A stretch of 64,000 bases of DNA from Geobacillus thermocatenulatus (GTDB taxonomy: Bacteria; Bacillota; Bacilli; Bacillales; Anoxybacillaceae): the NCBI RefSeq assembly GCF_002217655.1, contig NZ_NEWK01000002.1:559164-623163 (forward strand). Reading direction: 5' to 3'. Below, in pieces: positions 1 through 64,000 of this stretch. Both the position numbers and the translations under genes were made by a program. The notes beneath the pieces were generated by a model that saw nothing but the letters and a program-made list of their open reading frames with translations, made no database searches and was not told where the DNA came from. Each line of letters begins with the position of its first letter. Within the stretch, counting starts at the first letter, position 1.

Positions 1-8
1 CGCTTCAC
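1..8 (-). other. Probable GTG start of the next gene of the peptide-transport operon
   Basis: Reading leftward, a strong ribosome binding site (AAAGGGGGAG) lies just inside and after the end of the OppC-like gene. It is followed seven bases later by GTG AAG at the window edge. A coding start here would fit the solute-binding lipoprotein that such operons usually carry and that is otherwise missing from the window. Only the start codon and one further codon are visible, so the identity is inference. Confidence 0.3.
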
Positions 9-23
9 TGTTTTTCTCCCCCT

Positions 24-932
24 TTATCCTAATCGTTGTCTTGCATCAGCCGCGCGTTTCAACGCTTGGCCGATGAAATTTATGCACAGCATCATCACCA
101 AAATGAGTAATGATGCAGGCAGCCATACCCACCATTTGTTTTGCAGCACATCGGGATTGGTCGCATAGCTGACCAGCGTTCCAAGGCTTGGCGTGCTTTC
201 CGGCAGCCCGAACCCCAGGTATGTAAGACCTGACTCAATGCCGATGTTGCCGGCTAAGTTCAACGTCAAATTGACGATGATAATGGAGCTTAAGTTTGGC
301 AAAATTTGAAACAAAATGATTTTCCAATCCGGCGTCCCAAGCGTCTTGGATGCGCTGACATAGTCCAATTCCCGCTCAGCAAGCGTCTTGGCGCGAATGA
401 GCCGGGCTTTGCCCGTCCATAAAAACGCGCTCATAATTAAAATGAACGTCGCCACATTGTATTTCGGGACGATGGCCACAAAGACGATCACCAGCATTAA
501 AAACGGCAAGACGAGAATAAAATCGATGATGCGCATGATGACATTGTCGATCCAGCCGCCGAAATAGCCGGCCACAAGCCCTACCACAAGGCCGATCGCG
601 CCTGTGATCAGCGTAATCGCCAGGCCGATCGTAAAGGAATTGCGGGCTCCAATGATCAGCTGGCCGAACACATCGCGTCCGCCATAATCGGTGCCAAGCC
701 AATGTTCCGCCGATGGCGGTGAATAAATAGCCAAAAAGTCTACCTTTACAATTTCCTCTTGATCTAAAAAAATGGAAGCGCCGTAGACAATCAGCAAAAT
801 GACAGACAATATAATGAGCGAAACAAGAGCCAACCGATCGCGGACGAGCTCCCGCCACATAATCGAAAGAGCGGAAGGGCTTTTCTCAGCGGCTATTTCA
901 ACTGGAGCAGGACGGTTCACCTCAATTTTCAT
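24..932 (-). CDS. Oligopeptide ABC transporter permease, OppC/AppC type
   Basis: A 302-residue inner-membrane permease that pairs with the OppB-like protein to form the channel of a peptide importer. A cytoplasmic N-terminus is followed by a first membrane segment at about residues 33-55, typical of OppC_N. The binding-protein-dependent permease domain (about 95-298) carries the EAA loop near residues 193-205 (ASKTLGTPDWKI) that docks on the ATPases. It is the fourth gene of a leftward operon, 16 bases after the OppB-like gene. Length and hydropathy match AppC/OppC/DppC. The peptide specificity cannot be read from the sequence. Confidence 0.9.
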   Translation of the reverse strand: MKIEVNRPAPVEIAAEKSPSALSIMWRELVRDRLALVSLIILSVILLIVYGASIFLDQEEIVKVDFLAIYSPPSAEHWLGTDYGGRDVFGQLIIGARNSFTIGLAITLITGAIGLVVGLVAGYFGGWIDNVIMRIIDFILVLPFLMLVIVFVAIVPKYNVATFILIMSAFLWTGKARLIRAKTLAERELDYVSASKTLGTPDWKIILFQILPNLSSIIIVNLTLNLAGNIGIESGLTYLGFGLPESTPSLGTLVSYATNPDVLQNKWWVWLPASLLILVMMLCINFIGQALKRAADARQRLG

Positions 933-948
933 ATTCTACGCCCCTCCC

Positions 949-1917
949 TTACTCAATGCGAATACGCGGATCGACCGCACTTAAAATAATGTCAGAAAGC
1001 AAGGTCCCCACAAGCGTCGCCACCCCGGAAATCATCACAAGCGCCGTTACGACGCTGTAGTCGCGCTGCATAATCGACTGCAAAAACAGCTGTCCAAGCC
1101 CTGGATAACTGTAAATGGACTCTAAAAACACGGAACCGCCGATGAGACCCGTAATTTCATAGCCTAAAAACGCTGCGATCGGCAAAAACGAATTGCGCAA
1201 AATATGCCGCCAGTAAATCTGGCGTTCTGGAACGCCCTTGGCGCGCGCTGTTTTCACGAAATCTTTCACTTTCGTATCAATGATTTCGCTTCGCAAATAT
1301 TGAATAATGCCGACTGTGTTGATGAGCGCGCCCGATAAAGCCGGAAGCATGAGATGATTCAACTTGCTTAAATAGTAGGCAAGCGTTCCTTCTTCAACTT
1401 GAATGTCCACGCTCCCCCCGGTCGGAAACCAGCCGAGATGAAAACCGAATACAAACAGCATGATCAGCGCAAAGATAAACAGCGGCGTCGCATAACCGAT
1501 ATAGCTGTAGCCGACGATCAGCTTGTCAGCCCATGTGTCCGTCCATCGCCCTGATACAATGCCGAGCGGAATGGCGATAAGATAAGTCAACACTAAAATA
1601 GCCGCCGACAGCAGCACGGTATTCCCCACTCTTCCAGCCAGCAAGTCGGTCACCGGCTGCTGGTGGGTGTAAGACAAACCAAGGTCGCCTTGCAGCATGT
1701 TTTTCACCCAACGGATATACTGAATATGTACCGGATCGTTAAGACCGAGCTTTTCCCTCATTTCTTCAAGCGTTTGCGGATCCATTTTCGGATTGGCCGC
1801 CAACTGGCCGGTCAGCGCATCACCTGGCATTGCTTTCGCCAGCAGGAAAATGAGGACGCTTAACAAAAACAGCTGCGGAATCATGATCAAGATTCGGCGC
1901 AAAATAAACTTTAGCAT
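949..1917 (-). CDS. Oligopeptide ABC transporter permease, OppB/AppB type
   Basis: A 322-residue membrane protein, the OppB-type half of the peptide permease. It begins with a short basic segment and a membrane helix (about residues 9-29) followed by the family motif AMPGDALTG. A large extracytoplasmic loop precedes five further helices. The EAA loop is near residues 223-245 (KTARAKGVPERQI). It lies between the OppF-like ATPase (18 bases upstream) and the OppC-like permease, in one operon. The order D-F-B-C, with a possible binding protein last, resembles the B. subtilis app locus with appA moved. Confidence 0.9.
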   Translation of the reverse strand: MLKFILRRILIMIPQLFLLSVLIFLLAKAMPGDALTGQLAANPKMDPQTLEEMREKLGLNDPVHIQYIRWVKNMLQGDLGLSYTHQQPVTDLLAGRVGNTVLLSAAILVLTYLIAIPLGIVSGRWTDTWADKLIVGYSYIGYATPLFIFALIMLFVFGFHLGWFPTGGSVDIQVEEGTLAYYLSKLNHLMLPALSGALINTVGIIQYLRSEIIDTKVKDFVKTARAKGVPERQIYWRHILRNSFLPIAAFLGYEITGLIGGSVFLESIYSYPGLGQLFLQSIMQRDYSVVTALVMISGVATLVGTLLSDIILSAVDPRIRIE

Positions 1918-1935
1918 CGTTCTGTCTTCCCCTCT

Positions 1936-2859
1936 TTATGGAATAGCCACAGAGTGGGTGGGCGATATAGGCTTAAGCGGATACGCTCGCCCGGTTTCAT
2001 CAAAATAGCGAGAATACGCTTGCGCATATTCTTGTTCCACTTCGCGGCGCAGCGCCGTCTGTTTGCCGCGCTCGCGCGGATCGGCGTTGGGGATCGCCGA
2101 CAAGAGACGCTTTGTGTAAATGTGCTGCGGATTCGCAAAAATGTCTTCGCTCGTCCCTTCTTCGACGAGCCGGCCGCGGTACATGATGCCGATCCGGTCG
2201 CACATATGGCGAATGATTCCCAAGTCATGGCTGATGAACAAATAGGTAAGACCGTAATCTTGTTGAATGTCCTTCATAAAATTCAGCACTTGCGCCTGTA
2301 CGGACACGTCAAGCGCCGACACCGGCTCGTCAGCGATGATCAGCTTCGGATTGAGCATCAGCGCACGGGCGATGCCGATGCGCTGGCGCTGTCCCCCGGA
2401 AAACTCATGTGGATATTTATAAATCGAATCAGCGCTTAATCCAACGCGTTCGAGAATGGATTGGACTTTTTTTCGCTCCTCATGCGGCGAAAGCTTTTCA
2501 AAATTTCGCAGCGGCTCAGCGATGATATCGAGCACACGTTTGCGCGGATTGAGCGAAGAATATGGATCTTGGAAAATCATTTGAATGTCCTTGCGATATG
2601 GATGAAACTGGCGGCGGGACAGCTTCGTTAAATCCGTTCCTTCAAACAGCACCTCGCCAGCCGTCGCTCGAATGAGGCCAATGATCGTGCGCCCCGTTGT
2701 CGTTTTTCCACATCCTGATTCACCGACAAGCCCGTATGTCTCTCCTCGATTCAACGAAAAACTGACATCGTCAACCGCCTTAACGTGGTCGACGACGCGG
2801 CGAAAAAACCCGCCGCGCACCGGATAGTGCACCTTTAAATGCCGCACGTCAAGAAGCAC
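1936..2859 (-). CDS. Oligopeptide ABC transporter ATP-binding protein, OppF/AppF type
   Basis: An ABC ATPase that powers the peptide importer together with the OppD-like subunit. It shows a Walker A (GESGCGKTTTG), a signature FSGGQRQR, a Walker B ending in IIADEP and a switch histidine in ISHDLG. The C-terminal extension has the SAIPNADPRERG segment typical of the OppD/F family. The chosen start is GTG at 2859, nine bases after AAGAGAGG. A TTG at 2868 is also open but sits directly on that ribosome binding site. The start overlaps the end of the OppD-like gene by 11 bases, which suggests translational coupling. Confidence 0.9.
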   Translation of the reverse strand: MLLDVRHLKVHYPVRGGFFRRVVDHVKAVDDVSFSLNRGETYGLVGESGCGKTTTGRTIIGLIRATAGEVLFEGTDLTKLSRRQFHPYRKDIQMIFQDPYSSLNPRKRVLDIIAEPLRNFEKLSPHEERKKVQSILERVGLSADSIYKYPHEFSGGQRQRIGIARALMLNPKLIIADEPVSALDVSVQAQVLNFMKDIQQDYGLTYLFISHDLGIIRHMCDRIGIMYRGRLVEEGTSEDIFANPQHIYTKRLLSAIPNADPRERGKQTALRREVEQEYAQAYSRYFDETGRAYPLKPISPTHSVAIP

Positions 2860-3874
2860 CGTAATCAACCTCTCTTGTCATTTGATCATCGGGAAAGTGA
2901 AAATGCCGATAGCACGTGCAACGCACCCAATGTCCTGGCTCCACTTCGCGCAGCTGCGGCTCCAGCTCGTGCTGTTCCGCCCCGATCCAGCTGATGCGCG
3001 GTTGAAAACGGCATCCTCGGCGAGGCAGTTTATGCAGCGGCGGAACAATCCCTTGAATAACATGGAGACGATCTTTTTTCACTTGTGCGGACGGGATCGA
3101 CTGCAGCAACGAGCGAGTGTATGGATGAAGCGGCCGGTGGAAAATCGTGTCGACATCCGCGAGCTCAACGATTTCGCCTGCATACATCACGGCGACCCGA
3201 TCGGCCATTTCCGCGACAACCCCTAAATCGTGAGTAATCAATATAATGCTTGTCTTCATTTGCCGCTGCAGTTCTTTCAGCAGCTCCATAATTTGCGCTT
3301 GAATCGTCACATCAAGCGCCGTCGTCGGCTCATCCGCAATCAAAAGCGACGGCTCGCAGGCGATGGCAATCGCGATGACCACCCGCTGCCGCATTCCCCC
3401 GGACAGTTCATGCGGATAACGGTGATACACTTTTTCCGGCTCGGGAATGCCAACTCGCTCAAGAAGTCGAATCGTTCGTTTCTTTTTTTCCTCCGCCGGC
3501 AGCCGCAAGTGGTAATTCATGCTTTCTTCAATTTGCCGTCCGACGGTCATGAGCGGATTAAGCGCCGTGAGCGGATCTTGAAAAATCATGCCGATCTCCT
3601 TGCCGCGAATCCGGTTCAATTCAGAAACAGACAACGACAGCAAATTTGTCCCTTTAAAAAGCAGACGCCCTTCCACTTTCGTCTTCTCCGGCGGGTGCAG
3701 CCCCATGATCGAAAGAGCGAGAGCGCTTTTTCCGCACCCCGACTCGCCGACAAGGGCAACGACTTCGTTTTCCTCAATGACCAAAGAAACATCGTCCACC
3801 GCAGCATAATAAGCGCCCTCGATTTGAAATGAGACACGCAGTCGTTCTATTTCCAACAACGGCTGTTTGCTCAA
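2849..3874 (-). CDS. Oligopeptide ABC transporter ATP-binding protein, OppD/AppD type
   Basis: First gene of the peptide-transport operon, 341 residues. It has a Walker A ([11 protein letters not shown]), a signature LSGGMRQR, a Walker B (LLIADEP) and a switch histidine in THDLG. The start is TTG at 3874 behind AAAGGGGAAAGG, a rare start codon shared in style with its neighbours. Many OppD/DppD proteins have a C-terminal cysteine cluster (GC..F..RC..A...C). Here the first cysteine is present (RRGCRFQPR) but the next is replaced, and two cysteines occur only near VRCTC, so an iron-sulphur site is probably incomplete. Confidence 0.9.
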
Positions 3875-4167
3875 TGCACCTTTCCCCTTTAAGTAAATTT
3901 AGTATAACGAAATTTTAGACTATATATAATTTTATGATAATATTACACGATATTTTTTGTATTTTCAACATTTTTTTGTAATCCCATCCTTGTCATATAT
4001 GATTATTTAGAACATTATTTTGTTTTATCATATCGATGTTTCAAAGGCTCAGCTTTTTTTCTTGTTGAATGCGCATTCAGAAAAAAATTCGGCTTTACTC
4101 GACAAACAGAGGAAGGCGATGCTGTTTCATTTTTCTTCCCCCCCGTAACGTGCAAGCCAAAACAGCA
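3875..4167. other. AT-rich intergenic region before the peptide-transport operon
   Basis: This stretch of nearly 300 bases lies between the divergent-looking ends of the oppD-like gene and the MITE-like element behind glpK. It is far richer in A and T than its surroundings and presumably holds the operon promoter. A TATACT on the minus strand at about 3901-3906 could be its -10 box, but no good -35 box is visible. A 14-base perfect palindrome, TGAATGCGCATTCA, lies at 4066-4079. No ORF of credible coding quality was found. Confidence 0.4.
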
Positions 4168-4200
4168 AAAAGGGGTGTCCCAAAAGGATCGGGACACCCT
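4167..4200 (-). terminator. glpFK terminator supplied by the MITE-like hairpin
   Basis: Read leftward from glpK, the element's terminal hairpin (9-bp stem GGGTGTCCC/GGGACACCC with a nine-base loop) is followed by CCTTTTT. That is the form of a Rho-independent terminator. No other terminator is seen between the glpK stop and this point. Confidence 0.6.
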
Positions 4201-4294
4201 TGCTCATCACCATATATCACCACGAAACAATGAATCATGCGCAATATGTTGTATTTCGTTTGAGAGGAATGACGCTTTTGGGTCAGCCCCTTTT
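4168..4294. mobile_element. MITE-like element, copy 1, abutting the 3' end of glpK
   Basis: About 127 bases bounded by imperfect inverted repeats: AAAAGGGGTGTCCCAAAAG on the left, and on the right the complement of AAAAGGGGCTGACCCAAAAG. A second copy in opposite orientation lies at 17736-17854. Close to the left end is a perfect 9-bp hairpin, GGGTGTCCC / GGGACACCC (4173-4199). The element has no coding capacity. It ends three bases from the glpK stop codon. The sequence of the ends is what is seen; calling it a transposase-dependent MITE is inference. Confidence 0.65.
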
Positions 4295-4297
4295 CCA

Positions 4298-5809
<1,512 letters not shown>

Positions 5810-5837
5810 TTATTTGCTTACAAACCCCGTACGCCAA

Positions 5838-6656
5838 CTAGAGAGAACGGCGGCTTGCGGCGCTTGCCGTCCTCCCTTTTGTCATCTTCGCCGCCGCCAA
5901 AACGGCTGCGGTTGCCGCCAGCACTCCCCATAATGCGCCTGTCGGTTTTCCCAAGAAAACGGCTTTATAGACCAAACTGCCTAACGCACCCCCAAGCAGC
6001 GGTCCGACGATCGGCACCCACGCATACGCCCAATTCGATGACCCTTTCCCTGGGATTGGCAACAAAAAGTGGGCTAAGCGAGGTCCAAAGTCGCGGGCCG
6101 GATTAATGGCGTATCCCGTCGTACCGCCGAGCGACAGGCCGATCGCCACGATCAAAAAACCAACGATAAATGGATTGAGTCCATCGGCGAATTGGTTGGC
6201 GCCAATGGCCAAGATGGCCAAAACCAACACAAACGTTCCGATGATCTCGCTAAGCAAGTTGGCAGCCGCATCCGGCACGGCCGGACCCGTCGCAAACACG
6301 CCAAGCTTGACACCCGGGTCGTCTGTTTCCTTCCAATGCGGCCAATAGTGGAGATAGACGACGGCAGCCCCAACCATCGCGCCAAGCACTTGCGCCAATA
6401 CATAGCCAGGCACATCTTTCCATGGGAAATCGCCGCTTATGGCCAGTGCCACTGTCAGCGCTGGATTGAGATGGGCGCCGCTATACCGGCCGACAGCGTA
6501 TACGGCCACGGCCACCGCCAGCCCCCACCCCATCGTAATGACAATCCAGCCCGAATTGGCCGCGTATGATTTTTTCAAGTTGACCCCGGCGCACACACCC
6601 GCGCCGAAAATGATGAGCAGGGCCGTGCCGATGAGTTCCCCTAAAAATGGCGACAT
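5838..6656 (-). CDS. glpF: Glycerol uptake facilitator (aquaglyceroporin)
   Basis: A 272-residue MIP-family channel that lets glycerol cross the membrane by facilitated diffusion. Six membrane helices are interrupted by the two half-helices with NPA motifs at residues 64-66 and 185-187. The second continues as NPARD; the aspartate is the mark of glycerol-conducting rather than water-only channels. A long loop after the third helix is also typical of GlpF. It is the first gene of the glpF-glpK operon and is read from the promoter at 6834-6862. Confidence 0.96.
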   Translation of the reverse strand: MSPFLGELIGTALLIIFGAGVCAGVNLKKSYAANSGWIVITMGWGLAVAVAVYAVGRYSGAHLNPALTVALAISGDFPWKDVPGYVLAQVLGAMVGAAVVYLHYWPHWKETDDPGVKLGVFATGPAVPDAAANLLSEIIGTFVLVLAILAIGANQFADGLNPFIVGFLIVAIGLSLGGTTGYAINPARDFGPRLAHFLLPIPGKGSSNWAYAWVPIVGPLLGGALGSLVYKAVFLGKPTGALWGVLAATAAVLAAAKMTKGRTASAASRRSL

Positions 6657-6745
6657 TTGTTCTCTTCCTCCTTTTCTTCATTTCGTGATGTTTTCTGTCA
6701 TTTCCTGCTTGTCCAGCCCCTCCGGAGGGTGAACCGTTGGGTGAA

Positions 6746-6800
6746 AAAGCAAAAACCCACACACTTCCCCGCTCATCAACGAGGAATATGTGTGGGTCTC
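6746..6800 (-). terminator. glpFK leader terminator (GlpP-type antitermination target)
   Basis: The transcript leader ahead of glpF contains a perfect 9-bp stem (ACCCACACA at 6755-6763 with TGTGTGGGT at 6789-6797). An inner stem, TTCC/GGAA, lies within it, and TTTTTGCTTTTT follows. A full terminator between promoter and first gene is the arrangement known from B. subtilis glpFK and glpD, where glycerol 3-phosphate-bound GlpP permits read-through. That GlpP acts here is inferred from this architecture. Confidence 0.8.
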
Positions 6801-6833
6801 CGCTTCTCCACCACAACGTATTAACTTGCTTTT

Positions 6834-6862
6834 AGCATATCATCTGTTGAAAACGCTGTCAA
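6834..6862 (-). promoter_or_regulatory. glpFK sigma-A promoter with overlapping cre-like site
   Basis: Leftward promoter with -35 TTGACA (6857-6862), a 17-base spacer and -10 TATGCT (6834-6839). The sequence TGACAGCGTTTTCA at 6848-6861 matches the CcpA operator consensus TGWAANCGNTNWCA at all but one fixed position and overlaps the -35 box. This is where the cre of B. subtilis glpF lies. Carbon catabolite repression by CcpA is therefore likely. Confidence 0.8.
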
Positions 6863-6863
6863 C

Positions 6864-7265
6864 CTATTTCTTCGGCAAAATTTGCACATAATCGAAGTCG
6901 AGCGTGTCGACCGCGTCTTCGATATGAAGGCGGGTGATGAACCGATACGACCGGCCGGGGCGCGATGGCGGCAACGTTTCCGGAATCGTGTAGGAAAACG
7001 GGATCTCCTTTTTCTCGCCCGGCTTGATCGAAAACGCTCCAGCCGCCGGAATGACGGCGACAAAGGCATCCAGTTCCTTGCCGTTTTCGATCGTTTTTTG
7101 CACGAGCTCCACATCAAGCCGCTCGATCCTTTGTTCCACCGTTCCGCCGTAAATGTGGACGGTCCCTTCGATCGTTTCCCCTTGGCGCCATAACGATTTA
7201 TTCAAGATCAAGTCGACGTGCGCCGACCCGACTCCGACTCTTGACATCATTTTGCGCAATAACAC
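6864..7265 (-). CDS. Spo0M-like protein, short form
   Basis: About 133 residues matching the N-terminal arrestin-like beta-sandwich of sporulation-control protein Spo0M (SVGIGSA-type start, here RVGVGSAHVDLIL). The middle part, LWRQGETIEGTVHIYGG, and the end, RSYRFITRLHIEDAVDTLDFDYVQI, also fit the family. B. subtilis Spo0M is about twice as long, so this is a one-domain version. GTG at 7265 is favoured because it lies eight bases after AAGAGG; GTG at 7274 is also open. A perfect CcpA site lies about 140 bases upstream. Its stop codon is next to the glpF promoter. Confidence 0.75.
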   Translation of the reverse strand: MLLRKMMSRVGVGSAHVDLILNKSLWRQGETIEGTVHIYGGTVEQRIERLDVELVQKTIENGKELDAFVAVIPAAGAFSIKPGEKKEIPFSYTIPETLPPSRPGRSYRFITRLHIEDAVDTLDFDYVQILPKK

Positions 7266-7408
7266 CGCAGTCACCTCTTTGTCTCTCTTGTCATACCATC
7301 ATACGAAAAAACGAAGCCGCCTGTTTCAACGCGAGCCAAAAAAGAAACAGACGATGCTCTCGCGGCACGTCTGCCCCTGGGAGAAGCAGGGACGAATGCG
7401 GCTTGTTT

Positions 7409-7422
7409 TGTTACCGCTTACA
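7409..7422 (-). promoter_or_regulatory. CcpA operator (cre) upstream of the Spo0M-like gene
   Basis: On the minus strand the sequence is TGTAAGCGGTAACA, which fits the cre consensus TGWAANCGNTNWCA at every fixed position. It lies between the 83-residue hypothetical gene and the Spo0M-like gene, about 145 bases before the latter's start. Which promoter it controls is not shown. Confidence 0.6.
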
Positions 7423-7459
7423 TTCGAGATTACCGCATTCGTCTTCCGCTGTCAATTGA

Positions 7460-7711
7460 TTATTCGTACACATTTTCGTTTTCGATAATGTAATCGATTC
7501 GAATGACAGGAACGTCCTGTTGCTCGACCTCGGCGACAATCAAGCCGACGCGATCGTTGTAAATGCAAAACATATCCTGCCCTTTGCGAAACGCCGACTC
7601 TCCGTACGAAAGAACCATGTGGTAAATTTTATTGTCGCTGAAATAGCGGCGGCTGACCCGGTTGCCCAATCGAACGATCACTTCTTTTCCCGCGATTTTT
7701 CCGCGGTACAT
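7460..7711 (-). CDS. Conserved small hypothetical protein
   Basis: An 83-residue protein starting MYRGKIAGKEVIVRLGNR. The start is chosen because AAGGGGGAGAAG stands just before it; an upstream in-frame ATG at 7795 lacks a ribosome binding site. The sequence alternates charged and hydrophobic residues as in a small beta-rich domain. There is no signal peptide, membrane segment or cysteine motif. It stands alone between the Spo0M-like gene and cspB. I do not recognise a family. Confidence 0.65.
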   Translation of the reverse strand: MYRGKIAGKEVIVRLGNRVSRRYFSDNKIYHMVLSYGESAFRKGQDMFCIYNDRVGLIVAEVEQQDVPVIRIDYIIENENVYE

Positions 7712-7862
7712 CCGCTTCTCCCCCTTTTCGTCGTTCCTATTCCAATGTATGGCCGTTGTTGCCCGCTCATGACTTTTTTCTCCCCAGCGGCCCATTTTCC
7801 TTTGCTGGACGGCATTTTTTCAGCGGGGGAGCCACTTTTTTCGGAAATTTCCTTTCTTTTGC

Positions 7863-7892
7863 TTGACGCGGCAGCTCCGAATAGTGTATAGT
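7863..7892 (+). promoter_or_regulatory. cspB promoter
   Basis: -35 TTGACG (7863-7868), an 18-base spacer and -10 TATAGT (7887-7892). Transcription from here would give a leader of about 130 bases before cspB. Long leaders are a known feature of cold-shock genes. Confidence 0.7.
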
Positions 7893-7991
7893 AAAGTCAT
7901 CACATAACAGAATATATTTCAAGCATTCAACATGAAGACGCATCTTGGATGGCTGTGAAGTATATTTTGTTATTTGATAAAAATCTTGAGG

Positions 7992-8021
7992 TTAGCCGAA
8001 CAGGCTAAAGGTATTAGGAGG
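7992..8021 (+). promoter_or_regulatory. cspB leader hairpin and ribosome binding site
   Basis: Near the end of the long leader a 6-bp hairpin, TTAGCC/GGCTAA (7992-8008), is followed by a perfect AGGAGG (8016-8021), 11 bases before the ATG. Such leader structure may tune translation with temperature; that role is inference from other csp genes. Confidence 0.5.
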
Positions 8022-8032
8022 AATTCAGTATT

Positions 8033-8233
8033 ATGCAACGTGGTAAAGTAAAATGGTTTAACAACGAAAAAGGTTATGGTTTCATCGAAGTGGAAGGCGG
8101 TTCCGACGTATTCGTTCACTTCACGGCGATCCAAGGTGAAGGGTTCAAAACGTTAGAAGAAGGCCAAGAAGTTTCGTTTGAAATCGTCCAAGGAAACCGC
8201 GGACCGCAAGCAGCAAACGTTGTCAAATTATAA
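8033..8233 (+). CDS. cspB: Cold shock protein (CspA/CspB family)
   Basis: A 66-residue single cold-shock domain that binds single-stranded RNA and DNA and keeps mRNA unfolded. RNP1 (KGYGFIEV, residues 13-20) and RNP2 (VFVHF, about 26-30) are intact and the length is exactly that of bacterial Csp proteins. It has its own promoter, a leader of about 130 bases and a terminator. Downstream genes match the B. subtilis cspD-ypzA-ypeQ-ypeP neighbourhood, so this may be the cspD equivalent. Confidence 0.96.
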
Positions 8234-8274
8234 GACTTCGTTGACATAGACGAGAGAACGGGAGCGGAACGAGA

Positions 8275-8303
8275 GGCACTCTGTTTAAGCAGGGTGCCTT
8301 TTT
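8275..8303 (+). terminator. cspB terminator
   Basis: GGCACTCTG pairs with CAGGGTGCC around a six-base loop (8275-8298) and is followed by five T residues. Confidence 0.85.
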
Positions 8304-8362
8304 CATTGCGATTTGCATAGATTCCATCAAACGGTAAACAATAAAGAAAGGGAGGTGTTCAT

Positions 8363-8632
8363 ATGGCCAGACGCGATGCCGACGTACATACGGGATACAA
8401 CGACGTAAAGCAAGTGGAAATGTTCGTCGAAACGGCGGAAAAAATGGTCGGCCAAGCGACGATGCAGCTCGATCCAGAGATGCTCAACCACGCTAAAGAA
8501 GCGATCGAAAACGCCCGCGGCCAACTCGCTCGCGCCCGTCAACAGGCGACTGGCGTCGACGGCGACTTTCTCGCCCAGTGCGAACAAAAACTGGCCCGCG
8601 CCGAGCACCAGCTTCGCGAGGCGCAGCAATAA
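8363..8632 (+). CDS. ypzA: DUF2564-family protein, YpzA-like
   Basis: An 89-residue, strongly helical and charged cytoplasmic protein, starting MARRDADVHTGYNDVKQVE behind AAAGGGAGG. It has heptad-like spacing of alanine and leucine and no membrane segment. Size, composition and position between a cold-shock gene and ypeQ/ypeP match B. subtilis YpzA. Its function is not known in the family. The convergent gene ypeQ lies more than 600 bases further on, beyond the structured repeats. Confidence 0.75.
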   Translation: MARRDADVHTGYNDVKQVEMFVETAEKMVGQATMQLDPEMLNHAKEAIENARGQLARARQQATGVDGDFLAQCEQKLARAEHQLREAQQ

Positions 8633-8644
8633 CAGCAAAACGAT

Positions 8645-8884
8645 ATATATAGATGCAACGAAGAAGTTTACCATATCCTTGACGGAAAAGCGGTTGCCCT
8701 CTTTTCGACTGTCGGAGGAAAGCCACAGGCTTCTCCGTCACGCCTTGGCGTGACGGAGGACCGAACAACCGCCTGCTTCACAGACCCATATATGGGTCTT
8801 TAAGCGGCGTTGTTCGGTCGCCCGACAGTCGTTCAAATACTCGGTAAAAGTTGCAAATGGTAAAGCTTCAAATTGCATCTATAT
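8645..8884. repeat. Structured repeat, copy A (multi-hairpin, 26-base terminal inverted repeats)
   Basis: Its ends pair with each other: TATAGATGCAA (8648-8658) with its complement at 8873-8883, then GAAG with CTTC, then TTTACCAT (8667-8674) with ATGGTAAA (8857-8864). Inside, CGACTGTCGG (8706-8715) pairs perfectly with 8822-8831. Within that closing stem are a 12-bp hairpin (8733-8758), a stem CCGAACAAC/GTTGTTCGG (8761-8817) and an 18-base palindrome (8782-8799). The whole therefore folds as a branched cruciform or RNA. It has no ORF. Copy B follows directly and shares the boundary palindrome. Confidence 0.75.
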
Positions 8885-9048
8885 AGATGCAACCAAAACG
8901 TTATATCTTTTCTTTGACAAAAAAAAGCCACTTATCAATGTTTCGACTGTCGAGGGCAAGCCTTTGCTTGCCTTCGTCACGCCTTGGCGTGAAGTCGATC
9001 CAATGCTCAGTAAAAGCTGCAAATGTGAAAACGTTAAATTGCATCTAT
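8881..9048. repeat. Structured repeat, copy B
   Basis: Paralogue of copy A with the same plan: AGATGCAAC start, TTTCGACTGTCG, a local hairpin (GGCAAG/CTTGCC, 8955-8972), the shared loop GTCACGCCTTGGCGTGA, then AGTCGnTCnAATnCTCnGTAAAAG, TGCAAATG and an AAATTGCATCTAT end. It lacks the large inner arm of copy A. The terminal stem uses AACGTT at 8897-8902 and 9030-9035 where copy A has an unrelated but also paired sequence. The boundary TTGCATCTATATAGATGCAA (8873-8892) is a perfect 20-base palindrome shared by both copies. Confidence 0.75.
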
Positions 9049-9138
9049 TAAGGCGGAGGACAAACAGCGATTTCCTTTTGGAGTGAAAAGAAGAACTGCT
9101 TTTGAGGTTTCTCTATGTTAAAACGTATGTTCTGTCAA

Positions 9139-9282
9139 TCACCGGCCTTCGCAGCGCATCCGCTTCTTCCGTTCAAACGCCAAAGCTTGCCTGGTCGCAG
9201 CCGGCACCGCCCCACGCTCGCGAAGGCGCAGATTGGGGCTCCGATCGCCCGCACCAACCGCCTCTTGAAAAAATTCCTTCAT
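9139..9282 (-). CDS. Possible 47-residue protein coupled to ypeQ
   Basis: A small open frame whose ATG overlaps the ypeQ stop codon (ATGA, 9279-9282), the usual sign of translational coupling. The product is very basic, starting MKEFFQEAVGAGDR and ending in FERKKRMRCEGR. I do not recognise it. It could instead be untranslated 3' sequence that is open by chance in GC-rich DNA. No counterpart is known to me in the B. subtilis locus. Confidence 0.3.
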   Translation of the reverse strand: MKEFFQEAVGAGDRSPNLRLRERGAVPAATRQALAFERKKRMRCEGR

Positions 9283-9497
9283 GACCGACGCGGACGCGGC
9301 GGCGCTGATAGAAGCATCTCCCCGTACTGCTGCATTTGTTCCCCAACCGTGCATTGCTGGATGCAAAACGATTGGGCGTACGTTTTGCCGTACTCTTTCC
9401 GGAACGTGCTTTTTAAAAAGCAGCCATCGCAGTACGTTTCCTCCAGCCATGCGATTTGATCCAATATTTCTTTGCGTCGGTTCCGCTTCTTTCCCAT
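9279..9497 (-). CDS. ypeQ: Zinc-finger domain protein, YpeQ-like
   Basis: A 72-residue protein with the family pattern ETYCDGCFLKSTFRKEYGK followed by SFCIQQCTVGEQMQ. It thus has two CxxC or CxxxC cysteine pairs expected to bind zinc. It lies six bases after the ypeP-like RNase H gene and probably shares its transcript, as in B. subtilis. The role is unknown. The C-terminal tail (PPRPRRS) is longer and more basic than I expect for the family. Confidence 0.8.
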   Translation of the reverse strand: MGKKRNRRKEILDQIAWLEETYCDGCFLKSTFRKEYGKTYAQSFCIQQCTVGEQMQQYGEMLLSAPPRPRRS

Positions 9498-9503
9498 ACG
9501 ACC

Positions 9504-10169
9504 TTACCCTTTCCCTGTCAATTCCGTTCGGCTTGTGATGATCTGCCCTTCAAGCGCCTGGCGGGCGAGCGAATCCGCCTCTTTATTTTGTTTGCGCGAA
9601 ATCGGCTCGTACGCCGGTTCGATGTGAAGCTCGCGTATTTTCGCTTCAATGCGGTCAAGCCAGATGTTGAAATCGTCCTCAAAACACGGCCAATCGCCGG
9701 ACAGCTGCTTTAACACGACGTGGGAGTCGCCGCGGAACGTCACCGGCAAATGATGAACGCCAAGTTCCTCGAGCAGCTGCATGACAAACCAAAACGCTGC
9801 ATATTCCGCCTCATTATTGGATTTGATTTCACCAAGCCGGCGGTTGGCGCGCAGCCGATAGTGATGGTCGTTTTGCTTATAGTATACGACCGCGCCGGCG
9901 CCGCCTTGGGACGTCTCATGGTCAAAGCCGCCGTCGAAATACACAACGATCTCATGCGGCTCGCCGGCGATCTCCTCAAGCAGCTTTTGCAGCTCTTTTT
10001 TTGACCACACCGTGCCGTTTCGATCGACGAACTCCACTGTTTTCGTCCGCCCGGTTTTTTCAAAATCATCCGCCAAGGCGAGCGCCTTTTTGGCATCGAC
10101 CCAATCGGAGACAAGAAACGCCTCTTGTTTTTTCGGCGTGATATACGTCCAGTGGATTTGTACGTCCAA
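9504..10169 (-). CDS. ypeP: RNase H-family protein, YpeP-like
   Basis: A 221-residue protein with an N-terminal segment of about 65 residues followed by an RNase HI-type domain. The four acidic active-site residues are visible in YFDGG, NNEAEYAAF, GDSHVVLKQL and NKEADSLA, so the fold should be catalytically competent on RNA:DNA hybrids. A viroplasmin-like N-terminus is possible (TPKKQEAFLVSDWVDAKKA). It is the first gene of the leftward ypeP-ypeQ pair. Activity on real substrates is inferred from the intact residues. Confidence 0.88.
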   Translation of the reverse strand: MDVQIHWTYITPKKQEAFLVSDWVDAKKALALADDFEKTGRTKTVEFVDRNGTVWSKKELQKLLEEIAGEPHEIVVYFDGGFDHETSQGGAGAVVYYKQNDHHYRLRANRRLGEIKSNNEAEYAAFWFVMQLLEELGVHHLPVTFRGDSHVVLKQLSGDWPCFEDDFNIWLDRIEAKIRELHIEPAYEPISRKQNKEADSLARQALEGQIITSRTELTGKG

Positions 10170-10401
10170 CGCATTGTCACCCTTCCGCGTGGCGATGATC
10201 GGAGCTGGTTTTTATTTTACCACACTTGCGCCCTTGTTCATTACCTAATATTATGCGCAAATTCTTCTTGTATCAACCATTTTGCCGCAGGCGCCCATCT
10301 TTTTTCCAAAATATCTATCTTTTTCGGCCTACTTGTGGTACACTAGCGGCTAGCACCCAAAATGAGATGGGGCGCAAGCATATGAAGAGGGAGGATTCGA
10401 A

Positions 10402-11328
10402 TTGAAGCGTCAAACCATAGCCGATCTGAGTCTGCTCATGGTGACGTTCGTCTGGGGGGCGACGTTCGTCGTCGTCCAAAATGCCATCTCGTTTTTGAAG
10501 CCGTTGTCATTTAACGCCGTTCGCTTCAGTTTGGCCGGCTTGTTGCTTCTCACCTGGATCGCTGCCGCTTCCCGCCCACTCTTCGGCCAGTTGTCATGGC
10601 GAGTCATCGGCGCTGGGGCGTGGATGGGGCTATGGCTGTTTTGCGGCTACGCATTCCAAACGATCGGACTGCTTTATACCACTTCCTCGAAAGCCGGCTT
10701 TATTACCGGACTGAGCGTTGTGCTCGTTCCATTGTTTTCCTTTTTGATCTTAAAGCAAAAACCGTCTGTGAATGCGGTGGTTGGAGCGGCACTTGCCGCG
10801 TTCGGCCTGTATTGGCTGACAGGGGGAGCGGAGCTGTCGTTCAATCAGGGCGATTTCTTTGTCTTTCTTTGCGCTGTTTCCTTTGCCATGCACATTATCG
10901 TCACCGGCCGCTATTCCTCTCAGCATTCGACGATGCTGTTGACCATGGTGCAAATTTTTACCGTCGCCGCGCTTTGTTTCCTCTTTGCCTTTTGGTTTGA
11001 AGATGCCGCCGACATGTGGAACATAGCCGTGCTCCGCCGTCCGGAAGTATGGGAGGCGCTCGCTGTGACATCGCTGCTGGCGACGACCGCGGCGTTTCTC
11101 ATCCAAACGGCGGTGCAAAAATATACGACTCCCGCCCATGTCGCGCTGATTTTCGCCATGGAGCCGGTGTTCGCTGCTTTGACCGCCTACCTTTGGGCTG
11201 GAGAGCGGCTGTCGCCATCGGCCTGGCTTGGCGGCGCTGCGATTTTGGCCGGCATGATGTTCGCCGAACTGCCAAGCATGCGCCTCTGGGGCAGACGGTG
11301 GCGGGAAAAGCGGAACATCTCATCGTAG
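10402..11328 (+). CDS. EamA/DMT-family transporter
   Basis: A 308-residue membrane protein with ten predicted helices arranged as two EamA repeats (about residues 8-140 and 150-290). It shows the typical VTFVWGATFVVVQNAI opening and a second-half FAMEPVFAALTAYLWAGE motif. The family exports or imports metabolites such as amino acids; the substrate is not evident. The start is TTG at 10402 behind GGGAGG; no better ATG is in frame nearby. It is a single-gene unit closed by the terminator at 11338-11372. Confidence 0.88.
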   Translation: MKRQTIADLSLLMVTFVWGATFVVVQNAISFLKPLSFNAVRFSLAGLLLLTWIAAASRPLFGQLSWRVIGAGAWMGLWLFCGYAFQTIGLLYTTSSKAGFITGLSVVLVPLFSFLILKQKPSVNAVVGAALAAFGLYWLTGGAELSFNQGDFFVFLCAVSFAMHIIVTGRYSSQHSTMLLTMVQIFTVAALCFLFAFWFEDAADMWNIAVLRRPEVWEALAVTSLLATTAAFLIQTAVQKYTTPAHVALIFAMEPVFAALTAYLWAGERLSPSAWLGGAAILAGMMFAELPSMRLWGRRWREKRNISS

Positions 11329-11337
11329 CGGCGGCAG

Positions 11338-11372
11338 AAGCTGCCCCGCCTAAAAAGCGGGACAGCTTTTTT
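11338..11372 (+). terminator. Terminator of the EamA transporter gene
   Basis: AAGCTGCCCCGC pairs with GCGGGACAGCTT around a short A-rich loop and runs into six T residues. Confidence 0.85.
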
Positions 11373-11431
11373 CTGCTAGGCGCCTCGCTTCCCGCTTATT
11401 CCGATCCGCGTACGCCTCCTCCCTTCACCAC

Positions 11432-11902
11432 TTAAAAGGTTCGCCGGCGGCGGCACGCCCAATGCGAAATTGCGCCAGTCGCCATTCCAAGGAGCGCCCC
11501 GCCGACGACTTCGATCGGCTCGTGCCCGAGTCGGGCGCGCAGCTGCCGCTGTCGTTTGTGATAAACGGTTTGTTTTGGATCTCCTTCTAACTTTTTCACT
11601 TCCTCGGCAAGCTCGTTCAAGCGAAGGGCGAGTTCGCCCGCTTGGCGCCGCACCCCTTGCGCATCGTACATGACGATCAGTCCAAACAACGCGGCCAAGG
11701 CAAAATCGATCGTGCGCACACCTCGCTCGAGGGCGATCAATGTCGCTAAGGCGGAAACACCGGCAGAGTGGGAGCTTGGCATTCCGCCTGTTTCGAAAAA
11801 GAGCCGCCAGTCCCACCGGCCTGTCTCAAGCTGCTTGATCGGAATTTTTAAAAATTGTGCCAGTGCAATCGTCGCGAGCGCCGTTTTTAATCCTTTGTTC
11901 AT
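11432..11902 (-). CDS. yuiD: DUF212 / acid-phosphatase-like membrane protein YuiD
   Basis: A 156-residue membrane protein of the YuiD (DUF212, divergent PAP2) family, starting MNKGLKTALATIALAQ behind AAGGAGAGAG. The family motif GGMPSSHSAGVSALATLIALERG (about residues 39-61) corresponds to the phosphatase SxSH block, followed by VMYDAQGVRRQAGE. Several hydrophobic helices suggest membrane location. Its biochemical function is not settled. It is divergent from sspL, and the 81-base gap holds the sspL promoter. Confidence 0.85.
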   Translation of the reverse strand: MNKGLKTALATIALAQFLKIPIKQLETGRWDWRLFFETGGMPSSHSAGVSALATLIALERGVRTIDFALAALFGLIVMYDAQGVRRQAGELALRLNELAEEVKKLEGDPKQTVYHKRQRQLRARLGHEPIEVVGGALLGMATGAISHWACRRRRTF

Positions 11903-11934
11903 GGTTTCTCTCTCCTTTGTCGGCCGTGCTTTGC

Positions 11935-11963
11935 TTATATTTTCACCCCGATCGGCCATACTA
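11935..11963 (+). promoter_or_regulatory. Sigma-G-type promoter of sspL
   Basis: -10 CATACTA (11957-11963), identical to the forespore sigma-G consensus, with TTATA (11935-11939) 17 bases upstream as a -35 box. It lies 20 bases before the sspL start. Confidence 0.7.
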
Positions 11964-11983
11964 TCCGAGTGGAGGTGAAAACG

Positions 11984-12121
11984 ATGGCGAAAAACGGCGG
12001 CCGAAACCGCGGCACGAAGGCGCCGGGCGTCAACCCGCAAGGCTTTGGCCAAGACGGAACGTTCACCCCGGATCCAAAGAGCAAGCTTGAGAACGCCGCG
12101 AAAAAGCTCAACACCAAATAA
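11984..12121 (+). CDS. sspL: Small acid-soluble spore protein SspL
   Basis: A 45-residue protein (MAKNGGRNRGTKAPGVNPQG start, KLENAAKKLNTK end) matching SspL of B. subtilis in length, the GxxPQG core and the lysine-rich NTK end. Minor spore proteins of this kind are made in the forespore and degraded at germination. GGAGGTG precedes the ATG by seven bases. A consensus sigma-G -10 lies upstream and a strong terminator follows at once. Confidence 0.88.
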   Translation: MAKNGGRNRGTKAPGVNPQGFGQDGTFTPDPKSKLENAAKKLNTK

Positions 12122-12155
12122 AAGCAGGCTTCCCGTATGGAAGCCTGCTTTTTGT
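12121..12155. terminator. Bidirectional terminator between sspL and citB
   Basis: AGCAGGCTTCC and GGAAGCCTGCT (12123-12149) form a perfect 11-bp stem with A residues before and T residues after, so it can end transcripts from both convergent genes. Confidence 0.9.
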
Positions 12156-12157
12156 CG

Positions 12158-14878
12158 TTATTGTTTCACTTTCGCCAATTTTTCGCGCAACACCATTTGC
12201 AAAATGCCGCCGTGGCGATAGTAGTCGATTTCGACTTCGCTGTCAAAACGGACGATCACTTCAAATTCTTTTGTCTCACCCGTATCCGGGTTCGTCGCCG
12301 TCACTTTGACGAGATCGCGAGGTTTGACGTTTTCATCAATGTGGACTTCGAACACTTCTTTGCCCGTCAAGCCGAGCGTCTCCGCATTTTCGCCTTCTTT
12401 GAATTGCAGCGGCAGGACGCCCATCAACACGAGGTTCGAGCGATGGATGCGCTCAAAGCTTTCGGCGATGACCGTTTTGATGCCGAGCAAGAACGTCCCT
12501 TTCGCCGCCCAGTCGCGCGAGCTGCCCATGCCGTAGTCTTTGCCGGCAATGACGACAAGCCCGGTGCCGTCTTGTTTGTATCTCATGCACGCATCGTACA
12601 TCGACATCACTTCGCCGGTCGGCCAGTACGTCGTATAGCCGCCTTCCGTGCCCGGCGCGATTTGGTTGCGGATGCGGATGTTGGCGAACGTGCCGCGCAT
12701 CATCACTTCATGGTTGCCGCGCCGCGAACCGTACGAGTTGAAATCTTTCGGCTCGACGCCTTTCGAGATCAAATATTGGCCTGCCGGCGTGTTTTTGCCG
12801 ATCGACCCAGCTGGCGAAATATGGTCAGTCGTGACCGAATCACCGAACTTGCCGACGACGCGCAAGCCGGTGAGAGGTTCGACTTTGCGCACTTCCGGCG
12901 ACAAGCCTTCAAAGAACGGCGGATTTTGAATGTACGTCGAGTTTTCATCCCATTGGTAGAGCGGCTCGTCCGTCGTTTCGATGGCGTTCCAGCGCGGGTT
13001 GCCGTCGAACACGCGCTCATATTCTTTGCGGAACAGTTCCGGATCGACCGCCCGTTTGACGACGTCTTTCACTTCTTCCATCGACGGCCAAATGTCGCGG
13101 AAATAGACGTCGCTGCCGTCTTTGCCTTTGCCGATCGGCTCGCTAAGCAAGTCAATGTCGACCGTGCCGGCGAGCGCATAGGCCACAACAAGCGGCGGGG
13201 ATGCCAAATAGTTGCCTTTGACAAGCGGGTGGATGCGGCCTTCAAAGTTCCGGTTGCCGGACAGGACGCTTGTCACGAGCAGATCGCTTTCCGCGAGCGC
13301 TTTTTCGAGCTCCGGCGCAAGCGGACCCGAGTTGCCGATGCATGTCGTGCAGCCGTAGCCGACGATGTTGAAGCCGAGCTGTTGGAGATACGGAAGCAAG
13401 CCCGAATCGCGCAAGTAGCCGGTGACGACTTTCGAACCCGGCGCGAGCGACGTTTTCACGTATTTCGGCACTTGCAAGCCTTTTTCGACCGCTTTTTTCG
13501 CCACTAAACCAGCGGCGACAAGCACGTATGGGTTGGACGTGTTCGTACAGCTTGTGATCGCCGCGATGACGACCGCGCCCGTTTTCAATTTCACTTGTTC
13601 GCCGTTTAACTCGACCGTAATTTCCCGATCCAAGTCCGCTTCCGTCAAACCAAAGCCTTGGTTGCCTTGCGGCGCTTTCACCGCGTCGCGGAACGACTGT
13701 TTCATTTTCGAGAGCGGAATCAAGTCTTGCGGCCGTTTCGGGCCAGACAAGTTCGTTTCAATTTCCGACAAGTTGATTTCCACCACATCCGTAAACACCG
13801 GCTCCGGTGCATCCGGCGTGTAGAACAAACCGTTCGCTTTGCAATACGCTTCGACGACTTGAACGTGATGTTCGTCGCGGCCGGTTAAGCGCAAATAGTC
13901 AAGCGCTTCAGCGTCGACCGGGAAGAAGCCGCACGTTGCCCCGTATTCCGGCGCCATGTTGGCAATCGTCGCCCGGTCGGCCAGCGGCAAAGTCGCCACT
14001 CCTGGTCCGAAAAATTCAACGAATTTGCCGACGACGCCTTTTTTCCGGAGCACTTGCGTCACCTTAAGCGCCAAGTCAGTGGCCGTCGCTCCGTCCGGCA
14101 GCTTGCCTGTCAGGCGGACGCCGATGACTTCCGGCACCGGGAAGTACGACGGTTGGCCGAGCATGCCGGCTTCCGCTTCAATGCCGCCGACCCCCCAACC
14201 GAGGACGCCGATGCCGTTGATCATCGTCGTATGCGAGTCCGTGCCGACAAGCGTATCCGGGAACGCTTCGTACTCGCCGTTCTCCCCTTCGACCGCGTGA
14301 ACGACGCTTGCCAAATATTCCAAGTTCACTTGGTGGACGATCCCCGTTGCCGGCGGAACGGCGCGATAGTTGTCAAACGCTTTTTGCGCCCATTTCAAAA
14401 ACTTGTACCGTTCGGCGTTCCGTTTGAATTCCAAATCCATGTTGTACTCGAGCGCATCGTCTGACCCGTAGCGGTCGACTTGCACCGAGTGGTCGATGAC
14501 GAGATCAACCGGAATTTCCGGGTTGATTTCGTACGGATCGCCGCCTAGATCCGCCATCGCTTTGCGCATCGAAGCCAAATCGACGACGGCCGGCACGCCG
14601 GTGAAGTCTTGCAAAATGACGCGCGACGGCTTAAACGGCACGTCGATGTCTTTCATTTCCGGCGTTCCCCATTTCGCCAAGTTTTCGACGTGCTCTTTCG
14701 TGATAACGCGCCCGTCGACTTGGCGAAGCACCGATTCAAGCAATACTTTGATCGAGTACGGCAGGCGGCTCACCTGGCCGATGCCCGCTTCTTCAAGCGC
14801 TTGCAAACGGTAATAATTGTATTTTTTACCGTTGACTTCGAATGAAGAGCGGGCGTTGAACACATCTTGTTTCGCCAT
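12158..14878 (-). CDS. citB: Aconitate hydratase A
   Basis: Aconitase (906 residues) of the TCA cycle interconverts citrate and isocitrate with a [4Fe-4S] cluster. The three cluster cysteines are in SCTNTSNP and [12 protein letters not shown] in the middle of the protein. The swivel domain with the [13 protein letters not shown] and [12 protein letters not shown] segments forms the C-terminal part. The ATG at 14878 is preferred over the GTG at 14896 because AAGTGAAGGGGG lies before it and homologues begin MAKQDVF. It may also act as an iron-responsive RNA-binding protein, as in B. subtilis. Confidence 0.98.
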
Positions 14879-14907
14879 ATGTATAACCCCCTTCACTTCA
14901 CAATAAT

Positions 14908-14986
14908 ACTATACTATTTTTTCGCACAAAAGTCGAAAAAATAGCATGAATTCTCCCAATCCCCATAAAGTTCGGCACGACTTTAT
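14908..14986 (-). promoter_or_regulatory. citB promoter with CcpC-like dyad
   Basis: Leftward promoter: -35 TTCGAC (14932-14937), an 18-base spacer, -10 TATAGT (14908-14913). Centred about 65 bases upstream of the expected start is a perfect dyad, ATAAAGT-8-ACTTTAT (14965-14986). B. subtilis citB carries a CcpC dyad at about the same distance, so citrate-responsive repression is plausible. The spacing of the ATAA/TTAT halves is wider than the published core. Confidence 0.5.
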
Positions 14987-15071
14987 CTTATTATAGAACA
15001 GCACAAGTTGTAAATAATGATTTCCAGTGTCTCACGGGCTGGCTCTGGCTTCCTTAACGGCGGCAAAAGAG

Positions 15072-15100
15072 GAATAAGGCGGCCGTTTCGTCGCAAACTA
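15072..15100 (+). promoter_or_regulatory. Sigma-G-type promoter of sspO
   Basis: GAATA (15072-15076), a 17-base spacer and CAAACTA (15094-15100), close to the sigma-G consensus CATACTA. It ends 20 bases before the sspO start. Confidence 0.65.
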
Positions 15101-15120
15101 GAAGCGGAGGTGAACAAAAC

Positions 15121-15270
15121 ATGGGCAAACGGAAAGCGAACCACGTCATCCCCGGCATGAACGCTGCGAAAGCGCAAGGGATGGGCGCCGGCTACAATGA
15201 AGAGTTTTCCAATGAACCGCTGACAGAAGCACAGCGCCAAAACAACAAAAAACGAAAAAAGAACCAATAG
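15121..15270 (+). CDS. sspO: Small acid-soluble spore protein SspO
   Basis: A 49-residue protein ([20 protein letters not shown] start, [12 protein letters not shown] end) almost the same as B. subtilis SspO. It is made in the forespore and stored in the spore core. AAGCGGAGGTG precedes the ATG. It lies divergent from citB exactly as in B. subtilis, with sspP downstream, but here a leftward small gene is placed between sspO and sspP. Confidence 0.95.
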
Positions 15271-15310
15271 TGTGGCGGCCATTTCGCCATCCCGGTCTGC
15301 CATAGCAGGC

Positions 15311-15343
15311 AAAAAGGGAATGTCCGCCGTCGGCATTCCCTTA
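15311..15343. terminator. Terminator shared by sspO and the convergent small gene
   Basis: GGGAATGTCCG pairs with CGGCATTCCC (15316-15340) with A residues on the left and T residues on the right. The stem reaches the stop codon of the leftward gene at 15341. Confidence 0.75.
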
Positions 15344-15601
15344 CTCGTTTTGATTCACTTCATTCACAATTGCCTGCAAATCGTTGCGGAATTTTTCGAG
15401 CTGCACGCGCTGCGTTTCCGAGGCCACTTCGAGCGCGTTTTCAATTTGGGCGAACGCCTCGTTTACTTCTTGCCGAAGATGGGCCAGCTGGTGGCCGTAG
15501 TCGGCTTGATCACGCACCAAGTGATCGTGCCATTCTTTCGCTTCCATCGTCGCCTTTTGCGCTGCTTGAAACGCCTCTTGCTTCGTTTTATGGTACACCA
15601 T
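15341..15601 (-). CDS. Small coiled-coil protein, possibly YtzC/DUF2524-like
   Basis: An 86-residue, fully helical, charged protein starting MVYHKTKQEAFQAAQKATME, placed behind GAAGGAGGG. A coiled coil is likely over residues 5-80. Composition and length resemble the DUF2524 (YtzC) proteins of Bacillus, whose role is unknown, but the match is from memory and moderate. It interrupts the sspO-sspP pair on the opposite strand. Confidence 0.6.
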   Translation of the reverse strand: MVYHKTKQEAFQAAQKATMEAKEWHDHLVRDQADYGHQLAHLRQEVNEAFAQIENALEVASETQRVQLEKFRNDLQAIVNEVNQNE

Positions 15602-15674
15602 GGCTCGTCCCTCCTTCGCAGTCATCGCAGTCGCTCACTACTTATCGTTTCAAACCAAGCGCAAATTATGCGCC

Positions 15675-15704
15675 GAATAAGCGAAAACACAACGCCACAT
15701 GCTA
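15675..15704 (+). promoter_or_regulatory. Sigma-G-type promoter of sspP
   Basis: GAATA (15675-15679), an 18-base spacer and CATGCTA (15698-15704), one base from the sigma-G consensus. It lies 22 bases before sspP. Confidence 0.6.
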
Positions 15705-15726
15705 ACGGATAAAGGAGGGACAGGAC

Positions 15727-15873
15727 ATGACGAACAAAAACGACGGCAAAGATATGCGCAAAAACGCCCTGAAAGGCGACAACCCTGGACAGCCGGAGCC
15801 GCTTGACGGTTCGAAAAAAGTGAAAAATCACAATCACACACGGCAAAAGCACAACACAAGCCACGATATGTGA
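15727..15873 (+). CDS. sspP: Small acid-soluble spore protein SspP
   Basis: A 48-residue protein ([17 protein letters not shown] start, [16 protein letters not shown] core, KHNTSHDM end) that matches B. subtilis SspP throughout. Its spore function is minor in B. subtilis. AAAGGAGGG precedes the start by seven bases and a sigma-G-type promoter lies upstream. In B. subtilis cotM and yneK follow; cotM is absent here and its place holds a decayed PTS gene and a LysM hydrolase. Confidence 0.95.
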
Positions 15874-15983
15874 CGCAAACAAGCGGAGTTTTCCTTCTCC
15901 GTTCAGCCGAGACCGGCGGCAGCCGGGCGGGCTGAACGGCTGGCGCCATTATTTTTACATAATAAAATTATTGTAAAATTAGA

Positions 15984-16020
15984 AAAACGGGCGGCCGCTA
16001 GAACATCCCGTTGCCGCCCG
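15984..16020 (-). terminator. Leftward terminator behind the PTS IIA remnant
   Basis: GGGCGGC (15989-15995) pairs with GCCGCCC (16013-16019); leftward the stem is followed by GTTTTTCT. It is placed to end a transcript that once covered the decayed IIA gene. Confidence 0.6.
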
Positions 16021-16083
16021 CCTTGGGTTCATTCCTGTTGAAGCGAATCATCCTCACCCGGTGAACAAGCCGGCCGACGGCGA

Positions 16084-16216
16084 TTATGATTCGGCTGCTT
16101 GCCGCTTGAGCGCTTCATACAGCTCCACGAATTCAGCGGCTAAATCCTTGACCGTGATCGCCGTCATGAAATGAATGATCTTGGGCATGCACCACAAGAA
16201 GCGTCACCACCGGCTG
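16084..16216 (-). pseudogene. C-terminal remnant of a lactose/cellobiose-type PTS IIA gene
   Basis: Read leftward, one frame gives [11 protein letters not shown] and the next gives [20 protein letters not shown] before a TAA stop at 16084. Together they match the conserved end of the PTS lactose/cellobiose IIA family, where HAQDH carries the phosphorylated histidine region and is followed directly by LMTA. A frame change after HAQDH and the loss of everything before VTLL show the gene is dead. No IIB, IIC or 6-phospho-glycosidase gene is nearby. Confidence 0.75.
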
Positions 16217-16260
16217 CCGCTATGCACAAAACAAAAGAACGAGGCCTTATTCGACCCCGT

Positions 16261-16911
16261 TCATCTCGTGAAGACATGGTGCCCGATGCGAATCGTCACC
16301 GGACGCGACAACATCCATTTGTCTTTTGTGATTTTCGGATTGTAGAAATAAAGCGAGCCGCGGCGATCGTTTGGGAATAAGGCCAACGCCTTGTCGACCG
16401 CCTCGTAATCTTGCCTGGTCGGCTGGATGCGGGTCAATTTCCCCGTTTTGGCTGGGACAAACGCGTATCCAGATTCCGTTTTTTGATAAATGACGCCGCG
16501 CACCGTCTTTGGAAATTCCGGATGTTTGGTGCGGTTTAAAACGACAAGCGCCACTTCCACCTTGCCGGCAAACGGCTCGCTCGAACCGGTCTCCGCTTGC
16601 ACAAGCTGGGCGAGCAGCTTCCGGTCAGCGGCGCTTAATGAGATCGATTTCTTCTTGGCCGGCGCCGAAGCCGACCGCTTCGCCGCAGCCGGCACTTTCA
16701 ATTTCGCGCCGATGCCGATCATATCCGTTTTTAAACCGTTCAGCGATTTTAGTGAAGCCACTGTTGTATGATATTGTTTGGCGATCTTCGACAACGTATC
16801 GCCTTTTTTCACTTGATAGTATGTATACGAGCCAGCCGCTTCCGCCGACAGCCCATGAGAGCTTAACGCCATACAGCAAGTGATCGCGAGCGCTGCAATC
16901 GTCTTTTTCAC
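16261..16911 (-). CDS. LysM cell-wall hydrolase, SleB/YkvT type
   Basis: A secreted protein of about 216 residues with a signal peptide (KKTIAALAITCCMALSS, ending near AEA), one LysM peptidoglycan-binding domain (YQVKKGDTLSKIAKQYHTT) and a C-terminal hydrolase_2 domain. The hydrolase domain carries the AETGSSEPFAGKVEVALVVLNR block of SleB/CwlJ-type lytic enzymes. The GTG at 16911 lies nine bases after GAGGGGG; an ATG at 16929 overlaps that site and is less likely. A WalR box lies 150 bases upstream, so control by the cell-wall stress system WalKR is likely. A role in vegetative wall turnover or germination is possible. Confidence 0.85.
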   Translation of the reverse strand: MKKTIAALAITCCMALSSHGLSAEAAGSYTYYQVKKGDTLSKIAKQYHTTVASLKSLNGLKTDMIGIGAKLKVPAAAKRSASAPAKKKSISLSAADRKLLAQLVQAETGSSEPFAGKVEVALVVLNRTKHPEFPKTVRGVIYQKTESGYAFVPAKTGKLTRIQPTRQDYEAVDKALALFPNDRRGSLYFYNPKITKDKWMLSRPVTIRIGHHVFTR

Positions 16912-17057
16912 TCTGCGCATCCCCCTCATCGTTGCCTTTTGGCTTTTTTCTGTTTACTAGATTAGCAGGCAAAGAAGGGAACGTCACTGTATATATTTTC
17001 CACATAAAGCGGCCGGAGGCTGTCCATCCATTGGCGCTGTAAGGCGGGACAAGCTTT

Positions 17058-17074
17058 TTTACAGTTGCATTACA
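17058..17074 (-). promoter_or_regulatory. WalR (YycF) box upstream of the LysM hydrolase
   Basis: On the minus strand TGTAAT-GCAAC-TGTAAA matches the WalR consensus TGTWAH-N5-TGTWAH exactly. It stands about 150 bases before the hydrolase start. A 15-base palindrome, GTTACGATTCGTAAC, is adjacent at 17080-17094. Confidence 0.65.
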
Positions 17075-17111
17075 GTTGCGTTACGATTCGTAACAGGCCG
17101 CCGTTTGAAAC

Positions 17112-17140
17112 TTGCCAAACAGCAAGCTTTTCGACATAAT
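17112..17140 (+). promoter_or_regulatory. yneK promoter
   Basis: -35 TTGCCA (17112-17117), a 17-base spacer and -10 CATAAT (17135-17140), ending 56 bases before the start codon. Confidence 0.6.
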
Positions 17141-17196
17141 AGTAGACGAATCTTGCCGATGGCAAACCAGTTGATCATCATGTTGGGGTGGGAATC

Positions 17197-17631
17197 GTGC
17201 TGACCGGATGGTTTCTTTGGTTTATTTTGCTTTGGGTCGTCTTTTTGCTTGTCATGATGTCGATCGGCGGCTTTTTCATGTTCCGCAAGTTTTTGAAGCG
17301 GCTGCCGAAAGAAGATGGAAAATCGGAGCTCGACTGGCAGGAATATTACATTGAACAGACGCGCCATTTATGGGGGGAAGAAGAAAAAGCGCTGCTTGAG
17401 GAATTGGTTCGCCCTGTGCCGGAATTGTTCCGCGACGTCGCGCGGCAAAAGATTGCCGGCAAAATCGGCGAGCTTGCCTTGAAGGAGCAGGCGCCGCGCA
17501 TCACACGCGACTTGCTGATCCGCGGCTATATCATGGCAACGCCGAAGCGCGATCATAAATTTTTGATCCGGACATTGCAAGCGAAAAACATCGATCTCGC
17601 CCCTTATCAACATTTATTGGAAAGCCGCTGA
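17197..17631 (+). CDS. yneK: DUF2621-family membrane protein YneK
   Basis: A 144-residue protein with one N-terminal membrane segment (residues 3-27) and a cytoplasmic domain with the family segments KSELDWQEYYIEQTRHLW and IMATPKRDHKFLIRTL. GTG at 17197 is chosen because B. subtilis YneK also begins at this point (MLxGWFLWFI) and TTGGGGTGGG precedes it. Function unknown. Position next to ccdC is the same as in B. subtilis, here convergent with it. Confidence 0.85.
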   Translation: MLTGWFLWFILLWVVFLLVMMSIGGFFMFRKFLKRLPKEDGKSELDWQEYYIEQTRHLWGEEEKALLEELVRPVPELFRDVARQKIAGKIGELALKEQAPRITRDLLIRGYIMATPKRDHKFLIRTLQAKNIDLAPYQHLLESR

Positions 17632-17735
17632 CCAGCCTTAAGATTGGGAACTGGATATAAGCGGCTTTTTTTATGCACAAAGCTGCACGGCAAGCAGAGA
17701 CAGGGGGAGCCTTCGCCATGGCAGCCTGCCCAGCC

Positions 17736-17854
17736 AAAAGGAGCTGACCCAAAAGCGTCATTCCTCTTAAACGAAATGCAACATGATTCCATATTTTGTG
17801 GCGATATTATGAAGATAAAGAAGGGTGCCCGATCGTTTTGGGACACCCTCTTTA
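17736..17854. mobile_element. MITE-like element, copy 2, covering the ccdC stop codon
   Basis: Second copy of the element at 4168-4294, in inverted orientation and about 119 bases long. The ends are AAAAGGAGCTGACCCAAAAG and the complement of a TAAAGAGGGTGTCCCAAAA end. The inner segments GCGTCATTCCTCTnAAACGAAAT and GGAATCATG/TGAATCATG are shared. It carries the same terminal hairpin, with one base missing from the stem (GGGTGCCC against GGGACACCC). The last three bases form the TAA stop of ccdC, so the insertion appears to set the end of that protein. Confidence 0.65.
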
Positions 17855-18334
17855 GGTCAGCACGGGCGGTTTCAGCTGCGCCGCCAGCTTTCGATACGAA
17901 ACATACATCGCAATCCGCCATGGGACGATCATCGAAAACGCGAGCAAATAAAACATGCCGCTTAACTGGCGGTAGTCGATCGTTCGTCCTAAATACGTTT
18001 TCAAGCCAAGACGAATGACAATCAACCCGAGCAAAATCCAAATAAAGGATTTTGAGCGTTTCAAATAAATCTCATTGCCGCGGATTTCAAATTTCGACGT
18101 TTTAATGAGAAACAGCGAGAAGAACAGGCCGAGAATGACCGCCTCGATCAGTTCCCCGCGCGTAACGCGAAAGACCGGATCGATGAACATCAGCGCTCCG
18201 GTGCTCATAAACAGCGGTGGCAAAATAATTTTTTTGGCATTCGTCGGCTTTTCCGACGCCTTCATGCGCACAAAAAAGATGAAAAACGCCATCACAACGG
18301 CGATGAGCGATGTAACAAGCGCCAAAGCCATCAC
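17852..18334 (-). CDS. ccdC: Cytochrome c biogenesis protein CcdC
   Basis: A 160-residue membrane protein (YneJ/CcdC family) with about five helices. It lies in the conserved ccdA-ccdB-ccdC series next to yneK, as in B. subtilis. CcdC is linked to cytochrome c maturation, though in B. subtilis its loss has little effect. The stop codon lies inside the terminal repeat of the MITE-like element, so the last residues (PPVLT) may differ from the ancestral end. Between its start and ccdB about 200 bases hold no recognisable feature. Confidence 0.88.
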   Translation of the reverse strand: MMALALVTSLIAVVMAFFIFFVRMKASEKPTNAKKIILPPLFMSTGALMFIDPVFRVTRGELIEAVILGLFFSLFLIKTSKFEIRGNEIYLKRSKSFIWILLGLIVIRLGLKTYLGRTIDYRQLSGMFYLLAFSMIVPWRIAMYVSYRKLAAQLKPPVLT

Positions 18335-18532
18335 CTTCTTCCGACAAAATTCACGAACAACGCCATTATAGCAAAAAACACTTCGCTTGCCTACCGTCCT
18401 CTAAAGCCGCCTCCACCCTCGCCAAATATCGCGCTCGCTTCATCCCTCTCGGTTGCCAAGCGGAACGCAGCCAGCTGTCTTCCCGGCGCTCATAAACGGC
18501 GTCTTCCTATGCCGTACAGAGCCGAAGACCGC

Positions 18533-18889
18533 TTACAAAAGACGGGCGATCGCCTCGAGCACGCGGGTTTCTTCAAACGGCTTGACGATGAAATCGGCCG
18601 CTCCGGCTTCAATGGCCTCAACGACCATACGCTGCTGCCCGAGCGCCGAGCAGATGATGATTTTTGCCCTGGGATCGATCTCTTTAATCGCCCGCACCGC
18701 TTCAATCCCATTCATGACCGGCATCGTAATGTCCATGATGACAAGATCGGGGCGCAGACGGCGATACAGCTCGACCGCCTCTTTGCCGTTTTCCGCCTCA
18801 CCGGCTACGGTGTGATCCGTTTTTTCCAGTATGCGAGTGAGCGTCACCCGCATAAATTTCGCATCGTCAGCAATTAAAATGGCAGCCAT
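18533..18889 (-). CDS. ccdB: CheY-like single-domain response regulator CcdB/YneI
   Basis: A 118-residue receiver domain without output domain. The acidic pocket (D8, D9), the phospho-acceptor D53 in VIMDITMPVMNG, the switch serine in IICSALG and the lysine in FIVKPFEE are all present, so it should be phosphorylatable. It lies between ccdA and ccdC, where B. subtilis has the same gene. The partner kinase and the link to cytochrome c biogenesis are not known from sequence. Confidence 0.92.
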   Translation of the reverse strand: MAAILIADDAKFMRVTLTRILEKTDHTVAGEAENGKEAVELYRRLRPDLVIMDITMPVMNGIEAVRAIKEIDPRAKIIICSALGQQRMVVEAIEAGAADFIVKPFEETRVLEAIARLL

Positions 18890-18934
18890 CTTTCCATCGC
18901 CCTCTCCTCAACGATATTCCTCCAACAACAGCCG

Positions 18935-19642
18935 CTAAAAACCGGTGAAACCGCCAAACAAGCTTGTCGTATAAGCAATCAGCTTTGTCATCCAGTCAAA
19001 ATACAAAAGGATGCCCATCGCCACCATGACATAGCCGCCCGCCTTCATGATGGATGCGCTATGGCGGCGGATCCATTGCAGCTTGCCGATAAAAAAGGAC
19101 AACATGAAAAACGGAACGGCAAATCCGAGCGTATAAGCAAGCATATACACCATTCCTGAGCCCGGATTGGTGGCGGCTAGAGCGACAACCGCCACCAAAA
19201 TCGGCCCCATGCACGGCGTCCAACCGGCAGCGAACGCCATGCCGATCAGCACGGAGCCGACATATCCCGATGGCCGTTCACGAAACGAAATGCGCCGGTC
19301 TTTCAGCAAAAACGCCGGCTTCCACAGCCCGGCGACGACGAGGCCGAGAGCGACGATCACGACCGCGCCGATTTGCCGGATCGCATCTTGATAATCAACA
19401 AACAGCCTCCCAAGCAGCGAGGTGCCAAAGCCAAGCGAGATAAAAATGAGCGAGAAGCCAAGCAAAAAGCAAAGCGTATGCCATAAGCTGCGGCGGTTCA
19501 GCATCGCGTTTTCCTCTTTCAACTCGCTGACCGACACGCCGGTGATATACGATAAAAACGCCGGATAAAGCGGCAAGCAGCACGGGGAAATAAACGACAA
19601 AAACCCGGCGCCGAACGCTAAAAATAGATTGAGATCATTCAT
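18935..19642 (-). CDS. ccdA: Thiol-disulphide transporter CcdA
   Basis: A 235-residue membrane protein with six helices of the DsbD/CcdA core. The two redox cysteines are in SPCCLPLYP of the first helix and GWTPCMGPI of the fourth. CcdA passes electrons from cytoplasmic thioredoxin to apocytochrome c and to sporulation thiol enzymes outside the membrane. The ATG at 19642 is preferred over the GTG-type start at 19726 because homologues begin [17 protein letters not shown]. It is the first gene of the leftward ccdABC group. Confidence 0.95.
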
Positions 19643-19810
19643 TGGTGAACCAGCCCCTGCTTTTTTACTTTTTATTTTAGCAGAATTCCTTCTTCCCGTA
19701 ACGTGTTTCTCAGTGTTCCTGGTCAATTTTTCTATTTTCCATTTTGGCGTTCACTGATAAAATAGTATAAAGCACCATACACAATACTTCAAGCAAAGGA
19801 CGGTCGATTC

Positions 19811-19990
19811 GTGCCGAAATGCAAATTGTTGACCTTGATTGAACAAAAGCGGATGGAGCTTGTCGACACGGTGGCCAAAACGGGGTTAAACTCGGCGGCG
19901 GCCATGAAAATCAGCAAAGAGCTCGACACACTGCTCAACGCCTATCAGCGTGAACAAATGAAACAGCGAAAACAAAGCGCCTCCCGCTAG
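19811..19990 (+). CDS. ynzD: Spo0E-family aspartyl-phosphate phosphatase, YnzD-like
   Basis: A 59-residue protein, MPKCKLLTLIEQKRMELVDT then GLNSAAAMKISKELDTLLNAYQREQ, with the Spo0E-family signature (S)xELDxLLNxY. This family removes phosphate from Spo0A and delays sporulation. The start is GTG behind AAAGGACGG. Position between yneF and ccdA agrees with B. subtilis ynzD, although an ABC exporter pair has been inserted on one side. Promoter TTGGCG-16-TATAAA at 19744-19771 is plausible. Confidence 0.8.
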   Translation: MPKCKLLTLIEQKRMELVDTVAKTGLNSAAAMKISKELDTLLNAYQREQMKQRKQSASR

Positions 19991-20018
19991 GCGGGATGTG
20001 GCGCTTTCTTCTTTTTAT
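19974..20018 (+). terminator. Terminator overlapping the end of the Spo0E-like gene
   Basis: AAAGCGCC (19974-19981) pairs with GGCGCTTT (20000-20007) and encloses CCCGC/GCGGG, whose loop contains the TAG stop codon. TTCTTCTTTTT follows. Confidence 0.7.
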
Positions 20019-20044
20019 TCCAAGCAGGGACAAAACGCCGCCAT

Positions 20045-21823
20045 TTACGCATGAATGTCGACAAGGCCGTTTTGCAGCAAGTACATTTGGTAGTAAAGCC
20101 CTTTTTGCCCCAGCAGTTGCTGATGCGTGCCGCACTCGATGATTTCGCCGCGGTGGAGGACGAAAATTTGATCGGCGTCTTGAATCGTTGATAGACGGTG
20201 GGCGATGACGATCGTCGTCCGCCCTTTCCGCATGCGCATGAGCGCATCTTGAATCGCTTCCTCTGTTTCGGTGTCAATATGGGCGGTCGCCTCATCGAGC
20301 ACCAAAATTTTCGGATCAGCAGCGATCGTGCGAGCAAAGGAAAGAAGCTGGCGCTGACCGCTTGATAACGTCGCCCCGCGCTCGGCGAGCACATGGTCGT
20401 AACGATCAGGCAATTGCTCAATAAACGCATCGGCCTGCACGAGCCGAGCGGCCTCCTGAATGGCTTCGTCGTCCAGTTCCTGATGATACATGCGAATGTT
20501 CTCTTTGACCGTCCCATAAAACAAAAACGGATCTTGCAAGACAAGGCCGAGGCGGCGGCGCAGCTCGGCGCGCGAGTAATCGCGGATCGACCGGCCGTCA
20601 AGCAAAATATCGCCGCGGTCAAACTCATAAAAACGCATGAGCAAGTTGATGATCGAACTTTTGCCGCTACCGGTATGGCCGACAAACGCGACCGTCTGCC
20701 CTGGACGGATGACAAACGACAGCCGTTTCAGCACATCCCGTTTGCCGTCGTAGGAAAAGCTGACATCCCGAAATTCGATTTCCCCGCGCTCGATCGCATG
20801 CGGCGACCAATTTGGATTGGCCGGCGCTTCTTCTTGATGATCAAGAAGGGCAAACACGCGAGAGGCGGAAACGATCGCCTGCTGGTAAAGAGACAGGCGC
20901 ATCATCATTTGCGTCACCGGTTCGAAAAAGCGCTCCAAATAGTTGACAAACGCATACAGCACGCCAATCTCAACTGGGCCATCAAGCGCCGTGATGCCAA
21001 AAAAGCTGAGAACCACTATGATTGACAACATATACACCACATCGATCGCCGGCCGAAGCAGCAGGCCATCGAGATGGATGTTTTTCATCCCCGCCTTGTA
21101 GTGCGCTTCATTGACGGCGGCAAACTCTCGATATAAACGATGCTGCTGGCGAAACGCTTGAATGACGGCCATTCCTTGCAGCGATTCGTTCAATTTGGCG
21201 TTCAGTTCGCTCAGCCGTTCGCGCATCTCTTGATAAAACACCGAGCTGTAGCGTCGGTATGTGTGCATGATGAACGCGATCGCCGGGAGGATGAACAGGC
21301 AAAACAACGCAAGCTTAGCATCAAGCGAAAACATGGCGACAAACACGCCGATGACAAACAAGCCGTTTTGCACAAAGGCCGCTAGGACGCTGATGAACAT
21401 GTCCTTGATCGCTTCTGTATCGTTCGTCACCCGCGAAACGATGCTTCCGCCCGGCGTCCGGTCAAAATAGCTCATCCCGAGCCGGTGCACTTTCGCAAAC
21501 ACATCCATCCGCAGCGCTTGAATGACGTGCAAAGCGAGCCGCTGAAACTCGACAAGCTGGAAGTAGGAAATGATCGTTTTCAAGACGAGCACGCCGAGAT
21601 AGGCGGCGGCCAGCGCCGCCACCGGTCCAAAAGCAAGGCGGCCCGGCACCAAATAGTCGTCAATGAACACTTTCACCAAATACGGGCCGGAAAGCTCCCC
21701 GGCCGTTGCCAACAGAAGAAGCGTAAAGGCAAGCGCCGTTTCTTTTTTGTATCTTCCCATATAAGCGAGCAGCCGCCATAAAACGCGCCGCTGCTCTTTT
21801 GTTGTCAACCATCGGTCGTTCAT
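20045..21823 (-). CDS. ABC exporter half-transporter, YheH/MdlB type
   Basis: A 592-residue half-transporter: six membrane helices (about residues 20-310) fused to an ATPase domain. Walker A is GHTGSGKSS, Walker B ends LVLDEAT with the catalytic glutamate, and the switch histidine is in IAHRLST. The signature is LSSGQRQ instead of LSGGQ. Together with the downstream-coded partner this gives the one-good-site, one-degenerate-site pattern of heterodimeric multidrug exporters such as BmrCD (YheI/YheH). It is shorter than B. subtilis YheH. The partner gene lies 89 bases upstream. Confidence 0.9.
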   Translation of the reverse strand: MNDRWLTTKEQRRVLWRLLAYMGRYKKETALAFTLLLLATAGELSGPYLVKVFIDDYLVPGRLAFGPVAALAAAYLGVLVLKTIISYFQLVEFQRLALHVIQALRMDVFAKVHRLGMSYFDRTPGGSIVSRVTNDTEAIKDMFISVLAAFVQNGLFVIGVFVAMFSLDAKLALFCLFILPAIAFIMHTYRRYSSVFYQEMRERLSELNAKLNESLQGMAVIQAFRQQHRLYREFAAVNEAHYKAGMKNIHLDGLLLRPAIDVVYMLSIIVVLSFFGITALDGPVEIGVLYAFVNYLERFFEPVTQMMMRLSLYQQAIVSASRVFALLDHQEEAPANPNWSPHAIERGEIEFRDVSFSYDGKRDVLKRLSFVIRPGQTVAFVGHTGSGKSSIINLLMRFYEFDRGDILLDGRSIRDYSRAELRRRLGLVLQDPFLFYGTVKENIRMYHQELDDEAIQEAARLVQADAFIEQLPDRYDHVLAERGATLSSGQRQLLSFARTIAADPKILVLDEATAHIDTETEEAIQDALMRMRKGRTTIVIAHRLSTIQDADQIFVLHRGEIIECGTHQQLLGQKGLYYQMYLLQNGLVDIHA

Positions 21824-21912
21824 CCACTTCCCCCTATTTCACAAACAACTTGTATTTTCAAGCTTTTTGCTCCGCTCGTTTTTGGCGGGAGCTCGAACGT
21901 TCAGGTCTGTTG

Positions 21913-23652
21913 TTACTCCGCAAGCGCCTCAAGCTGTTGGCGCCGGTGCATGTCACGATACCAGCCGTCTTCTGTCATCAGCTGCTCGTGCGTTCCGGCC
22001 TGCACAATTCGTCCCCCGTCAAGGACGAGAATCCAATCGGCATGCTCAACCGCGCTTAAACGATGAGCGGCGATGATCGTCGTTTTTCCGCGCCGCTCCT
22101 GTTTGAGCGCCGCTAAAATCCGCGCCTCGGTCTTCGCATCCACAGCCGACAACGCGTCATCAAAAATGAGCACTTCTGGGTCAATGAGAAGCGCCCGGGC
22201 GATGGACAGCCGCTGTTTTTGCCCGCCGGATAGGGAAACTCCGCGCTCGCCGATGACTGTCTCATACCCGTCGGGAAACTGCAAAATGTCCTCATGGATG
22301 TCGGCCAGCCGCGCCGCCCGGACGACCTCGTCCTCTCTGGCTTCCGGCTTGGCAAAGGCGATGTTGTCGCGGACAGAGGCAGAAAACAAGAAATGGTCTT
22401 GCGGCACGTAGCCGATCGCCGAACGGAGCGCGAAAAGCGTATAATCGCGGATGTCGCGGCCGCCGAAGCGAATCTCGCCGTCATAGCCGTCAAACTCGCG
22501 CAACAGCAGGCGAAGCAGCGTCGTTTTGCCCGCCCCTGTTTTGCCGACCACGCCAAGCGTCGCCCCGCGCTCCAGCGAAAAATGAATGTCCTCGAGCGCC
22601 GGCTTTGTCTCTCCCGGATAGACGAACCGGCAAACACGGTATTCAATGTCCCCTTTTGGCGGAACATCCACGGCATCAAGGCGCTCGACGATTTCGTCCC
22701 GCTCGGCCAACAGCGCCCTCACTCGGTCGTACGAAGCGCGCCCTCGCTCCACGATGTTGAACAGCCAGCCGAACGCCAGCATCGGCCAAATGAGCAGGCC
22801 AAGGTAGGTCGTAAACGACACAAGCTCGCCGATCGTCAATTCGCCCGCCAAAACCATTTGACTGCCAAACGCCACAGCAAGAAAAAACGACAGCCCGACA
22901 AGCAGGCCGATCGTCGGGTCGAACAAGGCGTCAATTTTGGCGACAGCGATGTTTTTCGCCACGACGTCTTCCGATTGACGGCGAAACGCTTCCACATCTT
23001 GTTTCTCATAACCGAACGCCTTGATCACGCGAATGCCGCTGATGCTTTCCTGAACCTTGTCGTTCAGCGACGAAAACGCTTCTTGCGCCGTCAAAAACCG
23101 GCGATGGAGCATCGTTCCGTAGCGGCTTGTCGCCGCCGCCATCACGGGCATCGGCAATAGGCTGATGAGCGTCAGCTTCCAGCTGATCGAAAACGCCATC
23201 GTCGCCAACACGAACCCGCCAAGCGTCACTGAGTCAACAAGCGTCAAAATTCCGCTTCCGACCGTCTGCTGAATCGCCTGCAAATCGTTCGTCGCATGGG
23301 CCATCAAATCGCCGATCCGCTTCCGCTGGTAAAACGACGGCGACATGTTCGTAAAATGCTGATACAGCTCGTTTCGCAGCTGGCGGGCAAGCTTGACCGC
23401 TGAACCGAAAATGAAAATGCGCCAAGCGTAGCGGAGCCCGTAAAGCGCCGCCGCAACGGCGGCGAGGACGGCGATCCAACGGATGAGCACTTCTTTTGTC
23501 ATCGTGCCGTTTTTCATATGATCGACCAACAAGCCGATCACTTTCGGCGGGACGGTCTCCAAAAACGCCACGATGACAAGCACGAAAATGCCAGTGATAT
23601 ACGCCTTCTTTTCTTGGCGGAAAAACCAAAACAAATCGCGAAATACGCGCAT
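21913..23652 (-). CDS. ABC exporter half-transporter, YheI/MdlA type
   Basis: A 579-residue half-transporter that begins MRVFRDLFWFFRQEKKAY behind GAAAGGAGGGCG. It resembles B. subtilis YheI (BmrC) along its length, e.g. RIGDLMAHATNDLQAIQQTVGSG and LGLLIWPMLAFGWL. Walker A is GKTGAGKTT and the signature LSGGQKQR. The Walker B reads LIFDDALSAVD, so the catalytic glutamate is replaced by aspartate, as in the degenerate site of heterodimeric exporters. It most likely pairs with the adjacent half-transporter to expel drugs or peptides or lipids. Confidence 0.92.
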   Translation of the reverse strand: MRVFRDLFWFFRQEKKAYITGIFVLVIVAFLETVPPKVIGLLVDHMKNGTMTKEVLIRWIAVLAAVAAALYGLRYAWRIFIFGSAVKLARQLRNELYQHFTNMSPSFYQRKRIGDLMAHATNDLQAIQQTVGSGILTLVDSVTLGGFVLATMAFSISWKLTLISLLPMPVMAAATSRYGTMLHRRFLTAQEAFSSLNDKVQESISGIRVIKAFGYEKQDVEAFRRQSEDVVAKNIAVAKIDALFDPTIGLLVGLSFFLAVAFGSQMVLAGELTIGELVSFTTYLGLLIWPMLAFGWLFNIVERGRASYDRVRALLAERDEIVERLDAVDVPPKGDIEYRVCRFVYPGETKPALEDIHFSLERGATLGVVGKTGAGKTTLLRLLLREFDGYDGEIRFGGRDIRDYTLFALRSAIGYVPQDHFLFSASVRDNIAFAKPEAREDEVVRAARLADIHEDILQFPDGYETVIGERGVSLSGGQKQRLSIARALLIDPEVLIFDDALSAVDAKTEARILAALKQERRGKTTIIAAHRLSAVEHADWILVLDGGRIVQAGTHEQLMTEDGWYRDMHRRQQLEALAE

Positions 23653-23742
23653 AAGGCCCGCCCTCCTTTCATTTGGCTGACGAACAATCGCCATATTATT
23701 GTAACAAAACTAGAAAAATTTTGAAAGAACATTTTAGCAAAA

Positions 23743-23772
23743 TAAAAAGACACTCTCGATCGAGTGTCCGTT
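23743..23772 (-). terminator. yneF terminator
   Basis: GACACTC (23749-23755) and GAGTGTC (23762-23768) form the stem around a TCGATC core. Leftward the RNA continues TTTTTATTTTG. Confidence 0.8.
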
Positions 23773-23776
23773 TCGC

Positions 23777-23989
23777 TTATTTCAGTTGATTGTTCATCAT
23801 TTTCATCATCTGATTGATTTTCTTCTGGGATGGCGTCATTCCCATTTGCATCATCATCATGCGAATCATTTGTTCATTGATCGGCGGGTTTTTCTTCAAA
23901 TAATTGATCATCGTTTTGCGGGCGACGAAAAATCCGATCGCCACCCCGGCGATGAGCGCCAGCACGCCAACGAGAATCGTACCCCACAT
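23777..23989 (-). CDS. yneF: UPF0154 membrane protein YneF
   Basis: A 70-residue protein with one N-terminal membrane helix (about residues 3-24) and a basic, methionine-rich tail ([25 protein letters not shown]). Length and the [14 protein letters not shown] block identify the YneF family (UPF0154). Function unknown. It lies beside sirA and tkt as in B. subtilis. Confidence 0.92.
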
Positions 23990-24078
23990 AACAGCGATTT
24001 TCCTCCTTCTTGTTGTCTCCCTAACAGTGTACTAAACGATGCGCCATTAGACAATATTTCGCGACAAAAATCTTGTCA

Positions 24079-24516
24079 TTACGCAAATTTTCTTCCTTGC
24101 CGAGGCGCAGACAGCCAGTAGTAGTCGGCAAAATCGGCATCGACCGCCAAAAACGTCGGCGAAAGCCGAGCGAGCGCCCGCCCGATGTCCGCGGCAAGCG
24201 GCGCGCTGTCGGCGACAAGAAGCAAGCGGCGCTTTTGCACGACAAGCAGCGCTTCCTCGCCGGCATCGGTTTGCAAAACAAACATATTGCGCTCCAAATT
24301 TTTGCCGACGCGACCGGCAAAATGTTGCTTTAAGCCAAGTTCCAGACGCGAAAAGGACAGCCGTTCGGTGATAAATTCAACTTGCTTGCGGCAAATCGCC
24401 TTCAGCGGCGCTTTCGCGTATTGATGCTCACGAAGCAGTTCGACAATTTTTTCCGCCCGATGACGGTAATGCGATGCCACATCGTCATTCAACAAATAAA
24501 TCCAATAGCGGACCAT
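24079..24516 (-). CDS. sirA: Sporulation inhibitor of replication SirA
   Basis: A 145-residue protein in the place of B. subtilis yneE (sirA), between yneF and tkt. It shares the N-terminal RYWIYLLNDDVASHY and the C-terminal SPTFLAVDADFADYYWL blocks with SirA. SirA binds the N-terminal domain of DnaA and blocks new rounds of replication once sporulation starts. The ATG at 24516 follows AATGGGGGATGGGG. A TTGTCGAT sequence about 90 bases upstream resembles a Spo0A box (TTGTCGAA) with one mismatch. Confidence 0.85.
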   Translation of the reverse strand: MVRYWIYLLNDDVASHYRHRAEKIVELLREHQYAKAPLKAICRKQVEFITERLSFSRLELGLKQHFAGRVGKNLERNMFVLQTDAGEEALLVVQKRRLLLVADSAPLAADIGRALARLSPTFLAVDADFADYYWLSAPRQGRKFA

Positions 24517-24726
24517 GCCCCATCCCCCATTTCTGTTCAATCTATTTTCTATTATAGAAAAGGAAAGGGGAAAAATATGTCTATTGACGGCAAGTTTTTT
24601 CACTAACATTGTCGATTTTTGTTTAAGACAGCCATGCGGCCGCAAACAGGCCAACACGCCATGAACAAGCCTTCGCCCTCGATTCAACCTCGAAAATACT
24701 TGACCAAGGCGCAGCCATCTTTCACA

Positions 24727-24763
24727 AAAACAAGCTGCCCCTGCAACAACGCAAGGGCAGCTT
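24727..24763 (-). terminator. tkt terminator
   Basis: AAGCTGCCC (24732-24740) pairs with GGGCAGCTT (24755-24763), with further pairing of GC-rich inner bases. Leftward the stem is followed by GTTTTTGTG. Confidence 0.8.
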
Positions 24764-24768
24764 TCCGG

Positions 24769-26775
24769 TTACTTGCCGAGCAGCGCTTTTGTGCGGCGGA
24801 CGACGTTGTCAACCGTAAAGCCATACTCAGCCATGATTTTCTCTCCCGGAGCGGAAGCACCGAATCGGTCGATGGCCAAAATGTCGCCCTCGGCGCCAAC
24901 GTAGCGCTCCCAACCTAGCGACGCGCCCATTTCAATGGCGAGCCGCTTCGTCACGGCCGGCGGAAGCACTTCATCGCGGTACGATTTGGGCTGCGCTTCG
25001 AAGCGGTCCCACGATGGCATGCTGATGACGGAGACATGGATGCCCTCAGCGGCAAGCGCTTCTTGCGCTTTGACGGCCAGACCGACTTCCGAGCCAGTCG
25101 CCAACAACAGCGCCTCCGGAGCGCCGTTTTTCGCCGGTGAAACGACGTACGCACCTTTTTTCACGCCTTCATACGCCAACTCAGCTGTTGCCGCCAACGT
25201 CGGCACATCTTGACGCGTCAAGACGAGCGCAGTCGGCTTGTCCGTCGATTCGAGCGCCAGCCGCCATGCGGCCGCCGTTTCATTGGCATCAGCCGGTCGG
25301 ATGACCGACAAGTTCGGCATCGCCCGAAGTGAAGCGAGATGTTCGATCGGCTCGTGCGTCGGGCCGTCTTCGCCGACGGCGATGCTGTCGTGCGTCAAGA
25401 CGTAGATGACCGGCAAGCCCATCAGCGCCGCCAAGCGGATCGCCGGACGCAAATAGTCAGAGAACACGAAGAACGTGCCGCCGAACACTTTCAACCCGCC
25501 GTGAAGCACCATGCCGTTCAGCGCCGCCCCCATGGCAAATTCGCGCACGCCAAACCAAACGTTGCGCCCTTCGTAGCTGTCCGGCAAGAAGTTGCCGCCG
25601 CCTTTGATGAGCGTTTTATTCGAGCTTGCCAAGTCCGCCGAACCGCCAAACAATTGCGGCACCGCTTTGGCGATGGCGTTGATCACTTCCCCGGACGATG
25701 AGCGGGTCGCCAGGCTTTTGCCCGCTTCATACACCGGCAGCGCCGCCTCCCAGCCATCCGGAAGCTTCCCTTCAATCGCCCGCTTCAGCTCGGCGGCCAG
25801 CTCCGGATGCGCCCGTTCGTACGAGGCGAACTGTTCGTTCCATTCCGCTTCTTTTTTCGCACCGGCCTCTTGCACTGTTTCTCGGAAATGGGCATATACT
25901 TCTTCCGGTACATAAAAATCTTCAGCAAACGTCCAGCGGTACGCTTCCTTCGTCAGCTTCGCCTCTTGGGCGCCGAGCGGAGCGCCGTGGACGCCGGACG
26001 TGCCCGCTTTATTTGGCGCGCCATAGCCAATCGTTGTTTTGACTTCAATGAGCGTCGGCCGGTCAAGGTCCGCCCTCGCCTCCTCGAGCGCTTTGGCAAT
26101 TTCTTCAATATTGTTGCCGTCCTCAACGCGCAAATATTGCCAACCGTACGCTTGGAAACGTTGGGCGACGTTTTCCGAGAACGACAGATTGAGCTCCCCG
26201 TCCAGCGAAATGTCGTTCGAGTCATACAGGACGATCAGACGACCGAGCTTCAAGTGGCCGGCGAGTGACGCCGCTTCGCTCGCCACGCCTTCCATCAAGT
26301 CGCCGTCGCCGCAAATGGCGTACGTATAATGGTTGATGATCTCAAACCCGTCGCGGTTGTATGTAGCCGCCAAATGCCGCTCCGCCATGGCCATGCCGAC
26401 CGCCATCGCGATCCCTTGGCCGAGCGGTCCCGTCGTCGCTTCCACCCCCGGCGTGTGGCCGTATTCCGGATGCCCCGGCGTTTTGCTTCCCCATTGGCGG
26501 AACTGCTTCAAGTCATCCATCGTGACATCGTAGCCGCTTAAATGCAACAAGCTGTAAAGCAGCATCGATCCGTGTCCCGCTGACAAGACAAACCGGTCGC
26601 GGTTGAACCAGTTTGGATTCGCCGGGTTATGATTCATAAATTTCGTCCAAAGCGTGTACGCCATCGGCGCCGCGCCCATTGGCATGCCCGGGTGACCGGA
26701 TTTCGCTTTTTCGATCGCGTCAATCGACAGCGTTCGAATCGTCGTAATCGCCAATTCCTCGATTGAATGCGCCAT
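24769..26775 (-). CDS. tkt: Transketolase
   Basis: Transketolase (668 residues) moves two-carbon units between sugar phosphates in the pentose phosphate pathway, using thiamine diphosphate. The cofactor segment [18 protein letters not shown] lies near residues 155-172. The sugar-phosphate and pyrimidine domains follow with [17 protein letters not shown] and [22 protein letters not shown] at 26775 behind AAGGGAGGAAG is chosen over 26817. Position between sirA and ynzC is conserved. Confidence 0.97.
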
Positions 26776-26875
26776 CGTCTTCCTCCCTTTCATCAACATG
26801 GTGTCATTTACTATCATATAGAAAATCGATCGGCTTGTACAACGTTATTTTCCGGGCCACCCCTCTTTCGACCGT

Positions 26876-27106
26876 TTAATGGAAGCGCCGCCGCTGGCTT
26901 TCCTTTAATTTTTTCGGCGTCACGTCATTGCCGTTCGGGTCGATGACGGTCACTGTATGGAGCATGTCGGTCATGGCCTTGCGGAACGCTTGAATGTATT
27001 CACGGCGAAGCTTCGCTTGCTCGAAGGCCTCTTCGGCCGACAAGCCGGACGTTTTCGCTTTTTTTGCCAGTTCATTGATGCGGGCTAATTTATGTTTGGC
27101 AAGCAT
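26876..27106 (-). CDS. ynzC: UPF0291 protein YnzC
   Basis: A 76-residue basic helical protein of the DUF896/UPF0291 family (INELAKKAKTSGLSAEEAFEQ, then LRREYIQAFRKAMTDML). In B. subtilis ynzC is the third gene of the LexA-controlled yneA-yneB-ynzC operon, and the same order exists here. The molecular role is unknown. No terminator separates it from yneB. Confidence 0.93.
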   Translation of the reverse strand: MLAKHKLARINELAKKAKTSGLSAEEAFEQAKLRREYIQAFRKAMTDMLHTVTVIDPNGNDVTPKKLKESQRRRFH

Positions 27107-27235
27107 TGATCATCTTCTCCTATCTGCCATATTCTCACTCTGTTCTATCTTATCTGATCAACCGGGAAGATGGCAACGATGGCATCTTGGCTTCCTTTGC
27201 CCGCTCGCCGCTTTAAGGTCAGGCGCAGTACACGA

Positions 27236-28214
<979 letters not shown>

Positions 28215-28231
28215 TCCCTCCCACCCTTTCT

Positions 28232-28333
28232 AGAATATTTGTTCGCTTTCCTTCATTATAGCCAGGAACATTTGTTTGTGTCAATAAAGAACTCGAACTT
28301 ATGTTTGTTTTTTCGTCTTCCGCATGGTATAAT
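28232..28333. promoter_or_regulatory. Divergent lexA-yneA promoters with three LexA boxes
   Basis: Three boxes fit the Gram-positive SOS motif (CGAAC-N4-GTTCG): AGAAT-ATTT-GTTCG (28232-28245), GGAAC-ATTT-GTTTG (28265-28278) and CGAAC-TTAT-GTTTG (28294-28307). The lexA promoter is TTGTTT (28305-28310), 17 bases, TATAAT (28328-28333), with the third box touching its -35. The leftward yneA promoter is TTGACA (28279-28284), 18 bases, TATAAT (28255-28260). LexA therefore covers both promoters. Confidence 0.85.
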
Positions 28334-28366
28334 GAAGGCAAATGATGTGGCGAGAGGTGTGAAACC

Positions 28367-28984
28367 ATGACGAAACTGTCAAAACGACAACAGCAAATTT
28401 TAGAATTTATTAAACAGGAAGTCAGAACGAAGGGGTATCCGCCGTCGGTGCGGGAAATTGGGGAAGCGGTTGGATTGGCGTCAAGCTCAACCGTTCATGG
28501 GCATCTCGCGCGCCTAGAAAGCAAAGGGTACATCCGCCGCGACCCGACGAAGCCGCGCGCCATTGAAATTTTGGACCCCGACATGGCGAAGGAAAAAGAG
28601 GAAACGATCTCTGTGCCGATCATCGGCAAGGTGACGGCCGGCCAGCCGATTACCGCAGTGGAAAACATCGAAGGCTACTTTCCGTTGCCGAAGCGGCTCG
28701 CCTCAGGCGAAGAACAGCTGTTTATGCTTGAAGTGATGGGCGACAGCATGATCGAAGCCGGCATTCTCGACGGCGACTACGTCATCGTCCGCCAGCAGTC
28801 ATCGGCCAACAACGGCGACATCGTCGTCGCCATGACGGAAGACAACGAGGCGACGGTGAAGCGATTTTTCAAAGAAAAAGACCACATCCGCCTGCAGCCG
28901 GAAAACGCCCATCTTGAGCCGATCATCGTCCGCGACTGCACGATTCTCGGCAAAGTGATCGGCGTCTATCGCCTGTTCGACTAA
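28367..28984 (+). CDS. lexA: SOS transcriptional repressor LexA
   Basis: A 205-residue repressor. The winged helix-turn-helix (residues about 28-48, [21 protein letters not shown] region) binds SOS boxes. The self-cleavage site Ala91-Gly92 (KVTAGQPI) and the Ser127/Lys165 pair (GDSM, ATVKRFF) are intact. RecA filaments trigger cleavage. It represses itself and the divergent yneA operon through the three boxes between them. Confidence 0.98.
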
Positions 28985-29009
28985 GAGTCCGATCGGGACG
29001 CGCACCATA

Positions 29010-29045
29010 ACAAAAGCTGCCCGAAAAACAGGGCAGCTTTTTTAT
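29010..29045. terminator. Bidirectional terminator between lexA and glnA
   Basis: AAAGCTGCCC (29013-29022) pairs with GGGCAGCTTT (29031-29040), with A residues on one side and T residues on the other, so it serves both convergent genes. Confidence 0.9.
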
Positions 29046-29048
29046 GCA

Positions 29049-30383
29049 TCAGTAAAGTTCCAAATATTGATCCAATTCCCATTGATGGACCGTTGTCCGG
29101 TACATATCCCACTCGATTTCCTTGGCTTCGACGAAATGCTCGAATAAATGTTTGCCGAGCGCGTGAATCATCACCTCATCGGACTTCAAGTTTTCCAACG
29201 CTTCATAGAGCGTTGCCGGCAAATCGACAATGCCTTCTTCGAGCCGTTCTTCTTTCGTCATGACGTAAATGTTTCGATCCACTGGCGCCGGAGGAGTGAG
29301 CTTGTTGCGAATGCCGTCAAGCCCCGCAGCAAGGAGGACTGCCATCGCCAAATACGGGTTGGCCGACGGGTCGACGCTGCGCACTTCGATGCGCGTGCTC
29401 ATGCCGCGCGAAGCGGGAATGCGGATGAGCGGGCTGCGGTTGCGCGCCGACCAAGCGACGTAGCACGGCGCTTCATAGCCTGGAACAAGCCGCTTGTACG
29501 AGTTGACGGTCGGGTTCGTCACCGCCGTAAAGTTCGGCGCATGCTTCAGCACGCCGGCGATAAACTGCCGCGCCGTATCGCTCAACTGCAAGTCGCCGTT
29601 TGGGTCGAAAAAGGCGTTTTCACCGTTGCGGAATAGCGACAGGTTGCAATGCATTCCTGAACCGTTAATCCCAAAAATCGGCTTTGGCATAAAGGTCGCA
29701 TGCAATCCGTGTTTGCGGGCGATCGTTTTGACGACGAGCTTAAACGTTTGAATGTCGTCGCACGCTTTAATGGCATGGGCGTATTTAAAATCGATCTCAT
29801 GCTGGCCCGGGGCGACTTCGTGATGGGACGCTTCGATTTCAAACCCCATTTCCTCAAGCTCGAGCACAATGTCGCGCCGGCAGTTTTCCCCAAGGTCCGT
29901 CGGCGCCAAATCGAAATAGCCGCCGCGGTCGTTCAGCTCCATCGTCGGGTGTCCTTTTTCGTCAAGCTTGAAGAGGAAGAATTCCGGCTCAGCTCCTAAG
30001 TTAAAGGCGTTAAAACCAAGCGCCTCCATCTCTTTCAGCACCCGCTTCAAGTTATAGCGCGGGCAACCTTCAAACGGCGTGCCGTCCGGGTTGTAAATGT
30101 CGCAGATAAAGCGGGCGACTTTCCCTTTTTCTGCGGTCCACGGGAAAATGACGAACGTATCCAAGTCCGGATACAAATACATATCCGACTCTTCAATGCG
30201 GACAAATCCTTCGATCGACGACCCGTCAAACATAATTTTGTTGTTAAGCGCTTTCTCCAGCTGACTGATCGGAATTTCGACGTTTTTGATCGTGCCCAAA
30301 ATATCGGTGAATTGCAGGCGGATGTACTTGACATTTTCCTCTTTGACGATGTGCAGAATGTCGTCACGCGTATATTTTGCCAT
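29049..30383 (-). CDS. glnA: Glutamine synthetase, type I
   Basis: Glutamine synthetase (444 residues) joins ammonia and glutamate with ATP and is the main entry of nitrogen. Metal and substrate segments are present: [43 protein letters not shown] and [13 protein letters not shown]. It is of the GSI-alpha type, without the adenylylation site and insertion of enteric enzymes, so it is feedback-inhibited. The ATG at 30383 follows GGGGAGGAG. It is the second gene of the glnR-glnA operon. Its first ten codons closely resemble those of ricA. Confidence 0.98.
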
Positions 30384-30422
30384 GTCCAAACTCCTCCCCG
30401 GCTCGGAAATCATGTTCCGTCA

Positions 30423-30824
30423 TTAATGAAAGAAGCGAGCGAGATCTCCTTGGCGAAGCGATGCGCGCTGGAACCGCCCGGCCTGCAGCAATTCATTCCG
30501 CAAGATTTCGCGCAGTTCTTCGTCCGACAGCCTCGGTTTTCCTACTTTTTCGACTTTCTCCGCCTGCTGGTGGCGCCCTTCCTCCCGCGCGGCAAAAATT
30601 TGCTTAATGCCCGCCAAGTTGACGCCTTGGTCGATCAAATCTTTAATCTCGAGCAAGCGGTCAATGTCATTGAGCGAAAACAGCCGCCGGTTGCCTTCCG
30701 TGCGCGCTGGCGAAACGAGGCCGTGCTCTTCATAATAGCGGATTTGCCGAGCCGACAAATCGGTCAGCTGCATCACAATCCCAATCGGAAACAATGGCAT
30801 GGAACGACGAATTTGGCTGCTCAT
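30423..30824 (-). CDS. glnR: MerR-family nitrogen repressor GlnR
   Basis: A 133-residue repressor with an N-terminal MerR-type winged helix ([20 protein letters not shown] and the following wing) and a short C-terminal tail. The tail senses feedback-inhibited glutamine synthetase. It represses its own operon when nitrogen is plentiful. Two half-conserved GlnR/TnrA sites flank the promoter upstream. glnA follows after 39 bases. Confidence 0.96.
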
Positions 30825-30853
30825 GCCAATTCCTCCTCGCTTTTGATACCTTT

Positions 30854-30905
30854 ATTTTACCATAATGTTAGGAAATGAGTCAATGAAACGTGACGTTTCC
30901 TTACA
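30854..30905 (-). promoter_or_regulatory. glnRA promoter and GlnR/TnrA operators
   Basis: Promoter TTGACT (30878-30883), 18 bases, TAAAAT (30854-30859). Two near matches to TGTNA-N7-TNACA are present: TGTAA-N7-TCACG on the minus strand at 30889-30905, and at 30866-30882 a site with one good half (TAACA). Two operators, one over the promoter and one upstream, are also known for B. subtilis glnRA. The upstream site overlaps the last codons of ynbB. Confidence 0.7.
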
Positions 30906-32172
30906 AACAAATCAACCGCTGTTCAAGCAAACGCTGAATGGCGGAACAGACGGCGATTTTCACATGCGAATACGTCAACCCGCCTTGCACATACACGATA
31001 TATGGGGGGCGCAACGGCCCGTCGGCCGTCAACTCAATGCTTGCCCCTTGGACGAACGTGCCGGCGGCCATGATCACTTTGTCTTCATAGCCGGGCATGT
31101 CGCTCGGATATGGAGTGAAATGAGCGTTGACCGGGGAGGAAGCCTGAATCGCTTGGCAAAACGCCACCATTTGTTCCGGATCGTCAAAACGGACGGACTG
31201 AACCAAATCCGTGCGCTTCGCCTTCCACGATGGCGAGGTTTTGAGTCCAATCCGCTCGAGCATCGCCGCCGTAAAAACCGCCCCCTTGAGCGCCTGGCCC
31301 ACGATGTGCGGCGCAAGAAAAAAGCCTTGATACATATCCGGCAAGCTGTAAAGCGACGGACCGACTTCCGCTCCAATGCCCGGCGAGGTCATCCGATAGG
31401 CGCACGCCTCCACATATTCCCGCTTGCCGACAATATAGCCGCCCGTTTTCGCCAATCCCCCGCCCGGGTTTTTAATGAGCGAGCCGGCCATCAAATCGGC
31501 GCCGACATGACATGGCTCTTTCTCCTCGACGAATTCGCCGTAGCAATTGTCGACAAACACGACAACATCCGGTTTGATCGACTTGACGAATGCAATCATG
31601 TCGCCGATCTCTTCGACAGTAAACGACGGCCGATCCGCATAGCCGCGCGAACGTTGAATACCGATCATTTTCGTCCGCTCATGGATCGCTTCGCGAACGG
31701 CCGCAAAATCGACCATCCCTTCCGCTGTAAGCGGCACGCTGCGATAACGAATGCCAAACTCTTTCAGCGAGCCGACGCCGCGGCCGCGGACGCCGACGAT
31801 TTCCTCAAGCGTATCGTACGGAGCGCCCGTGATGTAAAGCAATTCATCACCCGGGCGCAACACGCCAAACAGCGCGATCGCAATCGCGTGCGTGCCGGAA
31901 ATGATTTGCGGGCGCACAAGCCCCGCTTCCGCTCCAAACACATCAGCGAAAATGCGATCGAGCGTATCGCGGCCCGCATCGTCATACCCATAACCGGTTG
32001 ACGGGATGAAGTGGGCATCGCTCACTTGATGGCGACGGAAGCTCTCAAGCACGCGGTATTGGTTGACGTCGACCAGTTCATCGATGCGGCGGTGAATCGG
32101 CGCGATTTGTGCTTCGATTTCCTCGATGAGAAGAGCGATGGTTTCTCCGTGTCTCCACTGTGTCCAAAACAT
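30901..32172 (-). CDS. ynbB: PLP-dependent lyase-like protein YnbB (aluminium resistance family)
   Basis: A 423-residue PLP-fold type I enzyme of the methionine gamma-lyase-like / aluminium-resistance family. The probable Schiff-base lysine is in SLIKNPGGG, and the PLP-binding aspartate is in VVFVDNCYGEFVE. The real substrate is unknown. ATG at 32172 follows AGAAAGGG, 13 bases after the hflX stop. The order hflX-ynbB-glnR-glnA is conserved with B. subtilis. Confidence 0.88.
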   Translation of the reverse strand: MFWTQWRHGETIALLIEEIEAQIAPIHRRIDELVDVNQYRVLESFRRHQVSDAHFIPSTGYGYDDAGRDTLDRIFADVFGAEAGLVRPQIISGTHAIAIALFGVLRPGDELLYITGAPYDTLEEIVGVRGRGVGSLKEFGIRYRSVPLTAEGMVDFAAVREAIHERTKMIGIQRSRGYADRPSFTVEEIGDMIAFVKSIKPDVVVFVDNCYGEFVEEKEPCHVGADLMAGSLIKNPGGGLAKTGGYIVGKREYVEACAYRMTSPGIGAEVGPSLYSLPDMYQGFFLAPHIVGQALKGAVFTAAMLERIGLKTSPSWKAKRTDLVQSVRFDDPEQMVAFCQAIQASSPVNAHFTPYPSDMPGYEDKVIMAAGTFVQGASIELTADGPLRPPYIVYVQGGLTYSHVKIAVCSAIQRLLEQRLICL

Positions 32173-32185
32173 AGATGAACCCTTT

Positions 32186-33433
32186 CTACCGTTGGAATGA
32201 TTGCAGCTCCCCATACAAGGGGTGCGTCGGCAGCACGTACCCTTGGCAGTCGTACGTGCCTCCCTGTTCATTATAATGCCATTCGTGCAAAATGGTGTCC
32301 GATTTTAACCGAGCGAGCAATTTTCCTTCACCGCTTGGGATCGACACGTCGTAACGGGCCATTTGCCGTTTCACCGCCTCTTCAAGAAAACAGCGGAGCC
32401 GGTCAATGTCGGCGGCGGAAAGCGCGCTGATCATGATGGAAGCAGTCGTTGTCGGAATGAATTCCGACGCTTTTTGATCGCTTTTATTGTACACCGTGAC
32501 CATCGGAATGGAAGAAGCCCCTAATTCAGCGAGCAGCCGCGACACCGTTCGCTCGTGCGCAACGTAATCCGGATGAGACGAATCGACGACGTGAAGCAAT
32601 AGATCGGCTTCCGTCACTTCCTCGAGCGTCGAGCGGAACGCGGCGACAAGCGCCGTCGGCAAGTCTTGAATGAACCCGACCGTATCGGTGACAAGCACCG
32701 TGTAGCCGCACGGCAAGACACATTTGCGCGTCAACGGATCGAGTGTGGCAAACAACAAGTTTTCTTCCAATGAATCAGCGGCGGTCAGCCGGTTGAAAAT
32801 CGTTGACTTGCCAGCGTTCGTATAGCCGACGAGCGCCACTTGAAACGCTTGGTTTTTTTGCCGGCGCTCGCGGTACCGCCCGCGGTGCTCGGCGACGCGC
32901 CGCAGTTCCGCTTTAATGTCATCAATACGGCGGCGAATATGGCGGCGGTCGGTCTCGAGCTTCGTCTCCCCCGGGCCACGCGTGCCAATGCCGCCACCCA
33001 AGCGAGACAGCGCCTCCCCTTGGCCGCTAAGGCGCGGCAGCATATACTCCAGCTGGGCGAGCTCGACTTGCAGCTTTCCTTCTTTTGAACGGGCGCGCTG
33101 GGCAAAAATATCTAAAATGAGCTGTGTTCGGTCAATCACTTTCACATCGCCAAGCATTCTTGTCAAATTGCGCGCCTGGCTTGGAGAAAGCTCGCTGTTG
33201 AAAACGACAAGATCCGGCTCGAGCTCCTTCACAAGGGCGGCGAGCTCTTCCGTTTTTCCTTTGCCGATATAGGTCGCCGGATGCGGCGCTTCGCGTTTTT
33301 GCGTCAATTCTGCCGCAACCTCGCCGTTCGCCGTCGCAACGAGCGAAGCGAGCTCTTCCATCGAATAGCGAAACCGTTCATCATCGACACCAGCGAGCTG
33401 GCAACCGACAAGGATCGCTTGTTCACGACTCAT
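32186..33433 (-). CDS. hflX: Ribosome-associated GTPase HflX
   Basis: A 415-residue GTPase that splits stalled or hibernating 70S ribosomes. The N-terminal HflX domain contains the glycine-rich [19 protein letters not shown] linker (about 147-165). The G domain has G1 GYTNAGKST (203-211), G3 [10 protein letters not shown] and G4 NKSD. ATG at 33433 behind AAGGGGGATG is chosen; the open frame extends about 165 codons further but those have no ribosome binding site. Confidence 0.95.
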
Positions 33434-33528
33434 GGCATCCCCCTTCCTTTCCCTCGCGGCGAACATGTTCTCTACGTTCATGATACCAAATCCCATCGTC
33501 GGTCTGCTAGTTCGTTCCAAAAAAATGA

Positions 33529-33558
33529 TTGATTTTCCGCCGCTTTTGCCTCTACAAT
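33529..33558 (+). promoter_or_regulatory. Promoter of the TRIC-family gene
   Basis: TTGATT (33529-33534), 18-base spacer, TACAAT (33553-33558), 36 bases before the start codon. Confidence 0.6.
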
Positions 33559-33593
33559 GATACAAGAACAACGCACGGAAAGGAACAGCAAGA

Positions 33594-34211
33594 ATGACCT
33601 GGGAAGTATTGAGCATCATCGGCACGATCGCCTTTGCCATTAGCGGGGCGATCGTCGCGATGGAAGAGGAGTACGATTTGCTTGGGGTGTACATTTTAGG
33701 GATTGTCACCGCTTTTGGCGGCGGGGCGGTGCGCAATTTGCTGATCGGGGTTCCCGTGTCGGCGTTATGGGAACAGCAGCCGCTCTTTCTTGTCGCTTTG
33801 GCGGCCATGACAGTTGTGTATTTGTTCCCAAAGCAAATGCTGCCGCCGTGGAAGCGGTGGGGCAACTTTTTTGACGCCCTTGGGTTATCGGCGTTCGCCA
33901 TCCAAGGGGCGCTGTATGCCGTCAACATGGGTCATCCGTTAAGCGCAGTGATCGTCGCGGCTGTGTTGACCGGCAGCGGTGGCGGCATGATCCGTGACGT
34001 GTTGGCGGGAAGAAAGCCGCTCGTGTTGCGCGCAGAAATTTATGCCGCCTGGGCCATTCTCGCCGGCCTCGCCATTGGGCTGAAATGGGCCGAATCGCCC
34101 ATGGAGCTGTATGTGTTGTTGATTGTCGTCACCGCCCTCCGCATTTTGTCGTACACATACGGTTGGAAGCTGCCGCGGCGGGCGGTTGGAGAAAAAGTGG
34201 GCGAGCCATGA
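33594..34211 (+). CDS. TRIC/UPF0126-family membrane protein
   Basis: A 205-residue membrane protein with seven predicted helices and two UPF0126 repeats. Each repeat shows the family's glycine-rich motif ([10 protein letters not shown] near residue 43 and [11 protein letters not shown] near residue 127). Prokaryotic members act as potassium-type cation channels in structural work. B. subtilis YvgT is a likely relative. It is divergent from hflX and stands as a single gene. Confidence 0.85.
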
Positions 34212-34274
34212 TAAAACGGCAAAAACAACATCTACTCATTGATTCGTACGAAAAGATAGACGGCTCCTCGCTTT

Positions 34275-34332
34275 TATATAGATGCCATTTAAAGCTTTAC
34301 CATTTTTCTTTTTTACCGGTCATTTCATTTGC
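34275..34332. repeat. Relic end of the structured repeat family
   Basis: TATATAGATGCCATTTAAAG followed by CTTTACCATTT and TTTTTTACCGGT matches the right-hand end of copy A read in reverse (TATAGATGCAATTTGAAG, CTTTACCATTT, CTTTTACCGAGT) over nearly 50 bases. The rest of the element is missing. It lies between the convergent TRIC-family and EamA genes, a similar convergent setting to the tandem pair at 8645-9048. Confidence 0.6.
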
Positions 34333-34343
34333 CGCCGCATTCC

Positions 34344-35222
34344 TTACGCACTTTGCTCGCTTCGCACCGCCACGGCCACGCCGGCAACAATGAGCGCCCC
34401 GCCGAGCCAAAACGAGGCAGCGAGCTCCTCATGCAACAGAAGCCAGCCAAAGAACGAGCCGACGAGCGGCTGGAAAAAGAAAAAGAGCGAGCCGATGCCG
34501 GCGTCGATCATTTCCATCCCTTTGTTCCAAAGAAAAAATGCCCCCGCTGTCGATACGACACCAAGATACAACACTCCAAGGGCGACGGGAACGCTCCAAT
34601 GGCTCGCGGCAAGCCCCGGCCCTTCGGCAAGCATCATCGGCGTCATGCCGATAAACGCAGTGAAAATAGCGTACATGGTGATCGAAAGCACGGACAGGCG
34701 GGCCGAAGCGATTTTCACAAGCACCGACAACAGCGCCCAAGTGACCGCCGCACCGACTAAAGCCATATTTCCGGCAAGCGTCGATTCCCCGCCGCCTCCA
34801 AGTCCAACGATGACAATCACCCCGGATGTCGCCAACAGGAGTGCACTTGTCTTTCGCCATGTGAGCGCCTCACCAAGCAGCCAGCGGGCAAACAAAACGA
34901 CAAACGCCGGTGTCGAGGCGGTAATGAGTGAAGCGGTATGGGCGTTCGACCATTTCGTGCCGACAAACTGCAGCGAAATGGAAACGATGTAGCCGATGAT
35001 TCCGATTGCGATGACCATCCCCCAGTCGCGCCCGCTCTTTGGAGGACGCTCCCGTTTCGCCGCGGCGATCGCGGCAAGCACGATTAAGGCAATGGCATAA
35101 CGAAGCCAGACAAGCGTAAACGGCGGAATGTAGTCCAACACGTATTTGCTCACGACGTACATCCCGCCCCAAATGCCAGCGGCAAGAGATAAATAGAAGG
35201 AAGCGAGAACAGGTTGTTTCAT
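34344..35222 (-). CDS. EamA/DMT-family transporter
   Basis: A 292-residue membrane protein with ten helices in two EamA repeats (residues about 8-140 and 148-288). Characteristic segments are AAGIWGGMYVVSKYVLDY and YLGVVSTAGAFFLWNKGMEMI. Substrate unknown; family members export amino acids, sugars or nucleosides. It is a second member of the family in this window but is not close in sequence to the one at 10402. It is a monocistronic, leftward gene. Confidence 0.88.
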   Translation of the reverse strand: MKQPVLASFYLSLAAGIWGGMYVVSKYVLDYIPPFTLVWLRYAIALIVLAAIAAAKRERPPKSGRDWGMVIAIGIIGYIVSISLQFVGTKWSNAHTASLITASTPAFVVLFARWLLGEALTWRKTSALLLATSGVIVIVGLGGGGESTLAGNMALVGAAVTWALLSVLVKIASARLSVLSITMYAIFTAFIGMTPMMLAEGPGLAASHWSVPVALGVLYLGVVSTAGAFFLWNKGMEMIDAGIGSLFFFFQPLVGSFFGWLLLHEELAASFWLGGALIVAGVAVAVRSEQSA

Positions 35223-35320
35223 GGCATCGATCCCCTATGCGTTCTTCTTTCTGCTGCTGACGCCAAAAGCAAAGCCGTTATTTTCAGAGATAACAGCCAA
35301 ACAAGGCGGTTCTCCATCAG

Positions 35321-35890
35321 CTAGACATCGCTTTCTTCCGGAGGAAACACGGGGGCGAGCGAAACCGTCAAATCCGGTTGCCAAAACGAAACCAGCTCAT
35401 CGCTTGGCCCGAAAACCGCTCGCTGTTGAAATCGTCCATCTTGCCAGCTGAGCACTTCGATCGTTCGATTGCTGGGGTCTACCATCCAATATTCATGCAC
35501 ACCATATTTTTCGTATAAATAGTATTTCTGGTTTCGATCGCGCAGGGCGGTGCTTGGTGACAGCACTTCCACAACGAGATCGGGAGCCCCTTTCATTCGC
35601 CGATTCCCGATTTGCTCACCCCGACAAACGACTGATAAATCCGGCTGAACAACCGTTTTCGCCATCCGTTCCGGCTCCTCAGGATCAAGCTGAACATCAA
35701 ACGGGGCAAGAATGACATGACAGCCACGCGCCTGAAAATGCGAAGCCAATGCAAGGTGCAGTTGTCCGACCACATACTGGTGCTCAAACGACGGAGACGC
35801 CAATAAATAGGGAACGCCATCGATCAGTTCCCAATTCCCTTCCCAATGTTGAATGTCGCCATACGTGTAAAACGGCTTCTCCTTCTGCAC
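35321..35890 (-). CDS. Uma2-family (DUF820) putative nuclease
   Basis: A 189-residue protein with the PD-(D/E)XK-like Uma2 fold: WELIDGVPYLLASPS, then VVQPDLSVVC, APDLVVEVLSPSTALRDRNQKYYLYEKYGVHEYWMVDP. The acidic and lysine residues of the predicted active site (PDL, VEV, RDRNQK) are present. The family is abundant in cyanobacteria and scattered in thermophilic Firmicutes, often linked to mobile DNA. No biological function is established. It stands alone, and no partner gene is adjacent. Confidence 0.85.
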   Translation of the reverse strand: MQKEKPFYTYGDIQHWEGNWELIDGVPYLLASPSFEHQYVVGQLHLALASHFQARGCHVILAPFDVQLDPEEPERMAKTVVQPDLSVVCRGEQIGNRRMKGAPDLVVEVLSPSTALRDRNQKYYLYEKYGVHEYWMVDPSNRTIEVLSWQDGRFQQRAVFGPSDELVSFWQPDLTVSLAPVFPPEESDV

Positions 35891-35971
35891 TGTGCTTGCG
35901 CTCCTCCTTTCACTTGCTTTTCTTTCATCTTATCACAATGTTCCAGCTCCATGGCATATTTTTATTTTCAA

Positions 35972-36000
35972 AGAGAAAACAGCGGCCGCCACCGCTGTCG
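35972..36000 (-). terminator. Terminator of the fatty-acid operon
   Basis: ACAGCGG (35979-35985) pairs with CCGCTGT (35992-35998); leftward the stem continues TTTCTCTTT. It stands 40 bases after the thiolase stop. Confidence 0.7.
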
Positions 36001-36038
36001 AGTGTGTGTCAAACAAATGTTTTTTCCACGCGTTGCTC

Positions 36039-37190
36039 TTACTCCCGCTCGATGATCGTGGCCGTCGCCATCCCGTGGCCGATGCAAATCGTCAATAGCC
36101 CATAGCGGCCGCCGCGCCGTTCCAGTTCATGAACAAGCGACGTCATGAGCTTCGCACCGGTGGCGCCGAGCGGATGGCCAAGCGCAATGGCGCCGCCGTT
36201 GACATTCACCTTCTCAAGCGAAGCGCCGATTTCTTTTTGCCAGGCGAGTACGACCGGGGCGAACGCTTCGTTGATTTCAATGAGGTCGATGTCATCGATC
36301 GAGAGGCCGGCTTTTTTCAACACTTGCCTCGTCGCCGGAATGACGCCATCAAGCATGTACGTCGGATCGGAGCCGACGACCGTTTGCGCGACAATGCGCG
36401 CTTTCGGCGTGAGCCCAAGCCGCCTCGCCGCCTCCCGTTCCATCAAAAGCACAGCGGCCGCCCCGTCGCTCATTTGGCTCGCATTGCCCGCGGTGATGAC
36501 GCCGTCTTCTTGAAACACCGGCTTGAGCGCGGCGAGCGCTTCTAGCGATGTATCGGCCCGCGGCCCTTCGTCAAGGGCGACGAGGATCTCACGCCCATCG
36601 CGGTCAAGCCCTTTCACCGGGACGATTTCCGCGCGAAACTTCCCTTCGCGCAAGGCCGCCAAGGCGCGCTGATGGCTTTCGTACGCGTAGGCGTCGAGCT
36701 CCGCGCGCGTCAGGCCGTATTTTTTGGCGATCCGCTCAGCCGAGACGCCCTGGTGAATGAATTCGTATTTTTCATGAAGCGACGGCGGAATCGTCCGCTC
36801 GTTGCCATCGCTTAAAATCGGCACCTTCGTCATGCTTTCGACTCCGGCGGCGATCGTGACATCCATATCGCCGGAGCGGATTTCTTGGGCGGCGAAATGG
36901 ATCGCCTGCTGCCCCGAGCCGCACATTCGGTTGATTTGCACGGCCGGCACTTCGATCGGGAATCCGGCCTCAAGCGCCGCCAGCCGGCCGATGTTGTACC
37001 CTTGTTCGGCGACCGGCGTCACGCAACCCATGACAATGTCTTCGACCATCCGCTTTTCAATGCCTGCCCGGCGCACGACTTCATCGAGCACGACCGCGGC
37101 GAGATGCACCGGATGAACGTCCCGGAAGACGCCGTTCCGCTTGCCGACCGGCGTCCTGACCGCTTCGACAATGACTGCTTCACGCACCAT
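36039..37190 (-). CDS. Acetyl-CoA acetyltransferase / 3-ketoacyl-CoA thiolase
   Basis: A 383-residue thiolase that releases acetyl-CoA from 3-ketoacyl-CoA, the last step of beta-oxidation. The acyl-accepting cysteine is Cys90 in NRMCGSGQQ; the C-terminal GHPLGATGA and CIGHG motifs supply the other catalytic histidine and cysteine. The loop region is a little shorter than in FadA. ATG at 37190 follows AAGGGGGAG. It is the last gene of the operon. Biosynthetic or degradative use cannot be told from motifs, but context favours degradation. Confidence 0.92.
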   Translation of the reverse strand: MVREAVIVEAVRTPVGKRNGVFRDVHPVHLAAVVLDEVVRRAGIEKRMVEDIVMGCVTPVAEQGYNIGRLAALEAGFPIEVPAVQINRMCGSGQQAIHFAAQEIRSGDMDVTIAAGVESMTKVPILSDGNERTIPPSLHEKYEFIHQGVSAERIAKKYGLTRAELDAYAYESHQRALAALREGKFRAEIVPVKGLDRDGREILVALDEGPRADTSLEALAALKPVFQEDGVITAGNASQMSDGAAAVLLMEREAARRLGLTPKARIVAQTVVGSDPTYMLDGVIPATRQVLKKAGLSIDDIDLIEINEAFAPVVLAWQKEIGASLEKVNVNGGAIALGHPLGATGAKLMTSLVHELERRGGRYGLLTICIGHGMATATIIERE

Positions 37191-37341
37191 TTTCTCCCCC
37201 TTGTTGTTTTTGCCATCACCATGCCTTGACAGTGCAAACCGCACCTTTTATCCCAATGGCGCCCGCCGACCGACAAGCCGCGGGCGCTGCCAAATTGGCG
37301 CGTTTCTGCTCTCCTGATTCTTCCTGTGAAGAGGCGCTTGT

Positions 37342-38193
37342 TCATTTTGTATACGTGTAAAACCCTTTCCCCGTCTTCCGTCCTAAATGCCCGGCTTCGA
37401 CGAGCTTGCGCAAAAGCTGCGGCGCCCGGAACCGGTCCCCGTATGCTTCCGTCATGTTTTCACTCACAAACAGAAGCGTATCAAGCCCGACCATGTCGGC
37501 GAGCTCAAAGGGACCCATCGGGTAATTGAGCCCAAGGCGCACCGCTTTATCGATGTCTTCCACAGAGGCTACTCCCTCTTCGTACATGCGGATGCACTCG
37601 ATCATATGAGCGGCGATCGCTCTTGTCGTCACAAACCCTTGCCGGTCTTTCACGACGACCGTTTCTTTGCCAAGCTCCACAGACAGCCGACGGATGGCGT
37701 CGACTGTGTCGTCAGAAGTCGTCTCACCTTTCACAATTTCGATCAACTTCATCACTGGCGCCGGATTGAACCAATGCATGCCGATGACGTTTTCCGGCCG
37801 CTTCGTCGCGGCGGCAAGCGCCGTGACGCTCAGCTCGGATGTGTTGGTCGCTAAAATGGCGTCCGGCTTCGCCAATTGATCAAGCTGCTGAAACACGTCT
37901 TTTTTCAGCGCCAAGTTTTCCGGCACGGCTTCGATGACAACATCCGCCCTGCGCACCGCTTCGGCCAAATCGACGGTCGAGCGGATGCGCCCAAGCGCCG
38001 CCGCTGCCTCCGACTCGGACAGCCCGCCGGTTTTGACAAAGCGGCGCAAGCTTTTTTCCGCCGAAGCGAGCCCATTTTGCAAGGCCGCTTCGGACACGTC
38101 ATATAAATACACCGTTTTTCCCGCCATCGCCGCCGTTTGCGCGATGCCGCTTCCCATCACCCCGGCGCCGATGACCGCAATCGTTTCGGCCAC
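37342..38193 (-). CDS. 3-hydroxybutyryl-CoA (3-hydroxyacyl-CoA) dehydrogenase
   Basis: A 283-residue NAD-dependent dehydrogenase that oxidises 3-hydroxyacyl-CoA to 3-ketoacyl-CoA. The Rossmann motif GAGVMGSGIAQ is at residues 8-18. The catalytic histidine is in HWFNPAPVMKLIEIV and the helical C-terminal domain ends with LGRKTGKGFY. It is a single-function protein, not fused to enoyl-CoA hydratase. It sits between the acyl-CoA ligase (14 bases upstream) and the thiolase (about 150 bases downstream). Confidence 0.94.
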   Translation of the reverse strand: MAETIAVIGAGVMGSGIAQTAAMAGKTVYLYDVSEAALQNGLASAEKSLRRFVKTGGLSESEAAAALGRIRSTVDLAEAVRRADVVIEAVPENLALKKDVFQQLDQLAKPDAILATNTSELSVTALAAATKRPENVIGMHWFNPAPVMKLIEIVKGETTSDDTVDAIRRLSVELGKETVVVKDRQGFVTTRAIAAHMIECIRMYEEGVASVEDIDKAVRLGLNYPMGPFELADMVGLDTLLFVSENMTEAYGDRFRAPQLLRKLVEAGHLGRKTGKGFYTYTK

Positions 38194-38207
38194 GGTGTCC
38201 GCCTCCT

Positions 38208-39827
38208 TTACTCCGTTGCCGCGTCGGCATAGCGCGCCGCCATCTCATCGCGCAACTTCCGCTTCAAAAACTTGCCGACGCTCGTTTTCGGAATTTCATC
38301 GAGAAACACAATGTCATCCGGCAGCCACCATTTCGTAAATTGCGGGCGCAAAAAGTCATACAGCTCTTCTTTTGTCACGCTTTTGCCTTCTTTCAGCACG
38401 ACGCAGGCAATCGGCCGCTCTTGCCATTTCGGATGCGGCACAGCGACGACCGCCGCTTCGAACACCGCCTCATGGGCCATGAGCGCGTTTTCCAAATCAA
38501 CCGATGAAATCCATTCGCCGCCGCTTTTAATGACATCCTTCGTCCGGTCGACAATTTTCACAAACCCTTCTTCGTCCACGGTGACGACATCGCCGGTATG
38601 GAGCCAGCCATCGCGAAATGCTTCGTTCGTTCTCTCATCGTTGTAATATTCGGCCGCAATCCACGGACCGCGCAAGCAAAGCTCGCCCATTTCCTGGCCG
38701 TCCCAGCGAACCGGGCCGTTTTGGCCGATCACTTTCATCTCAAGCCCTGGCGCAAGCAGCCCTTGCTTGGCGCGAATATCCAGTTTCTCCTCGTACGACA
38801 GCCCGTCTTGATAGCTTTTCGGGCGCGAGACGAGCACCAGCGGACTCGTTTCGGTCATGCCGTACGCGTGAATGAACGGAATGCCGTATTTTTCTTCAAA
38901 CGCGCGGATGATTCCTTTCGGCGCAGCTGAACCGCCGCAAATGACGCGCGTTAAGCTGCTGACATCGTAGTTCCCTTTCTCCAATTCTTGCAACAGCCCG
39001 AGCCAAATCGTTGGCACGCCAGCGGTGATCGTCACCCGTTCGGCGTCAATCAGCTCGGCAAGCACTTTCGGCGTAAACGCCGAACCCGGCATGACGATCG
39101 TCGAACCGAACCAAGTAGCGGCAAACGGGAGCCCCCACGCGTTGACATGGAACATCGGTACGACCGGCATGACGACATCGCGCTCGCACAGCCCTTGCGT
39201 ATCAGCCAGCCCTAACGCCATCGCGTGCAAGACGGTGCTGCGGTGCGTATACACAACCCCTTTTGGATTTCCCGTTGTCGCCGACGTATAACACATACCA
39301 GCCGGTTGGTATTCATCGAGGTCTTTCAAGAACGGAAACGCTGGGTCGCCCTCGGCAAGCAGTTTCTCGTAATGGTACACCGGCGAAAGCTTCGTTTCCG
39401 GCAGCTCGTCGGCATCGGTCATGACGATGAAAGCACGTACATTCGGGATCTCGTCCTTGATCACTTCAATTGCCGGCAGCAAATCATCATCGATCAGCAG
39501 CACACGGTCATCGGCATGGTTGATGATGTAAGCGATATGCTGCGGCGAAAGGCGGATGTTGATCGTATGGAGCACCGCCCCGATGCCGGGAATGGCAAAA
39601 TACGCTTCCAAATGGCGGTGATGATTCCAAGCGAACGTGCCAACGCGGTCGCCGACTTCCACCCCGATCCGCTTCAACACGCTTGACAGCCTGCGTGTCC
39701 GCTCGCCGATCTCCTTATATGTATGGCGGACGATGCCGCCTTTCATGCGGGAGATGACTTGTTTTTTCGGAAAAAACATTTCCGCCCGCTCGAGCATCAT
39801 CGAAATGTTCAACGGTGTTTTCATCAT
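38208..39827 (-). CDS. Long-chain fatty-acid-CoA ligase
   Basis: A 539-residue AMP-forming ligase of the ANL superfamily that activates fatty acids. It has the phosphate loop YTSATTGNPKGVVYTHRS (about residues 176-193), the YGMTETSP motif, GWLHTGDVVTVDEEGF and the catalytic C-terminal lysine in KTSVGKFLKRKLR. The two-part TSATTGNPKG loop is like that of medium/long-chain ligases of thermophiles. It starts three bases after the CaiB-family gene and is the second ligase of the operon. Confidence 0.93.
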   Translation of the reverse strand: MMKTPLNISMMLERAEMFFPKKQVISRMKGGIVRHTYKEIGERTRRLSSVLKRIGVEVGDRVGTFAWNHHRHLEAYFAIPGIGAVLHTINIRLSPQHIAYIINHADDRVLLIDDDLLPAIEVIKDEIPNVRAFIVMTDADELPETKLSPVYHYEKLLAEGDPAFPFLKDLDEYQPAGMCYTSATTGNPKGVVYTHRSTVLHAMALGLADTQGLCERDVVMPVVPMFHVNAWGLPFAATWFGSTIVMPGSAFTPKVLAELIDAERVTITAGVPTIWLGLLQELEKGNYDVSSLTRVICGGSAAPKGIIRAFEEKYGIPFIHAYGMTETSPLVLVSRPKSYQDGLSYEEKLDIRAKQGLLAPGLEMKVIGQNGPVRWDGQEMGELCLRGPWIAAEYYNDERTNEAFRDGWLHTGDVVTVDEEGFVKIVDRTKDVIKSGGEWISSVDLENALMAHEAVFEAAVVAVPHPKWQERPIACVVLKEGKSVTKEELYDFLRPQFTKWWLPDDIVFLDEIPKTSVGKFLKRKLRDEMAARYADAATE

Positions 39828-39830
39828 CGG

Positions 39831-40904
39831 TTATTCCTCCCCCTTCAACAAATAAGCATGTTCATTGACCTTAGGCGGCGCTTCGACGTCCCACCGGCCA
39901 TCCGGCCCATGCGCAGCCGTCCACACGCCATCCGGCTGCATCGCGACAAGGCGGCGAACTTGGCCGCCGGCAAACAGCCGCTTCGCTTCATCCGCTTCAA
40001 GCACCGGGGCGAGGCAAGCGTCCACCGTTTCCGCGAAGGCGCTCCATTCAGAAAGCGTTTTTTCGCGAAACAAAGCGACAAGTCCATCATACACCTCCTC
40101 TCCCGGCCGCGCCGGCGCCCATTGCGCCTCCGTCCATTCCGGATGGCCGACCGCCTCGCAAAACCGCCGCCAAAAGTGCGGCTCGAGCGCCGCTAAACTC
40201 ATATAACGGCCGTCTTTTGTCTCATACAGCTGGTAGCACACCACCTCCCCAGACAACTCGGAAAGACCGGTCTTCGGCCCACCGCCGTGTTCAATGGCAA
40301 AATGGCCAGCCATCATCGCTGTCAACCCATCGACAAGCGAAACATCAAGATGGGCGCCTTTGCCGGTTCGCTCGCGTGCAAAGAGGGCAGCCAAAATGCG
40401 CTCGGCCGCCGCCATGCCGCCGATAAAATCGGCAAGCGTCACTTTCGGATGAACCGGGCGGCCGCGTTCATCGGCCAGCTGCGCCAATAAGCCGGAGAGC
40501 GCCATATAGTTTAAATCATGGCTGCCAAGCAATGAGCGGCCGCTTTGTTGACCGAAGCCGCTGATCGAGCAATAGATGATTTGTTCGTTCATGCGGCACA
40601 TATCGTCATAACCGAGCCCAAGCCGCGCCATCACTCCCGGGCGGAAGCTTTCGATCACCACATCGGCGCGGGCGGCGAGCCGCCGGGCTTGCTCGCGTCC
40701 CGCCTCCGTCTTTAAATCAAGAGCGACGCTTTGTTTACCGACGTTATAGGCGGCAAACAACCGGCCCTCGGCGAACGGGCGCAGCCGGTCGCCGGATGGG
40801 GGCTCAATTTTGATGACTTCCGCTCCTAGTTGGGCGAGACGCCAGCTCGCAAACGGGCCGGGCAAGTAATGGGAAAAATCAACGACTACAATGCCATGAA
40901 GCAT
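39831..40904 (-). CDS. CaiB/BaiF-family CoA transferase, alpha-methylacyl-CoA racemase-like
   Basis: A 357-residue family III protein starting MLHGIVVVDFSHYLPGPFAS behind GAGAGGGAAAG. GSHDLNYMALSGLLAQL carries the His and Asp of alpha-methylacyl-CoA racemase (the usual GHDINY motif), and LADFIGGMAAAERILAALFARERTG carries the second Asp. Racemase activity would let branched fatty acids enter beta-oxidation in the right configuration. A true CoA transferase remains possible. An in-frame start far upstream overlaps the dehydrogenase and is rejected. Confidence 0.88.
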   Translation of the reverse strand: MLHGIVVVDFSHYLPGPFASWRLAQLGAEVIKIEPPSGDRLRPFAEGRLFAAYNVGKQSVALDLKTEAGREQARRLAARADVVIESFRPGVMARLGLGYDDMCRMNEQIIYCSISGFGQQSGRSLLGSHDLNYMALSGLLAQLADERGRPVHPKVTLADFIGGMAAAERILAALFARERTGKGAHLDVSLVDGLTAMMAGHFAIEHGGGPKTGLSELSGEVVCYQLYETKDGRYMSLAALEPHFWRRFCEAVGHPEWTEAQWAPARPGEEVYDGLVALFREKTLSEWSAFAETVDACLAPVLEADEAKRLFAGGQVRRLVAMQPDGVWTAAHGPDGRWDVEAPPKVNEHAYLLKGEE

Positions 40905-40918
40905 ATCTTTCCCTCTCT

Positions 40919-42064
40919 CTACAAATCTAGCTGCCGGGCGATGATTGTTTTCATCATCTCGTTCGTCCCAGCGTAAATGGCGCTTACGGGAATGTCGCGA
41001 TAGCGCCGGGCGATCTCGTACTCCTCCATATAGCCGTAGCCGCCGTGCAGCTGCATCGCCTCGGCGGCGACGCGTTTCGCCATCTCGGTGATCCACCATT
41101 TCGCCATCGACACTTCCGTGACGATCTGTTTTCCCGCCATATGCTCCTCGATGACACGATCGACAAACGTGCGCCCGAGGGCGATGTCGGTCGCCATTTC
41201 GGCAAGGCGGAACTGAACGGTTTGAAACTCGCTCACCCGCCTGCCGAATGCGGACCGCTGTTTCACGTATTGTTTGGTCAAGGAGAACATCACTTCCGCC
41301 GCCGTTTGGGCGGCGATGGCGACAACGAGCCGCTCCTGCTGGAGCTTTTCCATCAAGTAGTAAAATCCTCTTCCTTCTTCGCCGAGCAAGTTATGCGCCG
41401 GCACTTTCGCATCGTGGAAAAACAGTTCGGCGGTATCTTGGGCGTGCAGCCCGACTTTCTCGAGCTTCCGACCGCGCGTAAACCCCGGCGTATCCCGCTC
41501 CACGACGAGCAGGCTGATGCCGCGGTGCGGCGGTTTCGCGTGCGGGTCGGTTTTGCAGGCGACGACGATCAAGTCGGCATGAATGCCGTTCGTGATAAAC
41601 GTTTTTTGTCCGTTGACGATGTAGTAGTCACCGTCTTTTACTGCCGTTGTCGAAATGTTGGCCAAATCCGAACCCGCCCCCGGCTCGGTCATGGCGATCG
41701 CCGTGATGAGCTCGCCGGTGACGCATTTTGGCAGCCATTTTTGTTTTTGCTCCTCCGTTCCGTACGATGCAATATACGGCGTGACGATGTCGTTGTGCAA
41801 GCCGATGCCGACGAGGCTCGCTCCCACTTTTTCCAGTTCTTCATTGATGACGACCGAATAGGCAAAATCGGCGTTTAGACCCCCATACTTCTCATCGACC
41901 CACGGGCAAAGAAAGCCGTTCTCGCCCATCTTCGCCCAAAACGAACGCGGAATGATACCGCGCTTCTCCCAATCGTTATAATGCGGGTACGCTTCTTTTT
42001 CCAAAAACTTGCGAAACGCCGCGCGGAACATATGGTGCTCCTCACGCAAATAGCGAGCCGTCAC
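40919..42064 (-). CDS. Acyl-CoA dehydrogenase, long-chain type
   Basis: A 381-residue FAD enzyme that makes the 2,3 double bond in acyl-CoA. It has the FAD/substrate segment IAMTEPGAGSDLANI, the QRSAFGRRVSEFQ motif and the C-terminal LHGGYGYMEEYEIARRYRD. The usual catalytic glutamate of YEGT is alanine here (YAGTNEM). A glutamate in the LQQERLV helix lies where long-chain and isovaleryl dehydrogenases have theirs, so a long- or branched-chain substrate is likely. Confidence 0.92.
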   Translation of the reverse strand: MTARYLREEHHMFRAAFRKFLEKEAYPHYNDWEKRGIIPRSFWAKMGENGFLCPWVDEKYGGLNADFAYSVVINEELEKVGASLVGIGLHNDIVTPYIASYGTEEQKQKWLPKCVTGELITAIAMTEPGAGSDLANISTTAVKDGDYYIVNGQKTFITNGIHADLIVVACKTDPHAKPPHRGISLLVVERDTPGFTRGRKLEKVGLHAQDTAELFFHDAKVPAHNLLGEEGRGFYYLMEKLQQERLVVAIAAQTAAEVMFSLTKQYVKQRSAFGRRVSEFQTVQFRLAEMATDIALGRTFVDRVIEEHMAGKQIVTEVSMAKWWITEMAKRVAAEAMQLHGGYGYMEEYEIARRYRDIPVSAIYAGTNEMMKTIIARQLDL

Positions 42065-42089
42065 CCGTTCATCCCTCTCTTCTGTTCGG

Positions 42090-43658
42090 TCACTTTTTCT
42101 CTGTTCCGCCCGCCGCCTGTTTTTTCAGCTGTTCGCGCAGCAAAAACTTTTGGATTTTCCCGCTCGCGTTGCGGGGCAGGGCATCAATGAAATAGTAGGC
42201 GCGCGGACGTTTGTATGGAGCGAGGCGGTCGCTCGTTTTGCAAAACTGCTCGAGCTCATCGGCGGTCAGGAGGTCATCTTTTTTGACGACGAAGGCGACG
42301 ACTTTTTCGCCCCACAGCTCATCCGGCTCGCCGAGCACAGCGACATCAAGCACTTTCGGATGCTCGTACAACACGTCCTCGACTTCGCGCGGATAGACGT
42401 TTTCCCCGCCGCTGATCACCATGTCATCGACTCGGTCGGCGACATACAAGTAGCCGTCTTCATCAAGGTAGCCGAGATCGCCCGAATGATACCAGCCTTT
42501 GTACAACGCTTTTTCCGTCGCTTCCTCGCGCTTGTAGTAGCCGGCCATCATGCACGGCCCGCGCATCACAATTTCACCGACTTCATATGGCGGCAGCACA
42601 TCATCTGGGTCGGACGGCCCGTCTTCACGCGCGCGGACGACGCGGATCTCATGGTTCAGGCAGGCGCGTCCAGCGGAACCGGCTTTTTTCAGCTGCTCGT
42701 CTTCCAGCAAAAACGTCACCGCCGGCCCCATCTCGGTCATGCCGTACGCTTGAATCAGCTCGATGCCGAGCCGCTCTTGGCACTGCCTGACAAGCGCTGG
42801 CGCCATCGGGGCGGCGCCGTATAGGCCGAGGCGAAGCGAAGATAAATCGTAACCGCTTACATTCTCCTGCAACATCATGTTCCACATCGTTGGGGCTCCG
42901 AATAGGATCGTAATCCGCTCCCGTTCGATCGTTTCCAAAACGTGCTTGGCGTCAAAATGGTGCAAAATGACGCTCGCCGCTCCGGCATGCACGCGCGGCA
43001 GCAAGCAGCAATGCAGCTCGGCGCAATGGAACAGCGGCGCTGCCGCCAGCCCGCGATCCGTCTCGCGGATGCGCATGACGCCATGGCAAATGACGCTTTG
43101 CTCGATCATGTCGCGGTGACGGTGCATCACTCCTTTTGGACGTCCCGTTGTGCCGCTTGTATACATAATGGCGTACAGATCAGTCTCTTCCACATGCACG
43201 CGCGGCGCTTCCTCTCCAGCCCGCGTGGCCTGCTCGTGAGCGTTTTTGGCAAACGGCGGCGGATCGCGGTCGATCGACCAAAATGACACGTGCGGGAAAC
43301 GGCTGTGAATCGCGGCAAGTTCCGGTTCCACCGCCCGTTCAAACAACACGATTTTCGGCTCGGCATCCGTCAAAATATAGGCGATTTCTTCCGCCCTCAG
43401 CCGAAAGTTGATCGGATTGAACACGGCACCGATTTTGGCGCAAGCAAACAGAGCGGTTGCCAATTCAAACGTGTTGTACAGAACGGTCGAAACGCGATCT
43501 CCCTTGCGCACGCCAGCTTCCTGAAACGCATTTGCCCACCGGTTCACTTCCCTCTCCCATTCAGCATACGTATAGCGGCGTCCAGTCGTCACCTCGACGA
43601 CCGCCTCCCGGTTTGGAAATTTTCGCGCTGTCTGGGAAAACATCTCCCCAATCGTCAC
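42090..43658 (-). CDS. AMP-forming acyl-CoA synthetase
   Basis: A 522-residue ANL-superfamily ligase, first gene of the fatty-acid operon. It shows MYTSGTTGRPKGVMHRHRD as the phosphate loop, AYGMTEMGPAV, GWYHSGDLGYLDEDGYLYV and the C-terminal lysine in RNASGKIQKFLLREQ. GTG at 43658 is chosen because AAAGGGGGAAAGG precedes it by nine bases. A TTG at 43712 would add 18 residues but has no ribosome binding site. It differs clearly from the second ligase at 38208, suggesting different acyl substrates. Confidence 0.9.
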   Translation of the reverse strand: MTIGEMFSQTARKFPNREAVVEVTTGRRYTYAEWEREVNRWANAFQEAGVRKGDRVSTVLYNTFELATALFACAKIGAVFNPINFRLRAEEIAYILTDAEPKIVLFERAVEPELAAIHSRFPHVSFWSIDRDPPPFAKNAHEQATRAGEEAPRVHVEETDLYAIMYTSGTTGRPKGVMHRHRDMIEQSVICHGVMRIRETDRGLAAAPLFHCAELHCCLLPRVHAGAASVILHHFDAKHVLETIERERITILFGAPTMWNMMLQENVSGYDLSSLRLGLYGAAPMAPALVRQCQERLGIELIQAYGMTEMGPAVTFLLEDEQLKKAGSAGRACLNHEIRVVRAREDGPSDPDDVLPPYEVGEIVMRGPCMMAGYYKREEATEKALYKGWYHSGDLGYLDEDGYLYVADRVDDMVISGGENVYPREVEDVLYEHPKVLDVAVLGEPDELWGEKVVAFVVKKDDLLTADELEQFCKTSDRLAPYKRPRAYYFIDALPRNASGKIQKFLLREQLKKQAAGGTEKK

Positions 43659-43880
43659 ATACAAGCGCCTTTCCCCCTTTTCTCCGAATGGACGCAGGGC
43701 GTGCAGATTCAATAGACAGATAATTCAGATAAATAGGTGTATGATGCCCTCGCTGTTTATGTATTCGCTCTTTTTGATCGCATTCCTCTTTTTTGCGGCA
43801 CAAAAAAGATAAGGAAGACCTCTTTCTTTCGACAAGAAAAAGAAAGAGGCGCCTCCTTTGCTTTTTTATCATCTCGCGCC

Positions 43881-43929
43881 GAGAAGACCCCCACTTCTAC
43901 GCGTGAGCGTAGGTGGGAGAGCGTTCAAG
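43881..43929 (+). mobile_element. Possible relic right end of an IS200/IS605-type element
   Basis: A compact hairpin, CCCAC-TT-CTACGC-GTGA-GCGTAG-GTGGG (43890-43917), is flanked by GAGAAGACC before and AGAGCGTTCAAGC after it. IS200/IS605 elements carry such a subterminal palindrome at the right end, which in tnpB-bearing elements is also the scaffold of the guide RNA, and they lack inverted repeats. No tnpA or tnpB reading frame is present. It abuts the spoVK stop codon. The family assignment rests on resemblance and is inference. Confidence 0.4.
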
Positions 43930-44857
43930 CATGAATCACGAAATCGCGGTCACGAATCGTCATCAGCTCTTTTTTGTCGTAGCGCCCTTCATGAAGAAGG
44001 CGGACCGCCTGCTTGCGGATCGCTTTTTCGATTAAGTTGCGCACATAGCGGCCGTTGCTGAACTTGAGGCGGCCGGTCGCTTCCAGCGTCCCTTCGAGAT
44101 GAATGTACAGTTTCCGCTCCGCTTCCGGCGTCATTTCATACTCGCGTTCGCGCAGCATTTGCTTGGCGATTTGCACAAGCTCCTCGACGGTATAATCGGG
44201 AAACTCGATCGTGAGAGGAAAGCGCGACGGCAAGCCGGGATTTAGCGACAAAAAGTAGTCCATTTCTTTCGGATAGCCGGCCAAAATCACAACCAAGTCG
44301 TCGCAATAGTCTTCCATCCCTTTGACAAGCGTGTCAATCGCTTCTTTGCCGAAATCTTTTTCGCCCCCGCGGGCGAGCGAATACGCTTCATCGATGAACA
44401 AAATGCCGCCGCGCGCTTTTTTGATCAAATCGCGCGTTTTGCTCGCCGTATGCCCGATGTACTCTCCGACCAAATCGGCCCGCTCCGCCTCGATGAAATG
44501 CCCTTTGGACAGCACGTTCATCTCAAAAAACAGCTTGCCGAGCAAGCGCGCCACCGTCGTTTTGCCGGTGCCGGGATTGCCTTTGAAAATCATATGGAGC
44601 GCCTGGCGGTTGGCCTTTAAGCCGTTCTCCTTGCGCAGCCGGTTGATGTACAGCCAGGCGTAAATTTCCTTGATGATTTTTTTGACATGATCAAGGCCGA
44701 TCAGTTGATCAAGCTCCTTTTGAATATGGCGGAGCGCCTGATGCTCTTCTCCATCGAGCCAGTCGTTTCGCTCTTCTTTTACTAAATGGTTGACCGTTTT
44801 GGAGTTCAACACGATGTTGATTTGCCCTTTCGCCTTGTTCATCGTCAATTCTGACAA
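43925..44857 (-). CDS. spoVK: Stage V sporulation protein K (AAA+ ATPase)
   Basis: A 310-residue CbbX-like AAA+ ATPase needed for spore maturation in B. subtilis. Walker A is GNPGTGKTTVARLLGKLF, Walker B GGILFIDEAYSLAR, sensor-1 VVILAGYPKEMD and the arginine finger NPGLPSRFP. A small N-terminal region of about 60 residues precedes the ATPase domain. B. subtilis has spoVK beside ynbA (hflX)-ynbB; here the fatty-acid operon separates them. Its last codons touch the IS605-like hairpin. Confidence 0.93.
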   Translation of the reverse strand: MSELTMNKAKGQINIVLNSKTVNHLVKEERNDWLDGEEHQALRHIQKELDQLIGLDHVKKIIKEIYAWLYINRLRKENGLKANRQALHMIFKGNPGTGKTTVARLLGKLFFEMNVLSKGHFIEAERADLVGEYIGHTASKTRDLIKKARGGILFIDEAYSLARGGEKDFGKEAIDTLVKGMEDYCDDLVVILAGYPKEMDYFLSLNPGLPSRFPLTIEFPDYTVEELVQIAKQMLREREYEMTPEAERKLYIHLEGTLEATGRLKFSNGRYVRNLIEKAIRKQAVRLLHEGRYDKKELMTIRDRDFVIHA

Positions 44858-44912
44858 GGGGCGTCACCTCGCTTCCCGTTTTCTGCCATCCGCACCGGTT
44901 CCGACTTGGCTT

Positions 44913-45170
44913 TTGACGCCTTGCCTTTTCGTTACCTAGTATACGTACGCCACCGCCGATCCGTGACAATCGCCCAAACAGAGAGCAGGTCGGCTATAGC
45001 GGAAAAAGTTTGTATATGTTTATTCACAAAAGCAGCGGTTTACGCATCTGAATTCAACTCGTCCCTCACTTCCCTTCGGGTGGCGCAGGAGCTTGTCGAT
45101 CAAATAGCGGGCGCGGAAGGAAAACGGGAAATGGCAAAAGGCGCCCTCCGCGAAGGAAGGCGCCTTTTTT
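44913..45170 (+). ncRNA. Candidate small RNA next to hfq
   Basis: TTGACG (44913-44918), 18 bases, TAGTAT (44937-44942) would start transcription near 44949. The hairpin AAAAGGCGCC/GGCGCCTTTT with an inner TCC/GGA stem, then TTTTTT, would end it near 45170. The transcript of about 220 bases has no credible ORF. The terminator is also needed for leftward hfq, so the rightward RNA rests on the promoter alone and is uncertain. Confidence 0.25.
45136..45170. terminator. Terminator behind hfq, active in both directions
   Basis: AAAAGGCGCC (45136-45145) and GGCGCCTTTT (45159-45168) with inner TCC/GGA; six T residues on the right, and TTTTGCC in the leftward reading. Confidence 0.85.
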
Positions 45171-45193
45171 CGGCGGCATATGTACCGTCGGTC

Positions 45194-45421
45194 TTACTGT
45201 TCGGTTTCAAAATGGATGTTCCGCTCCGGCGCAAACGTCGAAATGGCGTGCTTGTAAATGAGCTGTTGTTTTCCTTGCACTTCCAAAAGCACGGTGAAGT
45301 TGTCGAACCCTTTAATGTACCCGCGCAGTTGGAAGCCGTTCAATAAGAAGACGGTCACTTGAATGCCCTCTTTGCGCAGCTGGTTTAAAAACTGGTCTTG
45401 AATATTGATCGTATTTTTCAT
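45194..45421 (-). CDS. hfq: RNA chaperone Hfq
   Basis: A 75-residue Sm-like protein. The Sm1 motif ([25 protein letters not shown]) and Sm2 motif ([10 protein letters not shown]) are complete, and [17 protein letters not shown] forms the N-terminal helix. It forms a hexamer that binds small RNAs. ATG at 45421 follows AGAGGAGGACG. It is 34 bases after miaA and probably shares its transcript, as in most bacteria. Confidence 0.97.
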
Positions 45422-45455
45422 CAAACGTCCTCCTCTTTTCTCTCTAAGGATATAA

Positions 45456-46400
45456 TTATATATTCGCTTCAAGTTGAAGCTTTCCTGCTACATAGCGAGA
45501 AATTTCCTGCACCTTGGCGGCGAACTGCTCGGCGTCGGTCATGTCAAACCATTTCACCGGCATTTGGTTGCGAAACCAAGTGAGCTGCCGTTTCGCATAG
45601 CGGCGCGAATGTTGTTTCAGCTGCTCGATCGCTTCATCAAAGGAAACGCGGCCGTCAAAATAGTCGTACAGCTCCTTGTAGCCGATGGCTTGCACCGCCT
45701 GGCAGTCGCGCAGGCCGCGGTCATAAAGCGCCCTTGCCTCCTCGATCAACCCTGCGGCGATCATCTCATCGACCCGCTCGTTGATGCGGCGGTAAAGTAC
45801 CTTCCGCTCCGCCGTCAAGCCAACGATGGCCGCCTCATACAAAAGCCGCTTTTCTGTTTGCTGCCACTCGCTGAACGGCTTTCCGGTGCAATGGTACACC
45901 TCTAAGGCGCGGATGACGCGACGAATGTTGTGCGGATGAATGCGAGCTGCACTGGTTGGGTCAACGGCCTCAAGCCGGCGGTGAAGCGCTTCGGCTCCTT
46001 GCTCGGCCGCCAGCTGTTTGAGCGCCCGGCGGTACGCTTCATCGGAAGGGGCGGCGGAAAATTGGTAATCGTAAAGAGCTGCCTGAATGTACAGCCCGGT
46101 GCCGCCGACGATGATCGGCAGCCGGCCGCGCGCCGAAATCTCGGTGATGAGCGTACGGCAAAGCCGCTGAAATTCGACGACGGAAAACGGTTCGCACGGC
46201 TCTTTGATGTCCAGTAAATGATGCGGGATTCCTTCCATCTCATCGGGCTTCACTTTCGCCGTGCCAATGTCCATCCCTTTATAAATTTGCATCGAATCGC
46301 CGCTGATGACCTCTCCACCCAGCTTTTTCGCCAACTCGATGCCGAGCTTCGTTTTGCCGACGGCCGTCGGCCCGACGATGACGGCGACTTTTTCAGCCAT
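45456..46400 (-). CDS. miaA: tRNA dimethylallyltransferase MiaA
   Basis: A 314-residue enzyme that adds the dimethylallyl group to A37 of tRNAs reading UNN codons, before MiaB modifies it further. The P-loop [10 protein letters not shown] is at residues 10-19, with [17 protein letters not shown] and [13 protein letters not shown] following. The miaB gene, which acts next in the pathway, is also in this window at 57377. hfq follows in the same direction. Confidence 0.96.
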
Positions 46401-46569
46401 AGCGCGTCACTGCTTTCCATTGTTGAACTTGTGTCAACCAACATTATACATAAAAACCGTCATCCATGAAAACAATTAATTTCTTTCATACGTTTTCGCC
46501 ATCCGCAAATCGTTTTATACGTGGCAACACGAAAAATCGCCTTTCTTCCCTTTCGCCATAACCATATGG

Positions 46570-46598
46570 AAAAAAATGAACGCCATAAAAGGCGCTCA
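46570..46598 (-). terminator. Terminator of the chemoreceptor gene
   Basis: TGAACGCC (46577-46584) pairs with GGCGCTCA (46591-46598) with one wobble pair; leftward the RNA continues TTTTTTTCC. Confidence 0.75.
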
Positions 46599-48296
46599 TC
46601 ATAATGAAAATTTGTTGACAATCGCCTGCAAATCGTCCGCCATTTTCGAGAGCGACGCGGCCGAAGCTGAAATTTCCTGCATCGACGCCAGCTGTTCCTC
46701 GGTCGCCGCCGACACCTCCTGCGCACCGGCCGATGTCGACTCGGCCACATCGGCGACAAGCCGGACGGTGCGCACAATTTGTTCCGAAGAAGAGGCCATC
46801 TCGCTAACAGCGGCCGATACGTCGCGGATTTGCGCCGCCACTTCGTCCACGGCGGCGCGAATGCGGGCGAACGTTTCACCCGAGGCGCGAATGACGTTCG
46901 TTCCGGCCGTCACTTCGTTCACAACCGACTCCATCGATTGGACGGCATGGATCGTTTCTTCTTGAATGGCCGCGATCAGTTCCGCGATTTGCTGGGCCGA
47001 TTGCGCCGATTGCTCGGCGAGCTTCCGCACCTCATCGGCGACCACGGCAAAGCCACGCCCGTGCTCGCCGGCGCGCGCCGCCTCAATGGCGGCGTTTAAG
47101 GCGAGCAAGTTCGTCTGCGCCGCAATGCTGCGGATTGCTTCGATAATCGAACCGATTTGCTCGGAACGGTGGCCGAGCCCTTTCATGAGGTCAGCCAGCC
47201 GCTCAACCGTATTGTTCACTTTGTTCATTTGCGCGACGCCCGCCTCGATCGTTTGCCCACCCTCAGCCGCTTGTCTTGACGCCTCACTAGCGATGGCGGA
47301 TACGCTTTGCGCCCGTCCGGAAATTTGCTCGATCTGTTCAGACGCCGCATTGACGGCGGCGGACGTTTCTTCCACGCTTTGCATTTGCTTGTCCATGCTG
47401 GAAGCAACGTCCTGAATCGTCATGGCGATTTGTTCGGTCGCCTTGCTCGTCTGTTCGGCGCTCGCTGCCAGCTCCTCAGACGAGGCAGCCACTTGCTCGG
47501 CGTTTTGCGCTACTTCCTGAAGCACTTCGCGCAAGTTTTGGGCCATTTGTTCAAACGAAGCGGCCAGCTCGCCGATTTCGTCGCGGTTGCGGACGCCGGT
47601 TTTCGTCTTGGTCAAATCGCCGGCAGCGATTCGACCAGCCGCTTCCGACAGCGCCAATAGCGGGCGGGAAAGCGAGCGGCTGATCCAATAGTTGGCAATC
47701 GCGCCGACCGCCACGGTCAATATGCCCACAACGATAATGAACTTCTGCACATCCGAAGCTTCATCATCCGCTTTTTTGCTTGCTTTGTTCATCTCCGACT
47801 GCTGGCTGGAAATGAGCCGGGAAACGACGTCATCGAACTGATTTGTAATGTCTCGACCCGTCGTCACAATGAGTGCATTGTATTCCGCCGTTTTGTTTTG
47901 ATCCTTTAAATCAAACGTTTTTTGCCCCAGTTCGTAAAACTGCTGCTCCAATAAATCAAGCTGAGCCAGCCATTGTTTTGTTTGGGCTTGCGTCAACTCC
48001 GCCCTAAGTTTTTCGCTTATTTTCTTGTACTCCTCATGCGCTTTTTCAAAGTTTTTCCTTGACGTCTCATCGCCAGTCAACAAATAGCCGCGCATGCTGC
48101 CGACTTGGCGGCGGATGAGCACCTCCAGCTCCTTGACGTTGACGAGCTTCGGCACCCGTTTGTCAATGACATCGGTATATGTACCGTTCAGTTTGGAAAT
48201 TTCGTAATAAGAAAAGCCGACTAGCCATACAATCAATACGTAGACAAGGCCAAACCCAGCCAGCAGTTTTTTGCGCACGGTCATTTTCATGTTCAT
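46599..48296 (-). CDS. Methyl-accepting chemotaxis protein
   Basis: A 565-residue chemoreceptor. A first membrane helix (about residues 11-31), an extracellular four-helix-bundle sensor (about 35-185), a second helix (about 188-210), a HAMP domain and a long cytoplasmic coiled coil are visible. The hairpin tip has the strictly conserved [39 protein letters not shown] region. ATG at 48296 follows CGGAGGA. The ligand is unknown. No other chemotaxis gene is in the window. Confidence 0.93.
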
Positions 48297-48508
48297 TGGC
48301 AAATCCTCCGTCTGTGAATCAGTATGTTGTTCCATCTACATTATCGGATGATCACAGACAATGTTTAGTATTTTTTTTTTGCGCTTTCGCCATCTTGATG
48401 AAAAGGCCTGCTTCATTGAAAAAGCCAACTGGATTGTCTCCATGAGCCTCCTCTTTCACCGTCAACTCGCAAAGAGCAAACAGGCCGCACCCATGCCGCT
48501 TTCCCTCC

Positions 48509-49858
48509 TTACGCCGTTCCTTCCGGCTGCCACGTGTTTCGGCCGGCTTCGGCTTCATCATGAATGAAAAGCGAGGTGACAAGCGCTGCGATGCTGCCAA
48601 TGAGGCCGAATAAAAACAAATGATGGATGCCGGTCATAAACGTCGGCGCCTTCGTCAAAAACGCTCCCATGACGGTCACGCCGATCGCCGTGCCGATATT
48701 GCGGCAAAACATAAAAAAGGACGTCGCAATTCCTTTTTCATGAGCGTCGGCAAGCTGCTGCGAACCGATGATCCCAACGGTCGACGTCAACCCGAACGAC
48801 AGCCCTTGGACAAACATAACGAAGAAAACGTACCAAAACCCGTGGCTTTCGCGGAGCAGAGCAAGAAGCAAGCCGGACGCAACGAGCAGCACATTGCCGA
48901 TGATCAGAAGCGGACGGTAGCCATAGCGCAAAATCCATTTCCCGGCCGGCACGGCGGCGATCATCCAGCCAATGGACGAACCAAGCAAAGCAACGCCGCT
49001 TATAAATACGGACAAATGGGCGACGTTTTGCAAAAAGAGCGGGATGTAGCTTGACGTTCCAAACAACGCGACGCAACTGACAAAGCCGTTAATGTTCATC
49101 CATTTGAGCGTCCGGTGCTGGACAAGCGACAGCGGCACGAGCGGAGACGGCTGCCGTTTTTCGAAAACGTAAAACGCAACAAGCAAGAGCGCACCGGCCG
49201 CCCCGTACCACCATTGCCCCTGTTCAACAACGGTGACGAGCAAAAGCAAACTGACCGCCACCGCAAACAACATAGCTCCCATGTAATCGACCGCCGCCCG
49301 CTTCGGTTCATATACCTCTTTATATGGAAGCAACGTCACAAGCGAGAGCAAGCAGATGGGAATGTTGACATAAAAAATCCAGCGCCATGTCGCGTATTCG
49401 ACAAACAGCGAGCCTAAAAGCGGCGCCAAGACAGCGGAAATGCCCCACATGGCAGTAAAAAACGCCTGGATCTTTCCACGCTTTTCCATTGGAAACAAAT
49501 CGCCGGCGATAATGGCTGGAAACGGCATCATAAACCCGGCGCCGATCCCTTGCATGGCGCGGAACAGGACGAGCTGCACCATATTTTGCGACAAACCGCA
49601 AAGAAGCGAGCCGATCAAAAATAACAGGATGCCAAAGCTGAATACGTTTTTGCGGCCAAACAAGTCGGACAGACGGCCGGCAATCGGCGACAGAACGGTC
49701 GTTGTAATCATGTATGACGCAAACGCCCAGGCGTACAAAGAAAACCCTCCAAGCTCTTTGGCGATGATCGGCATCGTCGTGTTCATGATCGTCGTATCCA
49801 TCGAGGCGACGAGCATCGCGAGCACGATGCTGATCATGACAGATAGGCGGCTGTTCAT
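48509..49858 (-). CDS. MFS multidrug efflux transporter, DHA2-like
   Basis: A 449-residue membrane protein with 13 or 14 predicted helices. MLVASMDTTIMNTTMPIIAKELGG in the first helix is motif D1 of drug-proton antiporters, and GRLSDLFGRKNVF is motif A. GIGAGFMMPFPAII resembles motif C-type segments. Proton-driven export of drugs or other small molecules is expected; the substrate is unknown. It has its own promoter (TTGTGC-17-TAAAAT). AAAAAGGAGG precedes the start. Confidence 0.88.
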   Translation of the reverse strand: MNSRLSVMISIVLAMLVASMDTTIMNTTMPIIAKELGGFSLYAWAFASYMITTTVLSPIAGRLSDLFGRKNVFSFGILLFLIGSLLCGLSQNMVQLVLFRAMQGIGAGFMMPFPAIIAGDLFPMEKRGKIQAFFTAMWGISAVLAPLLGSLFVEYATWRWIFYVNIPICLLSLVTLLPYKEVYEPKRAAVDYMGAMLFAVAVSLLLLVTVVEQGQWWYGAAGALLLVAFYVFEKRQPSPLVPLSLVQHRTLKWMNINGFVSCVALFGTSSYIPLFLQNVAHLSVFISGVALLGSSIGWMIAAVPAGKWILRYGYRPLLIIGNVLLVASGLLLALLRESHGFWYVFFVMFVQGLSFGLTSTVGIIGSQQLADAHEKGIATSFFMFCRNIGTAIGVTVMGAFLTKAPTFMTGIHHLFLFGLIGSIAALVTSLFIHDEAEAGRNTWQPEGTA

Positions 49859-49895
49859 ACAAATAACCTCCTTTTTGATAAGCTACGAATATTTT

Positions 49896-49924
49896 ATTTT
49901 ACGCGATAAAAAATCATTGCACAA
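49896..49924 (-). promoter_or_regulatory. Promoter of the MFS transporter gene
   Basis: Leftward -35 TTGTGC (49919-49924), 17 bases, -10 TAAAAT (49896-49901), about 40 bases before the start codon. Confidence 0.6.
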
Positions 49925-50204
49925 ATGATATGCGTCGAAAGTCAGAATCATTTGCACTTGTTGCCCGAAAAGTCGGGAAATTCCCAAAACCACTGACGCG
50001 GCTTCCATGATATCGTCGCACAATAAGGGGGAGAGAGGAAAAACACCACAACCGTCTTTTTATTTCCGTTGTGATCGCCATAAATGTTTAGGATTTAGGG
50101 GAACCCTCACTGCGGCGCTGCAAGTTAAACGCGGTCAGCAGCCCGGTGCACACATTTCCGATCGGTACATTCGGCTGGGTTTCGATTCACGCTGAAAAAA
50201 AGAC
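49925..50204. other. Intergenic region without recognised gene
   Basis: About 280 bases between the MFS promoter and the terminator of the NlpC/P60 gene. It contains a leftward terminator-like hairpin (CACAAC...GTTGTG near 50045-50072, then TTTTTCC). A small CCCGACTTTTCGGG hairpin lies near 49962. It was searched by eye for a cyclic-di-AMP riboswitch because LysM hydrolase genes often have one, but the conserved blocks are absent. Confidence 0.3.
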
Positions 50205-50231
50205 GGGGCAGCGCTGAACAAAACGCTGCCC
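50196..50231 (-). terminator. Terminator of the NlpC/P60 gene
   Basis: GGGCAGCG (50206-50213) pairs with CGCTGCCC (50224-50231); leftward the stem is followed by CGTCTTTTTTT. Confidence 0.85.
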
Positions 50232-50246
50232 TCGGCTGTCCTTTTA

Positions 50247-51272
50247 TTAATTAAGCACCCGAACCGCTTTTACATACCGCGTTTTCCAATAGGATGACGT
50301 CAGCGACGAATACGCAACACCCAACGAAACGGTCGCGTTGATCATTTGCCCGTTGCCAGCGTAAATGCCGACATGGTTGATCGTCCCATTTGAATCGGTG
50401 TCAAAAAAGACGAGATCGCCTTTTTGCAACTGGCCAAACGACACCGTTCTTCCCGCTTGCGCCTGAGCGATGGATGTGCGCGGCAGCGAAATGCCGGCTT
50501 CGCCAAAAACGCGCATCGTAAACGATGAGCAGTCAAACACATCGGTGCGCGACGGGCTTGCTCCATACAAATAGCGCGCCCCTAAATATTTTTCCGCAAT
50601 ATCGATGATTTGATCGGCAAGCGATGCGGAGGACTCAGCGGCAGCCGAGTTGGCGGCCGACACCTGCTGCTTGGCCTCCCAGACATCAGCCGTTCCGCCC
50701 GCCACTTTAATGGCTTGGCCAATGCGGATGGTGTTCGGGTTTGTAATTTGTGGATTCAGTGCCAATAGACGGTCGACCGTCGTTTGAAACTTGTTCGCAA
50801 TCCCAAGCAGCGTATCCCCCGCCTGCACGATATACCGGCCGTTTGTCGGCACGGCCGCCGGCTCTACATTGTATGTATTGGAACGTTCCTGTCCCCCTGC
50901 TACTTGCAACTTCTGCCCGGCGCGAATGAAGTCTGGATCCGCAATGCTTGGATTGAGCTTGAGCAGCGCATCCACAGTCGTGCCAAATTGGCGGGCAATT
51001 CCGCTTAACGTATCGCCAGGCTGCACCGTATACGTACGGGAAGAAATTTCTTCTGATTCTGCCTGCTCGTTGACTTGCAATACTTGTCCGGGAAAAATCA
51101 AATCCGAAGACAAACCGTTTTCTTGTTTTAACGCTGCGACCGTCGTGCCGGATTGCCGGGCAATCTTCCAAAGCGTATCGCCTTTTTGCACCGTATAGCT
51201 CGCCGCCGATGCCGCGTGGCCGGCCAACAGGGAACCGATCAACGTGCTTGTCAATACCACTGTTTTTTTCAT
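50247..51272 (-). CDS. Secreted LysM-NlpC/P60 peptidoglycan hydrolase
   Basis: A 341-residue secreted enzyme with a signal peptide (residues 1-25, MKKTVVLTSTLIGSLLAG), three LysM domains (near 27-70, 79-122 and 145-188) and a C-terminal NlpC/P60 domain (about 220-341). The catalytic cysteine is in FDCSSFTMRVF and the histidine in NHVGIYAG. It should cut D-glutamyl peptide bonds in the wall, as LytE, LytF or CwlS do. A perfect WalR box lies upstream, the known control for such hydrolases. ATG at 51272 follows ATAGGGGG. Confidence 0.93.
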   Translation of the reverse strand: MKKTVVLTSTLIGSLLAGHAASAASYTVQKGDTLWKIARQSGTTVAALKQENGLSSDLIFPGQVLQVNEQAESEEISSRTYTVQPGDTLSGIARQFGTTVDALLKLNPSIADPDFIRAGQKLQVAGGQERSNTYNVEPAAVPTNGRYIVQAGDTLLGIANKFQTTVDRLLALNPQITNPNTIRIGQAIKVAGGTADVWEAKQQVSAANSAAAESSASLADQIIDIAEKYLGARYLYGASPSRTDVFDCSSFTMRVFGEAGISLPRTSIAQAQAGRTVSFGQLQKGDLVFFDTDSNGTINHVGIYAGNGQMINATVSLGVAYSSLTSSYWKTRYVKAVRVLN

Positions 51273-51378
51273 GCTGCATCCCCCTATGACGTCGATTGTC
51301 TCCATCTTTATGTATCCATGTTTATACAAAATTCGCTATCACTCTACAAAATTCACCATGTATGCCTGCACATGAGCT

Positions 51379-51445
51379 ATTATAGTAAAATCAAAGTAAT
51401 CCGTCTGTAACAGAAAGAATAAAAGTAGATTACAAAACGATTACA
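51379..51445 (-). promoter_or_regulatory. WalR box and promoter of the NlpC/P60 gene
   Basis: TGTAAT-CGTTT-TGTAAT on the minus strand (51429-51445) is a perfect WalR (YycF) site. The -10 TATAAT lies at 51379-51384, and the -35 position (51402-51407) is poor, as expected for an activated promoter. The box is about 25 bases upstream of the -35 region. Confidence 0.75.
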
Positions 51446-51446
51446 A

Positions 51447-51480
51447 AAAGCGCCCCCTTTGCCGTGCAAAGGGGGCGCAG
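51447..51480 (-). terminator. mutL terminator
   Basis: GCGCCCCCTTTG pairs with CAAAGGGGGCGC around a short loop and, leftward, is followed by TTTTTG. It begins right after the mutL stop codon. Confidence 0.85.
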
Positions 51481-51481
51481 G

Positions 51482-53374
51482 CTACATCACCCGTTTAAAT
51501 AGTTTTTCAATTTCATATGTCGAAAAATGAACGATGATCGGCCGGCCGTGCGGACAAGTAAATGGGTCTGTCGTCTGCCGCAGCGCCTCAAGCAAAGCGA
51601 ACAGCTCATCTCGGCGCAAATGTCGGTTTGCTTTAATGGCGCGTTTGCAGCTCATTAAGATCGCCGCTTGTTCGCGCAATTGCTTGACATCAACCGTTTT
51701 GGCCGCCAGCACTTGTTCGATCATTTCCTCGATGATTTCCTTTTCTCTCCCTTTCGGAAACCACGTCGGATGGGAGCGAACGAGAAACGCCCGCGGCCCA
51801 AACGGTTCAAGAAACACGCCGCAGCGCGCCAGCTCATCGCGGCAGGCGGCGATCCGCTCGTACTCGTCGGCTGGATATTCAAACATCAACGGAACGAGCA
51901 GCTCCTGCACTTCCTTCGTGGCTTCGCCGAGTTTTTCCCGGAAATATTCATAGTTGATCCGCTCTTGCGCCGCATGCTGATCGATCATATACAGTCCATG
52001 TTCGTTCTCCGCCAAAATGTACGTCCCATGCAATTGTCCGATCGGATAAAGCGGCGGCAGGCGATTGGCCGCCGGTTTCTTCGTCGCTTGCCCATCTGTC
52101 GGCAAGCGGAGGGCACGACGTTCTTCCCCCACCTCTTCCTCCTGCTTTTGCTCGAAAGCGGGCCCATGTTCGTCCGGTATTCCACATTCATCCGTCTGCA
52201 CAGCCGCGGATGGCCGCTCAGCCGGTGCGTCACCTGTTAGCGGCGCAAAAGAGGTGGTCGCATCTTCCCCGCCGCCGATGTCGCTCGATAAGATAGACGG
52301 CTCGCGGACGCGATGAGTGAACGTCCAAGCCGCCTGCTCCGCCTTTGGTTTTGCCATCTTGCTGTCGGCCGATACGGACGGAATAAGCGTCCGCTCGCGA
52401 AATGCCTGACGGATGGCGTCTGTGACGAGCTCATTCAGCTCTGTTTCCTTGCTAAAACGGACTTCAAGCTTTGCCGGATGGACGTTGACATCGACAAGCA
52501 CCGGATCCATTTCAATGGATAAAAACACAATCGGATAGCGGCCGATCGGCAAGAGCGTATGGTAGCCGGCTTCAATCGCTTTCATGAGCGGCGCGCTGCG
52601 CACATAGCGGCCGTTGACCACAAGCGAGATGTAGTTGCGCGAGGCGCGCGTCACATCAGGTGGCGAAATGTAGCCGCGAACGGTAAAATCGAGCGATTCC
52701 GCTTCGATGGGGATCATTTGTTTCGCCGTCTCGGCGCCGTAAATAGCGGCGAGCACGTGCCGGACATCGCCGCTGCCATTGGTGGCAAGCAATGTTTTGC
52801 CCTGGTGGCGGAGGCGAAATGATACGTCCGGATGGGCAAGCGCCAGCCGGTTGACGACGTCGGTCGCATGGCCGAGCTCGGTGTGGATCGTTTTCATATA
52901 TTTCAAGCGCGCTGGGGTGTTGAAAAACAAGTTCGATACGGTAATATCCGTCCCTTTGCGCCCCGCCGCCCGCTCGCGGGAGACGAGTGCGCCGCCTTGA
53001 AGCACAAGCTTCGTTCCCGGTCCGCTGCCCGTGCCGGTCGTCAGCTCCACTTCGGATACAGAAGCGATGCTCGGCAGCGCCTCACCGCGGAACCCGAGCG
53101 TGCGGATGCGGAACAAATCGTGCTCGTTGTGAATTTTGCTTGTCGCATGGCGTTCAAAAGCGAGCAAGCAGTCGTCTTCCTCCATGCCATCGCCGTTGTC
53201 GATGACGCGGATTTTCGCCATTCCCGCCTCTTCAAGCTCGATGTTGATGACCGTACTATGGGCATCAATGGCGTTTTCCACCAACTCCTTGACGACCGAA
53301 GCCGGCCGCTCGACGACCTCGCCGGCGGCGATTTTGTTTGCCAGCAGGTCATCGAGCTTGCGGATGCGTCCCAT
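51482..53374 (-). CDS. mutL: DNA mismatch repair endonuclease MutL
   Basis: MutL (630 residues) links mismatch recognition by MutS to strand cutting. The N-terminal GHKL ATPase motifs are intact: [23 protein letters not shown] and [11 protein letters not shown] low-complexity linker (about 340-440) follows. The C-terminal domain has the metal-binding endonuclease motif [24 protein letters not shown] and CPHGRP, so it is the nicking type found in bacteria without MutH. It starts 14 bases after the mutS stop. Confidence 0.97.
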
Positions 53375-53388
53375 CGGGCCTCCCTCCT

Positions 53389-56100
53389 TTACTTGAGGAG
53401 CTTTTGCAGTTCATACAGTTTGTTGAGCGCCTCAAGCGGCGTCATCTCGAGCAAATTGATCTCTTTCAGCGCCGCGAGCGCCTTTTTCTCTTTGCTTGAA
53501 AGAGGCGGCTCCACAGGCGCCGGGGCAAGGTCAGGAAACATGCTCAGCTGCTCAAACGCCGCTTCCGCCCAAACGCCCTCCCGCGCCGCGCCGGCTGACG
53601 GACGGGAGGCCTTCTCGCGCTCAACCTTGCTGCCGACGTCTAACGCTTCGTTCCCCTGAACAGCCAAACTCGCTTCCGCCAAAGCGCCATCGTCCATCCT
53701 GCCTGCGGCGGCTTCCTGCTTTCCCGCCGCTTTCTCCAGTTCCGCTAAAATGGCTCGCGCGCGTTCAATGAGCGAAGCCGGCAGCCCAGCCAGCTCAGCC
53801 ACGTGAATGCCGTAGCTCTTGTCGGCCGGCCCGTCGGCGATTTGATGCAAAAAGACGACTTTGCCGTTTTCCTCGATGGCGCGGGCATGGACGTTCGAAA
53901 GCCGCGGGAGCGAACGCTCCAAGGCGGTGAGTTCATGGTAGTGGGTGCTAAATAGTGTTTTCGCGCCGATATGGTCGTGAATGTACTCAATGATCGCCTG
54001 GGCGAGCGCCATGCCGTCGTACGTCGATGTGCCGCGCCCGATTTCATCAAACAAAATGAGGCTGTTTTGCGTCGCATGAGCGATGGCGTGGCGCGCCTCC
54101 AACATTTCGACCATAAACGTGCTTTGTCCTGCCGACAGGTCGTCAGCAGCGCCGATGCGGGTGAACACTTGGTCAAAAATGGGCAGCACCGCCCGCTCGG
54201 CGGGAACGAAACAGCCGATTTGCGCCATGACGGCGGTGAGCGCCACTTGCCGCATGTACGTGCTTTTTCCAGCCATGTTCGGTCCAGTGATGAGCAGCAT
54301 TTCCCGCTCGCGGTTCATGTAGCAGTCATTCGGCACGTACATTTGCGCGCCGAGCACTTTTTCGACAACCGGATGGCGGCCGCCTTGAATCACCAAGACG
54401 CGCTCCGTGGAAAACTGGGGACGCACGTAGCGATACTCGTCGCTGATCGTTGCGAATGATTGAAGCACATCAAGCTCGGCAATGGCTTTCGCCAACGTCT
54501 GCAGGCGCGGGATGTATTGCTTCACCTGCTCGCGAATGGCGACAAACAGTTCATATTCGAGTTCGATGCTTTTTTCTTCCGCTTCTAAAATGAGCGCCTC
54601 TTTTTCCTTCAACTCCGGGGTGATAAAGCGCTCGGCGTTGGCGAGCGTCTGCTTCCGCTCGTAACGTCCTTCCGGAACAAGGGGGAGATTGGGCTTTGTC
54701 ACTTCAATATAGTAGCCAAACACTCGGTTGTAGCCGACTTTGAGCGATTTGATGCCGGTCGCTTCCCGCTCCTTCGCCTCAAGTTCCGCGATCCACGCTT
54801 TGCCGTTGCGGCTCGCATCGCGGTAGCGGTCGAGTTGCTTGTCATACCCATCTTTGATGAGGTTCCCTTCTTTGACGGAAAGCGGCGGCTGTTCTTGAAT
54901 CGAGCGCTCGAGCAAATCGACGAGCTCTTCGCACGGGTCAAGGCGCTCGCACAGCTTGTCCGCTTCCGCAAGCGGCAGTGCGCCGACCGTCTGGCGGAGC
55001 GCCGGCACTTGAAGAAGCGACTTTTTCAGCTGCACGAGATCGCGGGCATTGGCGTTGCCGTAGGAGACACGGCCGACAAGGCGCTCAATGTCGTAAACGC
55101 CGCGCAGCCTGTCGCGCAACTCCTGCCGTTCAAAATAGCTCGTTTTCAACGTTTCCACAAAATCGAGGCGCCGTTCGATTTCGCGCCGATCAATGAGCGG
55201 CCGGTCGAGCCATTGTTTTAAGAGCCGCCCGCCCATCGCGGTCACCGTTTCATCCAAAAGCCATAACAACGAGCCTTTCCTTCCTTTTGACCGCACCGTT
55301 TCGACCAATTCCAAATGCAACTTGGAATGTCGGTCCATTTTCATATAGTGGTCAACTTGATACAACTCAGCCGGCTGCAAATGATCGAGCCGCCGCTTTT
55401 GCGTGCGGACGAGGTAATGAAGCAAGCGGGCTGTGGCCGTCCGCAGCTTTTCTTGCGCCACATGGCCGATGACGCCGTTCCATTCGTCGCATAGAGATGT
55501 GTCGTCCTCATAAGAGACCGCCGCCCCGTACCGCTCTTTTAGCTCGCGCACCCACTCTTCGCCGCTGTCTGTGGCCACGATGATCTCCCGCGCTCCAACG
55601 GCGTGCAATTCGTTTGCCGCTTCCTCCCACGAAGAAAGAAGCGTCAACCGGACCTCGCCGGTCGACAAATCGGCGTAAGCCAATCCGTATGTACCATCAG
55701 CAAACGGCGTCAAGGCCGCCAAGTAGTGGTTTTCCTTCTCGGTGAGCCCTTTGCCTTCCATGAGCGTCCCTGGGGTGATCAGCTGCACCACTTCGCGGCG
55801 AACGACGCCTTTGGCCGTTTTCGGGTCTTCGACTTGTTCGCAAATGGCGACTTTATATCCCTTTTCGATTAACTGTTCAATATATCCTTGCGCCGAATGG
55901 TACGGCACCCCGCACATCGGCACCCGTTCATCGCCGCCGCCATCGCGGCTTGTGAGCGTAATTTCCAGCTCTTGCGCCGCCTTGATGGCGTCGTCAAAAA
56001 ACAGTTCGTAAAAATCGCCAAGCCGGAAAAATAAAAACGCGTCCGGATATTGCGCTTTAATGTGCAAATATTGCTGGATCATCGGTGTATACGATGGCAT
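53389..56100 (-). CDS. mutS: DNA mismatch recognition protein MutS
   Basis: MutS (903 residues) scans DNA for mismatches. The mismatch wedge Phe-x-Glu is in GDFYELF near residue 28. The ATPase domain has Walker [15 protein letters not shown], Walker B and [15 protein letters not shown], and the ABC-like STHYHEL. After a variable, acidic linker the peptide EQLSMF near residue 855 looks like a sliding-clamp binding motif. It forms an operon with mutL. The start has no competing upstream codon of quality. Confidence 0.97.
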
Positions 56101-56161
56101 CGCTTCTCCCCAACCTTTTCGGCCCGAAGGCTCGTTGATTGCGCTACTATTATAACAAGCG

Positions 56162-56199
56162 GCAAAAGAAAAAACTAGGAAAGAAATTTCCTAGTTTTA
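56162..56199 (-). terminator. cotE terminator
   Basis: AAACTAGGAAA (56172-56182) pairs with TTTCCTAGTTT (56187-56197) around a GAAA loop, and the leftward RNA ends TTTTTTCTTTT. The stem begins inside the stop codon. Confidence 0.8.
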
Positions 56200-56745
56200 T
56201 TCTTCTTCGCCAAGCAGCAAATCTGGGCTTAAATCTTCTAATTCTTCATCAAGGTCATCCTCGTCGCAAAAATCGTCGTCCTTGCCGCAGCCTTCCGGAT
56301 TGATGGCAACGCACACCTTCGTTTCGCCGATCACTTCGGCGACAAACTCCCGCTCAACATCGACGACGATTTTATTGCCGTTTGGCGAAATCGTGCATTC
56401 GAGGCAGTTCGGCTGCTGGATGACGCGGACGATGACATCGGTGTCATCGCTGATTAAATGATCTTTGTCGCGATATTTTAATTTGACGACGTCCGTATAC
56501 GACACCGTTTCGGTGACGACTTCGGTTTTTGTATTGTGGTTGTACGAATACCAGACGTTGATGTCATAATGGCCGTGAATTTCGACCGTTTTATCGCATT
56601 TTTTCGCTTCATAACGGTGGTTGATGATCCAGCAGCCGAGAATGCTTGACGGGCGGTTCGGCGCCGTCACCGTATGGGTCGATTGTGTAAACTTGCGGCC
56701 TTTGCCGACAACAGCTTTCGTAATAATTTCTCTGTATTCAGACAT
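56197..56745 (-). CDS. cotE: Outer spore coat protein CotE
   Basis: A 182-residue morphogenetic protein that organises the outer spore coat. The N-terminal half ([35 protein letters not shown]) and central beta-rich region match CotE. The last 25 residues are almost all acidic ([12 protein letters not shown]), as in B. subtilis. Position between mutS and ricA is conserved. Upstream an AC-16-CATA arrangement might be a mother-cell sigma-K promoter, but this is weak. GGAGGG precedes the ATG. Confidence 0.96.
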
Positions 56746-56930
56746 CGAACGGAACCCTCCTCAAATGAATCTTCATTTCATCCTATGCGCCATCTCCGCT
56801 AATGTGCACAGCAAATGAATCATTATTCCGTATAGTTCATTGTATGCGCCTGCTCCGTTCGATGTGCCTTCTTTTTTGCCGCCAGATAGCCGCCCGCGGT
56901 TCGGGGAAAGGGAGAGCGCGCCCATAAGAA

Positions 56931-56960
56931 AAAAGCGCCCCGAAGGACGCTTTTGAGCCG
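56931..56960 (-). terminator. Terminator of the miaB-ricA unit
   Basis: AAAAGCG (56931-56937) pairs with CGCTTTT (56948-56954), with CC/GG inner pairs; leftward the RNA ends in TTTTTTCTT. Confidence 0.75.
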
Positions 56961-56967
56961 CATGCCA

Positions 56968-57399
56968 TTAATGGCAGCCGCCGTGTTTGTGGTAGCGAAG
57001 CGCGGCGCCGGTTTCGCCGCGCAGCACGTCGCCGCCCGTCGAAGCGAGAATTTCATCGGTCACCGTATTCGAAATCGTCGAGGCGACGAGCTGAAGCAGG
57101 TCGTTCACATCGGATTGGGACTGCTGGAATTCGCTGACGATCGGGATTTGCGACAACTCTTCGTAAATGGCGTCAATTTTGGCCTCAACCTGTTTCAGCG
57201 CTTCATGTTTTCCGTAATGCTGAAGGTTGACCGCTTGCTTTTGCAGCGATTTCAGCTCGTTGATCAACGTGCGCACTTTTTCGTTTTGGTGGATTTTTTC
57301 TTCCGCTCGTTTGAAAAAGTCGACTTCTTCCGTTTCGGCGATCATTTTCGCCAGCTGCTTCGCCTGGGCCAAGATATCATCCCGCGTATATTTTGCCAT
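56968..57399 (-). CDS. ricA: RicA/YmcA, RNA maturation and sporulation regulator subunit
   Basis: A 143-residue helical protein of the RicAFT (YmcA-YlbF-YaaT) complex, which supports RNase Y cleavage of mRNAs and helps sporulation, competence and biofilm. The DUF964-type helical core ([31 protein letters not shown]) is clear. The C-terminus ends HKHGGCH, a likely metal or iron-sulphur ligand site. The start overlaps the end of miaB by 23 bases, so translation is probably coupled. Confidence 0.95.
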
Positions 57400-58972
57400 G
57401 TTCGTTCACCTCGATCGCTTCATTGACTAGCTCGCCCGTCAGCGTCCACGTCTTCGCCTGCGTAATGCGCACGTTGACCAATTGGCCAATGAGCGACTTC
57501 GGACCCGTAAAGTGGACGAGCTTGTTTTTGCGCGTATAACCCGCCAATACATCCGGATTCGTTTTGCTTTCGCCTTCCACAAGCACTTCGACGACTTGCC
57601 CTTCGTATTGCTTCATTTTCTTGGCCGCGATTTCTTGAACAAGGTCGTTGAGACGCTTGAGCCGCTCTTTTTTCACTTCCATCGGCACGTTGTCCTTCAT
57701 GTTCGCCGCTGGCGTGCCTTCGCGCGGTGAATAGATGAACGTGTAGGCAGAGTCAAATTCGACTTCACGGTAAAGCGACAGCGTTTCTTCAAACTGCTCG
57801 TCCGTCTCGTTCGGGAAGCCGACGATAATATCCGTCGTCAACGCGACATCCGGAATGGCGGCTTTGATTTTGCGAACGAGCTCCAAGTACTCCTCGCGCG
57901 TATATTTGCGGCCCATCATTTTTAAAATTTCCGTGCTGCCCGATTGCACCGGCAAATGGATATGCTCAACCAAGTTGCCGCGTTTGGCGAGCACTTCGAT
58001 GAGCCGGTCGTCAAAGTCGCGCGGATGGCTTGTTGTGAAGCGGATGCGCGCAATGTCAATTTTGCGCAGCTCATCCATTAAATCGCCAAGGCCGTACTGG
58101 ATGTCGGTGAAATCTTTTCCGTAAGCGTTGACGTTTTGCCCAAGGAGCGTAATTTCTTTATAGCCTTGGGCGGCGAGCTGGCGCACTTCTTGGATGATGT
58201 CTGCCGGACGGCGGCTTCGCTCTTTGCCGCGCGTGTACGGAACGATGCAGTACGTGCAAAACTTGTCGCAGCCGTACATAATGTTGACCCATGCTTTAAT
58301 CTTCCCTTTGCGCACTTTCGGCAAGTTTTCAACAACGTCGCCCTCTTTCGACCATACTTCGACGACCATTTCTTTCGACATGTATGCCTCATGCAAAATG
58401 TACGGCAGGCGATGGATGTTGTGCGTGCCGAAAATAAGGTCGACGTATTGGTATTGCTTTAAAATTTTCTTGACAACCGATTCTTCTTGCGACATACAGC
58501 CGCACACGCCGAGCAATAAGTCCGGGTTCGTCGTTTTGAGCGGCTTTAAATAGCCGAGCTCGCCAAACACTTTGTTTTCCGCGTTTTCACGAATCGCGCA
58601 CGTGTTGAGCAAAATGACGTTTGCCTCTTCCGGACGGTCGGTCGGCTCATAGCCGAGGGCCATGAAAATGCCGGCCATCACTTCCGTATCGTGCTCATTC
58701 ATTTGACAGCCATATGTGCGGATGTAAAACTTCCGTCCGCGCCCCATGCCGCGAAACTCTTCAGGAATCGCAAAGTCTTTGACGTACTTGACTTCCTCTT
58801 TGCCGCGTTTCTTCGCCTCTTTTAAATTCGGCGGGAGAAACACGCTCGTGAAATATTTCTCATAGTCTTTCGTCGTTTTTTCTTTCAGCCGGTCCAAGGC
58901 GGATTTTCTGTCCGCTGGATGGCTTTCGGTTTTGATTTGTCCCGTTTGCTCCAAACGTTGTTTTTCGTTCAT
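57377..58972 (-). CDS. miaB: tRNA-2-methylthio-N6-dimethylallyladenosine synthase MiaB
   Basis: A 531-residue radical-SAM methylthiotransferase. The N-terminal UPF0004 domain carries three cluster cysteines ([27 protein letters not shown]). The radical-SAM cysteines are in [17 protein letters not shown], and a TRAM RNA-binding domain closes the protein. It adds a methylthio group to i6A37 made by MiaA. ATG at 58972 follows AAGAAAGGAG. An in-frame codon at 59098 lies over the upstream promoter region. Confidence 0.97.
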
Positions 58973-59145
58973 AGCAATCTCCTTTCTTCGCAAAATCATT
59001 CGATCTTCCAGGACGAGGGCCGCCTTTTCTGTGCAGCCGGCCTCGCCTCGGCAAATTTCTTCCAACCACACACTACCATAGTATATCGCGAGCGGCAAGG
59101 AAACACAATGGGGTTTGTTCCGGAGGACCGGAACATGTCATGATA

Positions 59146-59183
59146 ACAAAAAACACCCAATGAGGCAAGCCTCCATCGGGTGC
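59146..59183 (-). terminator. Terminator behind korB
   Basis: CACCC (59154-59158) and GGGTG (59178-59182) with inner GAGGC/GCCTC; the leftward RNA continues TTTTTTG. Confidence 0.8.
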
Positions 59184-59198
59184 AAATGGTTTCCATTT

Positions 59199-60065
59199 TT
59201 ACATAAACTCTGCTACGAGTTCGGCGAACTTTTCTTTGCTCATTTTCAGCTCCGCCTCGGCAAGCGGCGCCTCGCTGTAGCCTGGCACAAGCTCTTGGTA
59301 CGACTTTTGTTCTTTGTTTTGATAAATGATCCCGGTGACGAGACCATCGTATTTCATGACCGTCTGCATCGCCATCTCCCGGTCGGACGGGTCGTATCCT
59401 TCGATGTCGCTCACCTTGATGAGCCGCTCTTTGAACCACTCGTACGTATTCACTTTGTTGTACGTCACGCACGGGCTGAAGACGTTGATGAGCGCAAATC
59501 CTGTATGCTTGACGCCTTCCTCAATCAAGCTCGTCAATTCTTTTAAATCGCTTGAGAAACCTTGCGCGACAAACGTCGCTCCGGCGCTTAACGCGATTTC
59601 GAGCGGCGATAAAGCCGGCTCGATCGACCCGTGCGGCGTGCTTTTTGTTTGGAAGCCGGCAGCACTGCGCGGCGATGTTTGTCCTTTCGTCAACCCGTAA
59701 ATTTGGTTGTCCATGACGATGTATGTGATGTCGATGTTGCGGCGAATGGCATGAACCGTGTGCCCCATGCCGATCGCGAATCCGTCGCCATCCCCGCCGG
59801 CGGCGATGACCGTCAAATCGCGGTTCGCCATTTTCACTCCTTGCGCCAGCGGCAAAACACGGCCGTGCGTGCCGTGAAAGCCGTAAGAGTGAATGTAGCC
59901 GGAAATGCGGCCCGAGCAGCCGATCCCGGAAATGACCGCGAGTTCGTGCGGCTCCAACCCGAGATTGGCGGCCGCGCGCTGGATGGCGGCCTGCACGGAA
60001 AAGTCGCCGCATCCCGGACACCAGTTCGGTTTCACATCATTGCGGAAATCTTTAAAGGTGGCCAT
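59199..60065 (-). CDS. korB: 2-oxoacid:ferredoxin oxidoreductase, beta subunit
   Basis: A 288-residue thiamine-diphosphate subunit. It shows WCPGCGDFSVQ near the N-terminus, GIGCSGRISGYI, the TPP/Mg segment GDGDGFAIGMGHT and DNQIYGLTKGQ. With the alpha subunit it oxidises 2-oxoglutarate or pyruvate to the acyl-CoA and reduces ferredoxin. ATG at 60065 follows AAGGAG. It overlaps the end of korA by 34 bases. The pair next to miaB-ricA-cotE is conserved among Bacillaceae. Confidence 0.93.
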   Translation of the reverse strand: MATFKDFRNDVKPNWCPGCGDFSVQAAIQRAAANLGLEPHELAVISGIGCSGRISGYIHSYGFHGTHGRVLPLAQGVKMANRDLTVIAAGGDGDGFAIGMGHTVHAIRRNIDITYIVMDNQIYGLTKGQTSPRSAAGFQTKSTPHGSIEPALSPLEIALSAGATFVAQGFSSDLKELTSLIEEGVKHTGFALINVFSPCVTYNKVNTYEWFKERLIKVSDIEGYDPSDREMAMQTVMKYDGLVTGIIYQNKEQKSYQELVPGYSEAPLAEAELKMSKEKFAELVAEFM

Positions 60066-61804
60066 TGCGCTAACAACTCCTTGCATTTAGTATAGACGTC
60101 GCCCGGCAAGAACGGATTGCCGTCGAATTTTAAGACGCTGGCGATTTTATCAGCGTGCCCGACGTTCATTTTCAACAAGTTCGCCAGCTGCCCGGTGGCG
60201 TTTTGCTCGACGACGACGACTCGTTTCGCTTTCTCGACAAGCGGCCGCACGTCGTCAACCGGGAACGGATGAAGCAGACGGATGTGCGCATGGTTGACTT
60301 TGACGCCATCTTGCTCGAGCCGCTCCATCGCTTCTTCAATGGCTCCGCGCGTCGATAAAAAGCCAACAAGGAGCAAATCCGGTTCTTCGTGGCGGAGTTG
60401 CTTGTGCACCGGCGTCGGGAAGTGGATGTGCTCGAGTTTGCGCATCCGTTTTTCCATTTGCGCCCGGCGGTTTGCCGCCGTCTCTGACGGGCGGCCTGTT
60501 TCGGCGTGTTCGACCCCGGTGACATGGTGGATGCCATATTTCATTCCCGGCAGCACCCGCGGCGAAACACCGTCCGGCGTGATTTCATACCGTTTGAAGT
60601 TGTCTTTGTCCGGAAGCGGCGGCAGTTCACCATTCATCAGCTTGCCGCGGCGGATCTCGATCCGCTCGTAATCAAGCGGCTCAACCGTCTGCTTGCCGAG
60701 CGACAGCTGCAAATCCGACAGGAAAATGACCGGGCATTGGTATTCCTCAGCTAAGTTGAACGCTTCCGCCATATCGTAAAACGCTTCTTCGACCGTGCTT
60801 GGCGCCATGACAATTTTGGGAATTTCCCCGTGCGTGCCATAGATCATCGCGAGCAAATCCGACTGCTCTTGCTTTGTCGGCAAGCCGGTGCTTGGGCCGC
60901 CCCGCTGCGTATCGACGACAACAAGCGGTGTTTCCGTCATCCCGGCCAGTCCAATCGCTTCGGCCATAAGCGACAACCCGGGTCCGGCGGAAGCGGTGAA
61001 CGCCCGCACGCCCGCATAGTTGGCGCCGATCGCCATCGTACAGGCTGCGATTTCATCTTCTGTCTGGATGACCGCGCCCCCAAAATCAGGCAGCTTTTTA
61101 ATCAAATACTCCATAATCTCCGAAGCTGGGGTGATCGGATAGGCGGCCATAAAGCGCGCCCCGCCGGCAATGGCGCCCAAGGCGATGGCATCGTTGCCAA
61201 TCATGAACATCCGCCGTTTGCCGTCGGCTTTGGCTAGTTTCATCGTTTTCTTCGAACCATCGAGCAGCTCTTTCATATATTGCGCTCCAGCGCGAATCGC
61301 TTCCATGTTTTTCTCAACGACTTGCGCCCCTTTGCGCCCAAATGTATCAACGACAACACTTTCGAACACGGCGGCGTCCAAATCGAGCACCGCACTTGTC
61401 GCGCCGATGGCAACCATGTTTTTCATCAGCGGATTGCCAAGCTGTGTGGCGATATCGGTGAACGGAACGGCGTAAAGCGCCACTCCTTTTCCTTCCGGAA
61501 TCACCGGATTGAATTTGGCGTCCGCAATGACGATGCCGCCGTCACGCAGCTCGTGGAAGTTGAAGTCGATCGTCTCTTGGTCGAACGCCACCAAGATGTC
61601 CAAATCATCAGCGACCGCCCGCACCGGTTTTGTGCTGACGCGAATTTTGTTGTTCGTATGACCCCCTTTGATGCGTGAAGAAAAATGGCGGTATCCATAT
61701 AAGTAATATCCGAGGCGGTTCAGCGCTGTGGAGAAAATTTCCCCTGTACTTTCAATTCCTTCCCCTTGCTGGCCGCCTACCTTCCATGACAGCTGTTCGA
61801 TCAT
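60032..61804 (-). CDS. korA: 2-oxoacid:ferredoxin oxidoreductase, alpha subunit (gamma-alpha fusion)
   Basis: A 590-residue subunit in which a gamma domain (about residues 1-185, opening SWKVGGQQGEGIESTGEIF) is fused to the alpha pyrimidine-binding domain. The alpha domain carries YPITPASEIMEYL and GANYAGVRAFTASAGPGLSLM. The C-terminal part has VGFLSTRGAIEEAMERL. No ferredoxin-type cysteine clusters are present, so an external ferredoxin is needed. It is the first gene of the pair, read from an extended -10 promoter (TGGTACAAT near 61845). Confidence 0.93.
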   Translation of the reverse strand: MIEQLSWKVGGQQGEGIESTGEIFSTALNRLGYYLYGYRHFSSRIKGGHTNNKIRVSTKPVRAVADDLDILVAFDQETIDFNFHELRDGGIVIADAKFNPVIPEGKGVALYAVPFTDIATQLGNPLMKNMVAIGATSAVLDLDAAVFESVVVDTFGRKGAQVVEKNMEAIRAGAQYMKELLDGSKKTMKLAKADGKRRMFMIGNDAIALGAIAGGARFMAAYPITPASEIMEYLIKKLPDFGGAVIQTEDEIAACTMAIGANYAGVRAFTASAGPGLSLMAEAIGLAGMTETPLVVVDTQRGGPSTGLPTKQEQSDLLAMIYGTHGEIPKIVMAPSTVEEAFYDMAEAFNLAEEYQCPVIFLSDLQLSLGKQTVEPLDYERIEIRRGKLMNGELPPLPDKDNFKRYEITPDGVSPRVLPGMKYGIHHVTGVEHAETGRPSETAANRRAQMEKRMRKLEHIHFPTPVHKQLRHEEPDLLLVGFLSTRGAIEEAMERLEQDGVKVNHAHIRLLHPFPVDDVRPLVEKAKRVVVVEQNATGQLANLLKMNVGHADKIASVLKFDGNPFLPGDVYTKCKELLAQWPPLKISAMM

Positions 61805-61959
61805 GCATTACACCCCTTTATATTCACTCCAGCCTTTCGCTACTATTGTACCACTTTTCTGACAAGGAAACTACCATTTTGGACGCCTTTTTCAGCCGGC
61901 GCCGCCTATGCCCTGTCTTCTATTCTAGGATACGCAGAGCCGATACTCCGTGATATTCG

Positions 61960-62883
61960 TCACTCCGGCAAATGGGCGTAGAAGTTGCCGAATAAAAAGC
62001 GGGATACTTGCTCGGTGGAGTAATGCTTGTACAACTCGTTGACAAGCCGCGCATATTCCCTTACCGTTCCAAGGCCGGCGACCGTCTCCGTGATGCCATC
62101 GAAGTCGGAACCGAACCCGACGTTGTTTTCCCCCCCGAGCGCGCATATATGGTCGAGATGGCGAAGCACATCAGCGATCATCGCCTCGTTTTTCTTCGCC
62201 GTCAAAAAATACGGAACGAAATTAATGCCGATCATGCCGTCTTTTTCGATCAACGCTTTAATCTGCTCGTCGGTTAAGTTGCGTGGATGCGGGCATAGAC
62301 GATGCACGTTGGAATGGGAAGCGATGGGGAACCGAGCCATCTCGATGACATCCCAAAACGCTTTCTCCGATAAGTGGGACACATCGACCCATCGTTTTGC
62401 TTCATTAAGAAGCGCAACGACTTGCCGGCCAAACGCCGTCAGCCCGGCGCCGCGCTTCTCCCACGCTCCGTCAGCAACAGCGTTCGGGAAGTTCCATGTC
62501 AACCCTACGGAAGCGACGCCGAGGCGGAGGAGCGTCTTTAGCTTGACAAGGTTGGCGCCGATGGCGTCGCACCCTTCCAGCGTCAACATGGCGCCGACTT
62601 CCTCTTTTTTTAGGGCGGCGATATCCCGTCTCGTCCGCACGAACTTCACAGACGGAAACGCCTCGATCACATGGGTAAAGAAGATATCCACCATCTCCAG
62701 CGCAACAGTGAACCGGGCTTCCTCCGGCACCGTTTCCGGTATGTAGATGGCAAAGCATTGCACTTTCACCCCTGCTTCCGCCATCCCGGAAAGAGTGACG
62801 TGAAGCGAAGCTCCGTCGTAAAACGACAGAGACCGATCTTGCCATAACTTCATCAACACATCGCAATGTGCATCGAAGATCAT
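61960..62883 (-). CDS. Membrane dipeptidase-type M19 peptidase
   Basis: A 307-residue metallopeptidase of the renal dipeptidase family. Zinc ligands are seen in FDAHCD near the start, LEGCDA, VDVSHLSE and IASHSNVH. The C-terminal GFGSDFDGI segment supports the metal site. Bacterial members cut dipeptides, including those with D-residues. ATG at 62883 follows AAGGGGGGAAC. It stands between korA and spoVS, facing the same way, with its own space. Confidence 0.93.
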   Translation of the reverse strand: MIFDAHCDVLMKLWQDRSLSFYDGASLHVTLSGMAEAGVKVQCFAIYIPETVPEEARFTVALEMVDIFFTHVIEAFPSVKFVRTRRDIAALKKEEVGAMLTLEGCDAIGANLVKLKTLLRLGVASVGLTWNFPNAVADGAWEKRGAGLTAFGRQVVALLNEAKRWVDVSHLSEKAFWDVIEMARFPIASHSNVHRLCPHPRNLTDEQIKALIEKDGMIGINFVPYFLTAKKNEAMIADVLRHLDHICALGGENNVGFGSDFDGITETVAGLGTVREYARLVNELYKHYSTEQVSRFLFGNFYAHLPE

Positions 62884-62904
62884 TCCGTTCCCCCCTTGAA
62901 AAAG

Positions 62905-62954
62905 CAAAAATAACCTGCCTGCCTTCGCAGCCGAAGGCGCCAACAGGTTATAGC
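62905..62954 (-). terminator. spoVS terminator
   Basis: ATAACCTG (62910-62917) pairs with CAGGTTAT (62944-62951), with inner GCCTTCG/CGAAGGC; leftward the RNA continues TTTTTGCTTTTTC. Confidence 0.85.
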
Positions 62955-62975
62955 CGCCATTGTCTGATCATCCAG

Positions 62976-63236
62976 TTAACGAGGTTCGACAATCAATTTG
63001 ATCGCTGTCCGCTCTTCTCCGTCGATGATAATATCCGTAAACGCCGGAATGCAAATCAAGTCCATGCCGCTCGGTGCCACAAACCCTCGTGCGATCGCTA
63101 CTGCTTTAACGGCTTGGTTCAATGCACCTGCGCCGATAGCTTGAATTTCCGCCGCGCCGCGCTCGCGCAGCACCCCGGCAAGTGCACCAGCTACAGAGTT
63201 CGGATTCGATTTTGCTGAAACTTTTAATATTTCCAT
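62976..63236 (-). CDS. spoVS: Stage V sporulation protein S
   Basis: An 86-residue Alba-like protein, one of the most conserved sporulation proteins. It begins MEILKVSAKSNPNSVAGALAG and contains GALNQAVKAVAIARGFVAP. It is needed for coat assembly and spore core dehydration and probably binds nucleic acid. GAGGGAGGAGC precedes the start. The upstream sigma-H promoter is a perfect match, in agreement with its control in B. subtilis. Confidence 0.98.
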   Translation of the reverse strand: MEILKVSAKSNPNSVAGALAGVLRERGAAEIQAIGAGALNQAVKAVAIARGFVAPSGMDLICIPAFTDIIIDGEERTAIKLIVEPR

Positions 63237-63298
63237 TCCTAGCTCCTCCCTCGTTTCCTTGGAAAATGATTTCGGTAAAAGGTCTTCATTGTAACTAT

Positions 63299-63325
63299 AT
63301 TCACTGTTTCGACAACTATTCCTGC
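63299..63325 (-). promoter_or_regulatory. Sigma-H promoter of spoVS
   Basis: On the minus strand GCAGGAATA, 11 bases, AGTGAAT fits the sigma-H consensus RNAGGAWWW-N11/12-RNNGAAT at every position. It lies about 60 bases before the spoVS start. Confidence 0.85.
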
Positions 63326-63364
63326 ATGGGAGGAGGACATTTTAAAAAATTTTTAAAAGATGGA

Positions 63365-64000
63365 CTATTCAAAATAAGGGTGGTCATCGTTAATGATCAA
63401 CCGTTCAATGCGAAACGCCCGTCCGCTTTTTTCGTCGACATCAACAAAGACGGCATTCAATTGGCTTCGTCCTTCCTTGACGTCGAAACGAACTGGCAGC
63501 CCGGTTAAAAATTTGCGCAGCACCGCCTCTCGATCGACGCCTAAAATGCCGTCGTATGGACCGGTCATGCCAACGTCGGTAATGTACGCCGTCCCTCTTG
63601 GCAAAATGCGGTTATCGGCCGTCTGGACGTGTGTATGCGTGCCGATGACCGCGGATACGCGGCCGTCTAAGTACCAGCCCATCGCCTGTTTTTCACTCGT
63701 CGCCTCGGCATGGAAATCGATGATGATGACCGGCGTGCGCGCGGAGGCGGCGGCGATCAATTCGTCCGCCTTTTGAAATGGGCAGTCAATCGCCGGCAAA
63801 AACGCCCGCCCTTGCAAATTGATGACCGCCGCTTCGCCATGCTCGGTCGGCACAAAGGCGATGCCTTTTCCCGGCGTGCCGGGCGGGTAATTCGCCGGGC
63901 GGATCAGCGCCTTCGCTTGGTCGATAAACTCAAAAATATCGCGTTTGTCCCATGCGTGATTGCCCAACGTGATCACATGAGCCCCCCAAGAGAGAAGCGT
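63365..64000 (-). CDS. ymdB: YmdB-type metallophosphodiesterase (5' end cut by window edge)
   Basis: The visible 211 codons cover the C-terminal four fifths of a calcineurin-like phosphodiesterase of the YmdB family (264 residues in B. subtilis). The metal ligands GNHAWDKRDI and GTHTHVQTAD are present, as are IDFHAEATSEK and GMTGPYDGILGV. YmdB cleaves 2',3'-cyclic nucleotides and affects biofilm genes. The start codon lies outside the window. It precedes spoVS in the same direction, as in B. subtilis. Confidence 0.93.
   Translation of the reverse strand, partial: TLLSWGAHVITLGNHAWDKRDIFEFIDQAKALIRPANYPPGTPGKGIAFVPTEHGEAAVINLQGRAFLPAIDCPFQKADELIAAASARTPVIIIDFHAEATSEKQAMGWYLDGRVSAVIGTHTHVQTADNRILPRGTAYITDVGMTGPYDGILGVDREAVLRKFLTGLPVRFDVKEGRSQLNAVFVDVDEKSGRAFRIERLIINDDHPYFE

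Follow-up and report, generated by a model that had tools for sequence, protein, structure and literature searches.

The repeat pair and its surroundings

Between a DUF2564 gene and a small zinc-finger gene of Geobacillus thermocatenulatus, the window (the whole stretch of 64,000 nucleotides that was analysed) carries two adjacent structured repeats, copy A and copy B, whose parts are as follows.

8363..8632, + strand: DUF2564 gene (PF10819), upstream of copy A; in relatives a terminator-like hairpin follows the gene, and it is missing where the MITE pair sits
8646..8674, + strand: left terminal inverted repeat of A with flanking TA; IS630 ends are alike
8648..8883, + strand: copy A, a full-length MITE (TATAGATGCAAC...TTGCATCTATA), one of 122 distinct copies collected
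8706..8831, + strand: core of copy A, a closed four-way junction; covariance-model match of 131.7 bits (from a model whose seed includes this sequence), and z -11.3 when folded as DNA
8706..8715, + strand: closing stem P1 of copy A, 5' side (3' side at 8822-8831)
8720..8732, + strand: hairpin P2 of copy A (GGCAAGCC type)
8733..8758, + strand: hairpin P3 of copy A (GTCACGCC/GGCGTGAC)
8759..8819, + strand: long arm P4 of copy A (GACCGAACAAC.../...GTTGTTCGGTC, tip GACCCAT/ATGGGTC); copy B is without P4
8857..8885, + strand: right terminal inverted repeat of A with flanking TA; IS630 ends are alike
8873..8892, no strand: 20-base palindrome TTGCATCTATATAGATGCAA, the meeting point of A and B
8882..9048, + strand: copy B, a shortened MITE without the long arm, sharing the junction TATATA with A
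8944..8997, + strand: reduced core of copy B (P1, P2 and P3, no P4), a probable deletion judged from locus L065
9279..9497, opposite strand: small zinc-finger gene (PF10782) on the other side of the pair

The original prediction had read this region as two adjacent non-coding paralogues, each closing on itself and built from a common set of blocks, and a listing of direct and inverted repeats with rechecked coordinates bears it out. Only small unrelated ORFs overlap the repeats, and the right end of copy B is GCATCTATTAAGG, which lacks one base of TATATA. In folding, copy A far surpasses its dinucleotide shuffles, with z -11.6 as DNA (reached by none of 200) and -10.6 as RNA; for copy B, z is -5.5 for the + strand and -7.0 for the - strand. 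Across the window, Rfam returned no match above gathering score, and two matches in the repeat region at E up to 10 both fall far below gathering; among nine relatives, the only match on the core was mir-890 at 26.5 of 56 bits (L481; G and L labels denote genomes and loci of our collection). A consensus scan of 8230-9300 for a sigma-70-like promoter found none, and promoter or terminator roles for the repeats were set aside as unsupported by consensus scans. No named family had been recognized for these blocks, and a search for a catalogued IS or MITE in Rfam and open-access papers likewise gave none: the repeat and core are undescribed in the portions consulted of PMC3049150, PMC2170065, PMC3446304, PMC8024623, PMC10969869 and PMC2267715, and their absence from the open-access literature searched is weak evidence.

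An IS630-type MITE family

The two copies are members of a dispersed family of non-coding repeats of ~235 bp. In the organism's own genome 41 pieces match copy B, and 21 copies at 20 places were examined. Copy A is matched in all 14 genomes of the genus, in 26 of 41 genomes of the family (6 of 9 genera) and, by blastn, in 8 of 299 genomes of the order; among the hosts are Geobacillus zalihae, G. jurassicus and G. icigianus, and a copy with 85.7% identity over the full query lies on plasmid pHTA426 of G. kaustophilus. Phages gave no match to copy A, and a 16-base pattern scan of genomes gave, among the matches listed, many in unrelated bacteria that look like chance. The 122 distinct full-length copies (orthologues included) measure 206-239 bp from GATGC to GCATCT. 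Recent spread is suggested by three copies at different sites in G010 (L075, L076 and L080) that are identical at 229-230 of 231 positions; three other places in that genome have common flanks and therefore represent one duplicated segment. The window itself holds a decayed right-end fragment of the MITE at 34270-34330 on the other strand. At L090 (G006), a copy lies, by eye, inside a probable amino-acid permease gene, a stretch that is uninterrupted in relatives.

Among the identities originally proposed for the pair, that of a MITE is well supported by the repeat family, the IS630-like ends and a 2-bp duplication relative to empty sites. The latter, suggested from the start as evidence of mobility, were compared at 15 insertion sites; nine have exactly 2 bp between the flanks, and a tenth (L006) is a weak TA with 8 mismatches in the anchors. 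The empty site reads TA at L010, at L013, L076 and L083 (one sequence each), at L149 (two sequences), at L075 (16 sequences, all uninterrupted copies of the IS in which the element sits) and at L086 (12 sequences, likewise copies of one repeat). At L090 it reads CA (five sequences, plus CG once), with CA on both sides of the filled site. Relatives have TG at L004 (three, plus one TATATA), AA at L005 (five) and CA at L009, and these three sites, with TG, AA or CA as the empty dinucleotide, count against a duplication of TA. At L007, L018 and L021 a clean empty site was sought in relatives and none was found. Because the flanks are joined by two bases at empty sites, the mobile unit, whose ends are TATAGATGCA, is TATAGATGCA...TGCATCTATA with a 2-bp duplication. 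Integron-like recombination at the common TATATA, which had also been entertained, was dropped in view of these 2-bp duplications. The single TATATA belongs to G012 (L264), whose relatives carry either TG or a full copy at this site, occupied in the own genome by L004; it could be a footprint left by IS630 excision (TA, two nucleotides, TA) or a product of TA slippage. In G009 (L339), a different insertion of ~133 bp occupies the exact TA used by the MITE in G010 (L076).

The target resembles C-TA-G, with C before the left TA in 71 and G after the right TA in 83 of the 122 copies; a preference of IS630 for TA in CTAG is stated in the title of Tenzen and Ohtsubo (1991), as given in the reference list of PMC2170065. 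IS630-like elements of ~1.19 kb in relatives bear ends similar to those of the MITE. Across 30 IS loci, TATATA.AT[GC]C ends were found at 24 left and 21 right sides, mostly ~1.19 kb apart, and these 45 ends match the right-end consensus of the MITE at 12-17 of 22 positions beyond TATATA, a score that includes the 3-4 positions fixed by the pattern with which the ends were picked. Twelve matches to either end were reached by 158 of 20,000 random 22-mers, real ends included. N-terminal halves of IS630-like transposases occur in 39 of 41 family genomes, with 8 matches in the own genome; the two of these 8 whose loci were examined (L213 and L215/L231) are both broken, one of them with the end TATATAGATGCACATTG. 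An intact transposase gene of 355 aa in G011 scores 266 bits against NF033545 (the IS630 model; DDE_3). The ends and duplications together suggest that an IS630 transposase would move the MITE in trans, by cut and paste. As in IS630 and ISY100 of the Tc1/mariner superfamily, a TA is duplicated; unlike these, the MITE has no transposase gene.

Other short palindromic mobile repeats include BOX, Correia/NEMIS, Nezha and ERIC, several of which are flanked by TA. A close likeness is to RUP of Streptococcus pneumoniae (107 bp, with ends like those of IS630-Spn1), which, as described in PMC3049150, is also small and non-coding, with IS630-like ends and end repeats paired in the fold. That source also has S. 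pneumoniae repeats inserting into one another, as here. By description, the present MITE differs from RUP in being longer, in belonging to another genus and in its four-way core, which is found in elements with unrelated ends as well. The bcr1-bcr18 repeats of the Bacillus cereus group are likewise MITE-like structured intergenic repeats, some with conserved secondary structure and often transcribed (PMC3446304); the comparison with them is one of description.

Other units lie beside the MITEs. One of ~110 nt (CCTGAAAATACCC...GGGAGTC) is fused to either MITE end, with the same side inward and with an outer TATATAG (L017, L050, L084, L087, L093, L094 and others), and was recognized by its end motif in 15 of the 122 copies. 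A third unit, of ~130 nt (TATATAAGTTGCAATAAAG...TTTCAACTTATATA), accompanies copies at L210 (550-675), L084, L089 and L154; at L010 the MITE plus this unit replace a single TA. By eye, L064 and L211 have apparent IS200/IS605-type insertions at or in MITE ends (hairpins, and a TnpB-like ORF in L211), and L212 has a 409-aa IS110-like ORF between two MITE left ends.

Nested insertion would account for copies A and B lying together. If the last TA in the left end of copy B was the target of copy A, the junction would be expected to read GCATC-TATATA-GATGC, as it does, and this event would have produced the 20-base palindrome. It should also have left a longer TA run to the left of A, where the sequence is ATATATATA. 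Comparable tandem junctions are seen at L091 of G006, at L225 of G009 (the same site) and, with an extra base, at L226 of G010. The palindrome at the meeting point thus stands as originally described, but the cruciform recombination site proposed for it is not needed, since nested insertion accounts for it. Similarly, the two-part arm is indeed present in A and absent from B, but the direction of change is probably loss in B and not gain in A: since the positional counterpart of copy B in G009 has the long arm, its absence here looks like a deletion, which may have followed the insertion of copy A. The nearest relative of copy A, with 98.2% identity, lies elsewhere in the own genome (G000:C2:346591), compared with 82% for its positional counterpart in G009, a contrast suggestive of gene conversion or of an independent insertion. 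The G006 counterparts of A and B look fused. In G013 and G003 the site has no element and instead a terminator-like hairpin (GAGCTTCGC...GCGAAGCTC-TTTTT); G000, G006 and G009 are without this hairpin at the site of the pair, so the insertion was accompanied or followed by a loss of ~35 bp.

A core in elements with different ends

Matches in G023 and G170 are mostly confined to the middle part of the element (query positions ~57-187 of 240); one in G170 extends over 5-229. The G023 elements have IS630-like ends, but different ones. G170 belongs to another family, and there the ends around the core are unrelated in most copies, the core itself remaining alignable at the sequence level. A covariance model of this core (~126 nt) was built from 31 cores and the search of relatives envisaged at the outset was run: the model matches 20 of 397 genomes of the order, in 11 of 135 genera and six families, with two-sided stem changes among the matches. 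Thirteen of the 20 genomes are from the window's own family, and copy numbers are floors, as the order-wide search used stricter filters and scored at most 8 candidates per genome. E-values are 1e-26 to 1e-23 for G170, which is in the seed, and 3e-13 to 8e-7 for other-family genomes outside the seed. G127, G206, G231, G340 and G168, from three further families, have the same pattern of core and ends as G170, and the elements fall into the following types.

Type a: ends TATATA[GC]ATGC; 2-bp duplication
Type b: ends TATATAGATTCAAGTTGAG, IS630-like; in G040
Type c: CAGGTGTGTTGATTA...AATCAACACTYGTG; 9-bp duplication; in family genomes and the own genome (L008, L017)
Type d: GGCTSTTTTC...GAAAASAGCC; 8-bp duplication; in G127, G206, G231, G340, G168 and G170

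The same four-way fold is therefore found in elements with unrelated ends, namely those with TATATA and a TA duplication, GGCTSTTTTC and an 8-bp duplication, and CAGGTGTGTTGATT and a 9-bp duplication. The longer duplications are evident from the flanks, which in type d are identical at 6.81 of 8 positions compared with 3.86 when re-paired (43 loci, including a few that are poorly delimited, such as L438, L464, L482 and L525), and in type c at 6.8 of 9 compared with 3.07 (10 loci). We do not claim an assignment of the type d ends to ISL3; one type d element (from G231) was searched for in plasmids and phages and gave no match. Type c MITEs with the four-way core are L008 and L017 in the own genome, L227, L238, L453, L484 and L516-L520, several of which adjoin or lie inside type a or IS630 ends; L453, for example, sits within the end of a type a copy. 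A RAGATH-18 RNA (73.9 bits) lies at 794-857 of L484 (G028), ~640 bp upstream of the type c core. The single core-model match in G150 (family f44) was left without an end type. Own-genome locus L026 (1445-1650) is a chimera that is type a (83%) up to P2 and continues as type c core and right side (89%), which is direct evidence of an exchange of parts between types within the core.

These findings bear on the reading that this is an ordinary IS630 MITE of one genus and that the likeness elsewhere only reflects how multi-hairpin MITEs look in general. Within the genus, the repeat does have the features of an IS630 MITE, and blastn finds matches in only 8 of the 299 order genomes; against this, the core aligns by sequence in G170 between different element ends, and non-seed genomes of other families score E 3e-13 to 8e-7 with the model. 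This reading falls if the G170 elements are real and do not come from a contaminant assembly, and the same pattern recurs in G127, G206, G231, G340 and G168. We consider it very improbable.

Conservation of the fold and a possible role of the core

Co-varying stems were part of the original prediction, for which two copies are insufficient to judge; the signal is slight over slid controls within the genus and strong once distant relatives are included. Within the genus, an alignment of 64 representatives (<95% identity) of the 122 distinct copies gave 25 two-sided cells in the inner helices compared with 12.4 in shuffles (reached by none of 500), and slid controls gave 11, 11, 15, 16, 16 and 21. 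For the whole structure the count was 73, compared with 44.6 in shuffles and 25-43 in slid controls. Within-genus covariation alone would not show selection on the fold. An unfitted MAFFT alignment of 31 cores (that of the window, 7 chosen to represent the 45 usable Geobacillus-type cores, and 23 from G020, G023, G027 and G170) gave 74 two-sided cells compared with 26.5 shuffled and 5-18 slid; two-sided changes fell in 9 of 43 pairs, in no excess over the 8.4 of shuffles, and the pattern is one of few events, each common to a clade.

The widest alignment comprises 43 cores of all types and was fitted to the fold model (44 were chosen of 83 sources and 43 matches passed E 2e-9, L026 and L518 being dropped at that threshold). 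Its 362 two-sided cells, compared with 87.7 in shuffles (sd 7.7) and 20-89 in slid controls, and its two-sided changes in 37 of 43 pairs, compared with 26.5 in shuffles, lean upward because the fold model served both to find the relatives and to fit the alignment. Folded singly, 42 of the 43 cores form a closed stem with three branches (~20, 20 and 60 nt), as do 38 of 43 when DNA energies are used; among single-base shuffles the count is 6 of 215. These figures too lean upward, the cores having been collected with the fold model. Four example cores have fold z of -11 to -15, and in six of the 43 the junction is fully paired. Replacement of whole stems between types is visible by eye, P1 reading CGACTGT/ACAGTCG, GGACCGT/ACGGTCC, GGGCAGT/ACTGCCC, AGGTCGT/ACGACCT or TTTCTGC/GCAGAAA according to type.

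With the proviso that the widest alignment was fitted to the fold, the MITE interior is shown to be no mere filler but a core of ~126 nt that forms a four-way junction, P1-P2-P3-P4. The earlier claim of selection on a fold holds for this core, in which stems have been replaced between families with pairing kept; this support does not extend to the outer stems, which are transposon ends. That the fold is kept in at least three kinds of mobile element suggests that it is itself useful.

Whether the useful molecule would be RNA or DNA is addressed in part by the mismatches that the stems tolerate. One reading is that the core is a functional RNA domain, transcribed with its neighbours or from its own promoter and serving to stabilize mRNA, to provide a processing site or as a small RNA, so that the host is unharmed by insertions or even benefits from them. 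For a guide-like RNA, also among the identities originally proposed, the results speak neither way. The strong pairing and the tips that recur across element types (GCAAGC, TCACGC and GGACAAAT/ATTTGTCC) are as it would have them, and a crude look at ORFs of at least 90 aa places 12 of 19 own-genome copies between co-directional, six between convergent and one between divergent ORFs. There is also a precedent (PMC3446304) in the MITE-like repeats of the B. cereus group, which are often transcribed and of which bcr3 correlates with mRNA decay. Over all pairs of the fitted alignment, 85 GU cells stand against 21 AC cells, which leans towards RNA; outside two ambiguous helices the counts are 32 and 17, with 1,502 of 1,581 cells Watson-Crick (for these counts the G020 row was assigned to genus g3, and G150 to type d, on the basis of their labels alone). 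On a tree of the 122 copies, however, single changes from a Watson-Crick pair led to GU 157 times, to AC 136 times and to other mismatches 200 times, and such near equality within the genus is unlike selection on one RNA strand; strand bias was accordingly rejected as proof of an RNA. The scan of 8230-9300 also found no sigma-70-like promoter, and on the core every Rfam match stays below the gathering score of its family. An RNA role is a serious candidate that we would nonetheless rate at rather less than even.

A second reading denies the core any function and regards it as a palindromic leftover passed on by descent, its ends swapped by nested insertion and recombination and its stems kept paired by hairpin-templated correction, which would yield GU and AC in about the equal numbers seen within the genus. 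Elements do insert into one another (a type c element in the end of a type a copy at L453), and copies lose arms (copy B, L021), recombine (the A/B fusion in G006) and form chimeras of types (L026). What tells against it is that the number, order and size of the arms (~20, 20 and 60 nt) and their tips recur in six families while the letters of P1 and P4 are replaced; decay should also drop arms more often, but here the search model itself favours complete cores. We regard a core without function as unlikely, if by no means negligible.

For a useful core, we prefer action at the DNA level, on the grounds that there are few G-U pairs and that changes within the genus do not favour them over A-C, and we do so tentatively, with a confidence well short of even. 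The core would act as a cruciform or as a single-strand hairpin junction formed in replication or transposition, and such a folded DNA junction would meet host junction-binding proteins. With low confidence, the folded core would then aid its element whichever transposase moves it. A broader formulation, which leaves the molecule open and which we hold at a little below even chances, is that the four-way-junction module of ~125 nt is a mobile passenger that has been acquired by unrelated transposon ends (IS630-like, 8-bp and 9-bp types), is still being exchanged (L026) and is kept across the order since, folded as DNA or RNA, it aids the persistence of its carrier. For the locus as a whole, we think it probable that the pair consists of nested non-autonomous IS630-type (Tc1/mariner) MITEs with a core that recurs in other elements and that may, in its folded form, aid the element.

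The usual view of a MITE is of two transposon ends around filler. Here the ends change while the interior stays, with its pairing kept, and we know of no bcr family in which one core is common to unrelated ends. If the proposal is true, there would be a class of structured nucleic-acid modules selected independently of the transposase, the role of the interiors of bacterial MITEs would become testable, and a new structured family would be available for the annotation of Bacillales-type genomes.
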